Source: an uncultured Marinicella sp. (GTDB lineage: Bacteria; Pseudomonadota; Gammaproteobacteria; Xanthomonadales; Marinicellaceae). Taken from it: DNA of 64,000 bases. Positions 1-64,000 of the stretch are shown here, in pieces. The stretch spans positions 1 to 64,000 of the forward strand of contig CANNAM010000011.1 in assembly GCA_947502595.1 (NCBI GenBank). Reading direction: 5' to 3'. The translations under genes and the position numbers were made by a program. Positions within the stretch are counted from its first letter, which is position 1, and each line of letters starts with the position of its first letter. Below the pieces are notes generated by a model. It searched no databases and was not told the DNA's origin. It saw only the letters and a program-made list of their open reading frames with translations.

Positions 1-233
1 TTAAAGTCTTTTTTCTGAAGCTTGGTGTGGATTTTACGGTAACCAAAAGTTTCATGTTTATGCGATAAAACATGAAGCTCATGAACCATTTGACTGTCAT
101 CTTTTTTGTAAACACGTCGTTTAGTTGATCGAGCCAAGTTCAGCACATTGCAGGCTCTACGTTCACTTACCTTTAATTTACTTTCTAAGTGCTCAGCAGC
201 CATTCTTTTTTGGCGTGAGCCTACCACTTTTTT
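1..233 (-). CDS. IS3-family transposase OrfB, N-terminal fragment (cut by window edge)
   Basis: The -1 frame following orfA is open to the window edge. It encodes a basic start (VVGSRQKRMAAEHLESKL), then a helix-turn-helix-like stretch and the motif HKHETFGYRKIH typical of the HTH_21 region of IS3-family OrfB. The DDE core would lie beyond the edge. It has no convincing start of its own and is expected to be made as an OrfAB fusion by -1 slippage on the A-rich run (TCAAAAAAGTGG) at the end of orfA. The frame was translated by hand from the sequence. Confidence 0.75.
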
Positions 234-487
234 GAGTTAACCTCTTTGAGCATTTCAATATCAAGGGCTTGATTGGCGATTATGGTTTTCAATCTGCGAT
301 TTTCATCGGCAAGTTGTTTCATTTTACGAACATCTGAGACAGCCATGCCTGAATACTTTTGTTTCCATTTGTAGTAAGTGGATTGAGCTATATTTTCACG
401 TCGAATAATTTCTGCTGCATTACCTTGGCTTTCAGCTTCTTTTAAAATTCTGACTATTTGTTCTTCTGTATATCTTTTTCGTTTCAT
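221..487 (-). CDS. IS3-family transposase OrfA
   Basis: An 88-residue DNA-binding subunit that recognises the element's ends. It starts MKRKRYTEEQIVRILKEAE, the usual opening of IS3-family OrfA of the IS2/IS51/IS407 type, carries a helix-turn-helix (residues about 8-45) and ends in a leucine-zipper-like helix (about 57-83). The stop follows an AAAAAAG run, a typical -1 frameshift site leading into orfB. The ATG is about 68 bp inside the element's end, normal spacing for the family. Confidence 0.85.
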   Translation of the reverse strand: MKRKRYTEEQIVRILKEAESQGNAAEIIRRENIAQSTYYKWKQKYSGMAVSDVRKMKQLADENRRLKTIIANQALDIEMLKEVNSKKW

Positions 488-555
488 TCCGGTGCTCCAA
501 AGTTAAAGTTATTATACTCTCTTTAACTTTGGTAGCGTTTACAGGGGGCTAGCCA

Positions 556-1377
556 TATGGAAGCTTTCGCAATGGTAAAACCAGGGCTTTGAATAGTCTC
601 ACAGATAACATCACCAACTGCCTTGGTGAAAAAATCCCAATGCGGTTTATTTCAATAGCCCCAAGGGACGTTGGAACAATTGCAGGTGTGTTCAAAAATA
701 TATGTAACTCACTTGGTTTTAAGCTTAAAACCAGAGTAACGGCTGATGACATGTCTAAACTGATTTTGCACCACTTAGGGGAATTATCTTTATCCAATAG
801 TACCAGACAAGTTGTTCTAGTCGCAGATGAACTTCAAAGGCTCAATATGAGCCAGTTAGAAGCCTTTGCTGAGCTTTATGATGGAATGAGTGCTATTGGT
901 TCGAACTTGTTTGTTTTGTTTGCGGGGAATGACTCTGGTTCAAGAAAGTTGGTTAAAAGTCTAAATGAAGATAAGTATGAGCTAATTAGGGGGCGATTTT
1001 TTACTCAAGAATTTAAATTCCATGGGATACGTACCTATGATGAATTGAAAAAATGCCTTAGCCAATATGATTCCAATAATTTTCCTGAAGATGGCGTGTC
1101 TTACACTCAATACTTCCTGCGTGACATTGTGTCAGATGATTGGCGTTTGGATTCTATAGCTGAATTGATTTGGAATGAATATGAAAGTCATTTTAAAGTG
1201 CCGCTTGAACTCAAATCATGGCCAATGCAATACTTTGTAGCTATGGTAAGAATATTACTGACAGATTTTTTTCCTAGATACGGAGTTGAAGATATTGAAC
1301 AAGTTAAATCAATGATTTGTGAAAGTATCAATGTTTCTAGCTTAGTTAAAAATCTTGTCAAGCAAGCCAATGAATAA
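556..1377 (+). pseudogene. tniB: TniB/TnsC-like AAA+ transposition ATPase, 5'-truncated by an IS
   Basis: In Tn7/Tn5053-type transposons this ATPase links target selection (TniQ) to the DDE transposase (TniA/TnsB). The open frame begins directly at the IS border with YGSFRNGKTRAL, a Walker A motif (G-x4-GKT), followed about 75 residues later by a Walker B-like VVLVADELQR. The first 50-80 residues of a normal protein are missing, so it has no native start; a TTG at 589 gives 262 residues but removes Walker A. The 3' end overlaps the tniQ start by 8 bp. I call it a pseudogene because transcription and start are both lost. Family membership rests on the ATPase motifs plus the tniQ neighbour. Confidence 0.75.
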
Positions 1378-2416
1378 CACTGGCCTTCTTATGAGCCGGC
1401 CAGGTGAAAGCCAATATGGACAGATCCGAAGATTTCTAATTGCTAACCATGGCACAAAGATAGTATTTCCAGATGAAATAGTTTCAAGATATCGATATTA
1501 CAAATTACATCATTATGTTCGTTTGAATGAATATAAATTTATCAATAAATGTAATGAAAATGGCTTAATAAAACAGGAGGTGCCTGATAATATTTCACGA
1601 CCTAAAAAATGGTGTCCCAAATGTGCTTCTATTGGATATCATACTGACCTTTACAACCTTGATTGGGTTAGTAAATGTATTGTTCATCAAGAAACGTTGT
1701 TATCTAGTTGTCCAAAGTGTAAAAAACGATGGAGACCCTACGGTCAATTGTTATGGTTTAATGTTTGTACTTGCTGTGGAACCAACCTAAACATTAAAGA
1801 TGTTGTTTATAACAGTAAACTGGACACTGAAGCGTTTAAGACGTATGAGTCTGTAATGGAAACACTTGATAAGGTGACATTAAAAGCGAAGTTTGAAACT
1901 AAACTAAGGATATATTTGGCTTGCTCAAACAAATGGTTTTTAGATATAGAACAATGCCTTTCAGCGCAGGCTATTAATTCTTTTTCTCCATTCAATTTTT
2001 CGATCATGAAAATTGAAGAGTTAATAAGTAAGTTTGAAATATCTAGTTTATTGAAAATGAATGTGCCGTTTATTGATACATGCCAATACATTTACAATTT
2101 ACCTATTTCAAAACCGTTCAATACTCCTTCAAATAATGGCAAGGGCATAAAAAAAATTCTTTTGAAAATGGAAGATGAGTATATAAGGATTTTGACCAAT
2201 CAAATCATTGGAAACTTAGATGACAATATTCAGGAAAGTGAATATATATTAAGTGAAGGAGTTCTAGCTACTCATGCACCTTTTTATATTTTAGGACTTC
2301 TCCTCGATAGGCAGTCTATGTTCAGTAACTTTTCATCTGAATATCGTCACTTACGAAGAGCTAGCCACTTTATTAGTGAATTAAATAAAGGCTTGTTTGA
2401 TGACTATTTAAAGTAG
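1370..2416 (+). CDS. tniQ: TniQ/TnsD-family transposition target-selection protein
   Basis: TniQ-family proteins bind target DNA, or a CRISPR effector in CAST systems, and recruit the TniB ATPase. The 348-residue product opens with LLMSRPGESQYGQIRRF, resembling the TniQ N-terminal region. It has the expected zinc-binding pattern WCPKC...CIVHQ...SCPKC at about residues 80-120, with a further CTCC pair just after. The ATG overlaps the end of tniB, implying translational coupling; a TTG 15 bp upstream is the alternative. The second half is unlike anything I recognise and the gene is AT-rich relative to the core genes. No tniA, resolvase or CRISPR array is visible, so it is probably an orphan remnant. 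Confidence 0.75.
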   Translation: MNNTGLLMSRPGESQYGQIRRFLIANHGTKIVFPDEIVSRYRYYKLHHYVRLNEYKFINKCNENGLIKQEVPDNISRPKKWCPKCASIGYHTDLYNLDWVSKCIVHQETLLSSCPKCKKRWRPYGQLLWFNVCTCCGTNLNIKDVVYNSKLDTEAFKTYESVMETLDKVTLKAKFETKLRIYLACSNKWFLDIEQCLSAQAINSFSPFNFSIMKIEELISKFEISSLLKMNVPFIDTCQYIYNLPISKPFNTPSNNGKGIKKILLKMEDEYIRILTNQIIGNLDDNIQESEYILSEGVLATHAPFYILGLLLDRQSMFSNFSSEYRHLRRASHFISELNKGLFDDYLK

Positions 2417-2418
2417 GA

Positions 2419-2433
2419 AATAAAGGACAGGCA
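2419..2433. repeat. Left end motif of the RAYT element
   Basis: AATAAAGGACAGGCA sits about 80 bp upstream of the RAYT gene. Its reverse complement matches 14 of 15 bases of TGACTGTCCTTTATT found downstream at 3652-3666, so the two form an inverted pair around the RAYT gene. Related copies occur at 4165 and 4246. Confidence 0.55.
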
Positions 2434-2514
2434 TTCCATAGATATTTTCTTACAGACTAATCAGAGTTTTGCTACAGATAAAATCGTTTCAACAGGTCAA
2501 AATAAAGGTTTTAA

Positions 2515-3462
2515 ATGGAATTAATGATGACAATTGCCAGAAATCAACAAATTTGTGTCGAGGAAACGCCCTATTACCATGTGGTGTCCAGGTGTGTTCG
2601 CAGAGCCTTTCTTTGTGGTGAAGACTCAGTTACAGGTAAATCTTTCGAACATCGTCGCCAATGGTTGATTGATCGCATCAAAAAAGTCACTTCTGTGTTC
2701 GTTATTGATGTGTGTTCTTACGCCATCATGTCGAATCATTTCCACATTGTCCTGAAAGTGAATTCAACCGAACATTGGAACGCCACTCAGGTGCTGATGA
2801 CATGGTGTTCACTTTACTCTTTGCCAGTGCTTTGTGATCGTTATCTCAAAGGTGAAATTACTACTGAAGCTGAGCTTCGGCGAGTTAAAGAATATGTCGC
2901 TGAGTATCGGTCCAGGTTGATGTCAATCTCATGGTACATGAAATCGATTAATGAATATGTTGCTCGCATGGCCAATGAGGAAGATGGATGTACTGGCCAT
3001 TTTTGGGAATCAAGATTCAAAAGCCAAGCCCTGCTTGACGAAAGAGCTCTTTTAACCTGTATGGCCTACGTTGATTTGAATCCGATTCGGGCTGCTATTG
3101 CAAAGAATTTAAATGGCTCTCATTTCACTTCAATCAAAGAACGCATTGAGAACAAATCCACATGGCTTTTGGGCTTCGGTAAGAGTGATAACGATCTGCC
3201 TTTTTATCTTTCCAGCTACATTGATTTAGTTGATGAAACTGGGCGTTGCTTGAGGAACGATAAACGTGGTTTCATATCTAAAAGTACTGCCAAAGCCTTT
3301 GATGAAATTGGTATTAATCCAAACTCATGGATCGACGAATTAAAAGGCTTTAAATCAATTGGGTTCTCGGCAGTTGGAACAGCCAAACAACTGAAAGAAT
3401 TTTCCAAGAAAACTAACCGCAAATGGGCACTTGGCATCAAGCTAACCCCAGCTTTAGAATAG
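2515..3462 (+). CDS. REP-associated tyrosine transposase (IS200-like Y1/HUH family)
   Basis: RAYTs are single-strand DNA transposases that act on palindromic (REP-like) sequences. The 315-residue product has the HUH histidines in SNHFHIVL (H75, H77), the family pattern GHFWESRFK (about 161-169) and the probable nucleophile Tyr185 in YVDLNPIRA. It is longer than short IS200 TnpA, with a C-terminal extension of about 115 residues. ATGs at 2515, 2524 and 2527 are all possible starts. The flanks carry inverted TGTCC-type motifs and a small hairpin after the stop. Two broken copies of the extension follow downstream. Confidence 0.85.
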   Translation: MELMMTIARNQQICVEETPYYHVVSRCVRRAFLCGEDSVTGKSFEHRRQWLIDRIKKVTSVFVIDVCSYAIMSNHFHIVLKVNSTEHWNATQVLMTWCSLYSLPVLCDRYLKGEITTEAELRRVKEYVAEYRSRLMSISWYMKSINEYVARMANEEDGCTGHFWESRFKSQALLDERALLTCMAYVDLNPIRAAIAKNLNGSHFTSIKERIENKSTWLLGFGKSDNDLPFYLSSYIDLVDETGRCLRNDKRGFISKSTAKAFDEIGINPNSWIDELKGFKSIGFSAVGTAKQLKEFSKKTNRKWALGIKLTPALE

Positions 3463-3487
3463 ACCTATAACCCACAATAGTTAACCA

Positions 3488-3502
3488 GCAGATTATCTCT
3501 GC
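3488..3502. repeat. Conserved hairpin after RAYT stop codon (copy A)
   Basis: GCAGA-N5-TCTGC can form a short hairpin 26 bp after the RAYT stop and is followed by AACCGTCCAACTCG. The same hairpin and tail recur after the second, diverged copy (3991-4005) even though the sequence around it differs. The third copy shows the left part before the inserted IS (4479-4485) and the rest after it (5728 onward). Conservation in otherwise different flanks suggests a REP-like substrate of the transposase. Confidence 0.5.
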
Positions 3503-3651
3503 AACCGTCCAACTCGTCTCAAATCTGCCTAAAACCCCGAAATCGTTAATCAATCAACAAATTGACCTAATTAAAGGTTAAACCACCAGAATTTTCACCT
3601 GAAACTCAGCAAAAAACTAGCGTTCTAAGCTGATTTAAACTCCTCAACTAG

Positions 3652-3669
3652 TGACTGTCCTTTATTAGT
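3652..3669. repeat. RAYT end motif (TGnnTGTCCnnnATTAGT type)
   Basis: TGACTGTCCTTTATTAGT lies immediately before the start of the first broken RAYT copy and is the inverted partner of the motif at 2419. It fits the pattern shared with 4165 and 4246, which suggests an element boundary or cleavage site. Confidence 0.5.
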
Positions 3670-3965
3670 TTTTGGGCTTCGGTAAGAGTGATAACGATCT
3701 GCCTTTTTATCTTTCCAGCTACATTGATTTAGTTGATGAAACTGGGCGTTGCTTGAGGAACGATAAACGTGGTTTCATATCTAAAAGTACTGCCAAAGCC
3801 TTTGATGAAATTGGTATTAATCCAAACTCATGGATCGACGAATTAAAAGGCTTTAAATCAATTGGGTTCTCAGCTGTTGGAACAGTTCAACAACTCAAAG
3901 AGTATTCAGTAAAAACCAAACGCAATTGGGTCGCAGGAATACGACTTTCACCTGCACTGGAATAG
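3670..3965 (+). pseudogene. RAYT C-terminal fragment, copy 2 (mosaic)
   Basis: This encodes only the last ~97 residues of the RAYT. By eye the first 202 bp are identical to 3167-3368 of the full gene. From the end of GGGTTCTC the sequence switches to a diverged variant (VQQLKEYSVKTKRNWVAGIRLSPALE against AKQLKEFSKKTNRKWALGIKLTPALE) with a different 3' flank. It lacks the HUH and Tyr residues and cannot be active. The switch point coincides with that in copy 3, which has the opposite arrangement. Confidence 0.85.
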
Positions 3966-3990
3966 TTTAATAATTAACAAAATTTAATCC

Positions 3991-4005
3991 GCAGATCTCT
4001 TCTGC
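3991..4005. repeat. Conserved hairpin after RAYT fragment (copy B)
   Basis: GCAGA-N5-TCTGC followed by AACCGTCCAACTCG, matching the hairpin at 3488 in stem and downstream tail but with a different loop and different surroundings. Confidence 0.5.
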
Positions 4006-4164
4006 AACCGTCCAACTCGGCCTGGATCTGACAAATCGCTTCAATCCTAAGTTTTTAGCACCGCAAAAGCACTAAACATCTCAACATCAAAAATATCACC
4101 AGCAAATAATCACTTTTAATGCGATATTTTGATTTTTAAAACCGTTCTTTCATATCCCAATAAG

Positions 4165-4182
4165 TGCATGTCCTTGATTAGT
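4165..4182. repeat. RAYT end motif
   Basis: TGCATGTCCTTGATTAGT, same pattern as 3652 and 4246. No gene fragment follows it directly. Confidence 0.45.
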
Positions 4183-4245
4183 CTCAAAAACAAAAATATT
4201 TAGTTGTTTAATTTCAATAACTTACAAATTTACTCCCTATCGGGA

Positions 4246-4263
4246 TGCCTGTCCCCGATTAGT
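4246..4263. repeat. RAYT end motif
   Basis: TGCCTGTCCCCGATTAGT just before RAYT copy 3. It is followed by a second CCGATTAGT, so the last half of the motif is tandemly repeated. Confidence 0.5.
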
Positions 4264-4279
4264 TCCCGATTAGTTTTTA

Positions 4280-4453
4280 GCCAAAGCGATTGATGAAATT
4301 GGTATCAATCCAGATGACTGGCTCAATGAACTCAAAGGCTTTAAATCCATCGGGTTCTCGGCAGTTGGAACAGCCAAACAACTGAAAGAATTTTCCAAGA
4401 AAACTAACCGCAAATGGGCACTTGGCATCAAGCTAACCCCAGCTTTAGAATAG
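4280..4453 (+). pseudogene. RAYT C-terminal fragment, copy 3 (reciprocal mosaic)
   Basis: This encodes the last ~57 residues of a RAYT. The first ~70 bp are diverged (IDEIGINPDDWLNELKG against FDEIGINPNSWIDELKG in copy 1). From GGGTTCTC (4352) onward it is identical by eye to copy 1 at 3361, through the stop and on into the 3' flank. That identity resumes after the inserted IS and runs to 5819, matching 3583. The combination of 5' variant B with 3' variant A is the mirror image of copy 2. Confidence 0.85.
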
Positions 4454-4555
4454 ACCTATAACCCACAATAGTTAACCAGCAGATTTGGTAAGGCCTGAGA
4501 AATGTAGACACTTTTTATGGTAAAAAATAGTAACTTAACCATAAGAGGTAAAACA

Positions 4556-4849
4556 ATGGGTTCAGGTATCCGTTATACAGATGAATTTAAACAAGAAGCA
4601 GTCAATCAGGTGGTCAATCATGGCTATTCAGTTCCTGATGTCAGTAAACGCCTAGGTATTTCAAGTAAAAGCCTATATGACTGGGTCAAGAAGTTCAGTA
4701 AACCACCCAAGTTCCGTGAGAAGGAAGCTGATTTACAGGTAGAAGTCGCTCGATTAAAGCGTGAACTCAAACGTACAGAACAAGAGCGAGACATCCTAAA
4801 GGAAGCCGCGGTGTTCTTTGCCGGCGAGTCAAAGAACGCTACCCGCTGA
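4556..4849 (+). CDS. IS3-family transposase OrfA
   Basis: DNA-binding subunit. From the ATG at 4556 the product starts MGSGIRYTDEFKQEAVNQVV and has a helix-turn-helix (VPDVSKRLGISSKSLYDWVKKF), followed by a leucine-zipper coiled coil (VARLKRELKRTEQERDIL). The frame also extends to an ATG at 4517, but AAGAGGTAAAACA upstream of 4556 is a better ribosome site. The end overlaps the orfB frame at GAGTCAAAGAAC, where a -1 slip would give FFAGESKERYPLIKA, the standard IS3 junction. Confidence 0.88.
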   Translation: MGSGIRYTDEFKQEAVNQVVNHGYSVPDVSKRLGISSKSLYDWVKKFSKPPKFREKEADLQVEVARLKRELKRTEQERDILKEAAVFFAGESKNATR

Positions 4850-5709
4850 TTAAAGCTCGTAGTTCAAGCTATCCGGTTAGATTGCTGTGTAATGCCCTTG
4901 AAGTTCACCCCAGTGGCTATTATCAATGGTTGCATCAACCATTGAGCAACCGTCAGATTGCTGATGATAAATTGACAGGCCAAATCAAACACCACTGGTT
5001 AGCCAGTGGCGGTCATTCTGGTTATCGCAACATATACGAGGACTTGTTAGAAGCCCACGTTGATTGTGGCAGAGATCGGGTGCTGAGACTGATGCAATTA
5101 GCTGGAATTAAAGCTATACGTGGCTATAAAGCGCCCAAAGTTCATAATGCAGGGTCTGAGTCCCCAGCTGTACCCAATTTACTTGATAGACAGTTTGAAG
5201 TACAAGCACCGAACATGTGGTGGGTCAGTGACATCACTTATATACATACCCACGAAGGGTTTTTATTCTTGGCTGTAGTAATGGACTTATATGCTCGTAG
5301 TATTGTTGGTTGGGCAATGGGCTCTAGAATGACCGCTGATATGGTTCTTGATGCTTTAACCATGGCTTACTGGCGACGCAAACCGGCTAACAAAGTCATG
5401 TTGCATTCAGACCAAGGGTCACAGTACAGCAGCAGAAAATGTAGAAAGCTGCTGGAAACTTTAAATATGCAGCCAAGTATGAGTCGGCGTGGTAATTGTT
5501 GGGACAATGCAGTGGCTGAAAGTTTCTTCAGCAACCTAAAAAAGGAGAAAATCAGAAGGATTAAGTACAAAACCCGAGAAGATGCACGGCAAGATATGTT
5601 CAACTATATAGAAATGTTCTACAATCCAAAACGTCGCCACACCAGCAATGGTCGAGTGGCACCAACGGTTTTCGAGCAAAGATTTTTTGAGAGCCAGAAA
5701 AGTGTCTAA
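4819..5709 (+). CDS. IS3-family transposase OrfB (DDE catalytic part)
   Basis: Carries out strand transfer, normally as an OrfAB frameshift product. The -1 frame is open through the orfA overlap (about 4819), although the first conventional start-like codon is a TTG at 4882. It has the HTH_21 region (GHSGYRNIYEDL) and an rve core with the DDE residues in WWVSDITYI, MLHSDQGSQYSS and NAVAESFFSNLKKE, ending in the family tail YNPKRRHTSNGRVAPTVFE. No lesion is visible. Confidence 0.9.
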   Translation, partial: CRRVKERYPLIKARSSSYPVRLLCNALEVHPSGYYQWLHQPLSNRQIADDKLTGQIKHHWLASGGHSGYRNIYEDLLEAHVDCGRDRVLRLMQLAGIKAIRGYKAPKVHNAGSESPAVPNLLDRQFEVQAPNMWWVSDITYIHTHEGFLFLAVVMDLYARSIVGWAMGSRMTADMVLDALTMAYWRRKPANKVMLHSDQGSQYSSRKCRKLLETLNMQPSMSRRGNCWDNAVAESFFSNLKKEKIRRIKYKTREDARQDMFNYIEMFYNPKRRHTSNGRVAPTVFEQRFFESQKSV

Positions 5710-5819
5710 TAAACTCAGGCCTTACCAATTATCTCTGCAACCGTCCAACTCGTCTCAAATCTGCCTAAAACCCCGAAATCGTTAATCAATCAACAAATTG
5801 ACCTAATTAAAGGTTAAAC

Positions 5820-6046
5820 GGTAATCCCCCCATTTTTAACTGTTGCCAAAAACAGAATTCATATAATTGAATATGATTCTTTGATAGAAGTGAGAACAGC
5901 TTATGAAAAAACAGTACAGTACAATTTATCTATGTATAATCATCGCTCAATACAAAATAGCTTTGGAATTGACAGTTTAATTAATTGACAGGTAGCAAAG
6001 CATAATTTAAACAGCAAGCACAAGCAGCAAGCCAGGATGAAGCATT
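5820..6046. other. Junction between mobile region and core genes, no gene seen
   Basis: AT-rich DNA with no supported gene. The RAYT-derived flank ends at 5819. Two TTGACA hexamers near 5969 and 5984 could serve the CDF gene, but no matching -10 box is convincing. Confidence 0.4.
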
Positions 6047-6958
6047 TTGAGTGAAGTTAAACATGAAAGGAGAACGCTGAGGCTGTCACTCTATGGCAGT
6101 GCTGTGTTCGTCGTTCTGGCGCTTATTTTTGCAGTCTTGACCCATTCTGATTCCATTTTGTTTGATGGTATCTATTCTTTGATTTCATTCAGCATGGCAT
6201 TATTGACCCTGAAAGTAGCCAAAATGGTCCAACGACCAGATGATGATGTGTTCCATTTTGGTTACTCTGCCATTGAACCCACTCTGAATTTATTCAAATC
6301 TATCATTATAGTAATTACCTGTGTTTACGCAGTGGTTGGTGCCATCAGCCGTTTATTAACCGGTGGCAATCCAGCCTTGTATGAATTGGCAACAATTTAT
6401 GGTTTTATTTCTACGCTGGGTTGTTTCGTAGTGGCTTGGGTGATGTTTCGCAGGTCAAGGTACTACCATTCGGATTTAGTTAAAGTGGATGCCAAAACCT
6501 GGTTGGTTGACGGGGTGCTCAGTGCGGCTATTTTAATTGGGTTCCTGGCAGCTTGGTGGTTATCTAATTCGCCATGGCCCCACTTGGCGCCAATAATAGA
6601 TCCGTTGATATTAATCATATTAGGTCTATCGGCGCTACCCATTCCTATGAAGGTCATGTTACACAGCCTGCAAGAAGTGGTGCATAAAGCCCCAACATCC
6701 GGTATTGTTGAGAAAATTAAAAACCAATTAGAGACTTCACTGCATGGAATTGAATACGAGTCAATCGAAGTGCGGGTAAGTAAACGCGGCAGGGGCCTGT
6801 ATTTGTTGGCTCATATCATCGTTTCAGATGAATTCAATGTAAGTTCAGTGGAAGATTTGGATGACATCAGAAGCAAAAGCCACCGCATGCTAGAAGAGCT
6901 TTATGAAAACATTGTTGTTGATTTGGTGTTCGTCAGCAACCCCAAATACGCGGCGTAG
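6047..6958 (+). CDS. Cation diffusion facilitator (CDF) family transporter
   Basis: An inner-membrane divalent cation/proton antiporter of 303 residues with five or six hydrophobic segments in the first 210 residues and a cytoplasmic ferredoxin-like tail (about 210-300). Acidic residues suited to metal binding lie in the membrane part (SILFDGIYSLIS, Asp40; VDAKTWLVDGVLS, Asp148 and Asp155), and HFGYSAIEP resembles the CDF loop after TM2. The substrate cannot be read. The start is TTG, chosen because AGGA lies 9 bp upstream and no in-frame ATG precedes the first membrane segment. It stands alone. Confidence 0.8.
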   Translation: MSEVKHERRTLRLSLYGSAVFVVLALIFAVLTHSDSILFDGIYSLISFSMALLTLKVAKMVQRPDDDVFHFGYSAIEPTLNLFKSIIIVITCVYAVVGAISRLLTGGNPALYELATIYGFISTLGCFVVAWVMFRRSRYYHSDLVKVDAKTWLVDGVLSAAILIGFLAAWWLSNSPWPHLAPIIDPLILIILGLSALPIPMKVMLHSLQEVVHKAPTSGIVEKIKNQLETSLHGIEYESIEVRVSKRGRGLYLLAHIIVSDEFNVSSVEDLDDIRSKSHRMLEELYENIVVDLVFVSNPKYAA

Positions 6959-7016
6959 TTTTTTACCATTATTTATGCCCCAACGATTAAATTGATGAGC
7001 GCTTGCGTATTAAATA

Positions 7017-9044
7017 TTGTGGCTTGAGTCCGCTGTACCCCTGATACCAGCTCCTGTAAAGTTGATAATAATCTACAGCTTTAAGCATTGGCTTTCGTAT
7101 GACAGCAAGATATCAGCTAAAATAAAGTATTCAACGATTGGAAAAACTTTGAAATTTTGGCTGCTGTTATTTGGCTACACCTTGCTTGTGTACTTTGCTT
7201 ACCAAAGCAGTTTGGATGCTGAGTTTGTTTATGATGACAACCGACAAATAGAAGCCAACCATTTGATTCAAAACCCTCAGTTGTACCGCCAAGCCCTGAT
7301 GTCAGATGTCTGGTCATTTAAAGCCGATGGGCAGACTGCTGTAAGTAATTATTGGCGGCCAACCTTTGTGGCATGGATGATGATCAATTATCAACTGTTC
7401 GGGCTTGATTCTCATGCTTGGCATGTCATCAACCTGTTGTTGCATTTATTGGTTGTAGTCATGCTGTTCTTTTTGTTGCGCTCTTGGTCAATCGGTTCAA
7501 CCCAAGCCCTGACTGTAGCTGCGTTGTTTGCATTGCATCCGGTGCATGTGGAATCCGTTGCTTGGGTGGCGGGTTCTCCAGATTTGCTGTTCAGTTTTTT
7601 TGCCCTCAGCGCTTTGTGGTGTTGGCAAATGTTTATGGGTATTGAGCACCGAAAATTTAAACACTGGCTGTTGGCTGTCAGTGCAATGCTGCTGTATGCA
7701 TTGGCCTTGGGTGCCAAAGAAGTGGCCATTTTGTTACCGCCATTATTTATCATGTTGGCCTATTGGCAAGGTAGGATCAGTACCCATTTATACCCACCTT
7801 GTTCAGCAAATTCAAATACAGCAATTGAGCAAGGTACCCGATTAAAGCTGGTGGCCGTCAGTCTGCTGTTTGTGGTGTTGGCAGTGGTATATTTTATAGT
7901 CAGGTACCAAATTTTAGGCTATGTCAGTAAACCACAAAGCGCCAATTTGCCCTTCAGTCATTTCATCTATTCACTGCCACAAGTGATTTGGTTCTACTGG
8001 CAACAACTGTTCCTGCCATGGTCAGGTGCAGCGAATTTCCCGCCTCGCGTTTTAGCCGAGTTTTCTGTTGCTCAGTTTTTACTGCCCTTGTTGGGAAGTT
8101 TGCTGTTACTGACAGCAGCGCTGTTTTTAAGCCGCAAAAGTCGGTTCCAAACTTTGGGTTTGCTTATATTATGCTTGCCATTATTACCTGCGCTTAATTT
8201 ATTTGCCTTTCACCATGAGCAACTGGTACACCACCGGTATTTGTACCTACCTGTTTTGGGGGTGTTGATGTTGTTGTTACCAGTCTGGCGTATCCTAATT
8301 AATCGCCAACAAGCAGTGATGGCATGGCTATTATTGAGCGTGCTGTTGCTGGTGTTTACATTCCAAAGTTGGCGTTTCAGTCAAATTTGGCACAGTAACA
8401 AAAGCTTATGGCTGCACACCACACAGATTGATCCAGACTCAGCTTTCAATTGGCAGCAACTCGCGAATGTGTATTTAGAGGCCAATCAATTGCCTGAGGC
8501 CACTGCTGCTTTTGAGCAGTCATTGGGCATTCAGGTGACGCCTCGCAGTCTTTATGGCTTGGCAAAAACCCAACATTTGGCGACACAACATGATGACGCA
8601 TTGGAAACTTTGCAACAAACCATAGCCCAACACAGCAGCACGGTTGATTTGTATTTAGCCTATCAAATATATGAGCTGTATGCAGTGGTATTGACAGCGA
8701 ATCATCAACTGGGTGCTGCAGAGAATCATTTACGAACCGCGATTAACAAACTGCCACAATACCAGGTGTTACTGATTGATAAGTTGGCTGTGGTTTTGTA
8801 TTTACAAAACAAAAAATCAGCGGCACTGCAGTTGTTAAAAGAAGCTGAACAAGGCGCAATTGAATCAACGCATATGGCGGCAAAGCTGGTGTTATTTAGG
8901 TTGGGGATGTTATACGGCGAATCCAATCAAATTGCTGCAGCCAAAGAGGCCTTCACAAACTACCTGTTACAGACACAAACCAATTCAGACCCAAGTTTCA
9001 CTGCATACAACAAAGCTGCACAAAACTATTTAAACAGCCATTAA
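7017..9044 (+). CDS. GT-C-like membrane glycosyltransferase with C-terminal TPR repeats (TMTC-like)
   Basis: Polytopic inner-membrane protein with about ten hydrophobic segments (residues ~45-460) and a periplasmic TPR-type tail (~470-675). FVYDDNRQIEAN directly after the first membrane segment matches the acidic loop-1 motif of GT-C glycosyltransferases, and HPVHVESVAWVAG resembles the TMTC/DUF1736 family that O-glycosylates proteins. Donor and acceptor are unknown. The frame is open from a TTG at 7017, but nothing before residue ~45 looks like this family. A TTG at 7149, just before KFWLLLFGYTLLVYFAY, is a likelier start. It has no operon partner. Confidence 0.7.
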   Translation: MWLESAVPLIPAPVKLIIIYSFKHWLSYDSKISAKIKYSTIGKTLKFWLLLFGYTLLVYFAYQSSLDAEFVYDDNRQIEANHLIQNPQLYRQALMSDVWSFKADGQTAVSNYWRPTFVAWMMINYQLFGLDSHAWHVINLLLHLLVVVMLFFLLRSWSIGSTQALTVAALFALHPVHVESVAWVAGSPDLLFSFFALSALWCWQMFMGIEHRKFKHWLLAVSAMLLYALALGAKEVAILLPPLFIMLAYWQGRISTHLYPPCSANSNTAIEQGTRLKLVAVSLLFVVLAVVYFIVRYQILGYVSKPQSANLPFSHFIYSLPQVIWFYWQQLFLPWSGAANFPPRVLAEFSVAQFLLPLLGSLLLLTAALFLSRKSRFQTLGLLILCLPLLPALNLFAFHHEQLVHHRYLYLPVLGVLMLLLPVWRILINRQQAVMAWLLLSVLLLVFTFQSWRFSQIWHSNKSLWLHTTQIDPDSAFNWQQLANVYLEANQLPEATAAFEQSLGIQVTPRSLYGLAKTQHLATQHDDALETLQQTIAQHSSTVDLYLAYQIYELYAVVLTANHQLGAAENHLRTAINKLPQYQVLLIDKLAVVLYLQNKKSAALQLLKEAEQGAIESTHMAAKLVLFRLGMLYGESNQIAAAKEAFTNYLLQTQTNSDPSFTAYNKAAQNYLNSH

Positions 9045-9073
9045 TTGGTGGCGCCTGTGTTTGCATAACTTTG

Positions 9074-9111
9074 AAAAAAAAGCAGCACTGCGTTGGTACA
9101 ACACAGTGCTG
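9074..9111 (-). terminator. Rho-independent terminator of the P-domain protein gene
   Basis: On the minus strand CAGCACTG and CAGTGCTG form an 8-bp stem with a 13-nt loop, followed by CTTTTTTTC, 50 bp past the stop of the gene at 9162-9770. Confidence 0.8.
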
Positions 9112-9161
9112 GTGATATTGGTTTAAATATACTTTACTGGGTTTTATAAAACTTTGATTAG

Positions 9162-9770
9162 TTATTCAAACCCATGTTTGAATATAATGTCATCTAAGAT
9201 GACCAGAAATAAATTTGATGCGGTGACTGAGCCGGTATCTCCGCCAGCATTGTCTGTTATGACCACCTGCCACAAACCATTGGGGTCATCACTGTAGGTA
9301 AATGATTCGACTATCTGTGTGGGGGTTGCATCGCCAACTCCAGATGTTCTGTAATCACCTTCTGGAATTGTACCGCCAACTAAGTTCACGGCAGTTTCCC
9401 AAAAATTCTCAGCACTGACAGAATCTGTGAAGTTGTAGACACCGCCCAAATCACTTGAATCGCCCGAACCAGTTCCTGTGGCTGATCCAGTTCTCCACAT
9501 GATGACATGTTCATCACCTGTAGGACTGATCAGCAATACATTCAAGTCACCTACCCAAGAGTGAGTTAAATCTAAATCCAGTTCAATGGCATTCACCTGT
9601 CCTACCAGTCCTGAGACGTTGTAATCGATGGTCAGTCCTGCAGTTGGTGAATTGTCTGGAATATTAAATGTGCCTGGATCTGGCACTACGCCACTGAAAG
9701 TTTGCGCACTTATTTGAGCATTTACAGTGCTCAGTAAAAACAACATTATTAACACAGTTAATTTTTTCAT
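9162..9770 (-). CDS. Secreted proprotein-convertase P-domain protein with GFE tail
   Basis: A 202-residue exported protein: signal peptide (MKKLTVLIMLFLLSTVNA), then a beta-sandwich P domain with the hallmarks HSWVGDLNVLLISPTG and GLWQVVITDNAGGDTGSV. P domains normally follow subtilisin-like proteases and help folding or adhesion; here no protease is attached. It ends DDIIFKHGFE, the tail shared by several exported proteins in this window. The frame begins two codons earlier (MGMKK, 9776); either ATG is possible. Monocistronic, with its own terminator. Confidence 0.8.
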   Translation of the reverse strand: MKKLTVLIMLFLLSTVNAQISAQTFSGVVPDPGTFNIPDNSPTAGLTIDYNVSGLVGQVNAIELDLDLTHSWVGDLNVLLISPTGDEHVIMWRTGSATGTGSGDSSDLGGVYNFTDSVSAENFWETAVNLVGGTIPEGDYRTSGVGDATPTQIVESFTYSDDPNGLWQVVITDNAGGDTGSVTASNLFLVILDDIIFKHGFE

Positions 9771-10034
9771 ACCCAATCCCTTGATTTAGTTATTAGAATG
9801 TGTTTGATGTTGTGCCAATTATTATATGCTGACAATAAAAACCAATACTAACTGTGCATTTGGGTTGAAAATAATTGTTTCAGGTCGGAAATAGGGGGTA
9901 TATGGTATGTGCAGTTTACCCATAAAAAACCATTAGTTACCTATAAAGTATCGGCTTATTTGTCTTTGTTTCGGCTGGCGTTTTATGTATTTGATTGTAT
10001 GATATGGGACGAACAGGGTATTGGGTCATAGGCT

Positions 10035-11834
10035 ATGAATTGGATAAAAAAAATGCTGTTGCCCTTATTTTTAATGGTGATGGCTTATGCTTTTTGGCAA
10101 AACAACAACAGCAAGTTAATCGCTGCTGGGGTGGCCATATTTTTATTTGGTATGTTGGCCATTGAAGATGGCTTTCAGCGTTTATCTGGAGGTGTTTTAG
10201 AGCGATTTTTACGTTCTTCAACCAATCGCCTGTGGAAGTCGCTGAGCTTTGGTGTCATCACCACCAGTTTGATGCAATCAAGTTCCTTGGTGTCGATTTT
10301 GACGATTTCGTTCTTGTCTGCCGGTTTGATTGATTTAGCGGCTGGCATAGGCATTATTTTTGGTGCCAATATAGGCACCACCACTGGTGCTTGGTTGTTG
10401 GCTGGCTTCGGCTTAAAAGTGGAGCTGTCAGCCTATGCTATGCCTATGCTGGCTTTTGGTGTGGTGTTGATTTTGCAAAGCAACAACAAGTTAAAGGCCA
10501 TTGGCTGGGTCATTTCAGGTATTGGTTTTTTATTCATGGGAATTCAGTACTTGAAAGATGGTTTTGATGCCCTCAATGAAACCATTGATTTAGCTGCATA
10601 TGCCATGACTGGCATCAAGGGCCTACTGGTGTACACGCTGGTGGGTGTGGCAATCACCGTGGTAATGCAGTCAAGTCACGGTACATTGGTGTTGATTATC
10701 ACCGCTCTTTCAAGCAATCAAATCAGTTACGAAAATGCTTTGGCGTTATCCATTGGTGCCAATGTCGGAACCACCATCACCGCATTTGTTGGTAGTTTAG
10801 GTGCCAATACAGAGGGTAAAAGGCTGGCGGGTGCGCATTTTATTTTTAACATTACCACCGCCATAGTGGCGATTATTTTAATGCCGTACATTATGTTGGC
10901 CGTTGAATGGCTGGGCGATAAATTCCACTTGGCTGCTGACAATTACACATTAAGATTGGCCATATTTCATACTTTGTTTAATGTGCTCGGGGTGCTATTG
11001 GTTGCGCCGTTCATTCGACCGATGGTTAAGTTTTTACGTTGGGTACTGCCAGAAAAAGGTTTGCTCATTAAACATCCAAAATACCTCAGTCCAGCTGTTT
11101 TGGAATCGAGCCATGCCACAGTGATGGCCGTCAAACAAGAAGCGCGACGGCTATATGGGTTGTCTTTGAAAGTGATTGCTAATGGCATTGGTTTACAGCA
11201 GGCTGAAATGTTGAACACGGTCACCAAGCTGTCGTTGGTTCAACACAGTAAAGCCATGGATCACCAAGACATCAATGCGGCCTATGCCACCAGAATCAAA
11301 CATATTTTTTCTGCAATTGTTGAGTTCGTGGTGCTTGCTAGGGGTAAAGTATCGGGAGAGTACGCCAAGAGTTTACAAGTGTATTCGCGGGCTGTACGGA
11401 AGTTGGCGTTGGCGATTAAGGCCATAAAACACTTACAAAAAAACTTAATGGTCCAACTCAACTCTCCCAATGAAGAAGTCAGGTATTTGTACAATGAACT
11501 GCGTTGGATGATCATCAATACGGTCAGGGAAATTGAAAAGATTAAATTAAACTCACAGTTCAGTCAAAACAAAGGTGCTTACAGAACACTGCAAAAATAC
11601 AATACACGGTTTGCCAGCAAAACCATCAAAGCAATAGAAGATAACATCCGAAAACAACAAATTTCAGCGCATCACAGCAGCTCATTAATTACCGATACTG
11701 AATATGCACGAAGGGCTTGTTTAAATTTGATTGATGCGGCTGAAAAGTTGTTTGTTGAGGGGGCCAGTCATGAGGTGCAAGCTGTTGATTTTTCTCAAGA
11801 ACCGCAGGCCATTGTTAATGAATTATCTCAGTAA
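10035..11834 (+). CDS. Na+/phosphate cotransporter (NptA/YjbB-like) with PhoU-like tail
   Basis: A 599-residue inner-membrane transporter for sodium-coupled phosphate uptake or export. It shows the two inverted repeats of the Na/Pi-II family, each with a QSS motif (SLMQSSSLVSIL; VVMQSSHGTLVL) and a GANxGTT motif (GANIGTTTGA; GANVGTTITA). The last ~240 residues are alpha-helical and PhoU-like. Some bacterial homologues act mainly in phosphate export. The start ATG is preceded only by a weak AGG. No Pho box was recognised upstream. Confidence 0.9.
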   Translation: MNWIKKMLLPLFLMVMAYAFWQNNNSKLIAAGVAIFLFGMLAIEDGFQRLSGGVLERFLRSSTNRLWKSLSFGVITTSLMQSSSLVSILTISFLSAGLIDLAAGIGIIFGANIGTTTGAWLLAGFGLKVELSAYAMPMLAFGVVLILQSNNKLKAIGWVISGIGFLFMGIQYLKDGFDALNETIDLAAYAMTGIKGLLVYTLVGVAITVVMQSSHGTLVLIITALSSNQISYENALALSIGANVGTTITAFVGSLGANTEGKRLAGAHFIFNITTAIVAIILMPYIMLAVEWLGDKFHLAADNYTLRLAIFHTLFNVLGVLLVAPFIRPMVKFLRWVLPEKGLLIKHPKYLSPAVLESSHATVMAVKQEARRLYGLSLKVIANGIGLQQAEMLNTVTKLSLVQHSKAMDHQDINAAYATRIKHIFSAIVEFVVLARGKVSGEYAKSLQVYSRAVRKLALAIKAIKHLQKNLMVQLNSPNEEVRYLYNELRWMIINTVREIEKIKLNSQFSQNKGAYRTLQKYNTRFASKTIKAIEDNIRKQQISAHHSSSLITDTEYARRACLNLIDAAEKLFVEGASHEVQAVDFSQEPQAIVNELSQ

Positions 11835-12049
11835 ACTGCGACTAATTATGCTTTGGTTGTCAGTTGATCATTGTATTTAAGTAGGTGTTGTTGGGTGGAG
11901 GGTGAAACCTCAACACTTGGGTACAAAACCAGCGCCAAATCCTAGGTCTAACAAGTCTGCAGCTAAATTTCAAGTCGTTTCAGTCAAAAGCCTTGCTCAA
12001 ATTCTTTTTTTTTGAAACAATAGAGAAAGTTTAAAAATTATATATCATC

Positions 12050-12520
12050 ATGATTGATCGAGATGGTTTTAGGCCCAATGTGGGCATCATCTTGCTCGAC
12101 AATGAAGGTCAAGTGTTTTGGGCCAAGCGAACCAGAGGCAATGGTTGGCAATTTCCACAAGGAGGGATTAACAGCGATGAATCCCCGGAAGAGGCCATGT
12201 TCAGGGAATTATATGAAGAAGTGGGGCTGAAACCTCACCATGTGGACGTATTGGGGTCAACGCCCGGCTGGTTAAAATACCAGTTACCCAGAAAGTTTCA
12301 CAAACGCGACTCTGACCCGTCATTTGTTGGGCAAAAACAAGTGTATTACTTGTTAAAGCTTTTAGAAGACGAATCCAAAGTGGATTTCAATACCACCAAT
12401 AAACCTGAGTTTGAAGCGTACCGTTGGGTGGACTTTTGGTACCCTGCAGAAAACGTGATTCACTTCAAAAAAGGTGTGTATAAACGTGCTTTGAAGCATT
12501 TGGCTTTCTTAAATAAATAG
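12050..12520 (+). CDS. rppH: RNA pyrophosphohydrolase (Nudix)
   Basis: Removes pyrophosphate from triphosphorylated mRNA 5' ends and so starts RNase E-dependent decay. The 156-residue length, the opening [15 protein letters not shown] and the motif WQFPQGGI are those of RppH. The Nudix box is complete at residues 38-60 (G-x5-E-x7-REL-x-EE-x-GL). No Shine-Dalgarno sequence is seen before the ATG. A 7-bp inverted repeat starts at its stop codon, between it and the next gene. Confidence 0.96.
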
Positions 12521-12554
12521 CTGAGGCAAGCCCGATTAACTCACATTCCTCAGC
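12520..12554. repeat. Inverted repeat between rppH and the dehydrogenase gene
   Basis: GCTGAGG and CCTCAGC form a perfect 7-bp stem over a 21-nt loop, beginning in the rppH stop codon. There is no U-run, so it is not a standard terminator. It lies directly before the likely start of the next gene and could affect its translation. Confidence 0.4.
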
Positions 12555-12561
12555 CAACAGC

Positions 12562-13428
12562 ATTGCGGTCATCATCACTGACCGCAATACCGATGCTTTG
12601 TGTCAACTGATACAGCAGAAATTACCCACAGTACCTGTGCAACAATGGCCGGATATCAATGAGCCTGAAAGTGTGCGCTTGGCTGTGTTGTGGGATCATC
12701 CTTTTGGCATCACCGCCAACATGCCGAAATTAAAACAGGTGGTTTCTATGGGGGCCGGTATGGACCACATCAATGCCGATAACAGCATTGCGCCCAATGT
12801 AAGCAGGTCACGCATTGTTACACAAGCACTGCAACACAATATGGTGCAATATGTATTGCAATACATACTGTACGACCATCGCCATCATGCCAGCTATTTA
12901 AAGCAACAGACACATCAACATTGGCAAGTGTTAGAAGATGCTGCGATGCCAGTGGTGGGCTTTTTGGGTTTAGGCAAGTTGGGGCAGTATGTGGCCAATC
13001 AATGCGCTGCACTGGGGTTCCAGACCATGGCTTGGACCGCGCAACAGCAACACCCTGATCATCCATGCCTGCATGGTAAAGATGGCTTGCGACAAATTTG
13101 TCAAAACAGTCGGTATTTAGTGGTGTTGTTACCGTTGAATGATGCCACTGAAGGCGTCATTAATCGCCAAACGCTGTCATGGTGTAACCCAAATACAGTT
13201 CTGATAAATGTTGGCAGGGGCGGGCATGTTATTGAAGCTGATTTAATACAAGCATTGGATGATGGGTTGATTAAACAGGCTATTTTGGACGTCTTTAATC
13301 AAGAGCCATTGCCTGCCAACCATCACTTTTGGAAGCACCCAAAAATCACAGTAACCCCACACAGTTCAGCCCGCTCGGATGTGACTCAGACAGCTGAACA
13401 AATAGTTAATTTCTATCATCAACTGTAA
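12562..13428 (+). CDS. D-2-hydroxyacid dehydrogenase, glyoxylate/hydroxypyruvate reductase A type
   Basis: NAD(P)H-dependent reduction of glyoxylate or hydroxypyruvate is the expected reaction. It has the Rossmann motif GFLGLGKLGQYVA, the catalytic Arg in NVGRGGHV, Glu in FNQEPLP and His in TPHSSARSD, all in GhrA order. The start is uncertain: the first ATG/GTG/TTG-type codon is a TTG at 12598, but the expected first beta strand (IAVIITD) lies upstream in frame with no ATG, GTG or TTG available, so an ATT start at 12562 is proposed. It follows rppH by about 40 bp. Confidence 0.82.
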   Translation: MAVIITDRNTDALCQLIQQKLPTVPVQQWPDINEPESVRLAVLWDHPFGITANMPKLKQVVSMGAGMDHINADNSIAPNVSRSRIVTQALQHNMVQYVLQYILYDHRHHASYLKQQTHQHWQVLEDAAMPVVGFLGLGKLGQYVANQCAALGFQTMAWTAQQQHPDHPCLHGKDGLRQICQNSRYLVVLLPLNDATEGVINRQTLSWCNPNTVLINVGRGGHVIEADLIQALDDGLIKQAILDVFNQEPLPANHHFWKHPKITVTPHSSARSDVTQTAEQIVNFYHQL

Positions 13429-13522
13429 ATGTTAATGGCCAACTGCTGGTAATTGATGCTCTAAGCAGCAGAAAAAGTTAAATACACTGTATAAACCAAA
13501 GCCTTTGCCTATAATAATTGTC

Positions 13523-14659
13523 ATGGGTGTGAAATCATGGCGAATGAATGTTTATGTGATGGTGGCTTTGTTGTTAAGTAACCAAGCTGCTGATGCGCTG
13601 TTGAATGCCAATACCGTTTGCACCCAACCTAACATCAATGCTGAGTTTTTAGAGTGTGCTGCGTTGGTTAATTTATATAACATCACGGATGGTGATAATT
13701 GGACCAATAACAGCAATTGGGGCAGCGCTGATATCAACAGTTGGTATGGCGTCAGTGCCTATGGACCACAAGTGCTTAATGTTTGGTTTTTAGAATTGGC
13801 CGCTAACAATTTGAATGGCATCATTCCTTCAAACATGTCCGAACTAACAGAATTACGCAGACTGGATTTAAGTCACAATAATTTGTTCAGTTTTATTCCC
13901 AGTTCATTTGGTGAGTTGGTAAATCTTGAGGTCTTGCTGCTAGGGGATAACCACCTCGATGGTGAGGTACCTGCTGAAATATCCGGATTGTCTGCATTGC
14001 GTATATTACATCTCCAGAACAACCAACTTTCAGGCCAAGTTATGCCAAAAGTTGTTGGATTGACTGCTTTGACAGACTTGTGGATAGACAACAACAGTTT
14101 TGTTGAAGCAATACCAGCAAGCATAAATCAGCTGGTTTCATTGCAGTATTTTTCTGCCCATAACGTCGGATTTTATGGCCAACTTCCCAGTAACATTGTG
14201 CAGCTGGATCAATTGCAGTACTTATTTCTGCCGAGCAATGACATCAGCGGTATTTTACCTTCATGTATTGGTCAAATGAGTAATTTACGGCAGCTCGATT
14301 TGTCTTTTAATCGGCTCACAGGGCATTTACCTGAATCATGGAGTGCTTTGGTGAATTTTGAGTTTATTGGCTTAACAGCCAATAAGTTATCCGGACCCAT
14401 ACCTGAAGCTTGGGGACAGATGACCGCCTTATTTGGCTTTTACCTGAATCAAAATCGACTGACCGGCATGGTGCCACTAGGTTTTGGTGATATGACATCA
14501 ATGAATCAGTTTTACCTCAATGCCAACCGCATGTCAGGCTCAGTTATTCCAGCTGAAATTAACAGTTGGTACCTACAGGTCCCCAATAAAAGCATCGCCT
14601 CGCAGGGTGTGTCTGAAGATATATTCTATGCGGGCTTTGAAGGCAGTTGTGGTTTTTAA
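13523..14659 (+). CDS. Secreted plant-type leucine-rich-repeat protein with extended GFE tail
   Basis: A 378-residue exported protein: signal region (MNVYVMVALLLSNQAADA), an N-terminal cap with CTQPNINAEFLECAALVNLY and GDNWTNNSNWG (the LRRNT-like opening of bacterial plant-type LRR proteins), then about ten repeats of the LxxLxxLxLxxNxLxGxIP type. It ends EDIFYAGFEGSCGF: the shared IF-x-x-GFE tail with five extra residues containing a Cys. ATGs at 13523 and 13544 are both plausible; an upstream TTG adds only extra residues. Likely an extracellular binding protein; ligand unknown. Confidence 0.8.
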   Translation: MGVKSWRMNVYVMVALLLSNQAADALLNANTVCTQPNINAEFLECAALVNLYNITDGDNWTNNSNWGSADINSWYGVSAYGPQVLNVWFLELAANNLNGIIPSNMSELTELRRLDLSHNNLFSFIPSSFGELVNLEVLLLGDNHLDGEVPAEISGLSALRILHLQNNQLSGQVMPKVVGLTALTDLWIDNNSFVEAIPASINQLVSLQYFSAHNVGFYGQLPSNIVQLDQLQYLFLPSNDISGILPSCIGQMSNLRQLDLSFNRLTGHLPESWSALVNFEFIGLTANKLSGPIPEAWGQMTALFGFYLNQNRLTGMVPLGFGDMTSMNQFYLNANRMSGSVIPAEINSWYLQVPNKSIASQGVSEDIFYAGFEGSCGF

Positions 14660-15441
14660 TGTTGCTTAGGTAGTTGGGTCAATAGCTGACTGATTGGCAA
14701 TGAAGTGTTCCAGCTATTGGAGTGATTTTTCCATAAAATTTGACCACTGCCTTGATGCACCAAGAAAGCACTGGCTTGTTTTTTACTGCTTAAATCCATT
14801 CCAACATGAGCGTAATCAGCTTGGCTGGCAATGGCGCCGGTTAACAGCACTGTGCCTAATTGTTTGATGATGCCGGTTGCAGATTGGTTGATGTGAAGGT
14901 ATAAAATCGCGGTGTTATCTGGCAAGTCCATGGCGGCAAAATGATAACCCATCTGCATGCCTCGATGACTGTGTTCATCCATCTGATGGTGGCGTCTGGT
15001 GGCCATGTATTTGACCATGATTCCTAAAAATTCTTGGTGTTGAGTGATTTGTTCTTTGCTGATATTTTGTTGAGCCAAAATGTAAGGTGGGTAGAGCAGC
15101 TCTGCTTGTAGTTGGTCTTTGATGTAGTGTTCCACAGGAAAGTCATTGTTAATCAACAAGCCACTGCTTAATAGGTAAGACTGAACTGCTGGGTACCCAG
15201 CCTGTTGCAAGCTTGCATTGGCTTGTGCCAATAAGCGGTCTAAGGTTGCTTGGTGGTAATAACTGTCGAAATCCCAATATTTGCCGACATCATCACGTAA
15301 ATTCAGGTAGTCGATCACCACCAACACTTGTTTAACCGGGTATTGTTCGGGTTCAGGGAACTGGTAAAGCAAGCTGCCCTTGGGCTGACAAGCAGTCAAC
15401 ACCAAAAACAACATAAAGAACAGCTTATGGCGCAGCATCAT
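14656..15441 (-). CDS. Predicted lipoprotein of unknown function
   Basis: About 261 residues with a lipoprotein signal (MLRHKLFFMLFLVLTACQ; lipobox LTAC). I do not recognise the family. The mature part is a mixed alpha/beta domain with a His-rich stretch (RRHHQMDEHSHRGMQMGYH) that could bind metal. Its start overlaps the end of the upstream amidohydrolase gene by 14-17 bp, so the two are probably co-translated and may work on the same substrate. A longer in-frame start (15471) would put ten hydrophilic residues before the signal and is less likely. Confidence 0.7.
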   Translation of the reverse strand: MMLRHKLFFMLFLVLTACQPKGSLLYQFPEPEQYPVKQVLVVIDYLNLRDDVGKYWDFDSYYHQATLDRLLAQANASLQQAGYPAVQSYLLSSGLLINNDFPVEHYIKDQLQAELLYPPYILAQQNISKEQITQHQEFLGIMVKYMATRRHHQMDEHSHRGMQMGYHFAAMDLPDNTAILYLHINQSATGIIKQLGTVLLTGAIASQADYAHVGMDLSSKKQASAFLVHQGSGQILWKNHSNSWNTSLPISQLLTQLPKQH

Positions 15442-16744
15442 CAAGCAACGTGTTTTTATGGATTTTGCCACCTTTCATTACAAAGCCGACGTTCAACAAT
15501 TGTTTGATGTCTTCAATGGGCGAACTGTTGACAGCGATGATGTCAGCGTATTTACCCACTTCAAGGGTGCCTAACTGGTTAGTCATATCAATCAAGTCTG
15601 CAGCGTTGATGGTGGCACTGACCAACACATCTGCATTGGACATACCTGCTTCACTCATCAATATGGCTTCTTCTGCATTGGTGCCGTGTTTGGAAATGGC
15701 GCTGTCGGTGCCAAAGGCAATTTTAACGCCGCCTTCATATGCTTTGATTAAGTTGCCTTTCATGTCACCACCCACTTTAATCGCTTTGGCAGCCACCGCA
15801 GGTGGCAGTATGTTAGTTTCTTCCGCCATTTTTTTGACAGTTTCACCAGCCAACAATGTGGGGACTAAATAGGCCCCGGTTTTTTTAAATAGCTTGATGG
15901 CCTCTGGACCGGTGTAGGTGCCATGTTCAATGCTGTCAACACCCGCTTGCAAGGCTGCAATGATGCCGTCTTCTTGGTGGGCATGTGAGGCGACTTTCTT
16001 GCCCATGCGCTTTGCTGCCAGCACCACTTCTTTCAGTTCGTCCATCTCCATTTGTTGCCCGGTGCCGGTGGCTCGATCGGTCATCACGCCGCCGGTGGAG
16101 GTTATTTTGATTAAATCTGCGCCGTACTTAATCGCATCTCTGGTGGCTCGACGGCAATCATAGGGTCCATCACAAATTGATCGGTCGGTATAAATTTCCA
16201 TTAAATCAGGTTTCATGCCACTGACATCAGCATGACCGCCGGTTATGCCTACGCCGCCCGCGGCAATCACACGAGGACCATCTATCCAGCCCTGTGCAAT
16301 GGCATCTCGGTAGGCATACATGTACTGTGAATCAGAACCCACATCTCTGACTGTGGTGAACCCAGCCAACAGTGTTTGCATGCCAAAGTGCACCGTGCGC
16401 ATGCCTTTGAGTTGGTCAGACATTTTCAGTGATTCGCGGTCATTGTTTGGCCCCAGTTCACCTTGCAGATGAACATGCATATCCATTAAGCCGGGCATCA
16501 CGAAGGCATGGCTTAAATCAATCACAGTCAAGTTTTCAGCCAACTCTTTAGTCAAGTCAAAGCGAGTATAGCCGTTTTCAATTGCAGTGATTTTGCCGTT
16601 TTCGACAGTAATGGTTTGTTGTTTGAGTGGTGCTTTGCCTGGTACTGCCAATAATTCACCGGCATAAATAACGGTTGTTTTAGCAACAACTGTGGTGCTA
16701 TTTAAAGCAATGATAATGGTACAAATCAACAACTTGATGGTCAT
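15425..16744 (-). CDS. Exported amidohydrolase (imidazolonepropionase/Xaa-Pro dipeptidase-like)
   Basis: A metal-dependent hydrolase of 439 residues with a signal peptide (about 1-21), so probably periplasmic. It has the amidohydrolase metal ligands in order: H90/H92 in DMHVHLQG, Lys213 in DLIKITSTGG, H254/H256 in ASHAHQEDG, H274 in SIEHGTY and D347 in AFGTDSA. The C-terminal segment GTLEVGKYADIIAV is the usual family tail. Relatives cleave dipeptides or cyclic amides; the substrate is not readable. It overlaps the downstream lipoprotein gene and is divergent from a lipocalin gene. Confidence 0.88.
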   Translation of the reverse strand: MTIKLLICTIIIALNSTTVVAKTTVIYAGELLAVPGKAPLKQQTITVENGKITAIENGYTRFDLTKELAENLTVIDLSHAFVMPGLMDMHVHLQGELGPNNDRESLKMSDQLKGMRTVHFGMQTLLAGFTTVRDVGSDSQYMYAYRDAIAQGWIDGPRVIAAGGVGITGGHADVSGMKPDLMEIYTDRSICDGPYDCRRATRDAIKYGADLIKITSTGGVMTDRATGTGQQMEMDELKEVVLAAKRMGKKVASHAHQEDGIIAALQAGVDSIEHGTYTGPEAIKLFKKTGAYLVPTLLAGETVKKMAEETNILPPAVAAKAIKVGGDMKGNLIKAYEGGVKIAFGTDSAISKHGTNAEEAILMSEAGMSNADVLVSATINAADLIDMTNQLGTLEVGKYADIIAVNSSPIEDIKQLLNVGFVMKGGKIHKNTLLDDAAP

Positions 16745-16834
16745 GGTTACTCACTCAGAATTCAGAGTCAATAATCATACCAGATACGCCGTTTTAATTG
16801 TTTTGTGTGTCACATGTATTTCACGGCATTACAC

Positions 16835-16840
16835 TATAAT
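16835..16840 (+). promoter_or_regulatory. Perfect -10 box (TATAAT) 7 bp before the lipocalin ATG
   Basis: TATAAT ends seven bases before the ATG, which would place the transcription start at or next to the A of the start codon. No -35 TTGACA-like hexamer and no Shine-Dalgarno are visible. This suggests a leaderless mRNA, provided the box is used. Confidence 0.4.
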
Positions 16841-16847
16841 TACAGCC

Positions 16848-17372
16848 ATGAAAAATATAATTATGACCAGTTTGGCACTCATATTATCCGCATGTTCGGG
16901 TAAACAATACCCTAAAAATATCGAGCCTGTAAAAGATTTTGATGTCAATAAGTACCTGGGAACTTGGTATGAGATTGCTCGCCTTGATCATCGTTTTGAG
17001 CGTGGCTTACAGCAAGTATCAGCGACTTATTCTATGCGAGATGATGGTGGCATTAAAGTGTTGAACAAAGGTTTTGACTCGAAGAAACAACAATGGAATG
17101 AATCTATTGGTAAGGCTTACTTCGTGCAGCAAGCTGATATTGGTCACTTGAAAGTTTCTTTCTTTGGCCCATTCTACGGCACTTATGCGGTGTTTGATTT
17201 AGATGACCAATATCAATATGCATTCATAGCAGGTAATAATTATGATTACCTGTGGTTATTGTCCAGGACCCCTGAAATTTCAAGCCAACTGCGCAGTGAG
17301 TTCATTGAGCTGGTGGCATCCAAGGGGTATCAAGTAAATGATTTAATTTGGGTTGATCAATCAGCTAAATAG
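16848..17372 (+). CDS. blc: Outer-membrane lipocalin (Blc-like lipoprotein)
   Basis: A 174-residue bacterial lipocalin thought to bind lysophospholipids or fatty acids at the outer membrane. Lipobox LSAC with Cys16; the lipocalin GxW motif in YLGTWYEIARLDHRFERG (38-40); and the downstream strands YGTYAVFDL and YDYLWLLSRTP match Blc. The frame is open for 52 codons upstream, but those residues are unrelated and the lipoprotein signal fixes the ATG at 16848. Its 3' end overlaps the convergent SIMPL gene by 16 bp. Confidence 0.92.
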   Translation: MKNIIMTSLALILSACSGKQYPKNIEPVKDFDVNKYLGTWYEIARLDHRFERGLQQVSATYSMRDDGGIKVLNKGFDSKKQQWNESIGKAYFVQQADIGHLKVSFFGPFYGTYAVFDLDDQYQYAFIAGNNYDYLWLLSRTPEISSQLRSEFIELVASKGYQVNDLIWVDQSAK

Positions 17373-18076
17373 TATTCGACTGTTGAGACCACGCGAATTT
17401 TTTTTATGTGTGGATTGTTTTGGTCGCGGTCGCTGATGCTGAATTGGCCTTGTCTGGCTTGTTTGATTTTGCCCAATCGGCTGCTTGAATCTGCAGCAAA
17501 TTTCATCGCCACTTCGCGGGCATTTTGGGTGGCTTCTTCAATCATCTCAGGCTTGATGTCATTCAAACGAGTGAATAAATATTCCGTGCGATTTTCATAA
17601 TTATCACCTTTAATGACTATGCCTTGTTTGCCTAACTCAGACAACTGGGTCATGGCTTGGCGAACCAACTCAATTTGTTCTGAATAAACGGTCACTGTCT
17701 GGCTACCGACAAAACGAAACGCTGAATTTCGCCCATCGCCATAATCCTGTGCTGATTTATCCGTGATAGCCGGAGGTGCAAAGCTGATGGCTGAATTAGG
17801 TATCGATTTGGCGGTTAAGAAGGCACTGATCAGTTGGTTGTTTTTTTCTATGGTTGCATACAGAGATGACAACTCATTGTCTGCCAATGAGTAAGCAATT
17901 GGCCAAATCACTACATCAGCTGCCAACTCTTTTTCAGACAAGCCTTTGACCGTAACACTGCGATCCATTTGTTTGTATTGAATGATGGCTTGCGACAATA
18001 AATAACCTACAGCGGCCAAGCCCAGAAATATAAAGATGCCAAGAAAAAAGAAATGTTGTCTGGGTTGGTTCATCAT
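17357..18076 (-). CDS. SIMPL-domain (DUF541) protein
   Basis: About 239 residues: one N-terminal membrane segment (HFFFLGIFIFLGLAAVGYLL), then a periplasmic SIMPL domain with VTVKGLSEKELAADVVIW near its start and the typical ARxVAxxFAxxxxxxLGKI region near its end (NAREVAMKFAADSSSRLGKI). SIMPL proteins are linked to oxidative-stress or membrane-associated functions, but their biochemistry is not established. Starts at 18076 (MMNQ) or 18073; nine further in-frame residues to 18103 are less likely. Convergent with the lipocalin gene. Confidence 0.85.
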   Translation of the reverse strand: MMNQPRQHFFFLGIFIFLGLAAVGYLLSQAIIQYKQMDRSVTVKGLSEKELAADVVIWPIAYSLADNELSSLYATIEKNNQLISAFLTAKSIPNSAISFAPPAITDKSAQDYGDGRNSAFRFVGSQTVTVYSEQIELVRQAMTQLSELGKQGIVIKGDNYENRTEYLFTRLNDIKPEMIEEATQNAREVAMKFAADSSSRLGKIKQARQGQFSISDRDQNNPHIKKIRVVSTVEYYLAD

Positions 18077-18264
18077 AAATGTGCTACAAACTTTAAGGAA
18101 CAAGGATTATATCTAAGTTGAGATAAAAATACTGTTAATCGCAAAACTTCGGTAATTACAAAATGCAAGGATGATTGCATGTTTCAGTATTATTCAGACT
18201 GTTTTCAGGATTTTCAGACTTCAGTATTGCTTAATGGATGCAATTATTTGAGCGAGGAAATTTA

Positions 18265-19983
18265 ATGAAAATAGTTAATTCAAAAGTTATGGGCTGGATC
18301 ATGGCAGGTCTGGGAATGTTCAGTCAAGCACCTGCATTCGTTACAGTGGGACAAGGACTTGATTGTGATTATGATAATTTATTGGATGCTTACCTGAGTG
18401 CTGATCCATTTGTTCGTGTCACGACAGAGGCGACATTCAGTGACAGCTTTATCATCAGTAAAGCCAAGTGGTTCACAGGCGGTTATGACAACTGTGCAGA
18501 TGCTGAAAACAGTGTATTAGGTGAGCACAAAAGTAAATGGCGCAGATTCAGTGATGGTACCGTGGTTAACATCAATGCCAATCAAGCAGCACCTTCCGCA
18601 GTGGTGCTAGATAACTTTGAAATATTTGGTGGTGAGAACACCATCAATGACCAACCTGGTGGGGTTTCTATCGCTGGCAACAGCAATGTAATCATCAGTA
18701 ACAGTGATTTGTATGACAACCAGGGTGAATTGGGTGGTGGCATTAAAATTTTGGGTGCACAAGCCAGTCTGATTTTAAGTCATACCATAGTTCGAGACAA
18801 TGCTGCCAGCTCACATGGTGGTGGGGTTTATTGTGAAGACCAAGCAACAGTCAATATAGTTGGTAATTCGGCTATCAAAAGTAACTCCGCCTTTGCTTCA
18901 GGTGGTGGGATTTATGCTGAAACTGCTTGTGAATTGGTCAGTAAAAGTGGTGATACAGCGCCTGCGCTGCAAGTGCAGTATGGCATCATTGCCAACGAAG
19001 CTTGGCAGGGCGGTGGGGTTTATTTACGTTCTGGCGCCACCTTGGATTTAACTGGTAACAATGACCATCCAGCCTCAGTGGTGTTTAATAACAGTTTAAC
19101 CAATGCCGACGAAGGTGGTGGTGGTTTGTATTTAACGGGACTTGGTACTCGACTGCAGGCTGAAAATGCGCGCATTGAATTAAATATAGCTAAATATTTA
19201 GGTGGTGGTTTAGGTGTTTATAACCAAGCGGTGGTAATCATGAATCGTGCAGACGAGCCCTGTTGGGACAACAGTCAATGTTCGGTGTTGGCCAACAATA
19301 TAGTTACTGGCGTGAGCGGCGGTGGCGGGGCCATGGATATTTTCAGTGCAGCAACAGTCAACGTATCACAAACACATATATTTGGTAATAGAGCCAATTC
19401 ATCGGCTATTTTTAATGTAGTTAAAGCCAGTTATCTACGCTTGGAAGGCAATTTAATTACCGATAATATGCATTGGAGCGATTCAACAGAAACTAACTTG
19501 TTTAATTTAAGTGGTTCGTCAGGCAATGGCGGTAACATTGATTTTTTTTACAACACCTTAGTTGATAACCAAGCGAATCATGTATTTGAACATGGTGCAA
19601 CAGCAGAAAATACCTTGAATGTGTTTAACTCAATCATCAATCACCAAGGCTTAACTTTAGAAGAAAATGGCAGCATCAATAATCTTAATGATTTTTATTG
19701 TGGGTTTTTGACAGAGCGAGACTCAATAACCGGTTATGTTGGTTCCATGATATTGACCAGTCCAGGCTTTGTAGATGCGGCCAATGGTGATTATCAGCTC
19801 AGTGCTGATTCAGATGCCATTGATCTTTGTGATGAAAGTCAGTTTACTGGTTCAATCTATAAGGACTTGAATGGTCAGGCACGAGGTTATGATGACCCTA
19901 ATGTGAATAATTTTATTGGGCCTTATGATGCCGGTGCTTATGAGTTGAATAACGATTTGATCTTCAAAAATTCATTTGAGTAA
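18265..19983 (+). CDS. Secreted right-handed parallel beta-helix protein with GFE-type tail
   Basis: A 572-residue exported protein: signal peptide (to about residue 22), then a long pectate-lyase/Pmp-like beta helix with repeated GGGI/GGGV turns and N-ladders (GELGGGIKI, SHGGGVYC, ASGGGIYA, EGGGGLYL). The tail is NDLIFKNSFE, a variant of the shared tag. The ATG at 18265 has AGGAAA eight bases upstream; nine more in-frame codons to 18238 are less likely. The stop overlaps the next ATG (TAATG), implying coupling to the paralogous gene that follows. Probably an adhesin or polysaccharide-binding protein. Confidence 0.82.
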   Translation: MKIVNSKVMGWIMAGLGMFSQAPAFVTVGQGLDCDYDNLLDAYLSADPFVRVTTEATFSDSFIISKAKWFTGGYDNCADAENSVLGEHKSKWRRFSDGTVVNINANQAAPSAVVLDNFEIFGGENTINDQPGGVSIAGNSNVIISNSDLYDNQGELGGGIKILGAQASLILSHTIVRDNAASSHGGGVYCEDQATVNIVGNSAIKSNSAFASGGGIYAETACELVSKSGDTAPALQVQYGIIANEAWQGGGVYLRSGATLDLTGNNDHPASVVFNNSLTNADEGGGGLYLTGLGTRLQAENARIELNIAKYLGGGLGVYNQAVVIMNRADEPCWDNSQCSVLANNIVTGVSGGGGAMDIFSAATVNVSQTHIFGNRANSSAIFNVVKASYLRLEGNLITDNMHWSDSTETNLFNLSGSSGNGGNIDFFYNTLVDNQANHVFEHGATAENTLNVFNSIINHQGLTLEENGSINNLNDFYCGFLTERDSITGYVGSMILTSPGFVDAANGDYQLSADSDAIDLCDESQFTGSIYKDLNGQARGYDDPNVNNFIGPYDAGAYELNNDLIFKNSFE

Positions 19984-20780
19984 TGTTGCAGTTGTTCGGC
20001 TTATGGTTTTGGGTTTTGAGTCAGCTTAATGCCCATGAAGCGACAGTTGGGCTAGGTGCCAACTGTCGCTATCATCCGAATGAATTGCCACAGGCGTTGG
20101 TAGATAATAGTAAAGTTTTTCTTACCAATGAATTCACCATCACAGGATTGCGGATTGAAAATGCAGGGGTGCACTTAATCGGTGGATATGCCAGTTGTAC
20201 CGATGTTCAGCGTGGCATCAAAAGTAAATATAAAACCAAAGTCACCGGGGGCCATGAAACCGTGGCATTACATGTAAACACCAAAAGCAATGACTCAGTT
20301 GTGCTTGAAAATTTTGACATATCTGCTGGTCAATCTTTACAGGCTGGCGGCATTGAGGTAGTTAATGTAAACAATTTTAGATTGGCCAATAGTTGGGTGC
20401 ACGGAAATGTCTCCAAAGGTTCAGGAGGTGGAATACATTTCAGTGGCAATGGCACGAAAGTGGAAATCCTTGATTCAAAAATTTATAACAATTACGCGGG
20501 CGAAACAGGTGGTGGCATAGCCATTTCTGGGCACTATAACTTGATTGAGTTTCAAGATTCACTGGTGTTTGACAACCAAGCAGGTTCTGCAGCTGGTGGT
20601 CTCATATGCCAGCACCACAACCAAATAAAAGTGGTACTCAACCAGCTTGAAACCGCTAGCTGGGCTGCAGCAAACAGTGCACCTTTGGCACCTGATATTT
20701 ACCGCGATTTACAGTGTCAAGTGCAGCTGGTAGCTGGTGTTCCGCTGGGTTTTAACCATTCATTTTGGTTGCTTAAGTAG
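19983..20780 (+). CDS. Secreted beta-helix protein, shorter paralogue of the preceding gene
   Basis: 265 residues with a signal peptide (MLQLFGLWFWVLSQLNA). It shares the architecture of the upstream protein: an opening VGLGANCRY against VGQGLDCDY, a GGY-x2-C motif, VVLENFDISAG against VVLDNFEIFGG, and GGGI turns. It lacks the second half of the helix and the GFE-type tail. The start overlaps the upstream stop as TAATG. Its 3' end overlaps the convergent regulator gene by 8 bp, which may mark where it was shortened. Confidence 0.75.
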   Translation: MLQLFGLWFWVLSQLNAHEATVGLGANCRYHPNELPQALVDNSKVFLTNEFTITGLRIENAGVHLIGGYASCTDVQRGIKSKYKTKVTGGHETVALHVNTKSNDSVVLENFDISAGQSLQAGGIEVVNVNNFRLANSWVHGNVSKGSGGGIHFSGNGTKVEILDSKIYNNYAGETGGGIAISGHYNLIEFQDSLVFDNQAGSAAGGLICQHHNQIKVVLNQLETASWAAANSAPLAPDIYRDLQCQVQLVAGVPLGFNHSFWLLK

Positions 20781-22647
20781 CTTCCCTGGTTTCAACTTTG
20801 TGTTGTTCAATCAATGTGAGCACCTGTGTTTTTAGCGCAGCGAAGATGGCTACATTAATGGCGTTATTAGCAGCCAAATCAGCTTTTTGTTGTTGTACTG
20901 CAGCCAATTGTTGTTGCAGCGAATTGATTGTTGTTATGTCATCTTGAGGCCAATGTGCGAGCTTAAATTCCAACCAAGTCTGCTGCTCAGCAGGCCATTG
21001 GCTTTGCATGCTTTGTTCAACAGCAGCCGTCCATTTCGTGCTCATTTTAGCGTTTTCTAAAGCCGTAAAACTGATGGCCAGTGTCAGGTGTGCAAGGTTA
21101 ATTTCACGGGGACTGATTTGGGTTTCTTTTAGGGTTTGGTTGGCAAACTCAATGGCTTTGAGGTGGTTGTTGTTTTGGGCATACGCCAAGCCTAAAAATG
21201 CCATCATCAATGGTTTTTTGTAGCTGAAGTTCTTTTTGGTTGAAATCTGCCATGCTGATTCGAGTTCTGTTAATGCCGCAGACCACTGGTCTTGGTAGGC
21301 CAAGTGCATGCCTTGGTACAGGTCTATTATGGCGGCGCCATTTTTTATTCGCAAACTGGTGGCAAAGTCATCAGTAAGCTGAAGCAGCTCGTTGAGCGAA
21401 TCATATTGATGGGTTTCTAACAACAGAAAGTTTAAATTCATCAGTTTAGGGCTGAGGTTCTTGTGGCTGTTGCTTTCTAACTGGTATTTCAAAGCCTGTT
21501 CTAGCATTTTAAGGGCCCGAGTGATGTCGCCTTGTTGCACGGCGATTTGGCTCAAAAAACTGTATGAGTTGGCTATGTGTTGTCCGTTGCCTGAAGTTAG
21601 GCTGAGTGCCAATCCTTGTTCTGCTAAGGTTAGGGCTTGGTCGGTATCATTGATGATCAGGTAGGTGGCTGCTAAGTTATTTATGGCAATCATTTCACCA
21701 ACAGGGTCCTTGACCTGTTGGGCACGGGTTATTGATTGTTGGTAGGTTTTGATGGACTCATTTATCGCCCCTGATTTTTTTTGTAAGTAGGCCAATTCCA
21801 AATAGGCATCTATTTCTGCGGTATGGTCTTCAGCGGTATTGAACAGGGTTATGGCTTGTTGAATATGCTGTAATTGTTTTTCGGGGTTATCAATATAATC
21901 ATAAAGTCTGCTGGTTAACAGGTGCGCTTGGCCCATGCCTGCTGGGTCTTGTACTTGGGTATAATATTTTAAGGATTCAGTCAATGACACCAGACTTTCA
22001 TCAATCTGCTGCAGGTGTTTCTCGGCTTGGCCTTTTTGTTGGTACAAATAAGCCAGGTCTGCAGTTGAATAGGCGTTCTTGGGATTGGCCAATAAATTAT
22101 CGATGTGTTCCAGGCCATCTTGCCAATTGTTTTTAGCCAGTTTAACAATGTCTGACTTTTGTTCTGCATTGAGTTTATCCGTTCGCTGAAAAGGGCTTTG
22201 CCACAAAAAATAAACCAGTACGGCAATGATCGCTACAGCGATGATGGTGATGGTAAACCAAGGCTTGGCTGGTTTAACCTCAGTGCTGCTTTCTTCAGGC
22301 TCAGGCGTGGATTGAACTTTGTGTTCAGCATTTTCAGGGTATTCGGACACTGGGTATTTCAAACGATACCCCTTGCCGTATATATTTTCAATGCTGTCAT
22401 CGGGTAAGCCAGCCTGTACCAATAAATGACGCAGGGTTTGAATTTGTTTGAAAATCGACGCATCGCTGACAATAACCCCCAGCCAAACCCGCTCTAACAA
22501 CTCATCCTTGCTGATGATGGTGTTGTTGGACTGCAGGAACAACAGCAATGTATTTTGAGTTTTGTCGTTGAGCTCAATGACTTGGTTGTCAAAGGTAAAC
22601 TGATTTTGCTGAACAGTCAGTATTTGCTGTTTAAGTTTGAATTTCAT
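20773..22647 (-). CDS. ToxR/CadC-type membrane transcriptional regulator with periplasmic TPRs
   Basis: A 624-residue regulator: an N-terminal OmpR-type winged helix (about 1-98; ISKDELLERVWLGVIVSDASIFKQI..., with the wing NIYGKGYRLKYPV), an acidic linker, one membrane segment (131-149), and a long periplasmic TPR array (about 160-600). This is the CadC/ToxR layout, in which the outer domain senses and the cytoplasmic domain binds DNA without a phosphorelay. The target is unknown; the convergent beta-helix genes are neighbours but not necessarily targets. Confidence 0.85.
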   Translation of the reverse strand: MKFKLKQQILTVQQNQFTFDNQVIELNDKTQNTLLLFLQSNNTIISKDELLERVWLGVIVSDASIFKQIQTLRHLLVQAGLPDDSIENIYGKGYRLKYPVSEYPENAEHKVQSTPEPEESSTEVKPAKPWFTITIIAVAIIAVLVYFLWQSPFQRTDKLNAEQKSDIVKLAKNNWQDGLEHIDNLLANPKNAYSTADLAYLYQQKGQAEKHLQQIDESLVSLTESLKYYTQVQDPAGMGQAHLLTSRLYDYIDNPEKQLQHIQQAITLFNTAEDHTAEIDAYLELAYLQKKSGAINESIKTYQQSITRAQQVKDPVGEMIAINNLAATYLIINDTDQALTLAEQGLALSLTSGNGQHIANSYSFLSQIAVQQGDITRALKMLEQALKYQLESNSHKNLSPKLMNLNFLLLETHQYDSLNELLQLTDDFATSLRIKNGAAIIDLYQGMHLAYQDQWSAALTELESAWQISTKKNFSYKKPLMMAFLGLAYAQNNNHLKAIEFANQTLKETQISPREINLAHLTLAISFTALENAKMSTKWTAAVEQSMQSQWPAEQQTWLEFKLAHWPQDDITTINSLQQQLAAVQQQKADLAANNAINVAIFAALKTQVLTLIEQHKVETREAT

Positions 22648-22694
22648 GCAGTCATTTTAAACCCAGTTGAGTTGATTTAAAAAGAGCGGATTGC

Positions 22695-24671
22695 TTACTT
22701 TTGTATGGCAGCTTGTATTTTGCTCAATGTGAGCTTCAGATGTTGGATGGTTTGCTGTTGGTTTTTATGCCCCTTGTTGTACCGTGCATTGAGGTATACC
22801 TGCAGGAAATGATCGATGTGCGTGCTGGCCTGAGGATAGGCCAGGCTCAATTGTGCCGCAAACTTTTCAATGCCTTGATGATGTGTTGCATACAATTCGG
22901 GTTGTGATTTAACTGTGCGTGCCAATTGTAAATACAGTTTTTGCAGTGCCGTGAATTTTCTGCGTTTTAACCACCACAAAGGCAGTAAACTGATTAAGGC
23001 GGTGGTGAATAATATGCCCAGCATCATCAAGGCCAAGGATTTACCATCGCGGTGTTCAATGCCTATGGCACGAAACAAAGCCTGTTGTTTACTGACGTTG
23101 AAATTTCGCACCCACTGATTCCATTGGTAGCGGTATTTATCCATTGATTCCCTGCTGTTTTTCAACCATTCAAAATCAAAAAAATTGCGCTTGGAGTCCA
23201 TGATTTCTCGGGCCCCACTTTCAACCCGTTCAGGAGCCACCATGGCAGTGGGGTCTACCCGCAACCAATAGCCAGGTTGGTTGACTTGGGTGATGTAGAC
23301 TTCGGCCCAGGCATGGGCATCAGATTGTTTAACCAATAAATATTCACCATTATCCACCCCGCCTTGATAACCCGTAACCACGCGAGCAGGGATGCCGGCC
23401 ATGCGCATCATGATCACGAAAGAGGATGCATAATGCTCACAAAAGCCACGTTTAGAATCAAATAAGAACTGATCTATCACCTGTCCAGACAACGGTGGTG
23501 GGGTGAACGAATAATAGAATTCACTCTGATTGAACCACTGCAAGGCGCGGTTAACTATTTGTAAATCGTTGGCAGCTGCTTGTCGCCAGCTTTGCATCAT
23601 GGTTAAAGTTTTTAAATTTTGTTGAACAGGGTAATCCAACAATAAAGTCTTATCAAAATCTGACAAAGGTTGGTAAAAGCGGTTGAGCAACAAAGATTTT
23701 AACTGATAGTGTCTGAGTTGGTTGACCGCAGTTTCAGTGTACAGTATTGAGTCGGGAAGTAAGTGGGTTTTCTCAGGTGCATCAACCACATAATCTAAGC
23801 CAAACAGGTAGTGTTGGCCGGTGCTTTCTAATTCTACTTCATACTCAACTTCAGTTTCAGATGAGTATTGTTTGATGTTATTTCTGGCGTATTTGTGTTT
23901 TTTTCTACTCCAGGTCAAACCATCAAAATGCCACAACACAGGACCGCGCCAATACAAATGGTTGTTGGCTGGTTTAACCCCATCTTTAAAAGTCACTCGG
24001 AATGCGGGTGAGTCATCCATAAACAATTCAACGATGGAACCTGGGCTCATGGTGTCGCTGAGACCGGTTTTGCCTTCACCAAAAATATCCGGAGAACCCC
24101 AAATTGGCGCGCCCAAGCGAGGGAACACCAAGAAAAACAACACGGCAAAAGGGATGGCCAATGCCAGTGAGGAAGCCGTTGATTTGATTTGTTTTTGGTC
24201 AAACCAGGTCAGGCTTTTTTCATGGTTTAAGACCGACAATGCATGGGTTGTAACAAAAGCAGAGCTGAGTAAATAAAATACCAGCAGCATGTCTTGTGAA
24301 TACAGAAAACGGGTCATGGTAACGAAATAGCACAGCATCACCACCAGCAATGCATCACGCATAGAATAAGTTTCCAGCAGCTTCAACACCGTCATGGTGA
24401 TGAGTATGGTGACACTGATTTCTCTGGATAAGCCAAATCCTTGGCTGTATATGATCAGCAGCAACGCCATGATTGCAATCAGCATCAGCAGTAAATTATA
24501 GGCCTTTTTAACTTGGTTTAATTGGGCATAAAATCGGTAAGCAACCACTGTCATGGTCATCGGTAAAAACCACATGGGTAACCGATACAATTGCGGCAGC
24601 ACGGCCAAGAGCACTGCAAAAGTGATCCAAAACAATTGTTTTAAGCTCAATTGTGATTTTATCCTGGCGAT
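22695..24671 (-). CDS. tgpA: TgpA-family membrane transglutaminase (DUF3488/transglutaminase/DUF4129)
   Basis: Inner-membrane protein with about six N-terminal membrane helices, a periplasmic transglutaminase-like domain and a C-terminal membrane helix with cytoplasmic tail. The catalytic triad is visible: Cys in RGFCEHYASSF, His in DAHAWAEVY, Asp in LRVDPTA. The start is a problem: the frame runs to an ATG at 24746, 88 bp inside the upstream gene. A strong GGAGGT (24677-24682) instead sits five bases before an ATC that gives a natural TgpA N-terminus (IARIKSQLSLKQLFW). Third gene of the moxR-DUF58-tgpA operon. Confidence 0.88.
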   Translation of the reverse strand: MARIKSQLSLKQLFWITFAVLLAVLPQLYRLPMWFLPMTMTVVAYRFYAQLNQVKKAYNLLLMLIAIMALLLIIYSQGFGLSREISVTILITMTVLKLLETYSMRDALLVVMLCYFVTMTRFLYSQDMLLVFYLLSSAFVTTHALSVLNHEKSLTWFDQKQIKSTASSLALAIPFAVLFFLVFPRLGAPIWGSPDIFGEGKTGLSDTMSPGSIVELFMDDSPAFRVTFKDGVKPANNHLYWRGPVLWHFDGLTWSRKKHKYARNNIKQYSSETEVEYEVELESTGQHYLFGLDYVVDAPEKTHLLPDSILYTETAVNQLRHYQLKSLLLNRFYQPLSDFDKTLLLDYPVQQNLKTLTMMQSWRQAAANDLQIVNRALQWFNQSEFYYSFTPPPLSGQVIDQFLFDSKRGFCEHYASSFVIMMRMAGIPARVVTGYQGGVDNGEYLLVKQSDAHAWAEVYITQVNQPGYWLRVDPTAMVAPERVESGAREIMDSKRNFFDFEWLKNSRESMDKYRYQWNQWVRNFNVSKQQALFRAIGIEHRDGKSLALMMLGILFTTALISLLPLWWLKRRKFTALQKLYLQLARTVKSQPELYATHHQGIEKFAAQLSLAYPQASTHIDHFLQVYLNARYNKGHKNQQQTIQHLKLTLSKIQAAIQK

Positions 24672-25651
24672 GTAGCACCTCCAGTTGTGTCGCGTATTGA
24701 AGTTGGTGATTCTGTGCTTTGGAATAAGGCCAAGGCTTTCAAGCAATGGTGTTTGTGGCGTTCACCCGTTGCCATGCCAGAATCAAAACCTGGCAGTATA
24801 ATTTGGTACTCAATCTGCTGCTGTTCGGCAGCCAATACCCAAGCAGTCATGCGAGACAGTTTGGCCTCTACACCATTCATTGACAGTTGAGTGTAGTCAA
24901 ATAACAAGTGTTTGCCCTGGGTTTGATTGAACTCTTTGACCCATGTTTGGTTGCTGCTTTGGGCGGTTTTTTTCCAAGCAATGTCGCGTATAGGATCGCC
25001 TTGGCGGTAGGTTCTGATACCGCTGAGTTCTTCGCCTTTGATGCGGACGCTTTGTTCACCCTCTGAACCGCCGTGGGTGGGAAAATCTGGGCAGGGCGAT
25101 TCTGGTTTGGGGTACACCAACACCGCCGCTTGTGGCAAACAATAGACCCACACTGTGAATAAGCCCAACGGATAACGGGTCAGTAGTTTGATGCGGTCAA
25201 CGGCTTGCATGCCACGTTGCAGGCTGGGCATCAGCAGCTTCAATTCACTCAGTTGCTGATCAATGTCACACACATCGGTACTGAATTGATTCTCACTGCG
25301 AATTTGCCATTTCACAGCATCTGCTGCCAGTTGAAGATGTAAGGTGATGTCCTCACCAAGCATCACGGGTTCGGCATTGATCTGTTCCAAACGTAACTGG
25401 CGCAAATTAAAAAATGTCTTGTGCAGTGCAACTTGAGCCAAACCAAACAACAAGAACACCAGCATCAAGCTCATGTTGTTGTTGAAGTTCAATCCAGCCA
25501 GCATCATCAAAAACCAAATCAGGGCGAAAAATAAGCCGGCTTTACTGGGCAGCACGTAAATGCGCCGCCAACCAAACACCACGGGCAGTGTTTCTCTGCC
25601 TCGGCGGTTTAAAAACTGATTCAGCTTGCGCTTAAATAATGACCGTATCAT
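24659..25651 (-). CDS. DUF58 (vWA-like) membrane-associated protein
   Basis: 330 residues with two N-terminal membrane helices (about 38-54 and 58-76) and a cytoplasmic vWA-like domain bearing the DUF58 signature GIRTYRQGDPIRDIAWKKTA. Its ATG lies 20 bp inside the end of the MoxR gene, so the two are translationally coupled. DUF58 proteins accompany MoxR ATPases and are thought to act as metal-binding partners or substrates. Part of the conserved moxR-DUF58-tgpA trio. Confidence 0.9.
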   Translation of the reverse strand: MIRSLFKRKLNQFLNRRGRETLPVVFGWRRIYVLPSKAGLFFALIWFLMMLAGLNFNNNMSLMLVFLLFGLAQVALHKTFFNLRQLRLEQINAEPVMLGEDITLHLQLAADAVKWQIRSENQFSTDVCDIDQQLSELKLLMPSLQRGMQAVDRIKLLTRYPLGLFTVWVYCLPQAAVLVYPKPESPCPDFPTHGGSEGEQSVRIKGEELSGIRTYRQGDPIRDIAWKKTAQSSNQTWVKEFNQTQGKHLLFDYTQLSMNGVEAKLSRMTAWVLAAEQQQIEYQIILPGFDSGMATGERHKHHCLKALALFQSTESPTSIRDTTGGATSPG

Positions 25652-26585
25652 TGAGTATGGTGTGAATCAAATCACCAGCAGCACGGCCATCAAAAGTCAC
25701 CAAACGGTGACGGCTTACAGGATAAAAAGCCTGCTGTATGTCATCTGGCGTCATGAAATCACGCTGGGCCATCAATGCAAAGCCTTGGGCTAGTTTATAC
25801 AGTGACAAGCCGGCCCGTGGCGATAAGCCATGCTGAATGTCACTGTGGTTGCGGGTTTTGTGCACCAGTAATTGCAGGTAATCTAAGACCTCGTCACTGG
25901 CATGAATTTGCGCTGCTTGTGCTTGCCATGCCGACAATTGCGCCGGTGAGCTCAAGGCTTTGATGGGTTTTTTGAACTGAGTCAGGTACTGACTGCCATA
26001 CAAGCGCCGTTCACTTTGCTGATCTGGGTAGCCCAATGACAAACTGATTAAAAATCGATCCAGTTGTGACTGCGGTAAGGCGTAGGTGCCTGCTTCATCA
26101 ATCGGGTTTTGGGTAGCCATCACGAAAAACACTTCATCCAAAGGGTATGTTTTACCGTCCATGCTGACTTGATTTTCAGCCATCGCTTCTAACAAGGCAC
26201 TTTGGGTTTTTGGCGTGGCTCGATTCAATTCATCGGCCAATAAAAATTGGGTGAATACAGGTCCTTTATGGTAACTGAAGCTTTGGCTGGGCGCATCATA
26301 AATGCTGACCCCAAGTACATCACTGGGCATCATGTCCGAAGTTAATTGAATGCGGTTGAAATCCATACCAAAAACTTGTGCGATGCTGGTAGCTAAGGTG
26401 GTTTTGCCCAATCCCGGCAAATCTTCCAGTAACACATGGCCACCAGCTATCAGAGCGGCAACTATGGTTTTGATAGCTTGTTCTTTGTCTAAAATCTTTT
26501 CCCCCACTGCACCTATAACTTGTTGAATAGAGGTTGTGCTTGTGGCTTGATTAGGGTGAGTGTTTTCTATTTGTTTGTTTGGCAT
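25632..26585 (-). CDS. MoxR-family AAA+ ATPase
   Basis: A 317-residue chaperone-like ATPase. Walker A in EDLPGLGKTTLA (Lys61), Walker B in FLLADELNRA (D118, E119), sensor 1 in VMATQNPIDEAGTYALPQSQLDRF and the MoxR signature HGLSPRAGLSLYKLA. It heads the operon with DUF58 and tgpA. MoxR proteins are proposed to assist maturation of envelope or metal-dependent complexes. It is divergent from the Ser/Thr kinase gene, with about 100 bp between them. Confidence 0.93.
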   Translation of the reverse strand: MPNKQIENTHPNQATSTTSIQQVIGAVGEKILDKEQAIKTIVAALIAGGHVLLEDLPGLGKTTLATSIAQVFGMDFNRIQLTSDMMPSDVLGVSIYDAPSQSFSYHKGPVFTQFLLADELNRATPKTQSALLEAMAENQVSMDGKTYPLDEVFFVMATQNPIDEAGTYALPQSQLDRFLISLSLGYPDQQSERRLYGSQYLTQFKKPIKALSSPAQLSAWQAQAAQIHASDEVLDYLQLLVHKTRNHSDIQHGLSPRAGLSLYKLAQGFALMAQRDFMTPDDIQQAFYPVSRHRLVTFDGRAAGDLIHTILNDTVII

Positions 26586-26682
26586 ATATGGTCGCGAATT
26601 CGAGATTGACAGTTAAAGTATACTAATGACGTAAAGTTTATAATAACATTGCTGTGAGTGGTATTTTTGTGAATTTTTGTAA

Positions 26683-29334
26683 ATGAATCAACAGTTGTGG
26701 CAACAAGCACAAAATTTATTTGAGCAGTCATTGATGCTGGATGAGTTTCTGCGCTCAAATTATATCACTTCAAGCACGATAGGAAAGCCTGAACTTCGGC
26801 AACTGCTAGAAACCATGATGTTGGCAGAAAAAGATGAGTCTTTTATGCAAACTCAACCTGTCGTTGAGGTAAGTGAAAACATAGCTGATGAACAGGTTCA
26901 GGTTTTCGGTCACTACAGTATCATTCGAAAAGTTGCAGTGGGTGGTATGGGGCGAATCTATAAGGCCAAAAGCAACACCTCTGATATTGACGTTTTTGTG
27001 GCCTTGAAATTAATCAGAAAAGAGCTGCTCAGTGATCAAATTGCTTTGCGATTTGAAAATGAGAAAGCGGTTTTAGGAAAGTTGAGCCACCATCACATTG
27101 CAGCTTTAATAGATGCCGGTGTAGTAGACGAAAAGCCCTACATTGCAACTGAATGGATTGATGGTCAAGCCATCAATGAATATGTAAAGGACAATGAACT
27201 CAGCATAAATCAACTTCTGAATTTATTCTTACAAGCCTGCGAAGCTGTATCTTATGCCCACTCTCAATTGGTGATTCATCGAGATTTAAAACCTGCCAAT
27301 ATCCTCGTTGACAGCAACAAACAAGTTAAATTACTGGATTTTGGCATCGCTAAACTCATAGAAAATGCTGATGGGCAAGTGACTCAGACCCAAGTATTTA
27401 CGCCTGATTATGCCGCTCCTGAGCAAATCAATGGTTTGGCCTGTACCACAGCCACTGATATTTATGCTTTGGGTGTGTTGTTGTTTGAATTATTAGTTGG
27501 TGAAAAACGCTTTGGACTTAATCAGTTATCAGTGGCTGAAAAAATTCAAGCCATTGCTCAGCCAAAGACTGTCTTTGCCAGTCAAGCAATGCATTTAAAC
27601 CAACGGTCTGGTGCCCAAAAAGTCAAAGGTGCGCTGGATACCATCATTAATAAAGCCATGCACCCTGATCCAGTCAGGCGGTACTCAACTGTTTATGAGT
27701 TGATCAATGACATCAAGCAATTTCAACAGCATCGACCTATCAATGCCCTCGGTGATAGTTGGGTATACAGAAGTCAAATGTTTTTCAAACGCAATCCTTG
27801 GTCAAGTTTGATGGGCCTGCTTCTGTTGGTTTCTCTTGGTGTTGGTCAGCTTTATTCTGATCTGCAAAAACAACAAGCGATTCAAGCCCAACAACTGGCA
27901 CAAAATGAAGCTGAGAAAAGTCATCAAATGTTGAAGTTTTTCATGACTATTCTAGAAACCGCATCGCCACTATCCGGAGGCAGTACTCAGATATCAGTGC
28001 AACAAATGTTCGAGGACGGTGCCGAAAGATTTAATTTAGATGCAATCAATGATCAGGCTGTAAAAGCTGAAATTGCTGGCCAAATTGCAGAAATATATGG
28101 TGAACTTTCAGACCATAATTTGAAGATAAAATACAACGAAAAGGCCTTGGCTTATTACCAGAGTGACCTTCAGTTGCACGCTTCAAAATACTTATATCAT
28201 CAGTTAAATATTGCCCATGCATATCGAGACCAAGATCAATACTTACTGGCCCTTGAACTCCTTACAAAAGCATATGAGCAAGTCAAAAATTTTAAGGTGA
28301 GTCAAAGCCTGTTGGCCGAGGTGATGATTAATTTTGGTCAATTTTACACCCAATTAGGCCAAACCACAGAAGCATTGAACTACCTCGAGCAAGCAGAACA
28401 ATTGGCACAGACTATTAATGATGTTGAAAGTTTGGGTAAAGTTAAGTACTACCAATATCTGATATTACAATATAAATTACCAGCTGAAGAATCAGAACAG
28501 TATTTATTACAAGCCCAAACTTATTTTGAACAAGCCTACAGCAGCACTCACCCTGACTTATTAAATGTCAGGAACTCATTGGGCATAAAGTACAAAGACC
28601 AGGGCCAATACCGAAAAGCCAGCGATTTATATACACTTTTACATACAGAATACAGCCAACTTTATGGTGTTAAAAATTACGACCACCTAACCAATCATGC
28701 CAATGTCAGATTTGCACTTGGTGATTTTGAGATGGCTGCATTGTTAACCAAAGAATCTTTGCAGGTGATTGAAGAAAATAAAATTGAAGCAGGTTTTTCA
28801 GCAATGGCTGCCACGGTGGTGCTTGCCAGAAGTTTAACTGAACTGGGTCGCTATGCTGAAGCTGAGAAATTATGGCTTAAGGCGTTGTCATATTTCAAGT
28901 CTCGATTTGATGACTCCCATGCAGTTATGCTTTCATTGAGAACTTATTGGCTCGACTTTTTAATAAAATCCGGTCGCATTGAAGATAATCTAGACGATCT
29001 GAATGGCTTATTAGAATTGGCGCAAAAACAAATGAACGAATCATACGGAACTCAACGCAAATATGTGAACACACTCATTACCCTTGCTACATATCACTGG
29101 GTGCATAAAAATTACCAATTGGGTTTAAATCACCTGTATACGGCTCAAGCGATCATGCAGGAGATAAGTTTGAAACAGGGTTGGGTTTATTGGTTTATTG
29201 AAGCAGGCATCATCAAGCTAAATAAAAATCTTGAATTACAAACTTACGCGAGCGAGTCCACAGAACCATTGGCACAACTATTTATGTTATTACCTGCAGA
29301 ACATTGGTATCATAATCTTTTTGATACAGATTAA
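26683..29334 (+). CDS. Membrane Ser/Thr protein kinase with periplasmic TPR domain
   Basis: 883 residues: a short N-terminal region, a PknB-type kinase domain (about 78-350), one membrane helix (374-392) and a large TPR-rich periplasmic part. Kinase residues are intact: glycine-rich loop VGGMGRIYKA, Lys109 in VALKL, HRDLKPANI (Asp201), DFG (219-221) and YAAPEQ (243-248). The next gene, an ECF43-like sigma factor, starts 7 bp after the stop, so the pair forms a kinase-sigma operon in which the kinase probably activates the sigma factor. A TATAAT lies about 40 bp upstream of the ATG without a clear -35 box. Confidence 0.9.
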   Translation: MNQQLWQQAQNLFEQSLMLDEFLRSNYITSSTIGKPELRQLLETMMLAEKDESFMQTQPVVEVSENIADEQVQVFGHYSIIRKVAVGGMGRIYKAKSNTSDIDVFVALKLIRKELLSDQIALRFENEKAVLGKLSHHHIAALIDAGVVDEKPYIATEWIDGQAINEYVKDNELSINQLLNLFLQACEAVSYAHSQLVIHRDLKPANILVDSNKQVKLLDFGIAKLIENADGQVTQTQVFTPDYAAPEQINGLACTTATDIYALGVLLFELLVGEKRFGLNQLSVAEKIQAIAQPKTVFASQAMHLNQRSGAQKVKGALDTIINKAMHPDPVRRYSTVYELINDIKQFQQHRPINALGDSWVYRSQMFFKRNPWSSLMGLLLLVSLGVGQLYSDLQKQQAIQAQQLAQNEAEKSHQMLKFFMTILETASPLSGGSTQISVQQMFEDGAERFNLDAINDQAVKAEIAGQIAEIYGELSDHNLKIKYNEKALAYYQSDLQLHASKYLYHQLNIAHAYRDQDQYLLALELLTKAYEQVKNFKVSQSLLAEVMINFGQFYTQLGQTTEALNYLEQAEQLAQTINDVESLGKVKYYQYLILQYKLPAEESEQYLLQAQTYFEQAYSSTHPDLLNVRNSLGIKYKDQGQYRKASDLYTLLHTEYSQLYGVKNYDHLTNHANVRFALGDFEMAALLTKESLQVIEENKIEAGFSAMAATVVLARSLTELGRYAEAEKLWLKALSYFKSRFDDSHAVMLSLRTYWLDFLIKSGRIEDNLDDLNGLLELAQKQMNESYGTQRKYVNTLITLATYHWVHKNYQLGLNHLYTAQAIMQEISLKQGWVYWFIEAGIIKLNKNLELQTYASESTEPLAQLFMLLPAEHWYHNLFDTD

Positions 29335-29340
29335 TTTTTT

Positions 29341-29904
29341 TTGATTAAATCTTCCGAAATAACCCAGTTCCTGAACCAACATAAACTTGATGCAGATGCT
29401 TGGGAACAAATCTTGCCAATTGTTTATCAGCAGCTCAAGCATTTGGCCAGAAAAGTTAAATCCAACCACCATTCAGGCCAAACCCTTAACACCACAGCAT
29501 TGGTCCATGATGTTTACCTTAAAATCAAAAATAATGGCCAGCTCAATGTGGCCGGCAGCAAGCATTTTTATCGATTAGCTGCACAAGCCATGCGACAAAT
29601 TCTCATCGATGCTGCCAGGGCCAAACTAACCGCTAAAAGACAGGGCCAAGTGGTTGAATGGGATGATGAATTCACCATCACCTTGATGGAAAAACCTGGC
29701 ACCACTGCTGTTGAATTGGTGGCTATTGATGAAGCACTTAACGAATTAAAAACAGTGGATGAAAAATTAGCCCACATTGTTGAGCTGCATTTTTTTGCCG
29801 GCTATGGCTTTGCTCAAATTGCCGATATTTTGGATGTTTCGGAAAGCACGGTTTACCGAGACTGGAAAAAAGCCCGTGCCTGGCTTTACGTCCAATTAAA
29901 ATAA
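29341..29904 (+). CDS. ECF sigma factor, ECF43-like (STPK-associated)
   Basis: 187 residues with sigma-2 (about 20-95) and sigma-4 (about 125-185; FAGYGFAQIADILDVSESTVYRDWKKARAWL). Region 2.2 reads LNTTALVHDVYLKI, as in the TIGR02999/ECF43 type, rather than the acidic DAEDLVQ-type sequence of most ECFs. In ECF43 factors (for example Vibrio EcfP, with kinase PknT) phosphorylation of a Thr in this region by the partner kinase supplies the missing charge; that this applies here is inferred from the two Thr residues and the adjacent kinase. The start is TTG; no ATG is available upstream. Confidence 0.85.
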   Translation: MIKSSEITQFLNQHKLDADAWEQILPIVYQQLKHLARKVKSNHHSGQTLNTTALVHDVYLKIKNNGQLNVAGSKHFYRLAAQAMRQILIDAARAKLTAKRQGQVVEWDDEFTITLMEKPGTTAVELVAIDEALNELKTVDEKLAHIVELHFFAGYGFAQIADILDVSESTVYRDWKKARAWLYVQLK

Positions 29905-29932
29905 ATTGATTGATTCTGTTTAATTAAAATGA

Positions 29933-29948
29933 CAGCAATTCATTGCTG
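29933..29948. promoter_or_regulatory. Dyad upstream of the exported beta-helix gene, possible operator
   Basis: CAGCAAT-TC-ATTGCTG is a perfect 16-bp dyad between the sigma gene and the next gene, 44 bp before its ATG. It could be a repressor site or a small RNA hairpin. There is no direct evidence of binding. Confidence 0.35.
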
Positions 29949-29991
29949 CACTCGTATAGGAGTATGAATTTAAACTGTATGAGGGTATCAA

Positions 29992-30759
29992 ATGAACAAA
30001 TTAATTATTGTGTCGGCATTTGTTTTGTCAACTTTCGTGGCTGTTGCCAACCCAGGTCAATATCAAATCAATCAAGCTTGTATCAATGTTGGTTGCTTCA
30101 GTGGTGACAATCCTGCCACTTCTACCATCGAAATCAATCAAACTGCTGGAACCTTTGTCTTAACCAGTAACTTGGTTCTCAGTAACTCTGAAAATGGAGT
30201 ACCTGCTATTTTGGTTTCTACTTTAACTAATAACTCTGCTGTAGTGATAGATTTAAATGGCTATGCCATTTCGCACAATGGCATAGCCAATGCCGGAACG
30301 CATGGCATACAAGTTGAAGGAATTAACAGTGTGGTTAAGGTGAAAAATGGCATGATTTCTGGCTTTCAAGATGGCATTCATTCGTCTGATGGTGCCACAT
30401 TAGTGATTGATGACATGGTGTTTCGAATCAATCGAGATGATGCCGTTCAGATGAGCCGCGGATATGTCAGCAACAATGTATTTCAATCTAACAACTATGG
30501 AATCTATGTTTTGCTGGGCCCCAGTGGTGCTGGCAATGAACAACTGGGAGAGCGGGTTTTTATTGACTCTAATTTATTCCTTGATGCTGATGGCAGTCAA
30601 GATGCTTTGAACAGCGTCAGTGAAACCAGTTACTGTAAAGACAATGTCATCGCTTATACAGATTCTGGGAACTTGGGCGCCTGTTCATTATCTGGAGATA
30701 ACCTCTGTGATGCGTCTCCGTGTATGGTAAGTCGAACAATTGATACGGCAAAGGATTGA
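29992..30759 (+). CDS. Exported beta-helix-like protein
   Basis: 255 residues with a signal peptide (MNKLIIVSAFVLSTFVAVA) and a right-handed beta-helix signature (VVIDLNGYAISHNG, VVKVKNGMISGFQDGIHSSDGA, NNVFQSNNYGIYV). Four Cys residues near the ends could form disulfides. There is no GFE-type tail. Preceded by AGGGTATCAA as ribosome site. It is followed immediately by another exported protein gene (about 2 bp gap), so the two are co-transcribed, just after the kinase/sigma pair. Confidence 0.72.
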   Translation: MNKLIIVSAFVLSTFVAVANPGQYQINQACINVGCFSGDNPATSTIEINQTAGTFVLTSNLVLSNSENGVPAILVSTLTNNSAVVIDLNGYAISHNGIANAGTHGIQVEGINSVVKVKNGMISGFQDGIHSSDGATLVIDDMVFRINRDDAVQMSRGYVSNNVFQSNNYGIYVLLGPSGAGNEQLGERVFIDSNLFLDADGSQDALNSVSETSYCKDNVIAYTDSGNLGACSLSGDNLCDASPCMVSRTIDTAKD

Positions 30760-30761
30760 TC

Positions 30762-31895
30762 ATGAAAGCATGTATGTTTCTATGGTTGTTAGCTGTGCCG
30801 TTTATTGTTCAAGCCGATAATTTTGATTGGCATATGTTCGTTCCAACCGAAGGTGTTAATTTAAATGGTGCCTATGGTGATCATAATCAGGGTGTCATTC
30901 AAGGAAGTTTTTTTAATTTTACCGAACTGAACTTTGATGACTATACGCCTTTTGATATTCCTGACTCAACTGCTGTTTCTGCCTTTGCCCTAGAGCCCAT
31001 TGCTCAATCATTCGTTGTGTGGGTTAGTTTCTCAACACCAATTGATGTATTTTCACCGGGTGAAATACTGCGATGCGATGTCGATGAGTGTCAAAGCGTT
31101 TTCAGTGTTCAACAAGACTTAAATGTTACAGCTGCAGTTGCTATTGATGCACTCGATTTACAGGAAGATTTGATTTCGGTTTCATTTGATGTTGGTTTTA
31201 CCCATGGGAGTGAATACATAGACCCGAAAAACGTATACTCAATAGGCAGCGATGGTAATGGCAACATACTGCTGGTTGAGCAAAGCAATGGTGTTAGTCT
31301 GGGAATGTCTGAAGCTGGCAATATGTCAGCATATGACAAAAGTCCAAACATCAATGGTTTTTCATTTTTCTTTGGGGCTGATACTGTTTTTAACAGAACC
31401 AATGACACTGTATTCAGCAACGAAATACTCAGAATTGACAGTTCAAATCCCACGCATTCATATGCTTTTGGTATCAGTGAGGTGGTGCACTTTATTAAGG
31501 CATTTCACTCTTTAAATTCTGGCTACGTTGGGTTAATTGATGAAAGCATTGATGTTGACGAAAATGCAGGGAACATACAAATTGAGCTTTATCGAACCTA
31601 CGGCAATGAAGCTTATGTTTCAGTCTTGGTTGAATCAATGGACTCATCAGCTGTTGAGTCAGTGGATTACCAATTTAGTCCCACCGCTGTTGAGTGGTTC
31701 GGTGGTGATGACAGCAACAAAAGTATCAGCCTAGATATCATTGATAATCAGCAACTTGATGGAAAAAAAGTTTTCTTTCTGTATGTATTTGCAGCCAGCG
31801 AATTCGCCTCAATATCGGGTCTTCATGAGTTGATTGAAATCAGAATCATAGATGATGAAATGGATGATTTAATTTTTGCCGACGGCTTTGATTAA
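30762..31895 (+). CDS. Exported Calx-beta-domain protein with GFD tail
   Basis: About 377 residues: signal peptide (MKACMFLWLLAVPFIVQA), an N-terminal region of unrecognised beta-rich type (about 20-255) and a Calx-beta-like domain (about 260-370; SIDVDENAGNIQIELYRT, then ESVDYQF). It ends DDLIFADGFD, the shared tail. The ATG at 30762 is preferred over a TTG two codons upstream. Calx-beta domains bind calcium and occur in surface adhesins. A terminator follows about 30 bp after the stop. Confidence 0.75.
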   Translation: MKACMFLWLLAVPFIVQADNFDWHMFVPTEGVNLNGAYGDHNQGVIQGSFFNFTELNFDDYTPFDIPDSTAVSAFALEPIAQSFVVWVSFSTPIDVFSPGEILRCDVDECQSVFSVQQDLNVTAAVAIDALDLQEDLISVSFDVGFTHGSEYIDPKNVYSIGSDGNGNILLVEQSNGVSLGMSEAGNMSAYDKSPNINGFSFFFGADTVFNRTNDTVFSNEILRIDSSNPTHSYAFGISEVVHFIKAFHSLNSGYVGLIDESIDVDENAGNIQIELYRTYGNEAYVSVLVESMDSSAVESVDYQFSPTAVEWFGGDDSNKSISLDIIDNQQLDGKKVFFLYVFAASEFASISGLHELIEIRIIDDEMDDLIFADGFD

Positions 31896-31923
31896 ATTTG
31901 GAACAAACCAATGTAAGCCGTTT

Positions 31924-31956
31924 AAAAAGCCACAACTCATCAGTTGAGGCTTTTTT
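31924..31956 (+). terminator. Rho-independent terminator
   Basis: AAAAAGCC-A-CAACT / AGTTG-A-GGCTTTTTT hairpin with a 4-nt loop and six Us, closing the operon that ends with the Calx-beta gene. Confidence 0.85.
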
Positions 31957-32025
31957 GGTTTGTATTGGTAATTTTATGACAGTGTTTGCTTTAGTTCTTC
32001 GTAGTGATGATTAGATTTAAATTTT

Positions 32026-32739
32026 ATGAGAAAAACAATGAAGCACTTATTTGCATTACTGACTGTATTTTTGATGACAGTTCAAATACCCGCACAAGCA
32101 GAAATAAAGGCAGATTATATATTTGCAGGCAGTTTAGTTGGCAACATTGCAGGTGCACCAGATATTGAATATTTGGGTTCTGCCCCACAATATGAGCCAG
32201 GTCAGATACAAGGGCTTGGTGTCACAGCTTTGCAAATTGAATCAGGAACAGGCTTGAAACTGGATTTATCGCAGTGGAGTATTTGTGATCAATACACCCT
32301 AGTGATTCATGGTTATATGGATGAGGTTGTGGGATATAAAAAGCTGATTGATTTTCGTGATTTATCTGGTGACCCTGGGATTTATAACAACAACGGTGTA
32401 TTGGAGTATGTCGTTGGCCAAACTGCGATAAGTGCCGAGATGGTAACTGACCAGTATTTCCAGTTAGTTTTAACCCGTGACAGCAATGATTTAGTCAATG
32501 CCTATTTAGACGGTGAGCTGCAGCTCAGTTATACCGATAACAGCACAAGTACTTCAATGTGTTTAACTGATAATTTTTATCTGTTTTCAGACGATTTGGC
32601 AACCAATGTAGAAAATCCACAAGGGGCAGTTGCCAGAGTAACCATTTATGACCATGCCTTAACAGCCGGTGAGGTGGGTGAATTAGAAATTTTGGACATC
32701 ATTTATGCCAATGATTTTGCAGCGATTAAGTTACCATGA
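32026..32739 (+). CDS. Exported LamG/concanavalin-like protein with degenerate tail
   Basis: 237 residues with a signal peptide ending near AQA (about residue 25) and a laminin-G/ConA-like beta sandwich (VTALQIESGTGLKLDLSQW, TLVIHGYMDE, LVLTRDSNDLVNAYLDGEL, GAVARVTIYDHALTAGEV), typical of carbohydrate-binding modules. The end, LDIIYANDFAAIKLP, looks like a decayed or extended version of the IF-x-x-GFE tail. The stop overlaps the next start as ATGA, so it heads a three-gene coupled set. Confidence 0.72.
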   Translation: MRKTMKHLFALLTVFLMTVQIPAQAEIKADYIFAGSLVGNIAGAPDIEYLGSAPQYEPGQIQGLGVTALQIESGTGLKLDLSQWSICDQYTLVIHGYMDEVVGYKKLIDFRDLSGDPGIYNNNGVLEYVVGQTAISAEMVTDQYFQLVLTRDSNDLVNAYLDGELQLSYTDNSTSTSMCLTDNFYLFSDDLATNVENPQGAVARVTIYDHALTAGEVGELEILDIIYANDFAAIKLP

Positions 32740-33290
32740 AAAGGCGATTATTGATTTGTCTGTGGCTGCTACATGGGCTTGGTGCGGTTTCTGCAAAATC
32801 AAATAAAGCAGCAGAAATATTGTATATCAATGGACTTGAAAAAAACCAAACAGGTTTATTGATTGAGGCAACCGTGGTGTTAACTGAAGCCATAGCGATT
32901 GACGACCAGCAACATCGTTATTTCTATCAACGTGGCTTAAGCTTTTTTGCTCTGGGACAAGTGGATCATGGCATCGAAGACTTTAAACAGGCTGTCATAT
33001 TAAAAACTGATGAGCTGGGAGTTTACTTGAAACTAATCAGTCTTTATAGCACACGCTCACAATACAGGTTGGTGTTAACCACCACTGATCAAATGCTGGA
33101 TAATTTGCCGGCACAGGCCGCCGGCGCATACTTCGACAAGGGCAGGGCTTACGAGGCATTGCATCTGCCCCATTTGGCTATCAATGCGTATCAAGCTTCA
33201 ATCAACCAGCTAAGCAGTAATCAAACAGATTTTAAACAAATGCTTACAGAAAGAATAACCAGTATTAAACTGAAGGAGAAGACACCATGA
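32736..33290 (+). CDS. Exported TPR protein
   Basis: 184 residues: signal peptide (MKRRLLICLWLLHGLGAVSA) and three or four TPR-like helix pairs (YFYQRGLSFFALGQVDHGIEDFKQAV; AYFDKGRAYEALHLPHLAINAYQ). It is joined by 4-bp ATGA overlaps to the LamG gene before it and the lipoprotein gene after it, suggesting one complex or pathway at the envelope. Specific function unknown. Confidence 0.75.
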   Translation: MKRRLLICLWLLHGLGAVSAKSNKAAEILYINGLEKNQTGLLIEATVVLTEAIAIDDQQHRYFYQRGLSFFALGQVDHGIEDFKQAVILKTDELGVYLKLISLYSTRSQYRLVLTTTDQMLDNLPAQAAGAYFDKGRAYEALHLPHLAINAYQASINQLSSNQTDFKQMLTERITSIKLKEKTP

Positions 33291-33829
33291 TTTCACTTGA
33301 AGCAACTTTTATTGTTTTTGGAGTGGCTTTCATAAGTGGCTGTGGCGCTGATTCGGATACCCCGTCACCTCCAATTAAAAGCAACCAATCGGTTGGTGCC
33401 TTTCATGTCGAGATAGAAGGGTTAATTGAATTTGATCACAATTCAGCCAAAGCCAAAAGCTTCACTTACCGCAATAAATTTTGGGAGTTTGAAAGTAAGG
33501 ATGCTAAGCTGCGAATGGCTGCAAGGTTTCCGGATTTAGTACCCGGTGTAGAACAATACAGCATCGATCTTGAGCACAACAATGTGACTTTTGAGTTTAA
33601 GCATGTGATTGGCAAGCAAACAACTCGAGTCAGTTGTCAAGCGGCGCAGGAACCCACCGGTCAAATTAAACGCACCATCCATGATGATTTATCAAGCTCA
33701 GGTACTTTTGAGATTGAATTGGTGCGGTGTAGAAATGCTTACAACAGTGAAAAAGTTGATAAAATTACAACCCCAGTCATTGTCAAAGGAAAATTTGAAA
33801 ATTCACCCCACAAAGCATCTTTGTACTGA
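33287..33829 (+). CDS. Small exported protein, probable lipoprotein, unknown function
   Basis: 180 residues. The N-terminus MISLEATFIVFGVAFISGCGAD fits a lipoprotein signal (ISGC) although it lacks early basic residues. The mature part is beta-rich and unrecognised. Last of the three coupled genes; its start overlaps the TPR gene's stop (ATGA). It converges on pyk with only 7 bp between. Confidence 0.65.
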   Translation: MISLEATFIVFGVAFISGCGADSDTPSPPIKSNQSVGAFHVEIEGLIEFDHNSAKAKSFTYRNKFWEFESKDAKLRMAARFPDLVPGVEQYSIDLEHNNVTFEFKHVIGKQTTRVSCQAAQEPTGQIKRTIHDDLSSSGTFEIELVRCRNAYNSEKVDKITTPVIVKGKFENSPHKASLY

Positions 33830-33836
33830 TTCCAGT

Positions 33837-35261
33837 TTATTTTTTGAGGGTTTCTACCCGAATTAAATTGGTGGTGCCTGATTGGCCAAAAGGCACGCCG
33901 GCAGTGATTACAAACTGATCACCTTGTTGTGCCATTTTATGTTTGATGATGACTTGACTGGCTATGTCCACCATTTCATCGGTGCTGGTGGCATCGTTGT
34001 TCAATACTGGATTGATGCCCCATGATACCGTCAATTGATGACACGATTTAACCGACGGTGAAATGGCAATTACATCGGTGTGAATGCGGTTTCTGGCCAC
34101 CCGCAAAGCGGTTGCGCCAGAACTTGAAAAACAGCACATCACTTCAGCTGATAAGGCCCTGGCAATGTGGCATGCGGCTGAGGAGACGGCATCTGGGGTG
34201 TTTTTTTCGGCCTTGAATTTGCGTTCAATCATGCGTTTTTTGTAATCGGTGTCAGACTCCACGGTTCGGGCAATTCGGTCCATGGTTTCTACCGCTTTGG
34301 TGGGGTATAAACCAGTCGCAGTTTCAGCCGATAACATCACCGCATCGGTGCCATCAAAAATGGCATTGGCCACATCGTTGGCTTCTGCTCGCGTTGGAAC
34401 TGCTTGTTCTATCATGGATTCCAACATTTGCGTGGCGGTAATCACTGGTTTGCCTTTTTCGCGGGCTTTTTTGATCAAGCGCTTTTGCAACATTGGGACT
34501 TTTTCGGCTGACAGTTCCACGCCTAAATCGCCCCGCGCAACCATGATGCCATCGGCTTCACGCAAAATTTCTTTGTAATTTCTGATGGCCCCAGGTTTTT
34601 CTATTTTTGCCATCAATTTGGCGTTGGATTGATGTGCCTGAAGGTGTTGTCTGGCCAGTAGTAAATCGTCACGATTGCGCACAAAGCTCAAGGCCACCCA
34701 ATCTACATCCAGCTTGGCGCCGGTGGCAATGTCGGTGATGTCTTTTTCAGTAACCGCTGCAATGCTTAAATCGGCATCAGGCACATTGATGCCTTTTTTG
34801 TTACTTAAGCTACCGCCTCTTTTTACGGTGGTGTGTATCACTTGATCAGTTACTCCACTGACCACCAGCAGTAATTTACCGTCATCAATTAAGATGGAGT
34901 CACCGACGGCAACATCACTGTGTAATTGCGCATAACTGATGCCCACACCGTGTGCATCACCTGGATGATTTTTGTCGGGATACAGTGCAAAAGCTTGGCC
35001 TTTGCTTAATTTAATTCGGCCGTCAGTGAATTCACCGACACGAATTTTTGGCCCTTGTAAATCTTGTAAAATTCCCACAATAACCCCCAGCTTTTCAGCT
35101 GTGGATCGGATGTTGGTGACGTTTTGTTGGTGGTCCTCAGCAGTACCGTGTGAAAAGTTCAGTCGAAACACATTAACCCCGGCTTTAATCAATGCCGCAA
35201 TTTGTTTGGGGCTTTGGCTGGCTGGTCCTAAGGTGGCTACAATTTTGGTTTTTCTTTTCAT
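33837..35261 (-). CDS. pyk: Pyruvate kinase
   Basis: Converts phosphoenolpyruvate and ADP to pyruvate and ATP. The 474-residue product starts MKRKTKIVATLGPAS, has the substrate and metal motifs MAKIEKPGAI and VARGDLGVEL, and the pyruvate-kinase segment ATQMLESMIEQAVPTRAEANDVANAIFDG (seen in parts). The C-terminal allosteric domain is present. The ORF extends 22 codons upstream to 35327, but the conserved N-terminus fixes the start at 35261. Length and motifs match bacterial PykA-type enzymes. Confidence 0.96.
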   Translation of the reverse strand: MKRKTKIVATLGPASQSPKQIAALIKAGVNVFRLNFSHGTAEDHQQNVTNIRSTAEKLGVIVGILQDLQGPKIRVGEFTDGRIKLSKGQAFALYPDKNHPGDAHGVGISYAQLHSDVAVGDSILIDDGKLLLVVSGVTDQVIHTTVKRGGSLSNKKGINVPDADLSIAAVTEKDITDIATGAKLDVDWVALSFVRNRDDLLLARQHLQAHQSNAKLMAKIEKPGAIRNYKEILREADGIMVARGDLGVELSAEKVPMLQKRLIKKAREKGKPVITATQMLESMIEQAVPTRAEANDVANAIFDGTDAVMLSAETATGLYPTKAVETMDRIARTVESDTDYKKRMIERKFKAEKNTPDAVSSAACHIARALSAEVMCCFSSSGATALRVARNRIHTDVIAISPSVKSCHQLTVSWGINPVLNNDATSTDEMVDIASQVIIKHKMAQQGDQFVITAGVPFGQSGTTNLIRVETLKK

Positions 35262-35370
35262 GTTGTTCGGTATTGATGGAGCAATTGTGAATCTGCTTAT
35301 GATAGGCGTTTTTGATGAATTATTCATGTCAGAATTGCTATAATCTTTATTTTTTTAGTGTGGAGGCCGC

Positions 35371-35769
35371 ATGGCTTTAGTTAATTGTCCAGCTTGTCGT
35401 ACCAAAATGTCATCAGTGGCCAAAGTATGCCCTAAATGTAATTACAGCCGAGACCCCGAAGCTGAAATTGACCCTGAACAAGTTAAACTGTTCCAAAAAC
35501 GCCAGTTCCGAGATCGCATGTATAAATTACGCATGTTCAGTTACGTGGCCATGACCATCACCATGATTGGTGCTTTACCGATGCTGTGGGACTACATTCA
35601 AGCACTGGAGCAAGGTAAAATGGTTGTGTTGCTGGAACACTGGGGTATTTATGCCATTGCTGTGGGCTTTGTGATGTACATGCTGATACGGGCTTTTATG
35701 CTGACAGTCAGAAGGCGATACCGGGCTAATTTACTTGCAGTTGAGCAGCGCACACCGCCTGTGCAGTAA
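35371..35769 (+). CDS. Zinc-ribbon membrane protein
   Basis: 132 residues: an N-terminal zinc ribbon (CPACRTKM...CPKCNYSRD), an amphipathic linker and two membrane helices (about 52-70 and 92-112). Function unknown; such small ribbon-plus-membrane proteins are common near housekeeping genes. Good ribosome site (GTGGAGG) upstream of the ATG. Divergent from pyk. Confidence 0.75.
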   Translation: MALVNCPACRTKMSSVAKVCPKCNYSRDPEAEIDPEQVKLFQKRQFRDRMYKLRMFSYVAMTITMIGALPMLWDYIQALEQGKMVVLLEHWGIYAIAVGFVMYMLIRAFMLTVRRRYRANLLAVEQRTPPVQ

Positions 35770-35815
35770 AACTTTCACTGGGTTTATCAGTGCTGGTTCG
35801 GGATGTTGTTTTCCT

Positions 35816-35860
35816 GAGTTGAGCCATTTACCAGCGAACTGCTGGTAAGTTGTTCAACTC
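35816..35860. repeat. Nested palindrome at the sbcB stop codon
   Basis: Outer arms GAGTTGA/TCAACTC enclose an inner TTACCAGC-N5-GCTGGTAA hairpin, giving a 45-bp two-step palindrome that reaches into the sbcB stop. No U-run follows on either strand, so it is not a typical intrinsic terminator, although it could protect both 3' ends. Confidence 0.6.
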
Positions 35861-37286
35861 AAAAATTCTTACTCAATACAAACTGTTCCACTTGGTCCAA
35901 AATCTCATGGTCTGCCACTGAATCAGTTTGCTCACGCAAAGCATTGAGGTGTTCAAACCAAACACTGAATTCATCGCCGTACCGTTGTTCTAATCGCTGT
36001 AAGGCGTCTATTCGCCACAGTGTATTTTGTTCATTATTCAGTGTTTCAGGGAAGTTTCTGGCTTTGTAACGTTGAATCAGAGCGGCGGCACGTTGGTCAT
36101 TGAAGTCGTCTACTTGCCACGGTATTTTATCTGCTGGCAGCTGTCGAATTGACTCCAGGCGGGCGCGTTCCTTGAAACTGAAGAAGCCTGAATAGAGCAT
36201 TTCATCAACATCGTTGTCTTTACCTTCAAAGGGTTGGTCGAATACAGCAGCGGCTTTCTTTTCAATGCCCGCAGCAGCTGTTTTAATTTGATCCAAATGT
36301 TTCTGACAGCGCGCATAATCCATGCCAATGCGTTGCAAGTCCACACCTTTTAACACCGAAATGGGTGAGACAAATGGCGCTTTATTGAGGTGTATGGTTT
36401 TCAAATGTACCCGTTCTATACCCTCAGGCAAATCGGCTTTTGGGGTGTATAAGCGGTCTTGAATGTCCTCTACAGATAAGCTCAGCAAATCAGTGGGATC
36501 GTAATGCAGGTCGTAACAGATGATGCCATTTTTATTGCTTGGGTGAATCGCCAGCGGTAACATCAATGCCAAACAACCACGTTCAGCTGGAATTTTATTT
36601 GACACATGCACAATGGGCTGCAACAGCTGCCAATTCAATAAACTTCTGACACTGTCTTTACTTCTTAACTGCAACGCAAAATTAAACAGCTTGGGTTGGT
36701 TTTTTCGTATCAGTTTGGCCATTTGGATAGTGGCTTCAACATCGGATAAGGCATCATGTGCTGCGGTATGAATGAGGCCATTGGCTTGGGCCAAATCTTC
36801 CAGTTTGAAACTGGGTTTACCTGGTTCATGCATCGGCCACTCGATATTTTCAGGTCTGAGGGCATAAGTCGCCCTGACGATGTCTATCAGGTCCCAACGA
36901 GAGTTGCCGTTTAAATACTCCCTTTGGTAGGGATCATATAAATTGCGGTAAAACAATGACCGCACGCATTCATCATCGAAACGGATGCTGTTGTAGCCCA
37001 CGCCACAGGTTTTATCTTGACTCAATATTGCGTGCACCCTGGCAGCAAACTCATGCTCAGGCAAGCCTTTTTCTGCACACAGCTGCGGAGTGATGCCGGT
37101 GACCAAACAACTGGCAGGGTCAGGTAAATAATCATAAGTCGGCTGACAGTAAAACATATCCGGTTCACCAACTGGGTTCAAATGTTCGTCGGTGCGGATA
37201 CCCGCAAACTGCGCTATGCGATCATAGCGGGTATTGACACCAAAGGTTTCTAAATCGTACCAATAAAAATTATTCTTATAGGTCAC
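35859..37286 (-). CDS. sbcB: Exodeoxyribonuclease I
   Basis: A 3'-5' single-strand exonuclease used in recombination and mismatch repair. The 475-residue length and ExoI motifs match: WYDLETFG (Asp11, Glu13), GYNSIRFDDE, SRWDLIDIVRA and HDALSDVEATI. The C-terminal SH3-like and helical parts follow in normal order. Monocistronic, with a nested palindrome after the stop. Confidence 0.96.
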   Translation of the reverse strand: MTYKNNFYWYDLETFGVNTRYDRIAQFAGIRTDEHLNPVGEPDMFYCQPTYDYLPDPASCLVTGITPQLCAEKGLPEHEFAARVHAILSQDKTCGVGYNSIRFDDECVRSLFYRNLYDPYQREYLNGNSRWDLIDIVRATYALRPENIEWPMHEPGKPSFKLEDLAQANGLIHTAAHDALSDVEATIQMAKLIRKNQPKLFNFALQLRSKDSVRSLLNWQLLQPIVHVSNKIPAERGCLALMLPLAIHPSNKNGIICYDLHYDPTDLLSLSVEDIQDRLYTPKADLPEGIERVHLKTIHLNKAPFVSPISVLKGVDLQRIGMDYARCQKHLDQIKTAAAGIEKKAAAVFDQPFEGKDNDVDEMLYSGFFSFKERARLESIRQLPADKIPWQVDDFNDQRAAALIQRYKARNFPETLNNEQNTLWRIDALQRLEQRYGDEFSVWFEHLNALREQTDSVADHEILDQVEQFVLSKNF

Positions 37287-37393
37287 TGCGGTCTCCCGAT
37301 GCTTTTGCCGTTATAGCAAAACTCGCTATTGATAAATGTTGAGTTATTGATTAACATGATAGGCTAATATTTAACCATACCTAAAGGGGAACC

Positions 37394-38086
37394 ATGAAAA
37401 AACTTATTATCTTTTTATTATTCACGTCATTCAGTGTCTCAGCTGCACCCGTGCGATTCGATTTTGTCTTTGATGACCCAAACAGCACAGCACGCAGTAC
37501 CGGTTATATTGTGTTTGAAGAAAACTTATTGGCCAATCCAGGGAACAACAACTTCAGTTTGCCAAACCCAGCAGTGCTTGATTTACAGCTAACAGTGACC
37601 GGCTCAATTGATACAGATGGCAGTTATGACCTCAGTGATTATATTAGGGTTTATTTTGAAACCAATGGTGGTACTTTAGACTTCAGTCAGCCATTGATTG
37701 GGCAAGCGACCAATGGCAATCCATGGGGCACGACTTTGGATGGCAACTCAGGTGACTTTAATTTGTTGGCTAATTCTGGTCCTTCAAAAAAGTACTCAGC
37801 AAGTTCTGCTGAGACCCAAGGAGTCCCTATCGATGGACCGCCAAGTGGATGTGATTGGTTTACCTTGTGTGAATACCTTGGTAGTGGTGGGCCGCAAGAC
37901 AATAGTTCAGGAACAGATGGGATTCAATTCGGAACTGTTTCTCCCATGGAATTGCAATCTATGCAACGTGGCGGCGGTAACCCAGCCCGTGCAGTACCCA
38001 CTTTGAGTAACTTGATGTTACTGCTGTTGCTTGCTGTGGTATTTGGATTCAGTTTTATGCGCTTAAGAAAAAACAGCGCTGTCTAA
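37394..38086 (+). CDS. Exported protein with IPTL-CTERM-like sorting tail
   Basis: 230 residues: signal peptide (MKKLIIFLLFTSFSVSA), a beta-rich body resembling PEP-CTERM-type surface proteins, and a C-terminal tripartite signal (RAVPTLSNLML, a hydrophobic helix, then RLRKN at 199-227). The PTLS motif with helix and basic tail is that of IPTL-CTERM proteins, which are sorted by a dedicated membrane protease. Preceded by AAAGGGGAACC and followed by a clear terminator. No sorting enzyme is in the window. Confidence 0.8.
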   Translation: MKKLIIFLLFTSFSVSAAPVRFDFVFDDPNSTARSTGYIVFEENLLANPGNNNFSLPNPAVLDLQLTVTGSIDTDGSYDLSDYIRVYFETNGGTLDFSQPLIGQATNGNPWGTTLDGNSGDFNLLANSGPSKKYSASSAETQGVPIDGPPSGCDWFTLCEYLGSGGPQDNSSGTDGIQFGTVSPMELQSMQRGGGNPARAVPTLSNLMLLLLLAVVFGFSFMRLRKNSAV

Positions 38087-38151
38087 TATCCAATGGAATT
38101 AATGCTTTGATTGCGTTACTTAGCTGAACCAATCAAGGTAGATAACAAAGG

Positions 38152-38184
38152 GCCCGGAGCTTATCATGACTTCCGGGCTTTTTT
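38152..38184 (+). terminator. Rho-independent terminator of the IPTL-CTERM gene
   Basis: GCCCGGA and TCCGGGC arms with a 13-nt loop, followed by TTTTTTG, about 65 bp after the stop. Confidence 0.85.
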
Positions 38185-38221
38185 GTTTCTTTGGTTTTAT
38201 AGCTCTAGGCTAACTGGTCAG

Positions 38222-39388
38222 TTACTGGGCTGTAAATCGCCAAGCTTGATCTGTTCTGCTGACTGCAAAGCCATGGTCATGGAGCAAACTGTCCAAAAAT
38301 TCAAAAGCATTCACATTGTCAGCTTTGGTTGTAACGCTAATACCTCTCAGTAATTCTAATCCGAGCAGTTGTTCTGTCTGTGGTGTTGTTTCAGAGATAA
38401 GTTTTGCGATTTGATCTAATGAAATTTCATTAAAGTCTAAGCTGACTAGAATGCCGCCATTAATGGCTGAGTCTTCAGCCATTGAATTTCCAGTTTTAGT
38501 TAGTAGCAGGCAGGCAATGACGACTATAAAAATGATACCTGTAAAGGTTAGGTAAGTATTGTTTCGGTGTTTTGCAAGCATTATAAACCTCTCGTGTTTG
38601 TGATTGAAAAAAGTTAAAAAATTGGGTGTCTCAAATGCAGTTATACTGGTTTTTAATGTCTCGCCATAAGCTAGCCTGGTTTGTGTGTTGGCTTGTTTTA
38701 AAATTTGGTGATCGCAAGCCAGTTCTTGGTCTTGTTGAAATTTATTCGCTGCAAAATATACCAGTGGATTGAACCAGAATACTGTTTTTAATATAGTTGC
38801 AATTAATTGAGCCCATAAATCATGGCGCTTATGATGAGTCAGCTCATGTATTATTATCAGTTGAGCTTGTTGCACGGTGTAAACAGTAGAAAAACCTCTG
38901 GGTAAGTAGATTATGGGCTTAAATAGGCCTGTTATTAGTGGGCCTGTAACCAATGGACTCATTCTTATAGGTATATTGGTATTTAAATTTTGCAACAATG
39001 CTGCAGGAATTAGGCTGAGCATTGAAACTTGTATTGAGTCTAGTTTTAACAAAGCATTGAGCTTTAATGAACGGTTAATTTTGAACAATCCCCAAACAGA
39101 TATACCTATTATCCATATCAAAGTAATTACTTCAAATTGAGCTTTGTTGGCCTGTATTGATGCAGAATAAGTTGGAATAATGTTGCTTGCATCAGGCACA
39201 ATCAGGTAACGCGCTATAGCTTCGGGGGGGTCAAATTTTACTGGGGTACATAAACGTAAGACAGGTAATATCCACAGCCAGTAACTTACATGTGCACCAA
39301 GCAATCTTCTGACAGGGTTGCGTAGCAACAACACTATGACGATTATGACACTGATGTCTAAAGTGTATTGGAAAAGCCAATCAATCAT
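38222..39388 (-). CDS. BlaR1/MecR1-like M56 metallopeptidase with C-terminal STN-like domain
   Basis: 388 residues: membrane helices about 8-22, 34-48, 87-101 and 279-297; zinc peptidase motif HELTHH (181-186) with the third ligand in QELACD (Glu222). In BlaR1-type systems signal binding triggers this protease, leading to cleavage of the repressor. The penicillin-binding sensor is absent. Instead the periplasmic tail (about 313-387; VSLDFNEISLDQIAKLISETT, then NAFEFLDSLLHDHGF) looks like a secretin/TonB short N-terminal (STN) domain. It overlaps the blaI-type gene by 8 bp. The signal is unknown, but not evidently a beta-lactam. Confidence 0.85.
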   Translation of the reverse strand: MIDWLFQYTLDISVIIVIVLLLRNPVRRLLGAHVSYWLWILPVLRLCTPVKFDPPEAIARYLIVPDASNIIPTYSASIQANKAQFEVITLIWIIGISVWGLFKINRSLKLNALLKLDSIQVSMLSLIPAALLQNLNTNIPIRMSPLVTGPLITGLFKPIIYLPRGFSTVYTVQQAQLIIIHELTHHKRHDLWAQLIATILKTVFWFNPLVYFAANKFQQDQELACDHQILKQANTQTRLAYGETLKTSITAFETPNFLTFFNHKHERFIMLAKHRNNTYLTFTGIIFIVVIACLLLTKTGNSMAEDSAINGGILVSLDFNEISLDQIAKLISETTPQTEQLLGLELLRGISVTTKADNVNAFEFLDSLLHDHGFAVSRTDQAWRFTAQ

Positions 39389-39749
39389 CAGTTTTCATAT
39401 TTGCTAATATGGCTTCAATTTCTTTGATGTCTTGCTCATTGAGTTTTTTGCTTTGCGCAAAATGAGCCACCAAAGCTGGTAATTTGCCCTCAAAAAATTT
39501 ACCCAGTAAATTTTCCGACTCATGATGTACAACCTGGCTTCGTTCCACTACAGGTGAATAAAAATATTGTTTACCATCTTTGATACGGCTGACTAGTTGT
39601 TTTTTGTAAAGCCTAGTAACCAGGGTTTTAATGGTGTTTTCATGCCAGTCAGTAATGCTTTTTGCTCTGGCAATGATTTGACCAATGTTCAAAGGTGATT
39701 CTGCCCATAGAATTTCTAAAATAATGGACTCAGTATTTGCTACATTCAT
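39381..39749 (-). CDS. BlaI/MecI/CopY-family repressor
   Basis: A 122-residue winged-helix repressor (ESIILEILWAESPLNIGQI..., then HENTIKTLVTRLYKKQLVSRIKDGKQYFYSPVV) with a helical dimerisation tail. Members bind TACA/TGTA dyads and are inactivated when the partner M56 protease is activated. The upstream region has such a dyad overlapping a good promoter, so it most likely represses itself and the M56 gene, whose start it overlaps. Confidence 0.9.
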   Translation of the reverse strand: MNVANTESIILEILWAESPLNIGQIIARAKSITDWHENTIKTLVTRLYKKQLVSRIKDGKQYFYSPVVERSQVVHHESENLLGKFFEGKLPALVAHFAQSKKLNEQDIKEIEAILANMKTDD

Positions 39750-39770
39750 GTTGGTAGAGTGTTTTAATTA

Positions 39771-39798
39771 CCCAAAGTCTACACTTGTAGTCTTTGGG
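39771..39798. promoter_or_regulatory. BlaI-type operator (28-bp dyad)
   Basis: CCCAAAGTCTACACT/TGTAGTCTTTGGG is a near-perfect palindrome with a TACA-N2-TGTA core as in bla/mec operators. In addition, AAGTCTACACTTG (39775-39787) recurs inverted as CAAGTGTAGACTT (39803-39815), giving a second, overlapping binding arrangement. It covers the -10 region of the repressor promoter. Confidence 0.75.
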
Positions 39799-39805
39799 AT
39801 GTCAA
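39776..39805 (-). promoter_or_regulatory. Sigma-70 promoter of the blaI/M56 operon
   Basis: On the minus strand, a consensus TTGACA (39805-39800) is separated by 18 bp from TAGACT (39781-39776), which lies inside the operator dyad. Repressor binding would block RNA polymerase. Transcription would start near 39769, about 20 bp before the repressor ATG. Confidence 0.65.
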
Positions 39806-39841
39806 GTGTAGACTTAATTTAATTTTGAACAATTGTGTTAT

Positions 39842-40690
39842 TTAGGTTTTGGCTTTTGCCAGTAGCCAGACAAATACCGAGGCCAAGGCCATCAAGGCTA
39901 TGGCGTAAAGCAATTGAGGATTGGGGTGGTTGAATGGCATAACATTGTTGCCAGCTGCTTGCCAAGGCCAAACCTTGAATAAGGTACCAAGCATCAAACC
40001 TGCTAAAGTGAAAATGGTGCCGGTTTTAAAGTGCATCAACAACCATTTCAATAGCCGAGAAAACACCAATAAACCCATCACACAACCAGCGGCAAACACC
40101 AACAGGGTCAACCAATCGCGACTATCCACTGCCAGCAGGAGGGTTTGGTATTTACCCAGAAGGATTAAAATCAGTGAACCTGAGATGCCGGGTAAAATCA
40201 TGGCACTGATGGCAATCATGCCAGCCAACAATATGCCTAAGTTGCCAGTGGGTAAGGCCACCAGGCTTTGGGTGCTGAGGAAGTAACCAAGAAACACCCC
40301 AAAGGCCAATAAAAACCAATTCAACAAATGGGTCGATGCATGTTGTTTCAATAGCAGCACTGCAGAACTGATGATTAAACCAAAGAAAAAAGCCCAAGTC
40401 AGAACTGTGTGCGCAGCTAATAAGTATTGGATTAAACTGGCGAACAGGAAAATTGACGTCAAGATACCCGCAAATACAGCCAATAAAAACCAACCGTCGA
40501 TTTGTTTCCAGGCTTTAGCGACTTGGCCTGAGAATAATAATTTAAGGCTGTTGAGGTTAACCGCAGCGATGGCATTGATCAGTCGTTGGTAGATGCCTGC
40601 TATCAAAGCAATGGTGCCGCCAGATACACCAGGCACCAAGTCAGCGATGCCCATCAGCATGCCTTTGAGGTAAATTAAGAAATAAGTCAT
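39842..40690 (-). CDS. DUF368 membrane protein, PopT-like polyprenyl-phosphate translocase
   Basis: About 282 residues, eight to nine membrane helices, with the duplicated DUF368 motifs GIADLVPGVSGGTIALIAGIY and ISAMILPGISGSLILILLG. DUF368 proteins (PopT) have been implicated in recycling undecaprenyl phosphate across the membrane. The start MTYFLIYLKGMLMG is chosen because the 17 residues upstream overlap the kinase gene and are hydrophilic. It starts 13 bp after the deoxynucleoside kinase stop; the link may be only transcriptional. Confidence 0.85.
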   Translation of the reverse strand: MTYFLIYLKGMLMGIADLVPGVSGGTIALIAGIYQRLINAIAAVNLNSLKLLFSGQVAKAWKQIDGWFLLAVFAGILTSIFLFASLIQYLLAAHTVLTWAFFFGLIISSAVLLLKQHASTHLLNWFLLAFGVFLGYFLSTQSLVALPTGNLGILLAGMIAISAMILPGISGSLILILLGKYQTLLLAVDSRDWLTLLVFAAGCVMGLLVFSRLLKWLLMHFKTGTIFTLAGLMLGTLFKVWPWQAAGNNVMPFNHPNPQLLYAIALMALASVFVWLLAKAKT

Positions 40691-40703
40691 TGTGTCTGTC
40701 CTG

Positions 40704-41339
40704 TTAAGTTCTGGCCAAGTCTTTAGGTAACAAGGCTTCAATACTTTGCATCAGTTCTATCTGGTCAATCAAATCATTGACGTAGTTCAAGCGATCGGTC
40801 TCGATCACCAGCAGTTTACTTTTATCGTAACCAGCAATCCAATTTTGGTAGAGTTTTTCCAGTCTTTTTAAATAGCCTAAAGGCATGTTTTGTTCCATTG
40901 TGCGGCCACGTATTTTGATGCGTTTGCGGGTGGTGCGGATGGAGCACTTGAGGTAGATCATCAGGTCTGGTGGTTTGATGGTGCTGCGTATGCTTGCATA
41001 AAAACTTAAATAAGTTTGCCAATCGCGTTGATTGATTTTACCGGTTTGCTGCAAAGCGGTGGCAAATATCTCCACATCTTCAAAAACGGTTCGATCTTGT
41101 ACCACCACGCCGGGAATTTTTTCGACCATTTGGTGAATTTTAAACTTAGACGCCAGAAAATAAAGTTGCGAGTGGAAGGCCCAACGTTGCATGTCTTGGT
41201 AAAAATCATCCAAGTAAGGGTTGCTGTCATTGGGTTCATAGAAAGGAGTGATTTGATAGGTGCTGGTTAAGAACTCCACCAATGAAGTTTTACCCGCGCC
41301 AATATTGCCTGCAATGCCGATTATTTTTTGTTCGCTCAT
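40704..41339 (-). CDS. Deoxynucleoside kinase (deoxyadenosine/deoxyguanosine kinase type)
   Basis: A 211-residue salvage kinase that phosphorylates deoxynucleosides with ATP. P-loop GNIGAGKTSL (Lys17), substrate-site segment FYEPNDSNPYLDDFY, DRT-type motif VVQDRTVFED, and lid RGRTMEQ. Length and motifs fit the bacterial dNK/Dgk family. Start MSEQKIIGIAG; divergent from the START-domain gene. Confidence 0.9.
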   Translation of the reverse strand: MSEQKIIGIAGNIGAGKTSLVEFLTSTYQITPFYEPNDSNPYLDDFYQDMQRWAFHSQLYFLASKFKIHQMVEKIPGVVVQDRTVFEDVEIFATALQQTGKINQRDWQTYLSFYASIRSTIKPPDLMIYLKCSIRTTRKRIKIRGRTMEQNMPLGYLKRLEKLYQNWIAGYDKSKLLVIETDRLNYVNDLIDQIELMQSIEALLPKDLART

Positions 41340-41350
41340 GGGGGTATTTT

Positions 41351-41986
41351 ATGCGTAAAACTGGGTTAAGATGGAGTCAAATGATGACTGTTTTTAAAAC
41401 AATGTGGGGTTTGGTGTTGTTGCTTGTTCTGAACAACGCGCAAGGGTTAGGAGCGAACCATGATTGGCAGTTGAAGCTGCACCGTGATGGCATACAAGTT
41501 TATCAACAACAGCGGGCCGGATTCAAGTTTATGCACACCAAGGGCACAATGACTGTGCGGGCAACAGCTGCTGAGGCATTGGCGGTATTACAAGATGTTG
41601 CACTATGTAGTAAGTGGGTGCAGAACTGTGTTGCTGCCAACCGGCTTGATGGCAGTTTGGTACACATTGTTTTAAAAGCACCGCTGTGGCTGAAGGATCG
41701 AGATTTGGTGGTCAGCACTGAGTCCAACTATTTAGCTGTTAGCAAGCAATGGCAACTGAGCACTGACAATCGACCTGGGCAACACAAAAACGATGACTTT
41801 GTCAGAATCAATCACACCCAAAGTACTTGGTTAATTACGGCTGTCGACCAAGACCATGTGCACCTGAGTTATGAGTTGTATGCTGACCCGGAACTTTTGT
41901 TCAAAACAGGCGTGAATAAATTCAAACGTGATGCCATGTTTCAAACCATGCGCAGTTTGCGAAAGTTGCTAAGCACACACCCCTAA
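41351..41986 (+). CDS. START-domain lipid-binding protein, exported
   Basis: About 211 residues: an N-terminal signal/anchor (FKTMWGLVLLLVLNNAQGLGA) then a START domain (DWQLKLHRDGIQVYQQQRAGFKF..., DRDLVVSTESNY, VHLSYELYADPE), a fold that binds lipids. ATGs at 41351 and 41381 are candidates; 23 further in-frame codons upstream overlap the divergent kinase. The stop codon TAA lies in the CTAA target site of the MITE that begins at the next base. Confidence 0.8.
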   Translation: MRKTGLRWSQMMTVFKTMWGLVLLLVLNNAQGLGANHDWQLKLHRDGIQVYQQQRAGFKFMHTKGTMTVRATAAEALAVLQDVALCSKWVQNCVAANRLDGSLVHIVLKAPLWLKDRDLVVSTESNYLAVSKQWQLSTDNRPGQHKNDDFVRINHTQSTWLITAVDQDHVHLSYELYADPELLFKTGVNKFKRDAMFQTMRSLRKLLSTHP

Positions 41987-42145
41987 GGAAGCTCTGAGCA
42001 ATAGAAAACAGCTCTGCGGGGCTTACAGCAACTTCCAACCTCAGCGGTGGATGTTTTTGAGGGAGAATGACTGGCGCTTCAATCATCCGTCTTGACCTTG
42101 AAGATTGCGGTAAGCCAGAGGTATATTGCATTGTTCAGAGATTCC
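41987..42145. mobile_element. MITE-like element, 159 bp, IS5-type ends
   Basis: The ends are inverted repeats, GGAAGCTCTGAGCAAT against GGAATCTCTGAACAAT (two mismatches in 16). They resemble IS5-group tips, and the flanks CTAA and TTAA fit the YTAR target preference of that group, differing by one base. No transposase is encoded; a short minus-strand frame inside is not a convincing gene. It sits directly against the START gene's stop codon. Confidence 0.7.
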
Positions 42146-42231
42146 TTAAACCATGCTTACATGGTGCAGACAATGCCTTGAATAAAACTTAGCCTTCAAA
42201 AACCCATCAACAGCATTGCATGTTGAGCCGC

Positions 42232-44031
42232 TCAATTTTGCACCAAATCCAAGCCTGACCAAGCCTTGAATCGGGCCTTTTGTTGTTTACTTGGCTTATT
42301 GACAGCTTGTATTGTGAACTCAGGGTAGGGGTTGGCAATGGCGGAAACTTGGGTTTCGCTCAAGCGACCAGCACTGAAATAATGAAAGCTGTGGGGCCCT
42401 GTCATACTCAGTTGCTTGAGGCGTTTTTCTGCATCTGAGCTACTGATTTTAATTCCATCAATGGCCAGTAATTGATCGCCCGCATTCAAACCAGCCTGCC
42501 AAGCCGGGCTGTCAGTATCGACAGTTTTTATGACCACTTTTTCATCATTAAAATCTAAAACTGCACCAATCCATGCAGTTGGAGTGGCTGATTTGTTGTC
42601 GTTGTCTTTAGGAGTTCTTTGTAGGCCATAAAAGTCTAACAGCTGATCAAAATCAATGGCTTGGGTGTTTTCGATGTAAGCCGCCCAAAAGTCTGACATG
42701 TCGCTGCCAGTGATGTTTTTCAACAGCGCTAAGACGTCACTTTTGTGGTAGCCCTGGTCGCTGTTGCGGTGCTGTTGGTACAATCTGAGTTGCAGTTCAT
42801 CCAGCCCATATTGGTTGTTGGTCAGGTGCCGAATTTCTTGATCCATGCGCCACGCCATGAGGTTACCCTCTAAATAAATACTGGTGGCGGTGTTGTGGTT
42901 TTGTTGGCTGTCACCTTTTAACCAAGTGTCGAAACTGGTTTGTGCCAAAGACATGACTGTGCGACCTGGTTTGGTTAAATGGTCTTGGATGTTTTTAGCC
43001 ACCACTTCAAAATACTCTTTGGGCGCATAAATGCCGGCCCTGAACAGCAACAAATCATCGTAGTAGCTGGTGATGCCTTCAGCCATCCAAAATAGGTCTG
43101 AATAGTTTTCTTGTGAGTAATTGTATGGCGCAATTCCTGCGGGTCGGAAGGCTTTGACGTTCCATGTGTGAATCAGTTCATGGGCGGTGGTGGCCAACAC
43201 TTTCAGGTAAGATTTGCGTGGTTTGAAGTTGAATCGACCCTGTTGGATGATGGTTGAATTAACATGTTCAGTGGCGCCGCGCAGCCCTTCACCAGCATGG
43301 TACATAAACACATAGCGGTCATAAGGGAAAGTGTGCCAAATGTTTTTTACTTCATGGTGTAACAGGCTGATTTGTTGTTTGAGGTCTTGGATGTCATGGT
43401 TGCCTTGGCCCCAAATAAGTATTTCATAGCTGATGTCATCAAGCACAAAACTTAAGAACTCATGGATACCGGATTCAATAGGAGAGTCCACCAACTGATC
43501 ATAATCATCAGCCACAAAAGTATGGCTGGCGGTTTGTGTCATACCTGATCTTGACTGCCAAGTTTCAGGCACTGTTAAGTTGACTGTCAAGGGTTGCTTG
43601 CGCAGGTTTGGGGCATACATAAAAACGCCACTGGCATCAAGGAATGCGTGGGTTTCATCGATGTGTGCCACACGTTGTTTAAGCGAATTGGCATAAACCT
43701 GGTAGTTGATGGTGACTTCGCCAGGTTGTTTGAGCAGCACCTTCCAGCTGTTTTTATCGGTTTTATCCCAGTTCAATGTTTGGCCACTGGCATCGACTGC
43801 TGAAAACTGGTTGATGTTTTTACTTAAATTCAAAATTTCATAACGACCGGTGCGCCACACCGGTAATTTAACGGTGAGGGTTTTGGTGCCAACATCAGGG
43901 AAAGTGATGCTGACATCTGCCAAGTGGTGTTTGGCATCAGTGACGGTGAATTGGTATTTGACTGGCGGTTGTTGTTCAGCGATTGCCAACAAGGGTAAAA
44001 ACAATAAAACTAAGGTATACAGACGAAACAT
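42232..44031 (-). CDS. M61-family metallopeptidase with PDZ domain (glycyl aminopeptidase type)
   Basis: About 599 residues, exported (signal MFRLYTLVLLFLPLLAIA). M61 zinc site HELIHTWNVKAFRP with the third ligand in AEGITSYYDDLLL; an N-terminal beta domain; and a C-terminal PDZ-like domain (WIGAVLDFNDEKVVIKTV, AGLNAGDQLLAIDG). Members cleave N-terminal Gly/Ala from peptides. The ORF continues 14 codons upstream to 44073, but the signal peptide fixes the start near 44031. Its 3' end faces the MITE. Confidence 0.9.
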   Translation of the reverse strand: MFRLYTLVLLFLPLLAIAEQQPPVKYQFTVTDAKHHLADVSITFPDVGTKTLTVKLPVWRTGRYEILNLSKNINQFSAVDASGQTLNWDKTDKNSWKVLLKQPGEVTINYQVYANSLKQRVAHIDETHAFLDASGVFMYAPNLRKQPLTVNLTVPETWQSRSGMTQTASHTFVADDYDQLVDSPIESGIHEFLSFVLDDISYEILIWGQGNHDIQDLKQQISLLHHEVKNIWHTFPYDRYVFMYHAGEGLRGATEHVNSTIIQQGRFNFKPRKSYLKVLATTAHELIHTWNVKAFRPAGIAPYNYSQENYSDLFWMAEGITSYYDDLLLFRAGIYAPKEYFEVVAKNIQDHLTKPGRTVMSLAQTSFDTWLKGDSQQNHNTATSIYLEGNLMAWRMDQEIRHLTNNQYGLDELQLRLYQQHRNSDQGYHKSDVLALLKNITGSDMSDFWAAYIENTQAIDFDQLLDFYGLQRTPKDNDNKSATPTAWIGAVLDFNDEKVVIKTVDTDSPAWQAGLNAGDQLLAIDGIKISSSDAEKRLKQLSMTGPHSFHYFSAGRLSETQVSAIANPYPEFTIQAVNKPSKQQKARFKAWSGLDLVQN

Positions 44032-44118
44032 AACTGACTTAATTGAAAAGGCCCACCATTCTAACCAATCCATTCAGCTTTGGGTACCGCAAACTGGTGG
44101 CTAGGTTGGGTTCAATGC

Positions 44119-44412
44119 TCAGTCGTTGTTAATAGGATGTTGATACAGTATGCGGGGGTCTTTGAAGTCGTCGGCTTCGAAAGCAATAATTTCTTGGGTT
44201 TTGATGGTCAGCTTAATGATGCCACCTTGGTTATCGGTGGTCATAATGGTCAATAACTCCTCACCTGTTTGGCTGCCAATATCGATGGGTAAAACCTTGG
44301 TGTATCGTGTTTGTCCTGCTTGTAGGGTGCTGGTGGTCAAGTTGATTCGCCTTCGCTGCACGATGGCTGCTTCTAACATGTCTTGGGCACCACAACTTAA
44401 TGGCTTATTCAT
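44119..44412 (-). CDS. Small protein, possibly Rof/YaeO-like Rho-binding antiterminator
   Basis: About 97 residues. The opening NKPLSCGAQDMLEAAIVQRR resembles the Rof start (I-x-C-x-x-x-D-x-L-E-x-A), and the rest is predicted beta-rich, ending in a segment about modulating an acidic surface (IIAFEADDFKD). Rof binds Rho and blocks termination. Similarity is limited to the opening pattern and fold expectation, so this is a tentative call. Nine more in-frame residues to 44439 are possible. Confidence 0.45.
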   Translation of the reverse strand: MNKPLSCGAQDMLEAAIVQRRRINLTTSTLQAGQTRYTKVLPIDIGSQTGEELLTIMTTDNQGGIIKLTIKTQEIIAFEADDFKDPRILYQHPINND

Positions 44413-44485
44413 AAATAAAAGTTTATCATAAGACACCATTGAAATGTCAATGGCAACCTGTTTTAGATTGAGGTGTTAAATAATT

Positions 44486-45112
44486 ATGCCAACTGTATTT
44501 AATTCAAATCTGCTGAATGATATTTGCAGCAGTTTAGCCACCGATGGCTATGCAGTGATTGATGATGCTTTTCCTGTTACTTTCATGACTGATTTGCAGT
44601 TACAAGTTAAGTCCATTGAAGCGGGACAGTTTAAATTGGCCGGCATTGGTCGGGCGGTTGGGTTTCAAACCAACAGTCAAATTCGCAGTGACGAAATCAT
44701 GTGGTTGGATGAGAGCCGAGCTGAAAACCAAAGCTATTTTAGCTGGGTTGAAACATTGCGTTTAACGCTGAATCAACGCTTTTATCTGGGTTGTGCGGAA
44801 TACGAATGCATGTTCGCACATTACCCGGTTGGGGCTTTTTATCAAAAGCATGTGGACACCTTCAGTCACACTGCAGTAGGTTTGAGCAGCCATCGTAAGG
44901 TCAGTACCATCTTGTATTTAAATCCCAATTGGCAACCAGATGATGGTGGTGAGTTGTTGTTGTACCGGCATGGAGAAGAACAGCCTTTTAAGCGAGTTCT
45001 GCCTGAACTTGGTCGGTTGGCTGTGTTCCTCAGTGAAGAGTTTCCACATGAGGTTTTGCCCGCGAAAAGGCCACGCTACAGCTTAACTGGTTGGTACAAA
45101 ACCAAATCATGA
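44486..45112 (+). CDS. 2-oxoglutarate/Fe(II) dioxygenase, prolyl-4-hydroxylase-like (SM-20 type)
   Basis: 208 residues with the complete Fe/2OG set: H122 and D124 in YQKHVDTF, H188 in FPHEVLPA, and the 2OG-binding Arg (197) in RPRYSLTGWY. STILYLNPNWQPDDGGELLLY is typical of SM-20/P4H-like bacterial enzymes. Likely a protein hydroxylase; target unknown. It stands alone, divergent from the Rof-like gene. Confidence 0.9.
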   Translation: MPTVFNSNLLNDICSSLATDGYAVIDDAFPVTFMTDLQLQVKSIEAGQFKLAGIGRAVGFQTNSQIRSDEIMWLDESRAENQSYFSWVETLRLTLNQRFYLGCAEYECMFAHYPVGAFYQKHVDTFSHTAVGLSSHRKVSTILYLNPNWQPDDGGELLLYRHGEEQPFKRVLPELGRLAVFLSEEFPHEVLPAKRPRYSLTGWYKTKS

Positions 45113-45266
45113 CATGCAGTACATCAGTTATTGGCTGACAGTTGTGATTGACTGAATACGGCTCAAATTATTAACTCATTTAAATAATCAGCTAAACACC
45201 AATGGGTTGTCATGTTTTTTTCAATTAAGACGTATGAATAGGTAATAAACAACATGGAAAAAAACT

Positions 45267-45821
45267 ATGCATGCATTTTTAATGATTTTACTGTTACTGG
45301 GTTCAGGTCAAGTCTTGGCCCAAAATTTATTGGCCAATGGTGATTTTTCTACAGACATCAGTGGTTGGAGTAATGCCTTTGTTACTGCAGAATGGATCAG
45401 CAGTGATGGTGGCCCAATCTCAGGAAATGGCAGTATGCAGGTCACAGGCAGTCAGAATAACAACGGCGTCTTTGGCATGAATTCAAATACCTTTTTGGTT
45501 CAAGCTGGCTATTGGTACCTCACCGCAGGTTCATTCAAAACACCAGCTTCAAGTGTCAGTGAACGGGGGCTGTACTTCATTGAATGGTTCGACAGCAGTG
45601 AGCAAATGATTCAGCGCGACTCCGTTGATTCTGGCTACGGCGTGGCAGATGATGTTTGGCTTGATTTAGATGGTTATTTACAAGCCCCACCCTTGGCTGT
45701 TTCTGCCATCATGCGGTTGATGCTACAGTCAGGCATTCCTGGTCAGGTTAATCTGCCTTTTGGGTTGTGGGACGATGCCGTGGTGATGCAAGAAACGGTC
45801 TTTACTGATGGCTTTGATTGA
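45267..45821 (+). CDS. Exported carbohydrate-binding-like protein with GFD tail
   Basis: 184 residues: signal peptide (MHAFLMILLLLGSGQVLA) and a jelly-roll type domain (NLLANGDFSTDISGWSNAF..., SMQVTGSQNNNGVFG, LYFIEWFDSSEQMI), as in CBM-like or discoidin-like modules. It ends ETVFTDGFD, the shared tail. Its 3' end overlaps the convergent srkA gene by 20 bp. Confidence 0.78.
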   Translation: MHAFLMILLLLGSGQVLAQNLLANGDFSTDISGWSNAFVTAEWISSDGGPISGNGSMQVTGSQNNNGVFGMNSNTFLVQAGYWYLTAGSFKTPASSVSERGLYFIEWFDSSEQMIQRDSVDSGYGVADDVWLDLDGYLQAPPLAVSAIMRLMLQSGIPGQVNLPFGLWDDAVVMQETVFTDGFD

Positions 45822-46779
45822 CAGTTAAGGCATTGAGTTGCTGCTGCAAGTCTGCCACATGTTGGCCCCAAAATTGATGCGTGTCAAACCAGGGGAAAGC
45901 CGGTGGGAAAGCTGGGTCTTGCCAACGCCTAGCAATCCATGCGCTGTGATGAATCATTCTGAGGGTGCGCAATGACTCAATCATGGGTAACTCTTGGTAG
46001 GGGAAATCTCTGAACTCTGCATACGCAGCGATGATTTTTTGTAATTGGATTTCTTGTTCGTGAGGTTCTCCAGAGAGTAACATCCAGATGTCTTGAATGG
46101 CAGGAGCGGACCTGGAATCGTCAAAATCAACCAAGTAAGGGATGTCATCACGCAATAAGATATTGCCTATGTGTAAGTCACCATGCACCCTGATGTTGTT
46201 AGCGGCTTGCAGCTTATCAGCGACGATACTCATGATGTTATTGCAGACAGATAAGTAGGCAGATTTATGCTCAAAAGGGATGAAGTGCTCAGCCACAAAG
46301 TCGATTGAGTCTTGCCCAAAAGTTTGTGCATCCAGGGTTGGGCGGTGTTGGTACAATTGCTGGGCACCGACATTATGTAGCCTGGCCAACGTACGTCCCA
46401 TGATGGCTAAATTATCCTGATGGTCTAACTCAGGGGCATAACCGCCGCGGCGAGGAAAGACCGCAAATTGAAAACCGGCAAACTGATAAATGCTGTCACC
46501 TGCGCTGTTTTTTAATGGTGTAACCACTGGGATGTCATGCGCTTCTACAGCAAAACAAAAGTCATGGTCTTCTTGAATTTGTTCTCGACTCCAGCGTTCT
46601 GGGCGATAAAATTTAGCAATCAAGGGCGGCTTTTGATCAATGCCTATTTGGTACACGCGGTTTTCATAGCTGTTCAAGGCATTGACCCGCCCGTCCACAT
46701 CAAAGCCTTGGGATTCCAGGGCGTCAAGAATGGTGTCCGGTGTCAGTGTATCAAAAGGGTGGGTTGTTGGTTGATTCAT
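45802..46779 (-). CDS. srkA: Stress response kinase A (RdoA/YihE)
   Basis: A Ser/Thr kinase of the APH fold that limits stress-induced death in E. coli. 325 residues from MNQPTTHPFDTLTPDTILDALES; the motifs SYENRVYQIG, LIAKFYRPERWSREQI, VHGDLHIGNIL (catalytic Asp and Asn) and LVDFDDSRSAPAIQDIW are the SrkA set. The ORF extends 27 codons upstream without family similarity. Convergent with the preceding exported-protein gene. Confidence 0.93.
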   Translation of the reverse strand: MNQPTTHPFDTLTPDTILDALESQGFDVDGRVNALNSYENRVYQIGIDQKPPLIAKFYRPERWSREQIQEDHDFCFAVEAHDIPVVTPLKNSAGDSIYQFAGFQFAVFPRRGGYAPELDHQDNLAIMGRTLARLHNVGAQQLYQHRPTLDAQTFGQDSIDFVAEHFIPFEHKSAYLSVCNNIMSIVADKLQAANNIRVHGDLHIGNILLRDDIPYLVDFDDSRSAPAIQDIWMLLSGEPHEQEIQLQKIIAAYAEFRDFPYQELPMIESLRTLRMIHHSAWIARRWQDPAFPPAFPWFDTHQFWGQHVADLQQQLNALTVNQSHQ

Positions 46780-46957
46780 CAGCTCATTGTAACAAAATAG
46801 GCGTTGGCTTAGTACCTGATTAGCTGTTCCTGAGTGGCCATAAGCGAGCTTAAAATTCACAGCATGTAGACCCGCTGCAAGGTATAATATTTAACCAATT
46901 ATCAGACGCCCTTGGGCTTGAGTTTTTAATGCAACAAACTGTGTGGCAGAGAACAGT

Positions 46958-48424
46958 ATGAATTTCAGTTGGTTAACTGTGGCCTATTACGCTTATTGGG
47001 CGGTGTTGATTTATGTGACCATACAAATCATCCATCAATACACCATAAGTTCACGGGCCTCTGCTTGGTTATTTACGGTGTATTTGTTTCCCTTGTTTGG
47101 TTTAGGTTTGTATTTTATTTTTGGGGTAAAGCGTCGCAAGCGAAAAATCTTTAAACAAAAACTCACCGCTGATCAGAAAGCCCTGGAAGCCTATCAAGCA
47201 GAACTTGGCAATGAATCGATTCACCTTATACAAGACATGAAGCCAAGATTCAAAAGATTCTATGGCTTGGCTAAAATGGTATTCAAAGAAGGTTGTAGCC
47301 GCGTTACCACCAATAACCAATTGATGCTGCTGGAAAATGGAGAGCAAAAATTCCCAGAACTGATCAAAGATTTGCAAGCAGCGGAGCAAACCATTCATGT
47401 TGAGTACTACACGTTTAAGTTCGATGACATTGGCTACCAATTAATTAAAGTCCTGATGGATAAGGCCAAACAGGGTTTGGTGGTTAGGTTCATCTATGAT
47501 GATTATGGCAGCTTGGGGATTGAGCAAAAAGTCATCCAAAGGATGCGGTCTTGTGGAATAGAAGTGCACCCATTTTCAGAAATCAGGCTGTTTGCCTTTA
47601 CCGACCGATTGAATTACCGCAACCACCGCAAGATTGTAGTTATCGATGGCAAAATTGGTTATTTAGGCGGTATCAATGTTGCAGATGATTACACCAACGA
47701 CAACAGCAAAGGTGAAACCAAGCGATACTGGCGGGATACCCACGTGCGTGTGGTTGGACCAGCTGTGGCTTATATTCAAAACATTTTTCTCAATGATTGG
47801 AATTTCTGTGCCAAGCAAACCATTAAAATCAAAGACCAATTGAGCAATGAATTTCCTGCACTAGAAGCAGATGAGCAAAAGTTGGTACAGGTGGTGGCCA
47901 GTGGCCCTGATTCACCGCAGCCAAGCATATTGTTTTCAATCTTGTATGCGATTCATGCCGCTCGCGACGAAATACTGATCACCACACCTTACTTTATTCC
48001 AAATCCGTCTTTGTTGAAGGCCTTGAAAATTGCTGTTTTGAGTGGGGTTAAGGTCAAATTATTGGTGCCTGAGGCCTCAGATTCCAAGGTGGTGGATGCG
48101 GCAGCGCGGTCATACTATATTGAGCTGCTTGAAGTGGGGGTGGAAATTTATAAATACACCTACGGTTTTGTTCATGCCAAAACCATGGTGGTGGATGGTT
48201 TCCTCAGCATTTTAGGTACTGCCAATTTTGACGAGCGCAGTTTTGAGTTGAATTTCGAAGTCAACGTGCTGGTTTATGATGCGGCCTTTGCCAAACAATT
48301 GACGGCATCTTTCGCCAATGATTTAACCCAAGCCAAGCAATTGTCTGTGCAATCTTGGGAGCGGCGATCAGCCATCAAAATTTTTGTTGAAAAGGTCGCC
48401 AGGTTGATTTCTCCCATCTTGTGA
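46958..48424 (+). CDS. cls: Cardiolipin synthase (ClsA type)
   Basis: Condenses phosphatidylglycerol to cardiolipin. 488 residues: two N-terminal membrane helices (about 7-28 and 35-54), then two phospholipase D HKD motifs (NHRKIVVIDGKIGYLGG; HAKTMVVDGFLSILGTANFDERSF). Length matches ClsA. An in-frame GTG five codons upstream is an alternative start. Confidence 0.94.
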   Translation: MNFSWLTVAYYAYWAVLIYVTIQIIHQYTISSRASAWLFTVYLFPLFGLGLYFIFGVKRRKRKIFKQKLTADQKALEAYQAELGNESIHLIQDMKPRFKRFYGLAKMVFKEGCSRVTTNNQLMLLENGEQKFPELIKDLQAAEQTIHVEYYTFKFDDIGYQLIKVLMDKAKQGLVVRFIYDDYGSLGIEQKVIQRMRSCGIEVHPFSEIRLFAFTDRLNYRNHRKIVVIDGKIGYLGGINVADDYTNDNSKGETKRYWRDTHVRVVGPAVAYIQNIFLNDWNFCAKQTIKIKDQLSNEFPALEADEQKLVQVVASGPDSPQPSILFSILYAIHAARDEILITTPYFIPNPSLLKALKIAVLSGVKVKLLVPEASDSKVVDAAARSYYIELLEVGVEIYKYTYGFVHAKTMVVDGFLSILGTANFDERSFELNFEVNVLVYDAAFAKQLTASFANDLTQAKQLSVQSWERRSAIKIFVEKVARLISPIL

Positions 48425-48509
48425 TGGAATCAGACAGGGATTGAAGCTCTATGTAGCAACAGCTGCTGTTGGGGTTCATGTGCTGATAAGGTCAGATGAA
48501 TGGCTAGAA

Positions 48510-49145
48510 TCAAGCCATTTTTCTGGCCAAGATAAAGACATCATGGGTACTCTGGTTGTTGTGAATGTGGGTTAATTGTTGCCTGCCTGTGATTTCAAAG
48601 CCTGCGGTTTTAAGGCACTGCTCAATTGCTTCAAGTGCATGGTAATGAACATAAATTGCGCCGGCCGCCGAGTTTGAACCTTGGTAGCCCTCGTTGCTTG
48701 GATCCCCTTCAGTGGTGCTCAAGTAGAGCAAGCCGCCAACCACCAATTGAGCCGCCATTTTAACTATCAACAGTTGGCAGTCCTGCCATGATAAATAGGG
48801 CAGGCAAAAGCCGCACATGATGGCATCAGGTGACATTTTTAAAGTGTCAATGTCCAAGCAATTCAGCACTTGGTATTCAGCTTTGGGGTTGTGCTGTTTG
48901 GCCAGTTCAATCATTTTTGCGGCCAGATCGATGCCAAAAATCTGTAATTGTGAATTTCGTTGGAGTAAATAGCGACTGACGTGGCCAGGGCCACAGGCGA
49001 TTTCTAGTAACTCAGTTTGGTCGGCTTGCAAATGTGCAAGAAACCAATCGTAGCTGGGTTGGTAAAGTTCAAAATCTTTGAATTTCAGCCAGTACTGTTC
49101 GGCGGCATTATTGAAAGTTTCGACGGTTGTTTGGTATTTGTTCAC
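48510..49145 (-). CDS. Class I SAM-dependent methyltransferase
   Basis: About 211 residues with SAM motif I LLEIACGPGHVSRYLL, acidic motif II FGIDLAAKMIELA and the motif IV region MCGFCLPYLSW. Substrate unknown. The start is uncertain: a GTG at 49145 (VNKYQTTVETFNNAAEQYW, a common opening for this family) is preferred to the ATG at 49205, which adds 20 residues and lacks a ribosome site. Confidence 0.8.
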   Translation of the reverse strand: MNKYQTTVETFNNAAEQYWLKFKDFELYQPSYDWFLAHLQADQTELLEIACGPGHVSRYLLQRNSQLQIFGIDLAAKMIELAKQHNPKAEYQVLNCLDIDTLKMSPDAIMCGFCLPYLSWQDCQLLIVKMAAQLVVGGLLYLSTTEGDPSNEGYQGSNSAAGAIYVHYHALEAIEQCLKTAGFEITGRQQLTHIHNNQSTHDVFILARKMA

Positions 49146-49398
49146 CCATCCATTATGCAGAATAAACCGACATATACAAAAGTTATGTATGTTGATATAC
49201 GCCATAGGCTTGAGCTTTTGGTGCGTATTTGATTATAAACGCAGCAACCCCTGCCCCTAAATTTAATGCCAGCAATTAAACAATCAGCTGACTGCATGAA
49301 ACAGTTGTTGGTTCTTGGCATGCGCTATGTGCTTTCACGCATTGTTGATGCTGGCTTCTATAAACTGGTTGCCTTAGATAAATCATAAGGAGACAGTT

Positions 49399-49842
49399 TT
49401 GGATATTTACAAGTCCCTGACAGAAGATCATGATAAACAACGCAAGCTGCTGGCCGCCTTGGTTGAGACCAGTGGTGACACCGACAAAAGGGCTGAGTTA
49501 TTTGAGCAAGTAAAAGCGGAATTGGCTGATCATGCAGATGCTGAAGAGCGTTATTTTTATGTGCCTTTAATCAAGCTGGACAGCACCCAAGATGACGCGC
49601 GTCATGGCATTGCAGAGCACCATGAAATTGATGAATTGGTTGCTCAGGTGGAAGCAGCTGACCCCAGTTCTGGGGCTTGGTTACAACATGCTAAAAATTT
49701 AAAACACAAGGTAGAACATCACTTGGAAGAAGAAGAGCAAGATTATTTTCCAGTGGCAAAAAAAGTGCTCAGTGCTGACCGTGCCAAAGCTTTGGGCAAT
49801 GAGTACCAAGCTTTTATGCAAAGCAGCAGAAAGGGTGCTTAA
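49399..49842 (+). CDS. Hemerythrin-domain protein
   Basis: A 147-residue four-helix bundle expected to hold a di-iron site. Ligand-like residues are visible: LTEDHDKQRK, LADHADAEERYFY, IAEHHEIDEL and KHKVEHHLEEEEQDYF. Such proteins bind oxygen or nitric oxide or store iron transiently. The start is TTG with AAGGAGACA upstream. Next to an MgtC gene but not clearly in one operon. Confidence 0.88.
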   Translation: MDIYKSLTEDHDKQRKLLAALVETSGDTDKRAELFEQVKAELADHADAEERYFYVPLIKLDSTQDDARHGIAEHHEIDELVAQVEAADPSSGAWLQHAKNLKHKVEHHLEEEEQDYFPVAKKVLSADRAKALGNEYQAFMQSSRKGA

Positions 49843-49896
49843 ATAATCAATTTTATAGTATGATTATATGTCTATTAAACATGAAATTGAATCGCT

Positions 49897-50364
49897 ATGT
49901 TTGACTTGCTTGCCATTGATTGGTCTCATATAGGGGGTAATTTAAGCCTTATTGTGATTGCCTTGGTTTTGGCTTTGCCCATTGCTTATGACCGTGAAAC
50001 CAAATCCAACAGTGCAGGTTTAAGAACCTATCCATTGGTTGCTGTGGCCACATGCTCATACACACTGTTGGCACTCAATGTGCTTGATGGCAGTGAGTCG
50101 ATGAGTAAATTTATGGCGGGCATTGTGACCGGCATTGGTTTCATTGGCGGAGGTGCCATACTCAAGGCCAAGAATGACAGCAAGGTAACAGGCTTGGCCA
50201 ATGCCGCCAGTATTTGGAACACCGGTGCCATGGGAATGGCAGTGGCATGGCAAAAGTTTGAAATCGCGATACTGGTTGCATTGATAAATTTTTTGATTTT
50301 ACGAATTGGCTCTGAAGCCAAAAAGGTTGTCTGTGATGACGACACTGAAAACCTCGATGAATGA
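49897..50364 (+). CDS. MgtC/SapB-family membrane protein
   Basis: 155 residues, four to five membrane helices, with the family motifs LALPIAYDRETKSNSAGLRTYPLVAVA, GIVTGIGFIGGGAILK and TGLANAASIWNTGAMGMAV. MgtC proteins modulate ATP synthase activity or phosphate/Mg2+ homeostasis in pathogens; this short form lacks the C-terminal domain of Salmonella MgtC. Precedes a small DUF3185 gene by 35 bp. Confidence 0.9.
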   Translation: MFDLLAIDWSHIGGNLSLIVIALVLALPIAYDRETKSNSAGLRTYPLVAVATCSYTLLALNVLDGSESMSKFMAGIVTGIGFIGGGAILKAKNDSKVTGLANAASIWNTGAMGMAVAWQKFEIAILVALINFLILRIGSEAKKVVCDDDTENLDE

Positions 50365-50399
50365 GGTTGCTATTTTAATAAATGTAGGAGGATTGAAGC

Positions 50400-50600
50400 A
50401 TGAGTACAAATAAAATTATTGGTATTGTCTTATTGGTATTAGGTGGTGTCTTGGTATTCTTTGGTTTGAATGCCACAGAAGCGCCTATGGAAGAGCTGTC
50501 AGAAGCGGTCACGGGTCGCTACAGTGACCAAACCATGTATTATTTAATTGGTGGTGCTGTTTCGGCAGTGGTTGGGTTGGTATTACTGTTGAAGAAATAA
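50400..50600 (+). CDS. Small DUF3185-like membrane protein
   Basis: 66 residues with two membrane helices (IIGIVLLVLGGVLVFFGL and MYYLIGGAVSAVVGLVLLL) separated by a polar loop (EELSEAVTGRYSDQT), as in DUF3185. AGGAGG lies nine bases upstream of the ATG. Likely co-transcribed with the MgtC gene; a terminator follows. Confidence 0.8.
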   Translation: MSTNKIIGIVLLVLGGVLVFFGLNATEAPMEELSEAVTGRYSDQTMYYLIGGAVSAVVGLVLLLKK

Positions 50601-50627
50601 CAACACAATCAAACACCGATAAACTGA

Positions 50628-50655
50628 GGGTTTAATTGATTAAACCCTTTTTTTT
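50628..50655 (+). terminator. Rho-independent terminator
   Basis: GGGTTTA/TAAACCC stem with a 6-nt loop followed by eight Ts, 27 bp after the DUF3185 stop. Confidence 0.9.
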
Positions 50656-50725
50656 GCCTGGCATAAAATCAATTTGATGACATAAAATTACCCGAAATAT
50701 CATTTGAATCGAATACAATTCACCG

Positions 50726-51658
50726 ATGCATAATAATCCATCAAAACGCCACCAGTTGCGAGTTTCTGTGATAACCATGCTGTTTGCTGCTTTGGTCATC
50801 AGTACTTCCAGTGTATGGGTCAAACTAGCCGATATGGGCGCCACTGCCATCGGTTTTTACCGCATGTTTATTGGCGGCATGCTGTTGTTAATTCTGTGTG
50901 TGATTCGAGGCCGACGGCTGTGGGTCAGTTTTGACTATGCCAAGTGGCTGTTTGTTGGCGCGTTGTTCTTTGCTGCTGATTTATGGTTTTGGCACCGCTC
51001 CATCCAATATGTTGGACCAGGCCTGGCTACAGTGCTGGGCAATGTCCAAGTATTCTTTATGACATTGTTTGGTTACCTGTTTCTTAAAGAAAGCATTGGC
51101 TTAAAATTCTTTTTGGGCCTGACGTGTACCTTTTTTGGCCTGTTTTTGTTGGTTGGATTGCAGTGGAGTGGTTTCAGTGCTGATTATCAACTGGGGGTTT
51201 TTTACGGTTTGTTTACCGCGCTTTCTTATACTGGATTTATGTTGTGTTTACGGCACACCCAATCCCAAGACAATGCCTTATCACCAATGGCCAATTTAGG
51301 CATTTTGTCTGTAATATGCGCGACTATTTTGGCTGGTGTGGTGTGGTTGGAGTCGGGTACTTTTGTACTGCCTGATTTAAAGTCTGGGCTTTCGGTGCTG
51401 ATGCTTGGGGTGTTTTGTCAGGTGATTGGTTGGGTTTTGATAACCAAAACCATGCCCACATTACCTACATCAATCGTTGGCCTGCTGTTGTTATTACAAC
51501 CAGCCATGTCTATGGTCTGGGATATATTATTTTTTAAACGACCAACCAGCCTGATGGATGCTGTGGGCCTGGCTTTGGTGTTAAGTGGTATTTATTTGGC
51601 CACCGTCAGAAAAAGAAAGCCCAAAAGAAGACCACCCAAGAGTGGACTGTTACAGTGA
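50726..51658 (+). CDS. EamA-family (DMT) transporter
   Basis: 310 residues with ten predicted membrane helices in two EamA repeats (FAALVISTSSVWVKLADMGATAIGFYRMFIGG; FYGLFTALSYTGFMLCLR) and a basic tail. Drug/metabolite transporter superfamily; substrate unknown. Followed 50 bp later by a second EamA gene of different sequence. Confidence 0.88.
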   Translation: MHNNPSKRHQLRVSVITMLFAALVISTSSVWVKLADMGATAIGFYRMFIGGMLLLILCVIRGRRLWVSFDYAKWLFVGALFFAADLWFWHRSIQYVGPGLATVLGNVQVFFMTLFGYLFLKESIGLKFFLGLTCTFFGLFLLVGLQWSGFSADYQLGVFYGLFTALSYTGFMLCLRHTQSQDNALSPMANLGILSVICATILAGVVWLESGTFVLPDLKSGLSVLMLGVFCQVIGWVLITKTMPTLPTSIVGLLLLLQPAMSMVWDILFFKRPTSLMDAVGLALVLSGIYLATVRKRKPKRRPPKSGLLQ

Positions 51659-51708
51659 GCGCAATCGACTTTTCTGCCAATGCACTGCCCTCAATGAGGT
51701 AAGTGGTA

Positions 51709-52629
51709 ATGGCGAATAATAAAACCAGCCTTGTATCTGTCAATGCAGATTTATTCAAAGGCATTGCTTTGATGTTGTTGGCTGCTTTGGCTTTCAGTTT
51801 CATGAATGTGCTGATTCGCTGGACCTCAGGCGAGTTACATGCTTTTCAAATTGCATTTTTCAGGAATTTGTTTGGCCTGGTATTTATGTTGCCTTGGTTA
51901 ATCAAATTTGGTTTCCGCAATTTCAAAACCGAGCGTTTGGGTTTGTTTTTCATCCGCGCGTTGTTGGGTTTGTTTTCAATGTTTTGCTATTTTTGGGGCA
52001 TCACCGTATTGCCGCTGGCCAAAGCAGTGGCTTTGAGTTTTACTGTGCCATTATTCGTGACCATTGGGGCTGCAGTCTTTTTAAAAGAAGACGTGAATTG
52101 GCGAAGGTGGTTGGCGGTGCTGGTTGGCTTTATTGGCACCTTGATTATCTTGCGTCCATCGATAGATGGTGATTTATTTGCCTCATTGGTGGTAATAGCC
52201 TCATCGGTCACCATGGCGGCTTCGGTGTTAATCATCAAGAGTTTATCCAGAACCGAGGATGCCAACGTGATTGTCATGTACATGGTGTTGTTGATGACCC
52301 CATTGTCATTGCCAGTGGCCATCACAGTGTGGCAGTGGCCGACCTTTGAAACTTGGCTGTTGGTGGCGTTGATGGGGTTTTTGGGCAGCTTTGCTCACTT
52401 GATGTTTACCCACTCATTGAAAATGTCAGATGTGACCACTGTCATGCCATTCGATTTTGCCCGCTTGCCCTTTATCATTGTGTTGGCTTGGTTGTTCTTT
52501 GCACAATCTGTTGATCAATGGACTTTGCTGGGTGCTGCCATAGTGTTTAGTTCTGGCATTTATATAGCCCGCCGAGAGGCACAGTTGAATAAACGACGGG
52601 CATTGCAACCCAAAGTACTTGACCCATGA
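51709..52629 (+). CDS. EamA-family (DMT) transporter
   Basis: 306 residues and ten membrane helices (GIALMLLAALAFSFMNVLIRW; ALHAFQIAFFRNLFGLVF-like opening; second repeat from SLVVIASSVTMAASVLII). The ATG at 51709 is used, with GAGGTAAG nine bases upstream; a GTG two codons earlier is possible. The stop overlaps the next gene as ATGA. Confidence 0.88.
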   Translation: MANNKTSLVSVNADLFKGIALMLLAALAFSFMNVLIRWTSGELHAFQIAFFRNLFGLVFMLPWLIKFGFRNFKTERLGLFFIRALLGLFSMFCYFWGITVLPLAKAVALSFTVPLFVTIGAAVFLKEDVNWRRWLAVLVGFIGTLIILRPSIDGDLFASLVVIASSVTMAASVLIIKSLSRTEDANVIVMYMVLLMTPLSLPVAITVWQWPTFETWLLVALMGFLGSFAHLMFTHSLKMSDVTTVMPFDFARLPFIIVLAWLFFAQSVDQWTLLGAAIVFSSGIYIARREAQLNKRRALQPKVLDP

Positions 52630-52877
52630 AGTTCAATCCATTGAAATTTAATCCTGAACAAAAACAGGATTTTCTCAAAGCATTGCAACAAGAGATGCCA
52701 TTTGGAAAATACCAAGGGCGCAAGTTAATGGACTTGCCAGCTCATTATTTGGCATGGTTCAGTCGCCAAGGGTTTCCTGACAATAAACTCGGCAGACAAA
52801 TGGCTTTGGTGTTTGAGTTAGACCACAATGGTTTGTTGTCTGGCATAAGGCAACAAATGAGATCGGGTAATTTGTGA
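52626..52877 (+). CDS. DUF3820 family protein
   Basis: 83 residues with the DUF3820 core MPFGKYQGRKLMDLPAHYLAWF and a short helical end (KLGRQMALVFELDHNGL). The family is of unknown function, sometimes labelled a putative quorum-sensing-regulated factor. It overlaps the upstream transporter stop by 4 bp, so it is coupled to it. Confidence 0.85.
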   Translation: MKFNPLKFNPEQKQDFLKALQQEMPFGKYQGRKLMDLPAHYLAWFSRQGFPDNKLGRQMALVFELDHNGLLSGIRQQMRSGNL

Positions 52878-52893
52878 GACAGTACAGCAATTG

Positions 52894-53466
52894 ATGAAAA
52901 GTTTATTAACAGAAATCAGTCACTGTAAGCTGTGTGAAACTTATTTACCACTCGGCGCCAGACCCATAGTACAAGCCAGCAGTCAAAGTAAAGTTCTACT
53001 CATTGGCCAGGCCCCAGGACTCAAGGTTCATACCACTGGAGTGCCTTGGGATGACCCCAGTGGTGACCAACTGCGAAAATGGTTGGGGGTAAATAAAACC
53101 GAGTTTTATGCTGCTGACTTATTTGCTTTGATGCCTATGGGTTTTTGTTACCCGGGTAAAGGCAAGAGTGGTGATTTGCCACCCAGGCCTGAATGTGCGC
53201 CGCAATGGCATCAACGCTTGTTGAATAAAATGCCAGAAATAAAATTGACGTTACTGATAGGGCAGTACGCTCAAAAGCATTACCTGCAAAATGCTTACCC
53301 AACGCTCACTGAAAATGTCCGCCACCATGCCCAATTTTGGCCGACATATTTGCCTTTGCCACACCCTTCGCCGCGCAACCGATTTTGGCAAAACAACAAC
53401 CCATGGTTTGTTGCTGAAGTGCTGCCCATATTAAAAGCACGCATTGCTGCCATCAGAGCGGCTTAA
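52894..53466 (+). CDS. Uracil-DNA-glycosylase-fold family protein
   Basis: 190 residues with an N-terminal Cys pair (ISHCKLCETYLPLGARPI), motif 1 VLLIGQAPGLKVHTTGVPWDDPSGDQLRKWL and motif 2 HPSPRNRFW, as in UDG-superfamily proteins of the family 4-like type. Activity on uracil is not certain, since motif 1 reads GQAPG rather than GEAPG. It lies 14 bp after the DUF3820 gene. Confidence 0.85.
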   Translation: MKSLLTEISHCKLCETYLPLGARPIVQASSQSKVLLIGQAPGLKVHTTGVPWDDPSGDQLRKWLGVNKTEFYAADLFALMPMGFCYPGKGKSGDLPPRPECAPQWHQRLLNKMPEIKLTLLIGQYAQKHYLQNAYPTLTENVRHHAQFWPTYLPLPHPSPRNRFWQNNNPWFVAEVLPILKARIAAIRAA

Positions 53467-53731
53467 AACCTGTTAAGACTGACTTCAGGTGCCTGCGCAT
53501 GCTTTTAATCAGCAGTCCAAAGGTAATTAAAAGCAACCCATAGCTGCAAACAAACACGGTGAAGTAAAGCCATGTTCTGGCATGGTTTAATTGGGTCAAA
53601 ACATTGGTGGTGATGCTCAGGCCATAGGCCAAAACCAGCAACAGTAACACCAGTTTTGCCATAAGTTTCAGCAGCTGCAGCCAACGCTCTGAACCAGTTA
53701 GTTGGCTGCGCGTTGGTTGGCTCTCCTTCAT
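53453..53731 (-). CDS. Small two-helix membrane protein, unknown
   Basis: 92 residues with two strong membrane helices (LMAKLVLLLLVLAYGLSITTNVL; LYFTVFVCSYGLLLITFGLLI) and a basic end. Not recognised. Its start overlaps the stop of the small basic protein gene upstream by four bases (ATGA), which supports both being real. Converges on the UDG-like gene with a 14-bp overlap. Confidence 0.6.
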   Translation of the reverse strand: MKESQPTRSQLTGSERWLQLLKLMAKLVLLLLVLAYGLSITTNVLTQLNHARTWLYFTVFVCSYGLLLITFGLLIKSMRRHLKSVLTGFKPL

Positions 53732-53913
53732 TTGACCTTGTACTTGAGGTGGGTGGTGTTTTGGGCTTTGAATTTATTTCTGCGTGCACGGCGACGCATC
53801 AACCGAGCCAATTTAAATCCAGCTGGAGTGGTGTTGGTTTTATGCGCACTTACCATCTCTTTGGCAATGCTCCGGTCTTTGACCATAAACAACGATTTCA
53901 AAAAAAACCACAT
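53728..53913 (-). CDS. Small basic protein, unknown
   Basis: 61 residues, strongly basic in the second half (KLARLMRRRARRNKFKAQ). Not recognised; possibly nucleic-acid or ribosome binding. Supported by a GGAG seven bases before the ATG and by ATGA coupling to the membrane-protein gene that follows. Confidence 0.5.
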   Translation of the reverse strand: MWFFLKSLFMVKDRSIAKEMVSAHKTNTTPAGFKLARLMRRRARRNKFKAQNTTHLKYKVK

Positions 53914-54168
53914 ACATTAACTCCACATAAACCAATAATTAAAATAGCACATGGTGGATGTTTTGGTGAGTGCCAAAAGTGTTGTTTGACTTATTCTGGG
54001 CTGGTTTGTGCTAAGCTTAAAACTGATGTTGTTGAGTGTCTACGCGTTGGTATAAGGTAGCGGTGACAGCATTGTGGTGCTGCTGAACTGTGATTAGGTT
54101 CTCTTTTGTGCTGGACTGCTGCCCCTACAATTAAATCCAGTCTTTGTAAAATTAACAGGAATAACAAC

Positions 54169-57108
54169 ATGCGTAAATCAGCTGCAGTTTGGACTATATT
54201 GATTTTAGTCACTTGGTACCAAGACCTCCGAGCTCAGGTGGATTATGACATAGTGTATGTCAGGCAAGCCAGATTTGGCGATATGGTCAACACCACTTGG
54301 CCAGAGATTTTTCACCCAGGGCGGATGGATCCGGGCGCAGATTTGATGTTGTTGCATCCTGATGGAACTGAAGAAGTGTTGATTGATTGTGAGACATGTG
54401 GTGTGACTGATCCGGTCATATCTTTTGATGCCCAGTGGGTGTATTACAGCTTGTTCCATAATCTGAGCCAAGGTAATTTAAATACCCAAAGAGGCGATTT
54501 GCCTTATGAAGGCGCAGATATTTATCGGCTGCACTTAAGTTCTCGGGTGATTGAGCAATTGACCTTTGGAAAATTCACACCGAATACGGGTGCTGGTAAC
54601 TGGGATGAAAGCAATCCATTGAATCCAAGCAGTGAGTACAATCGCTTAGGCTATGGCATCCTTAATTTAGGTCCTATGCCGTTGCCAGATGGCAAGCTGG
54701 CATTTACCAGCAATCGCAACGGCTTCAAACCAACCAAAGGTTTTACCAACCCCACCATGCAGTTGTATGTGATGGACACCGATGGTGCGAATGTAGAAGC
54801 GATAGCACCGATGACCATTGGCAGTGCATTGCACCCAACGGTATTGAATGACGGACGTTTGATGTTCTCAACCTATGAGTCGCAAGCTTTACGTGATCAA
54901 AGGTTGTGGGGTATCTGGACCATTGAACCTGATGGGCGACAGTGGGAGCCTTTGGTCAGTGCCTTAACTTCACCCAATGCCTATCATTTCATGACCCAAA
55001 ACTCTGCTGGTGAAGTCATCGTGGAACAGTACTACAATTTAAATAACAATGGTTTTGGTGCATTGTACAAACTGCCATTGCAAGTTCCGGCAGGTACCCC
55101 TAGGTTTGGCAGTCCTGACCCTGGTTTAAACCCTGACATTGAGCGAACAGTGCAAAACATTGGGCTTTACCCGTTCAGCTTTTCTTTCACACCGTGGGGC
55201 TATGCTGCTGTTACGCCGATGACGCATGCTGATGACAATGCCGCGCCCTTTGCTGCAAATAACATTGATCGCGTGGGTAAATTCACCCAACCATCAGCGG
55301 CACCGAATAATGACCTGTTGGTGGTTTGGACACCTGGCCCAGCCAATGATTTGAACCGACCAACCACAGTGCCTTATTACGATGGTGGCTTGTACATTAT
55401 TCCTGACAGCAGTCAGGTTTGGCGGCCAGAAGATTTGGTATTGATTAAAAATGATCCAGCTTACAATGAGGCTTGGCCACGGGCGGTGGTGACTTGGCAA
55501 TCCATCCATGGCAGCCCAGAGCCCGCCAAACGGCCTTGGTTACCTAATGATGGCACCGCCCACAGCAGTTTAGTGGCAGGCACACCTTATGGTTTGGTCG
55601 GTAGCAGCAGTTTATACAAACGTGATACCACCCCTGGGCGAGGCAGCGATGATTTTGATGGATTAGACCCTTTTAATACTTCACAAAATCGAGTCAGCAG
55701 TAATTGGAGCTGGCAGGGCGCTGATGCCGGTAAATATCAAAACAGTGACATATGGGCGATCAGGATTTTAGCTATGGAGCCGAATACCGATCGCCGTTAT
55801 GGACCCAATGCAGCACATTACGGTACAGCTACAGATTATAAAAACCATGCCAATGAGCGGTTGCGCATCATGGGTGAAGTACCGGTGCGCAAAACCAATC
55901 CAGACAAGTCGCCTGTACTGGATACAGAAGGCAATCCAGACACCAGCTTTCTGGTTAAAATTCCAGCCGATACCCCTTTTACTTTTCAAACCATAGACCG
56001 CAATGGCATGGTTCTGAACATGTCACAAACTTGGCATCAAGTCAGACCAGGTGAAGTGCGTACGGATTGTGGTGGTTGTCATGCACACAGCCAACTGCCG
56101 TTGGACTTCAGCCAAACAGCCGCCAACTCACCTGATTACAGCATCACTGATCTGTCTAAGACCACGCCAATGGTTACCTTAAATAATGCTGGAGAGAATG
56201 GACTTGAAGTTGCACCACAAAGCATGGTTGATGTGGAGTTTTTTCAGGACATCAGGCCCTTGCTACAAAGCAAATGCATCAGTTGTCATAACGACAGCCA
56301 AATGGCCGGACAATTGAACTTAGCTGATGTCAGCTTGGAAAGTGATTTACCGGGTGATTACCGCCGACTGGCCGATGATGATTCAGCCGAATTTGGTTAC
56401 CCACCTGTGATCACCAATGGCACTTGGCGACAGACCAACGCCAGCCGTTACATTCGTATGTTTCAAAGCCGCCGCAGTTTATTGACTTGGAAATTATTTG
56501 GTGCCCGCTTAGACGGCTGGACCAATAGCGACCATCCCACCGAGACCGTACCTGGTGACGCCAGCACCTTACCTGATGGTGCCAGCCCCAACAGTGCAGA
56601 TTTAGACTTTGTAGCCAGTACAGCTCACCCAGCTGGCGGCATGGCGGCCTTAAGTATGGCAGAAAAAATGACCGTGGCTCGTTGGATAGATCTGGGCGCA
56701 CCAATTGATTTGTCGGTGATTCGTGGTAACCCAGGTTTGGGCTGGTTTCTGGATGATTTAAAACCAACCTTATCGATCAGCTCACCACGACAAAATTATA
56801 ATTCTGTACCGGTAACACGCATCCGTATGGGTGTGGCAGATGGTAATTCAGGGATTGATTTAAACAGTTTGTCGATTCAAGCCAATTTTCCGCTCAATGG
56901 CCGGGCGGCATTCACTGAGCTGAATGATTTGGCCACTGCCACCAGTGTAGGTGTGTATGTCATCAATTTAGACCAAGCCTTACCCATTGATACAGTTGAA
57001 CGACATATCTTGGCTGAAGTGGCGGACAATCAAGGTAACATCAAGCGCGTTGACCTGCGTTTCTATACCGGCAATCCAGATGTGATTTTTGTCGATGGGT
57101 TTGAATAA
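54169..57108 (+). CDS. Secreted di-haem cytochrome, HzsA-related, with GFE tail
   Basis: 979 residues: signal peptide, a large TolB-like beta-propeller region (about 25-480; PDGTEEVLIDCETCGVTDP, LPDGKLAFTSNRNG), then two c-type haem motifs CGGCH (634-638) and CISCH (703-707) with the PSCyt-type context FFQDIRPLLQSKC. This is the layout of HzsA-related proteins; there is no reason to infer hydrazine synthesis. It ends PDVIFVDGFE. The preferred ATG (54169) follows AACAGGAATAACA; 21 further upstream codons are unlikely. Monocistronic, with a 10-bp inverted repeat after the stop. Confidence 0.85.
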   Translation: MRKSAAVWTILILVTWYQDLRAQVDYDIVYVRQARFGDMVNTTWPEIFHPGRMDPGADLMLLHPDGTEEVLIDCETCGVTDPVISFDAQWVYYSLFHNLSQGNLNTQRGDLPYEGADIYRLHLSSRVIEQLTFGKFTPNTGAGNWDESNPLNPSSEYNRLGYGILNLGPMPLPDGKLAFTSNRNGFKPTKGFTNPTMQLYVMDTDGANVEAIAPMTIGSALHPTVLNDGRLMFSTYESQALRDQRLWGIWTIEPDGRQWEPLVSALTSPNAYHFMTQNSAGEVIVEQYYNLNNNGFGALYKLPLQVPAGTPRFGSPDPGLNPDIERTVQNIGLYPFSFSFTPWGYAAVTPMTHADDNAAPFAANNIDRVGKFTQPSAAPNNDLLVVWTPGPANDLNRPTTVPYYDGGLYIIPDSSQVWRPEDLVLIKNDPAYNEAWPRAVVTWQSIHGSPEPAKRPWLPNDGTAHSSLVAGTPYGLVGSSSLYKRDTTPGRGSDDFDGLDPFNTSQNRVSSNWSWQGADAGKYQNSDIWAIRILAMEPNTDRRYGPNAAHYGTATDYKNHANERLRIMGEVPVRKTNPDKSPVLDTEGNPDTSFLVKIPADTPFTFQTIDRNGMVLNMSQTWHQVRPGEVRTDCGGCHAHSQLPLDFSQTAANSPDYSITDLSKTTPMVTLNNAGENGLEVAPQSMVDVEFFQDIRPLLQSKCISCHNDSQMAGQLNLADVSLESDLPGDYRRLADDDSAEFGYPPVITNGTWRQTNASRYIRMFQSRRSLLTWKLFGARLDGWTNSDHPTETVPGDASTLPDGASPNSADLDFVASTAHPAGGMAALSMAEKMTVARWIDLGAPIDLSVIRGNPGLGWFLDDLKPTLSISSPRQNYNSVPVTRIRMGVADGNSGIDLNSLSIQANFPLNGRAAFTELNDLATATSVGVYVINLDQALPIDTVERHILAEVADNQGNIKRVDLRFYTGNPDVIFVDGFE

Positions 57109-57149
57109 AGTGTTTAGAAATTGCTGAAGCTGATGCCGATGGTTCGGGA

Positions 57150-57181
57150 AAGGTGAAAAAAGATTTGCCTCTTTTCACCTT
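57150..57181. repeat. Inverted repeat after the HzsA-like gene
   Basis: AAGGTGAAAA and TTTTCACCTT form a perfect 10-bp stem with a 12-nt loop, 41 bp past the stop. No U-run follows on either strand, but it may act as a weak terminator or 3' stabiliser between two convergent genes. Confidence 0.6.
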
Positions 57182-57228
57182 ACATAAGTTAATGCGTCAA
57201 AATAATACCTTAACCCAAGGCATTCGAA

Positions 57229-58800
57229 TTAATGGTCTCTAAACATACTAAAAGCTGACCTATCAAGCACCTTTTGATTTAACTCGTCACACAAGTCAGG
57301 CTCTACTTTAGATAATTTAATGCCCTCGATGGCAAGTGTTTCATTGTTAACCCAAGTAAAAGTTTCATTCTGTAGGGAAACCGGATACTCTAAACCGTGC
57401 AGATTAAGTGAATCCTTCGTTGAAGAAAATGAGCCTCTCACCGATGACTTTGTGGAAGATGACTCCTTAGTCGTCATTTTCATAAAACTGGCCTCACCTT
57501 CAGGCTTAATTAAAAGTGCCGCAGTGTTTTCTGGACTGGAAAATAGGTAACAGCCTTCGACGGTTTGGTTGACACTGCCAATGTGGTATGACTCCAGCTG
57601 TTTATTTTTATCAAACCATACTTGCATTTTGAGCTGGGTCGATGCGTCATTTAAATCCCAAGTATGCCTGGCGATGCCACCTGGCAGGTATCGAGAACTG
57701 TCTGGTTTGCTTTGCATCAAGGCTGTCAACTCCAAAACATTCATGTTTGATAGGTTCGAATCTAAGGCAGTAATCAGGTCTGGTATTTGAGGCGTATGGG
57801 CTGAAGTGGTCTCGTCTTGGGTGGCTTCATCCTCTGAGGTTTTATCATCGGCTTCGCGAACACTGAGGGCCACTTGTTTAAATTTATTGAGGTAGATTTC
57901 AGCCTGTTTTTGCGCAATCATGCCAGTGATTAGAAAGTAACCGTTATCTTGGCGAAACTTAATCAGTTGGTAAACAGTTAGTGGCACACCCGTTTCATCG
58001 TCCGATCCACGGGCGATAATTTCGACCGATGGCAAGCCCGCTTGACTGACTTGATTGGTGGTTAAGATTTTAACGTCCTGCATATACTCCATCTGGTCAA
58101 ACATCTTGATTGCGTATTCGGTTTTATCTGAGGTATTAACAATTTCTGGGGAAGCCACGATTTGTAAGAAAGGGGCACCATATTGTGGTCCTGAAGGTTC
58201 TCCATCTTGGCTTAATTGAACCAGTTCAGCTGTTAAGTACGGGGTGTTGGCCACTTTTAAACCATCGACTTGCTTGAACTTAAATGGTCGTTCCAGTGCG
58301 TTGTGAACTTCTGCATTAGATATGGGTACGGCAGACTTGATTGACTGTGCCATTGTGGTGTAAAGATTTTGGTTATCTTGTGGGTGCGATGCATAAATGG
58401 AAAACACCTGATTATCAAAATGTAGGACGGCAATAATCCGGCCCCAGTTTTGATTGTTAATAGTTTGTTCGCCGGTGATAAAAAGGGCCTGAGGGTCGTT
58501 ACCAATGGCTGTTCTTTGACTCGAAATGGCGGTAATACCCTGTGATTTTAGCTTTTCCAATAATGAACTGTCTTTAGTTTCTGCCAAAGCTTTGCGCCGT
58601 TCTTGCTGGTCCAGAGGTAATGGAAAAGACCTGATTAAGATAAATGAATTGGTTGCTGGTTGTATAAACCCTTCAAACTCAGTCGCTTTTTCAAAACCCT
58701 GAGGTTTTTCAAGGGCTAATTTTGAGGCAAAGACAACTTGATCCGATGCAGAAGTTGCTAGGGTCACAAAGAAAAGTAAAAGTCCGTATAGTTTTCGCAT
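57229..58800 (-). CDS. Exported protein of unknown function
   Basis: 523 residues with a signal peptide (MRKLYGLLLFFVTLATSA). Two repeated PsbP/DUF1795-like halves may be present (GFIQPATNSFILIRSF..., FITGEQTINNQNWGRIIAVLHFDNQVFSIYASHP and ARGSDDETGVPLTVYQLIKFRQDNGYFLITGMIAQKQ), then an acidic linker and a C-terminal beta domain. No catalytic motif seen. Monocistronic. Confidence 0.65.
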   Translation of the reverse strand: MRKLYGLLLFFVTLATSASDQVVFASKLALEKPQGFEKATEFEGFIQPATNSFILIRSFPLPLDQQERRKALAETKDSSLLEKLKSQGITAISSQRTAIGNDPQALFITGEQTINNQNWGRIIAVLHFDNQVFSIYASHPQDNQNLYTTMAQSIKSAVPISNAEVHNALERPFKFKQVDGLKVANTPYLTAELVQLSQDGEPSGPQYGAPFLQIVASPEIVNTSDKTEYAIKMFDQMEYMQDVKILTTNQVSQAGLPSVEIIARGSDDETGVPLTVYQLIKFRQDNGYFLITGMIAQKQAEIYLNKFKQVALSVREADDKTSEDEATQDETTSAHTPQIPDLITALDSNLSNMNVLELTALMQSKPDSSRYLPGGIARHTWDLNDASTQLKMQVWFDKNKQLESYHIGSVNQTVEGCYLFSSPENTAALLIKPEGEASFMKMTTKESSSTKSSVRGSFSSTKDSLNLHGLEYPVSLQNETFTWVNNETLAIEGIKLSKVEPDLCDELNQKVLDRSAFSMFRDH

Positions 58801-59427
58801 GGTACCAGTATTTGTGAAGTGATTAAAAAGGCGCTACTTTAATACAAATAAATAATAAACTTCAACCGCTGTAGATAAATTATTGGACACTGCGAAAATG
58901 ATTTTTTCATTAGCCTCATTGCCCGGCCACAACACTGTGTCAGCTGGTAACATTATCAGCAGATTCTTAATAACCAATGCACCGTGAGTTCAAGCAAAAT
59001 CTCAGTCATATACTGCCAGTCACATATGAAGCATAAACAAGTACAGCGTTAATTATGTGTGCTTAATATTTAATTAAGCTGAATTCAGTTCGTATCCAAT
59101 CTTTTTTTCTTATTCTCGATTTTTTGCAAAGCTTGGGTTTTGAATAAACTGGCTTAAAGTTGCTGCCAATTCACTGCCGAATCACAGTTATGCAGCGAGG
59201 CTTATATGTGGCTTCAGTCAGGGTCTCCTTAAGGTATACATACACCTGTTTATAGCTCAGTTCGAGTCTCTTTCACAGTATGTTGTCTATATTTTCCTAC
59301 ACGCTGGTAAGAATTTGACTGTATTCAATGGCCGGTTATTTCTGGATAATACCTGAAAAGTGACTGGTGCCACCATACACTTTTTCTGGGATTGGTGGTG
59401 GCATTGAATAACGGGAGAAAAGGCATC
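58801..59427. other. Intergenic stretch of about 630 bp, no gene seen
   Basis: AT-rich, with stops in all frames. Nothing resembling a tRNA, riboswitch or terminator was recognised. The last part contains an 8-bp inverted repeat (59368-59403) just before the small coiled-coil gene. It may be a decayed gene or hold a regulatory RNA, but neither can be shown by reading. Confidence 0.4.
59368..59403. promoter_or_regulatory. Inverted repeat upstream of the small coiled-coil gene
   Basis: TGCCACCA and TGGTGGCA form a perfect 8-bp stem over a 20-nt loop. It ends 9 bp before the GGGAG ribosome site of the downstream gene, so it could influence its expression. Confidence 0.4.
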
Positions 59428-59646
59428 ATGACCACACAAGAAATCATTGGCAAAATAAAACAGCGACGCCAAGGCAATCGAAACAGAGCTCAGTCTGGGC
59501 TAAAATTGAAACTACAAGACATCAGAAAAAATATTGTGCGAAACTCATTCAGCAACACCCCCGATATGGATTTACACCGGGCGCTGATTGTGCAGTTGGA
59601 CGAGGTTAAAACCAAATTGAAACAAGTCAACGCCTTTAGAGGCTGA
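59428..59646 (+). CDS. Small coiled-coil protein, paralogue 1
   Basis: 72 residues, basic and fully helical (TQEIIGKIKQRRQGNRNRA, then LQDIRKNIVRNSFSNTPDMDLHRALIVQLDEVKTKL). The second half aligns with the next gene's product (V-R-N/V-S-x4-P-D-x2-LHR-x3-QL). GGGAG lies about 12 bp upstream of the ATG; the frame continues 12 codons upstream without a ribosome site. Function unknown. Confidence 0.65.
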   Translation: MTTQEIIGKIKQRRQGNRNRAQSGLKLKLQDIRKNIVRNSFSNTPDMDLHRALIVQLDEVKTKLKQVNAFRG

Positions 59647-59678
59647 CTCGCATTCAAACCCAACTGGAGCCAATACAA

Positions 59679-59918
59679 ATGACTGAACAAAAACCCATCA
59701 AAGCCCTGATCCAAACAGCGCATTATCTGAATCGACCTGACATCGAAATACTGGATAAAATTCAACAGCTCAAAGATGAGATAGTCAGAGTTTCACACCA
59801 AGCAGAACCCGATTTAAAACTGCACCGGTTTTTAATGAATCAACTTAAAAGAGCTCAGCACAAGCTGTCAGATTTCAGAAAGACCAACGACTTTGGGCGC
59901 GGTGGCTTTGAAGAGTAA
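59679..59918 (+). CDS. Small coiled-coil protein, paralogue 2
   Basis: 79 residues, a helical hairpin (IEILDKIQQLKDEIVRVSHQAEPDLKLHRFLMNQLKRAQHKLSDF) closely related to the preceding gene. Separated from it by 32 bp, so probably one operon produced by tandem duplication. It ends in an acidic Gly-Phe-Glu-Glu, but without the IF motif and without a signal peptide, so it is not counted with the GFE-tail proteins. Confidence 0.65.
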   Translation: MTEQKPIKALIQTAHYLNRPDIEILDKIQQLKDEIVRVSHQAEPDLKLHRFLMNQLKRAQHKLSDFRKTNDFGRGGFEE

Positions 59919-60029
59919 GGCCGCTGATAACCAGACAGTTCAGACCTTATTGGTATGCGCCTGTGTGGGGCATTTATAGCTGGCGTATCCACCCATAATC
60001 TCAAATAATTACCAAATTAAATCAATAAA

Positions 60030-60061
60030 GTAGGTTGGACTGAGCTCAGCGAAGCCCAACA
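60030..60061. repeat. Dispersed-type palindrome (GTAGGTTGG...CCCAAC)
   Basis: GTTGGACT and AGCCCAAC arms enclose a perfect CTGAGCTCAG palindrome. The start GTAGGTTGG and end CCCAACA match a palindromic element I recall as widespread in many bacterial genomes. It lies downstream of the tRNA-Leu gene and could end its transcript. Confidence 0.5.
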
Positions 60062-60111
60062 TCAGATGTGAGGATTTATGGGGTTTTATGAAGTGTTATG
60101 ACACCAAAGAA

Positions 60112-60198
60112 TGGTGCCCGGGAATGGAATCGAACCATCACGGTATTTCTACCGGGGGATTTTAAGTCCCCTGCGTCTACCAATTTCGCCACCCGGGC
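60112..60198 (-). tRNA. tRNA-Leu (TAA)
   Basis: 87 nt including encoded CCA. Acceptor stem GCCCGGG/CCCGGGC; anticodon loop CTTAAAA with anticodon TAA between GGGGA and TCCCC; a long variable arm (CGGTAGAAATACCG) as required for Leu; T loop TTCGATT. Third in the pgsA-Gly-Cys-Leu cluster (leuZ position). Confidence 0.97.
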
Positions 60199-60459
60199 TT
60201 TTTTGCTGGCTCATGCTTGCTGAGGTCAGCATATTCTGCGTCGAAACTTCCTCAAGCACATGCGTGCATTCGTAAGTTATCTCCTTGACTTTGCTAACCT
60301 CAAAAACCATGAGCCTAGCAAAAAACTTTCCTTGTGTTTGATGGCCTCACTTTGAAAGGAGCTATCAAATCATGTTTGGCAGTTTTCAGTTGAAAACGGC
60401 CTTGTATTTTAGTGCAAAAATATGAAGTGTAAAGCGATTTCATATTTTAGTTTTGAAAA

Positions 60460-60533
60460 TGGAGGCTGAACCCGGAATCGAACCGGGGTAGGCGGATTTG
60501 CAATCCGCAGCATCACCACTCTGCCATCCAGCC
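60460..60533 (-). tRNA. tRNA-Cys (GCA)
   Basis: 74 nt including encoded CCA. Anticodon loop TTGCAAA (GCA) between GCGGA and TCCGC; T loop TTCGATT; 3' end GCCTCCA as in E. coli cysT. Acceptor stem GGCTGGA/TTCAGCC with one G-T pair. Confidence 0.97.
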
Positions 60534-60610
60534 AGCTTCAATTTCAAATGGCCTTCCTCGCGGAAGACTGGTTATTTTCGCTAATCTGACGATTTAAATC
60601 AATAGCAGAA

Positions 60611-60646
60611 AATAAAAAGGGCTGTATATCTAAATACCAGCCCTTT
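60611..60646 (-). terminator. Terminator between tRNA-Gly and tRNA-Cys
   Basis: On the minus strand AAAGGGCTG and CAGCCCTTT form a 9-bp stem followed by TTTATT. It would end transcripts of pgsA/tRNA-Gly ahead of tRNA-Cys, implying a separate promoter for Cys and Leu or read-through. Confidence 0.7.
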
Positions 60647-60673
60647 GTGGAATTTGCGATAAATTCCTGAATT

Positions 60674-60748
60674 TGGAGCGGGAAAGGAGGTTCGAACTCC
60701 CGACCCCAACCTTGGCAAGGTTGTGCTCTACCGCTGAGCTATTCCCGC
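60674..60748 (-). tRNA. tRNA-Gly (GCC)
   Basis: 75 nt including encoded CCA. GCGGGAA acceptor, D arm TAGCTCAGCGGTAGAGCA, anticodon loop TTGCCAA (GCC), T loop TTCGAAC, 3' end TCCA. First tRNA after pgsA (glyW position). Confidence 0.97.
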
Positions 60749-60837
60749 TTAGAGGCTGCACATTTTAGCCTCAATGTTTTTTTTGTCAAATAAAATTTCA
60801 AAGAAATGAAATTATTTTACAAATCCTGGGCCAGCTT

Positions 60838-61392
60838 TCAGTCTTTCATCAAGGGCCAAGCGGCTTTGATGTAGATGTACATAGAATATAAGGTAAGCCC
60901 TGCAGCCACATACAGCAACACCAAGCCGATGTTGTAGACTGGTAAAAACCACAAATCAGCTTCGTACAGCAAAAAGCCAATGGCGGTCATTTGAAACACG
61001 GTTTTTATTTTGCCAATCATGGCTACATTGACTGCACTGCGTTTACCAAGCTCAGCCATCCACTCGCGCAGTGCCGAAATGGTGATTTCACGGCCGATGA
61101 TCACCGCGGTGGCAATCATCATCAATACGGTTGGGTGGTCTTGCAATAATATAATCAAAGCGGTGGTAACCGTTAATTTATCGGCAACAGGGTCTAAGAA
61201 AGCGCCTAATTTTGATTCACTTTGGTACCTTCTGGCAAAATAACCGTCCAAGAAATCGGTGATGCTGGCAGCAACAAAAACCCAACATGCCACAAACCTT
61301 GCCCATTCAAAGGGCAGATAAAAAAACAAAATCATCACTGGTATCAGGACAACTCTGACTATGGTTAGGGTGTTTGGTATATGTTTTATCAT
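60838..61392 (-). CDS. pgsA: CDP-diacylglycerol-glycerol-3-phosphate 3-phosphatidyltransferase
   Basis: Makes phosphatidylglycerol phosphate, the first committed step to PG. 184 residues with the CDP-alcohol phosphotransferase motif D-G-x2-A-R-x8-G-x3-D-x3-D (DGYFARRYQSESKLGAFLDPVADK in parts) and about five membrane helices. The start MIKHIPNTLTIVR is canonical for PgsA; the 65 in-frame codons upstream run into the divergent sigma gene and are spurious. Followed by tRNA-Gly, -Cys and -Leu as in E. coli. Confidence 0.95.
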   Translation of the reverse strand: MIKHIPNTLTIVRVVLIPVMILFFYLPFEWARFVACWVFVAASITDFLDGYFARRYQSESKLGAFLDPVADKLTVTTALIILLQDHPTVLMMIATAVIIGREITISALREWMAELGKRSAVNVAMIGKIKTVFQMTAIGFLLYEADLWFLPVYNIGLVLLYVAAGLTLYSMYIYIKAAWPLMKD

Positions 61393-61520
61393 GAGATTTT
61401 TAGCAACAATTGTGGCTATTTTAACCACCATAGCATTAAAGTGGGGGTAAATTATTGTGACAAATCCACAAATAATCAATTTAATTCCAACCAAACCCAA
61501 CTGACTGGCGTCTATGTGGC

Positions 61521-62051
61521 ATGAAATCTGAAAAAATATACCTTGAATACCTGTTATTGAAAATCCAAGCCGGTGAGCGCTTGTCAACTGAGCAGCAATT
61601 GGGTGATGAGTTGTTTGCCACCCTTGAATCTAAAGTCAGGGCTTTTGTACTGAAAATCTTGGGTCCTTCAGATGCTGTGGATGATTGTGTGCAAACCATT
61701 CTGCTGCGGGTATTCAGTAAACTGGGACAGCTCAGACAAGTCAAAGCATTTCACACATGGCTGTACCGTGTTGCTTATTCATGCTGTATGGATCATTGTC
61801 GTAAACAAGTTCCCGCGGGGGCTGAATCAACAGCAACTGGCGACCTTTCAAATTTTGAGCAGGTGCTGGATGTAAAAACAGCCATCGCGCAATTGCCTGA
61901 ACAGCAGCAAGTCATAGTGTTTTTGTTTTATTACGAGGGTTTTACGGTGGCAGAAATGGCCACCATCCTCAAGCAACCACCTGGCACCATAAAATATGCG
62001 TTATTTGTGGCCAGAGATCGTCTTAAACAACAGTTAACTCAAACCGATTAA
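61521..62051 (+). CDS. ECF sigma factor
   Basis: 176 residues: sigma-2 (about 35-105; SDAVDDCVQTILLRVFSKL, KAFHTWLYRVAYSCCMDHCRK) and sigma-4 (about 120-172; LPEQQQVIVFLFYYEGFTVAEMATILKQPPGTIKYALFVARDRL). Unlike the sigma factor at 29341, it keeps acidic residues in region 2.2. The next gene (DUF6768-like, 35 bp downstream) is probably its membrane partner. Divergent from pgsA. Confidence 0.92.
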   Translation: MKSEKIYLEYLLLKIQAGERLSTEQQLGDELFATLESKVRAFVLKILGPSDAVDDCVQTILLRVFSKLGQLRQVKAFHTWLYRVAYSCCMDHCRKQVPAGAESTATGDLSNFEQVLDVKTAIAQLPEQQQVIVFLFYYEGFTVAEMATILKQPPGTIKYALFVARDRLKQQLTQTD

Positions 62052-62086
62052 CTGGTATTTATTTTCCATAACCAAGGAGTCAAATC

Positions 62087-62464
62087 ATGAATATTGATCA
62101 ACAAATCAAACAGGCCTTGAGCGAAGAAGTTCAAGAAATTAAACAGCACAACGATGCCATCGATGCCAATCCATTCAAGCAGATGCAAGCCAGTTTCAGC
62201 GGCAAGATGGGCTGGATGTATTTTATGGTGATGGCTTTTGCCTTGATGTTTTTTATCGGCATGGTTTATTGCGCGGTACAGTTTTATTACGCCGTGGAAA
62301 CCAAGGCCTTAATTGCTTGGGGTATTGGCATCATCTTGCTGGCACTGTTTACTCAAATCAGCAAAATGTGGTATTGGTCTGAAATGGGCAACAACCGTGT
62401 TATTCGCGAAATCAAAGTGCTGGAGTTGCAACTTGCTCAGCTGCAAGAGCGTAACAACAATTAA
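62087..62464 (+). CDS. DUF6768-like membrane protein, probable sigma-factor partner
   Basis: 125 residues: a cytoplasmic N-terminal helix (MNIDQQIKQALSEEVQEI), two membrane helices (about 45-66 and 74-91) and an amphipathic C-terminal helix (KMWYWSEMGNNRVIREIKVLELQLAQLQE). The WYW-x-EM-x-x-N motif and layout match my recollection of DUF6768 proteins that follow ECF sigma genes. Strong AAGGAG eight bases upstream. An anti-sigma-like role is inferred from position only. Confidence 0.7.
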   Translation: MNIDQQIKQALSEEVQEIKQHNDAIDANPFKQMQASFSGKMGWMYFMVMAFALMFFIGMVYCAVQFYYAVETKALIAWGIGIILLALFTQISKMWYWSEMGNNRVIREIKVLELQLAQLQERNNN

Positions 62465-62469
62465 TCACC

Positions 62470-64000
62470 TCAAGTTTTAAGCACAGGTCCGGTCACCACA
62501 AATTCAACTGCCGGCGGATCTTTGCGGTTATTGGCTGTAATTTCAGCTTGGTGGAAATCGCAGATTAACTTGGCAATATAAAGACCCAAACCCAGGTGCG
62601 GTTGTGGGTCTTTTTGTTGGCGGAATGAAGTCAATGAGTCAAACAACTGTTGCGTGTTACCCTCAGGTAGTTGTGAGCCGGTGTTGATGATTCGCAGTTT
62701 GAAAGCGTTGTTCAAGCAACCCAATTGCAATTCAATTTGGTCGGTTTCAGTGGTGAAATCCATGGCATTTTGTACCAGTTTATCAATCATTTGAGCCATC
62801 AGCTCCTGCGAACCTTTGATCATCACAGGCGCACCGTTGCCGTTGAAGCTGAGGTTGTTGACCTGTGATTGGTAGCCTTGTGCCAGCTCGCTGAATAGTG
62901 CATTGAGGTCAAACTTTTCAGTTTCGGTATCTGCAATCACTTGTTTCAACTGGCTCAAGGCACTGAGTTGGTTCAAGATGAATTTCAAACGGTGGTTGGC
63001 ATTCAGTGCTCGGGTAACGAAGGCATTGTTTGGCTGTTCCATCTGTAGGTTTTCCAACGAGGTGTGAACTATGCTGATTGGGGTTTTCAGTTCATGTGAC
63101 AATCGACTACCGAGTTGTTTCAGGTAATCTGTGTATGCATTGATTTGGGTCAACAAACCTGACATGCCGCGGGACAAATCACCAATTTCATCCTGGGCTC
63201 GGTGCGAGGGCAATAGGGTGTGAATTTTGCCGTGGTCATCCAATACGGTTTGGAGGTGCTTGTTCAATCGCCTGATGCGCCATGCCAATACCAGGGCAAA
63301 CAAAAAGTATGCCAGTAACAACAACAAGGCAATGGCAAATATCCACAGTACGGCACGAATAAAGGTTTGAATCAAGGCCGATTGGGCCGCGTTGTGCCCA
63401 ACCGTCAGTTCAATTTCGCCGCCATCAAATGTTTGTTTCACCCGCTGGCCAAAAAAATGGCTGCCATCATCTTGGCTTTGGTCAAAGGCCAGTTCATAAA
63501 TTAACTCGGTGAGCCAGTTACTCTCAGGTACCTTGGCGGCGTTGCTTTGGGTTTGGTAGTAAGTCCTGCCTTGGGAATCCGACAGCACAATTCCACCATC
63601 TTCTGGGGTGATTTGTTGGAGGAAGTTTTGCCAGTGCGCTTGGGGCTCAAAAATGGCCTGTAAGTGAATTTGGTCATCAAGCTGATGCCCCAAAGCCTGA
63701 TAAACATCGGCACTTTGGTGGTTGATGGCGACCAAGCCCAGGCGGTTGATGTCGCTGTTGGCCAATTTAGCTTCGACTTGATAACCTTGGGCAATTTCAT
63801 GCCAGTAGGCTGTGTAGTTGTGTTGACTGAATGCCTTCGGCACCAGGCCCTCTGCTTGGCGGTTGATGGTGATTCTGTTGATGCCGCGGGCTGCGCCCAT
63901 GGCGATTATGATGCGGTCGCCGGCTGCATTGGGGTTGGCATAGGTGCTGTCATCTTGCACTTCTAATAACACATGCAGCAGTTGTTGGTGGCGGCCGATT
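62470..64000 (-). CDS. Sensor histidine kinase, 5' end cut by the window edge
   Basis: The frame stays open past the GTG at 63972 to the window edge (IGRHQQLLHVLLEVQDD), so the true start is outside. From the fragment: a periplasmic sensor region, one membrane helix (about 215-238), HAMP, H-box SRLSHELKTPISI (His about 293), N-box IDKLVQNAMDF and G-box GLGLYIAKLICDFH. The response regulator is probably just upstream, outside the window. Stimulus unknown. Confidence 0.9.
   Translation of the reverse strand, partial: IGRHQQLLHVLLEVQDDSTYANPNAAGDRIIIAMGAARGINRITINRQAEGLVPKAFSQHNYTAYWHEIAQGYQVEAKLANSDINRLGLVAINHQSADVYQALGHQLDDQIHLQAIFEPQAHWQNFLQQITPEDGGIVLSDSQGRTYYQTQSNAAKVPESNWLTELIYELAFDQSQDDGSHFFGQRVKQTFDGGEIELTVGHNAAQSALIQTFIRAVLWIFAIALLLLLAYFLFALVLAWRIRRLNKHLQTVLDDHGKIHTLLPSHRAQDEIGDLSRGMSGLLTQINAYTDYLKQLGSRLSHELKTPISIVHTSLENLQMEQPNNAFVTRALNANHRLKFILNQLSALSQLKQVIADTETEKFDLNALFSELAQGYQSQVNNLSFNGNGAPVMIKGSQELMAQMIDKLVQNAMDFTTETDQIELQLGCLNNAFKLRIINTGSQLPEGNTQQLFDSLTSFRQQKDPQPHLGLGLYIAKLICDFHQAEITANNRKDPPAVEFVVTGPVLKT

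Follow-up and report, generated by a model that had tools for sequence, protein, structure and literature searches.

A BlaI/BlaR1-like gene pair in Marinicella with a PilQ-N0-like domain as its predicted periplasmic sensor

Introduction

The closest described systems to the locus reported here are BlaR1/BlaI and MecR1/MecI of Staphylococcus and Bacillus licheniformis, in which an M56 gluzincin with a penicillin-binding sensor adjoins a BlaI-type repressor. The operator of such repressors is of the form TACA-NN-TGTA, which we take to be the BlaI/MecI type. Pairs of BlaI and M56 genes are common and, to our knowledge, the inputs of those outside beta-lactam resistance are largely unknown. PupR/FecR signalling offers a second point of reference, since an STN-fold periplasmic domain there feeds a membrane-bound regulator, and regulators of this type are acted on by proteolysis. 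N0/STN domains serve in secretin and TonB-receptor systems alike. NMR work on the N0 domain of the Neisseria pilus secretin PilQ maps its contact with PilP to strand 1 and helix 1 of the domain (PMC3441751).

Here we describe a two-gene locus from an uncultured Marinicella sp. in which an M56 protease ends in an N0-like domain, a fusion for which no report was found among the titles and abstract openings listed from the open-licence literature. The window, that is, the whole 64,000-nucleotide stretch of DNA analysed, comes from contig C11 in a genome of 3.2 Mb that is 99.8% complete.

Results

The protease and its repressor belong to the BlaR1/BlaI type

The gene pair and the parts of the protease are placed as follows.

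38222 to 39388, minus strand: M56 protease sensor with a PilQ-N0-like tail, 388 aa, stop codon included in the coordinates
38498 to 39388, minus strand: membrane/protease part, residues 1-297, from BlaR1 model alignment and helix prediction
38834 to 38848, minus strand: zinc motif HELTH (H181, E182, H185), invariant in all 11 aligned sensors, the window's included
38711 to 38725, minus strand: second gluzincin motif E222xxxD226, invariant in 11 of 11 aligned sensors
38606 to 38608, minus strand: F261, aligned with the BlaR1 autocleavage P1' residue Phe284, at least 90% conserved across 11 sensors
39381 to 39749, minus strand: BlaI/MecI-type repressor, 122 aa, by its Penicillinase_R match

The original prediction held the larger product to be a BlaR-type M56 sensor protease, and our comparisons bear this out. 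A Pfam scan of the 388-aa protein matched Peptidase_M56 (PF05569) over residues 6-253 at 5.1e-49, with 167.5 bits against a curated cut-off of 31. The full-length AlphaFold model matched five BlaR1 entries (Z 16.7-19.6) over residues 1-262 to 1-265, the best being 8exs (Z 19.6), where model residues 1-265 correspond to BlaR1 1-289; the last predicted membrane helix spans residues 278-297. Sequence alignment with BlaR1 (9.2e-10) placed H181, E182, H185 and D190 on His201, Glu202, His205 and Asp210, and E222, D226, Y241 and R267 on Glu242, Asp246, Tyr261 and Arg293, residues whose roles are described for BlaR1 (PMC9834060). F261 fell on Phe284, and BlaR1 Arg294 is replaced by Phe. These results indicate that the protein is a membrane protease of the M56 family with HExxH and ExxxD motifs and, as modelled, the BlaR1 fold; its active site would face the cytoplasm if the orientation of BlaR1 is adopted.

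The 122-aa repressor matched Penicillinase_R at 7.9e-32 in Pfam and aligned with MecI without a gap over 113 residues (1.5e-18). The 3′ end of its gene overlaps the start of the protease gene by 8 bases, giving the M56 sensor a cognate BlaI/MecI-type repressor in the adjoining gene. In the MecI alignment the repressor retains Phe at what we take to be the position cleaved in MecI/BlaI-type repressors, with His in place of the preceding Asn. By homology, BlaI-type proteolytic control, including the predicted cleavage of the repressor, is likely.

Clear homology of both proteins to BlaR1/MecR1 and BlaI/MecI could be taken to mean that the locus is a plain beta-lactam-responsive system. Against this, Pfam found no penicillin-binding domain in the sensor, which has 388 aa compared with the 585 positions of the BlaR1 profile (NCBIfam blaR1_generic matched positions 84-276, with 109 bits against a cut-off of 400), and no beta-lactamase gene was seen when the list of window ORFs was read by eye. 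The earlier claim that the beta-lactam sensor had been replaced stands, and we rejected beta-lactam sensing, a highly improbable reading, on the architecture of the sensor.

The periplasmic tail adopts an N0/STN fold in structural models

Two stretches of the sensor gene encode the tail and the segment of it that matters most below.

38225 to 38455, minus strand: PilQ-N0/STN-like periplasmic domain, residues 312-388, from models and profile comparisons
38387 to 38455, minus strand: residues 312-334, covering strand 1 and helix 1, the most PilQ-like part of the family

The tail, of about 80 residues, begins after the last membrane helix. AlphaFold gave it a strand (314-323), a helix (324-333), a short strand (340-342), a short helix (344-347), a strand (351-360), a helix (361-371) and two further strands (374-378 and 382-387), which in the model is the beta-alpha-beta-beta-alpha-beta-beta order of the secretin N0/STN fold. 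Mean pLDDT per ten-residue block was 73-89 in the full model, with most of the tail near 85; modelling the tail alone from 14 sequences gave the same fold (pLDDT 84). Compared with solved structures, the tail model matched the N0 domains of GspD (3ezj; Z 9.7, rmsd 1.9 over 70) and PilQ (4ar0; Z 9.4, rmsd 3.0 over 82; also 4av2, Z 9.2), as well as EscC (3gr5; Z 9.2) and XcpQ (4ec5; Z 9.1). STN-type matches included PupR (6ovk; Z 8.4) and FecA (1zzv; Z 7.5), with FoxA also among the fold matches. The top match was a cyanophage baseplate protein, a contractile-injection-type hub (8kea; Z 11.0), and more injection-system hubs were listed; this match reflects a common fold and carries no functional information. 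Foldseek gave a best E of 1.8e-3 and none below 0.001. The models thus give the tail the N0/STN/hub fold, and the fold by itself picks none of these families.

The proposal that the tail is STN-like was supported as regards the modelled fold, with solved N0 domains matching at Z 9-10. The support did not extend to Pfam family membership: the tail alone scored 13.7 bits (E 0.056) with STN (PF07660), below the cut-off of 28.4, and we left it out of that family because of this score. Among 10 related sequences (7 sensor tails and 3 free-standing proteins), one reached E 0.0011, which is still below the cut-off.

The tail family is closest to the N0 domain of PilQ

To place the tail by sequence we used profiles in both directions. 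Searched against 268 ORFs, a profile built from the other 13 tail rows scored the window protein at 1.2e-26, a match that ties the window tail, as a diverged member, to the tail family. The 14-row profile found the PilQ of the same genome at 1.7e-9, and matched 277 of 299 genomes of the order at E 0.05. Among the matches listed, those other than sensors were mostly frames of about 620-810 aa. Two such frames are PilQ by Pfam (AMIN, STN, Secretin_N, Secretin), one from the window's own genome and one from family f5 (L090), and six of seven whole ORFs inspected read like PilQ, the seventh being a wrong frame; identification as PilQ covers these ORFs. A search of PDB sequences gave 16 matches. 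The top 7 were PilQ (2.4e-5 to 0.084); the other 9, none better than E 0.15, were Cas12a and a TLR4 peptide. Neither GspD nor FecA appeared up to E 10. TonB-receptor STN domains were compared with the tail family through this PDB search only. Direct comparison by hhalign gave 97.4% over 73 columns for PilQ N0 and 61% for GspD N0. In the reverse direction we used a PilQ N0 profile, N0 domains having been obtained at 17 of 19 loci, all but L086 and L088. Ten of the 11 sensors scored 2.6e-9 to 0.0056 with this profile, and the window tail E 0.067, ranking below two M56 tails from family f12 (L031, 0.052; L029, 0.063). The tail of G014 is among the less diverged ones. Together, these comparisons make PilQ N0 the nearest relative of the tail family among the N0/STN families compared, the window sequence alone giving a weak signal. 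We hold both the anatomy of the sensor and this kinship with high confidence.

The same switch might instead contact type II secretion GspC, a TonB-receptor system, PilQ itself or another periplasmic protein. Fold matches to GspD, XcpQ, FecA, FoxA and the anti-sigma regulator PupR would suit such a partner, as would the two GspD-type N0-bearing secretins encoded in the window's own genome. However, the family profile puts PilQ first by a wide margin, and PilQ is the sole protein of the own genome to pass the Pfam STN cut-off, which together make another partner unlikely. The tail profile matched neither of those two secretins even at E 1, and its best match among 30 GspD loci was E 0.0074 compared with 4.8e-12 for PilQ, so a type II secretin N0 was rejected as the nearest relative.

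The likeness to PilQ is concentrated in one part of the domain. In strand 1/helix 1, mean identity between 11 sensor tails and 17 PilQ domains was 0.42, against 0.44 among the tails themselves; in the other three segments it was 0.16-0.20, against 0.32-0.44 (three free-standing rows were excluded from the sensor means, and the near-copies L013-L015 raise the tail-tail values). The window tail shared 0.31 identity with PilQ in strand 1/helix 1, compared with the family mean of 0.42, and the tails no longer have the PWDQA motif seen in PilQ N0. Strand 1/helix 1 corresponds to the PilP-binding face of the Neisseria domain, from which we infer PilP as a candidate partner. GspD N0 has some strand 1/helix 1 positions in common with PilQ (8 of 30 GspD loci, with L013, L015 and the free-standing rows omitted from the tail column), so part of the tail-PilQ signal may reflect the fold.

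The pilus genes are at hand: the window's own genome has pilM, pilN, pilO, pilP and pilQ in a row, and a PilQ-type match was present in 9 of the 11 sensor-bearing genomes, the remaining two (G009 and G014) being drafts of 530 and 460 contigs. A tree of tails and N0 domains over 87 columns, with L013 and L015 omitted as near-duplicates, had long branches and did not settle which PilQ gave rise to the tail.

A putative operator lies within the promoter-like region of the pair

Three sites were found upstream of the repressor gene.

39777 to 39792, minus strand: operator GACTACAAGTGTAGAC, with a TACA-NN-TGTA core
39776 to 39805, minus strand: promoter-like TTGACA-18-TAGACT, overlapped by the operator
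39798 to 39813, minus strand: second, imperfect operator-like site with 3 mismatches, over the -35 region

The operator lies within the promoter-like pair, which was found once compared with 0.4 expected in shuffled sequence. Both elements, the TTGAC element among them, recur in altered form before the repressor in relatives. A strict operator pattern had 11 sites in 18 genomes of the genus, compared with 65 sites for the backward control. Nine of the 11 are at this repressor; of the other two, the G016 site falls within a reading frame and the G009 site where no ORF of 80 aa is listed. The window 16-mer, allowing up to 3 mismatches, had 7 sites in its own genome compared with 22 for the backward control, the only notable ones being the exact site, the 3-mismatch half-site here and a 2-mismatch site before a second BlaI/M56 pair. 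Operator scans of the own genome and the 18 genus genomes thus gave no support for a regulon beyond the operon, and the pil genes showed no sign of being operator targets in these scans. By this pattern search the switch appears to govern itself only, with weaker or differently built sites elsewhere conceivable.

The second pair (G000 C6:127478-129094; L054 7478-9094) encodes a 410-aa sensor and has the operator copy at its repressor start, which makes cross-talk between the two systems possible. The tail of this sensor gave no Pfam family over cut-off, and its end recalls secretin strands by eye.

Relatives retain the sensor, a neighbourhood and a free-standing copy of the domain

The search for further M56-STN fusions and their neighbours that had been suggested yielded 11 sensors, all in one family, and a conserved block. 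A sensor frame with this tail occurs in 11 of 33 family genomes, a patchy presence that counts G014, where the sensor start is unclear and near a contig end; G005 and G006 have an N-terminal sensor piece at a contig end. Outside the family, none of the sensor matches listed extends beyond query residue 323, and a class-wide search of 274 genomes gave a full-length match in the own genome only.

In the window and in G003, G007 and G009, the pair is flanked by a PF04018 gene and an exonuclease gene. The former, at 39842-40741 upstream of the repressor in the window, encodes an undecaprenyl-phosphate-translocase-like protein (PF04018, 9.2e-82). It also adjoins the pair in four relatives (G003, G005, G007 and G009); G014 has the exonuclease neighbour in view, and the other relatives have different neighbours. 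The window alone of the four fully flanked loci has an extra gene on the exonuclease side of the sensor (37394-38086, other strand). Its secreted-looking product had no Pfam match and ends in VPTLS, a hydrophobic stretch and RLRK, which resembles an IPTL/PEP-CTERM sorting signal; the product of L041 4607-5791 ends similarly. That locus, from M. marina (L041 4607-8129), has PEP-CTERM-like and TPR-sulfotransferase genes (Pfam) inserted in the conserved block, with the deoxynucleoside kinase gene on one side and the PF04018 gene on the other. M. marina, a cultured species, has the system complete with the third gene described next.

In G003, G007 and G009 the sensor is followed, 41-98 bases downstream on the same strand, by a third gene. 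Its product of 116-125 aa has a signal-peptide-like N-terminus (by eye) followed by an N0-like domain with two cysteines, and is, by its sequence, apparently secreted. When searched with a profile from which they had been left out, these free-standing domains scored 5.6e-21 to 8e-18. No third gene was found in the window's genome by ORF list and tail-profile search. Weak additional tail-profile matches in G003, G007 and G009 (E 0.004-0.011), at first sight possible further copies, read by eye as mismatch-repair MutL and were discarded as noise.

A different possibility is that the tail is a dimerisation or scaffold element and that input arrives through the membrane helices or loops, for instance from stress on the cell wall or lipid carrier, or from antimicrobial peptides. 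The dimeric state of BlaR1 (PMC9834060) would fit this reading, as would the high variability of the tail (0.32-0.44 per segment between tails), the many different tails of M56 proteins across order and phylum, and the conserved PF04018 neighbour, which could hint at a cell-wall input in place of a pilus input. Yet a mere spacer would not need to keep strand 1/helix 1 PilQ-like while the rest drifted, three relatives retain a free copy of the domain, and the PF04018 gene lies upstream of the operator and promoter rather than downstream. We regard a scaffold role as rather unlikely.

The window copy could also be a lineage relic that is drifting with little function left. Its tail branch (0.92) ranks among the three longest terminal branches of the tree, the third gene is absent from its genome, presence in the family is patchy, and G027 holds only a remnant (L073 1261-1806), in which the start of a neighbouring Cys/His-rich frame continues directly as the sensor's last helix and N0-like tail, an arrangement as after a deletion. 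Nevertheless, the frame is open, the catalytic residues are in place, and the repressor, the operator and the promoter-like site are all present; a relic is improbable.

Other M56 proteins carry different tails

TonB_C tails were found in 5 of 10 M56 proteins scanned, one of them in the own genome, where a third BlaI/M56 pair (G000 C28; L053 1084-3284) has a sensor ending in a TonB C-terminal domain (PF03544, 3.7e-6). The M56 sensor of L024 has a long tail with TPR repeats by Pfam, and that of L034 looks alike by eye. Four sensors of f12, another family in the order (L027, L029, L031 and L158), end in a stretch that is N0/STN-like by eye; Pfam matched nothing in the first three, and the PilQ N0 profile gave 4.8e-4 for L158 and 0.052-0.19 for the others. 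The f12 tails aligned with PilQ at 79% by hhalign over just 31 columns. Their common origin with the Marinicella tails was not supported (hhalign 9.4%, separate places in the tree), and the f12 tails were apparently acquired independently. Across the phylum, an M56 search at 1e-20 was positive in 25 of 249 genomes. Of 29 loci, 6 yielded no ORF; among the 23 ORFs obtained, L158 reached E 4.8e-4 with the PilQ N0 profile and none matched the tail profile below 0.05.

Discussion

The original prediction also had the switch report on an outer-membrane machine, which our results leave as a hypothesis. The family profile lies nearest to PilQ N0, and the type IV pilus is for this reason the machine, and PilP the contact, that we consider the best candidates. 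Our tentative proposal, a little short of an even chance, is a two-gene, self-repressed BlaI/BlaR1-like switch whose PilQ-N0-like sensor would read the state of PilP and PilQ. Its inferred parts are the binding and cleavage of the repressor, PilP as partner, the direction of the signal and the role of the free domain. The BlaI-type repressor would silence its own operon from the operator that lies in the promoter, and the second gene would supply a membrane protease with a periplasmic domain derived from, or mimicking, PilQ N0. The input would be PilP, the inner-membrane lipoprotein that partners PilQ N0. PilP left without PilQ, as in an incomplete or damaged pilus machine, would dock on the sensor; docking would change the protease, the repressor would be cut and the operon would turn on. 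In the three relatives with a third gene, the free N0-like protein might tie up excess PilP or act as a competitor of the sensor, closing the loop.

Taken by itself, an input from PilP or the pilus, as suggested by the sequence kinship, is possible but doubtful. The fuller account, in which the locus is a quality-control switch for the type IV pilus, with PilP reporting the presence of the secretin and a soluble domain capping or competing in three relatives, is speculative and to be held with more doubt still. A sensor that copies a known docking module would name a candidate ligand for an M56/BlaI pair and, if the proposal is true, would represent a further way for cells to monitor the assembly of an envelope-spanning machine.

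Compared to BlaR1/BlaI and MecR1/MecI, the window pair has the same catalytic residues, an adjoining BlaI-type repressor and an operator of the TACA-NN-TGTA type. In contrast, where BlaR1 and MecR1 have a penicillin-binding sensor the window protein has an 80-residue secretin-N0-like domain, no resistance gene was seen beside the pair, and Phe stands for BlaR1 Arg294. The N0 domain of PilQ, the type IVa pilus secretin, is the closest sequence family found and resembles the tail in fold and, at the level of the family, in strand 1/helix 1 sequence, but it sits on an outer-membrane secretin, whereas the window domain sits on an inner-membrane protease in a family without PWDQA. The feeding of a membrane-bound regulator by an STN-fold periplasmic domain, as proposed here, has its parallel in PupR/FecR signalling, whose output is an anti-sigma factor; in the window system the protease would itself do the signalling, with a BlaI-type repressor as output, and the tail sequence is nearer to PilQ. 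M56 proteins with TonB_C likewise join the protease to a domain of an envelope machine, with a TonB C-terminal domain in place of N0. M56 proteases with other envelope-machine tails thus occur, and the N0-like tail adds a variant.
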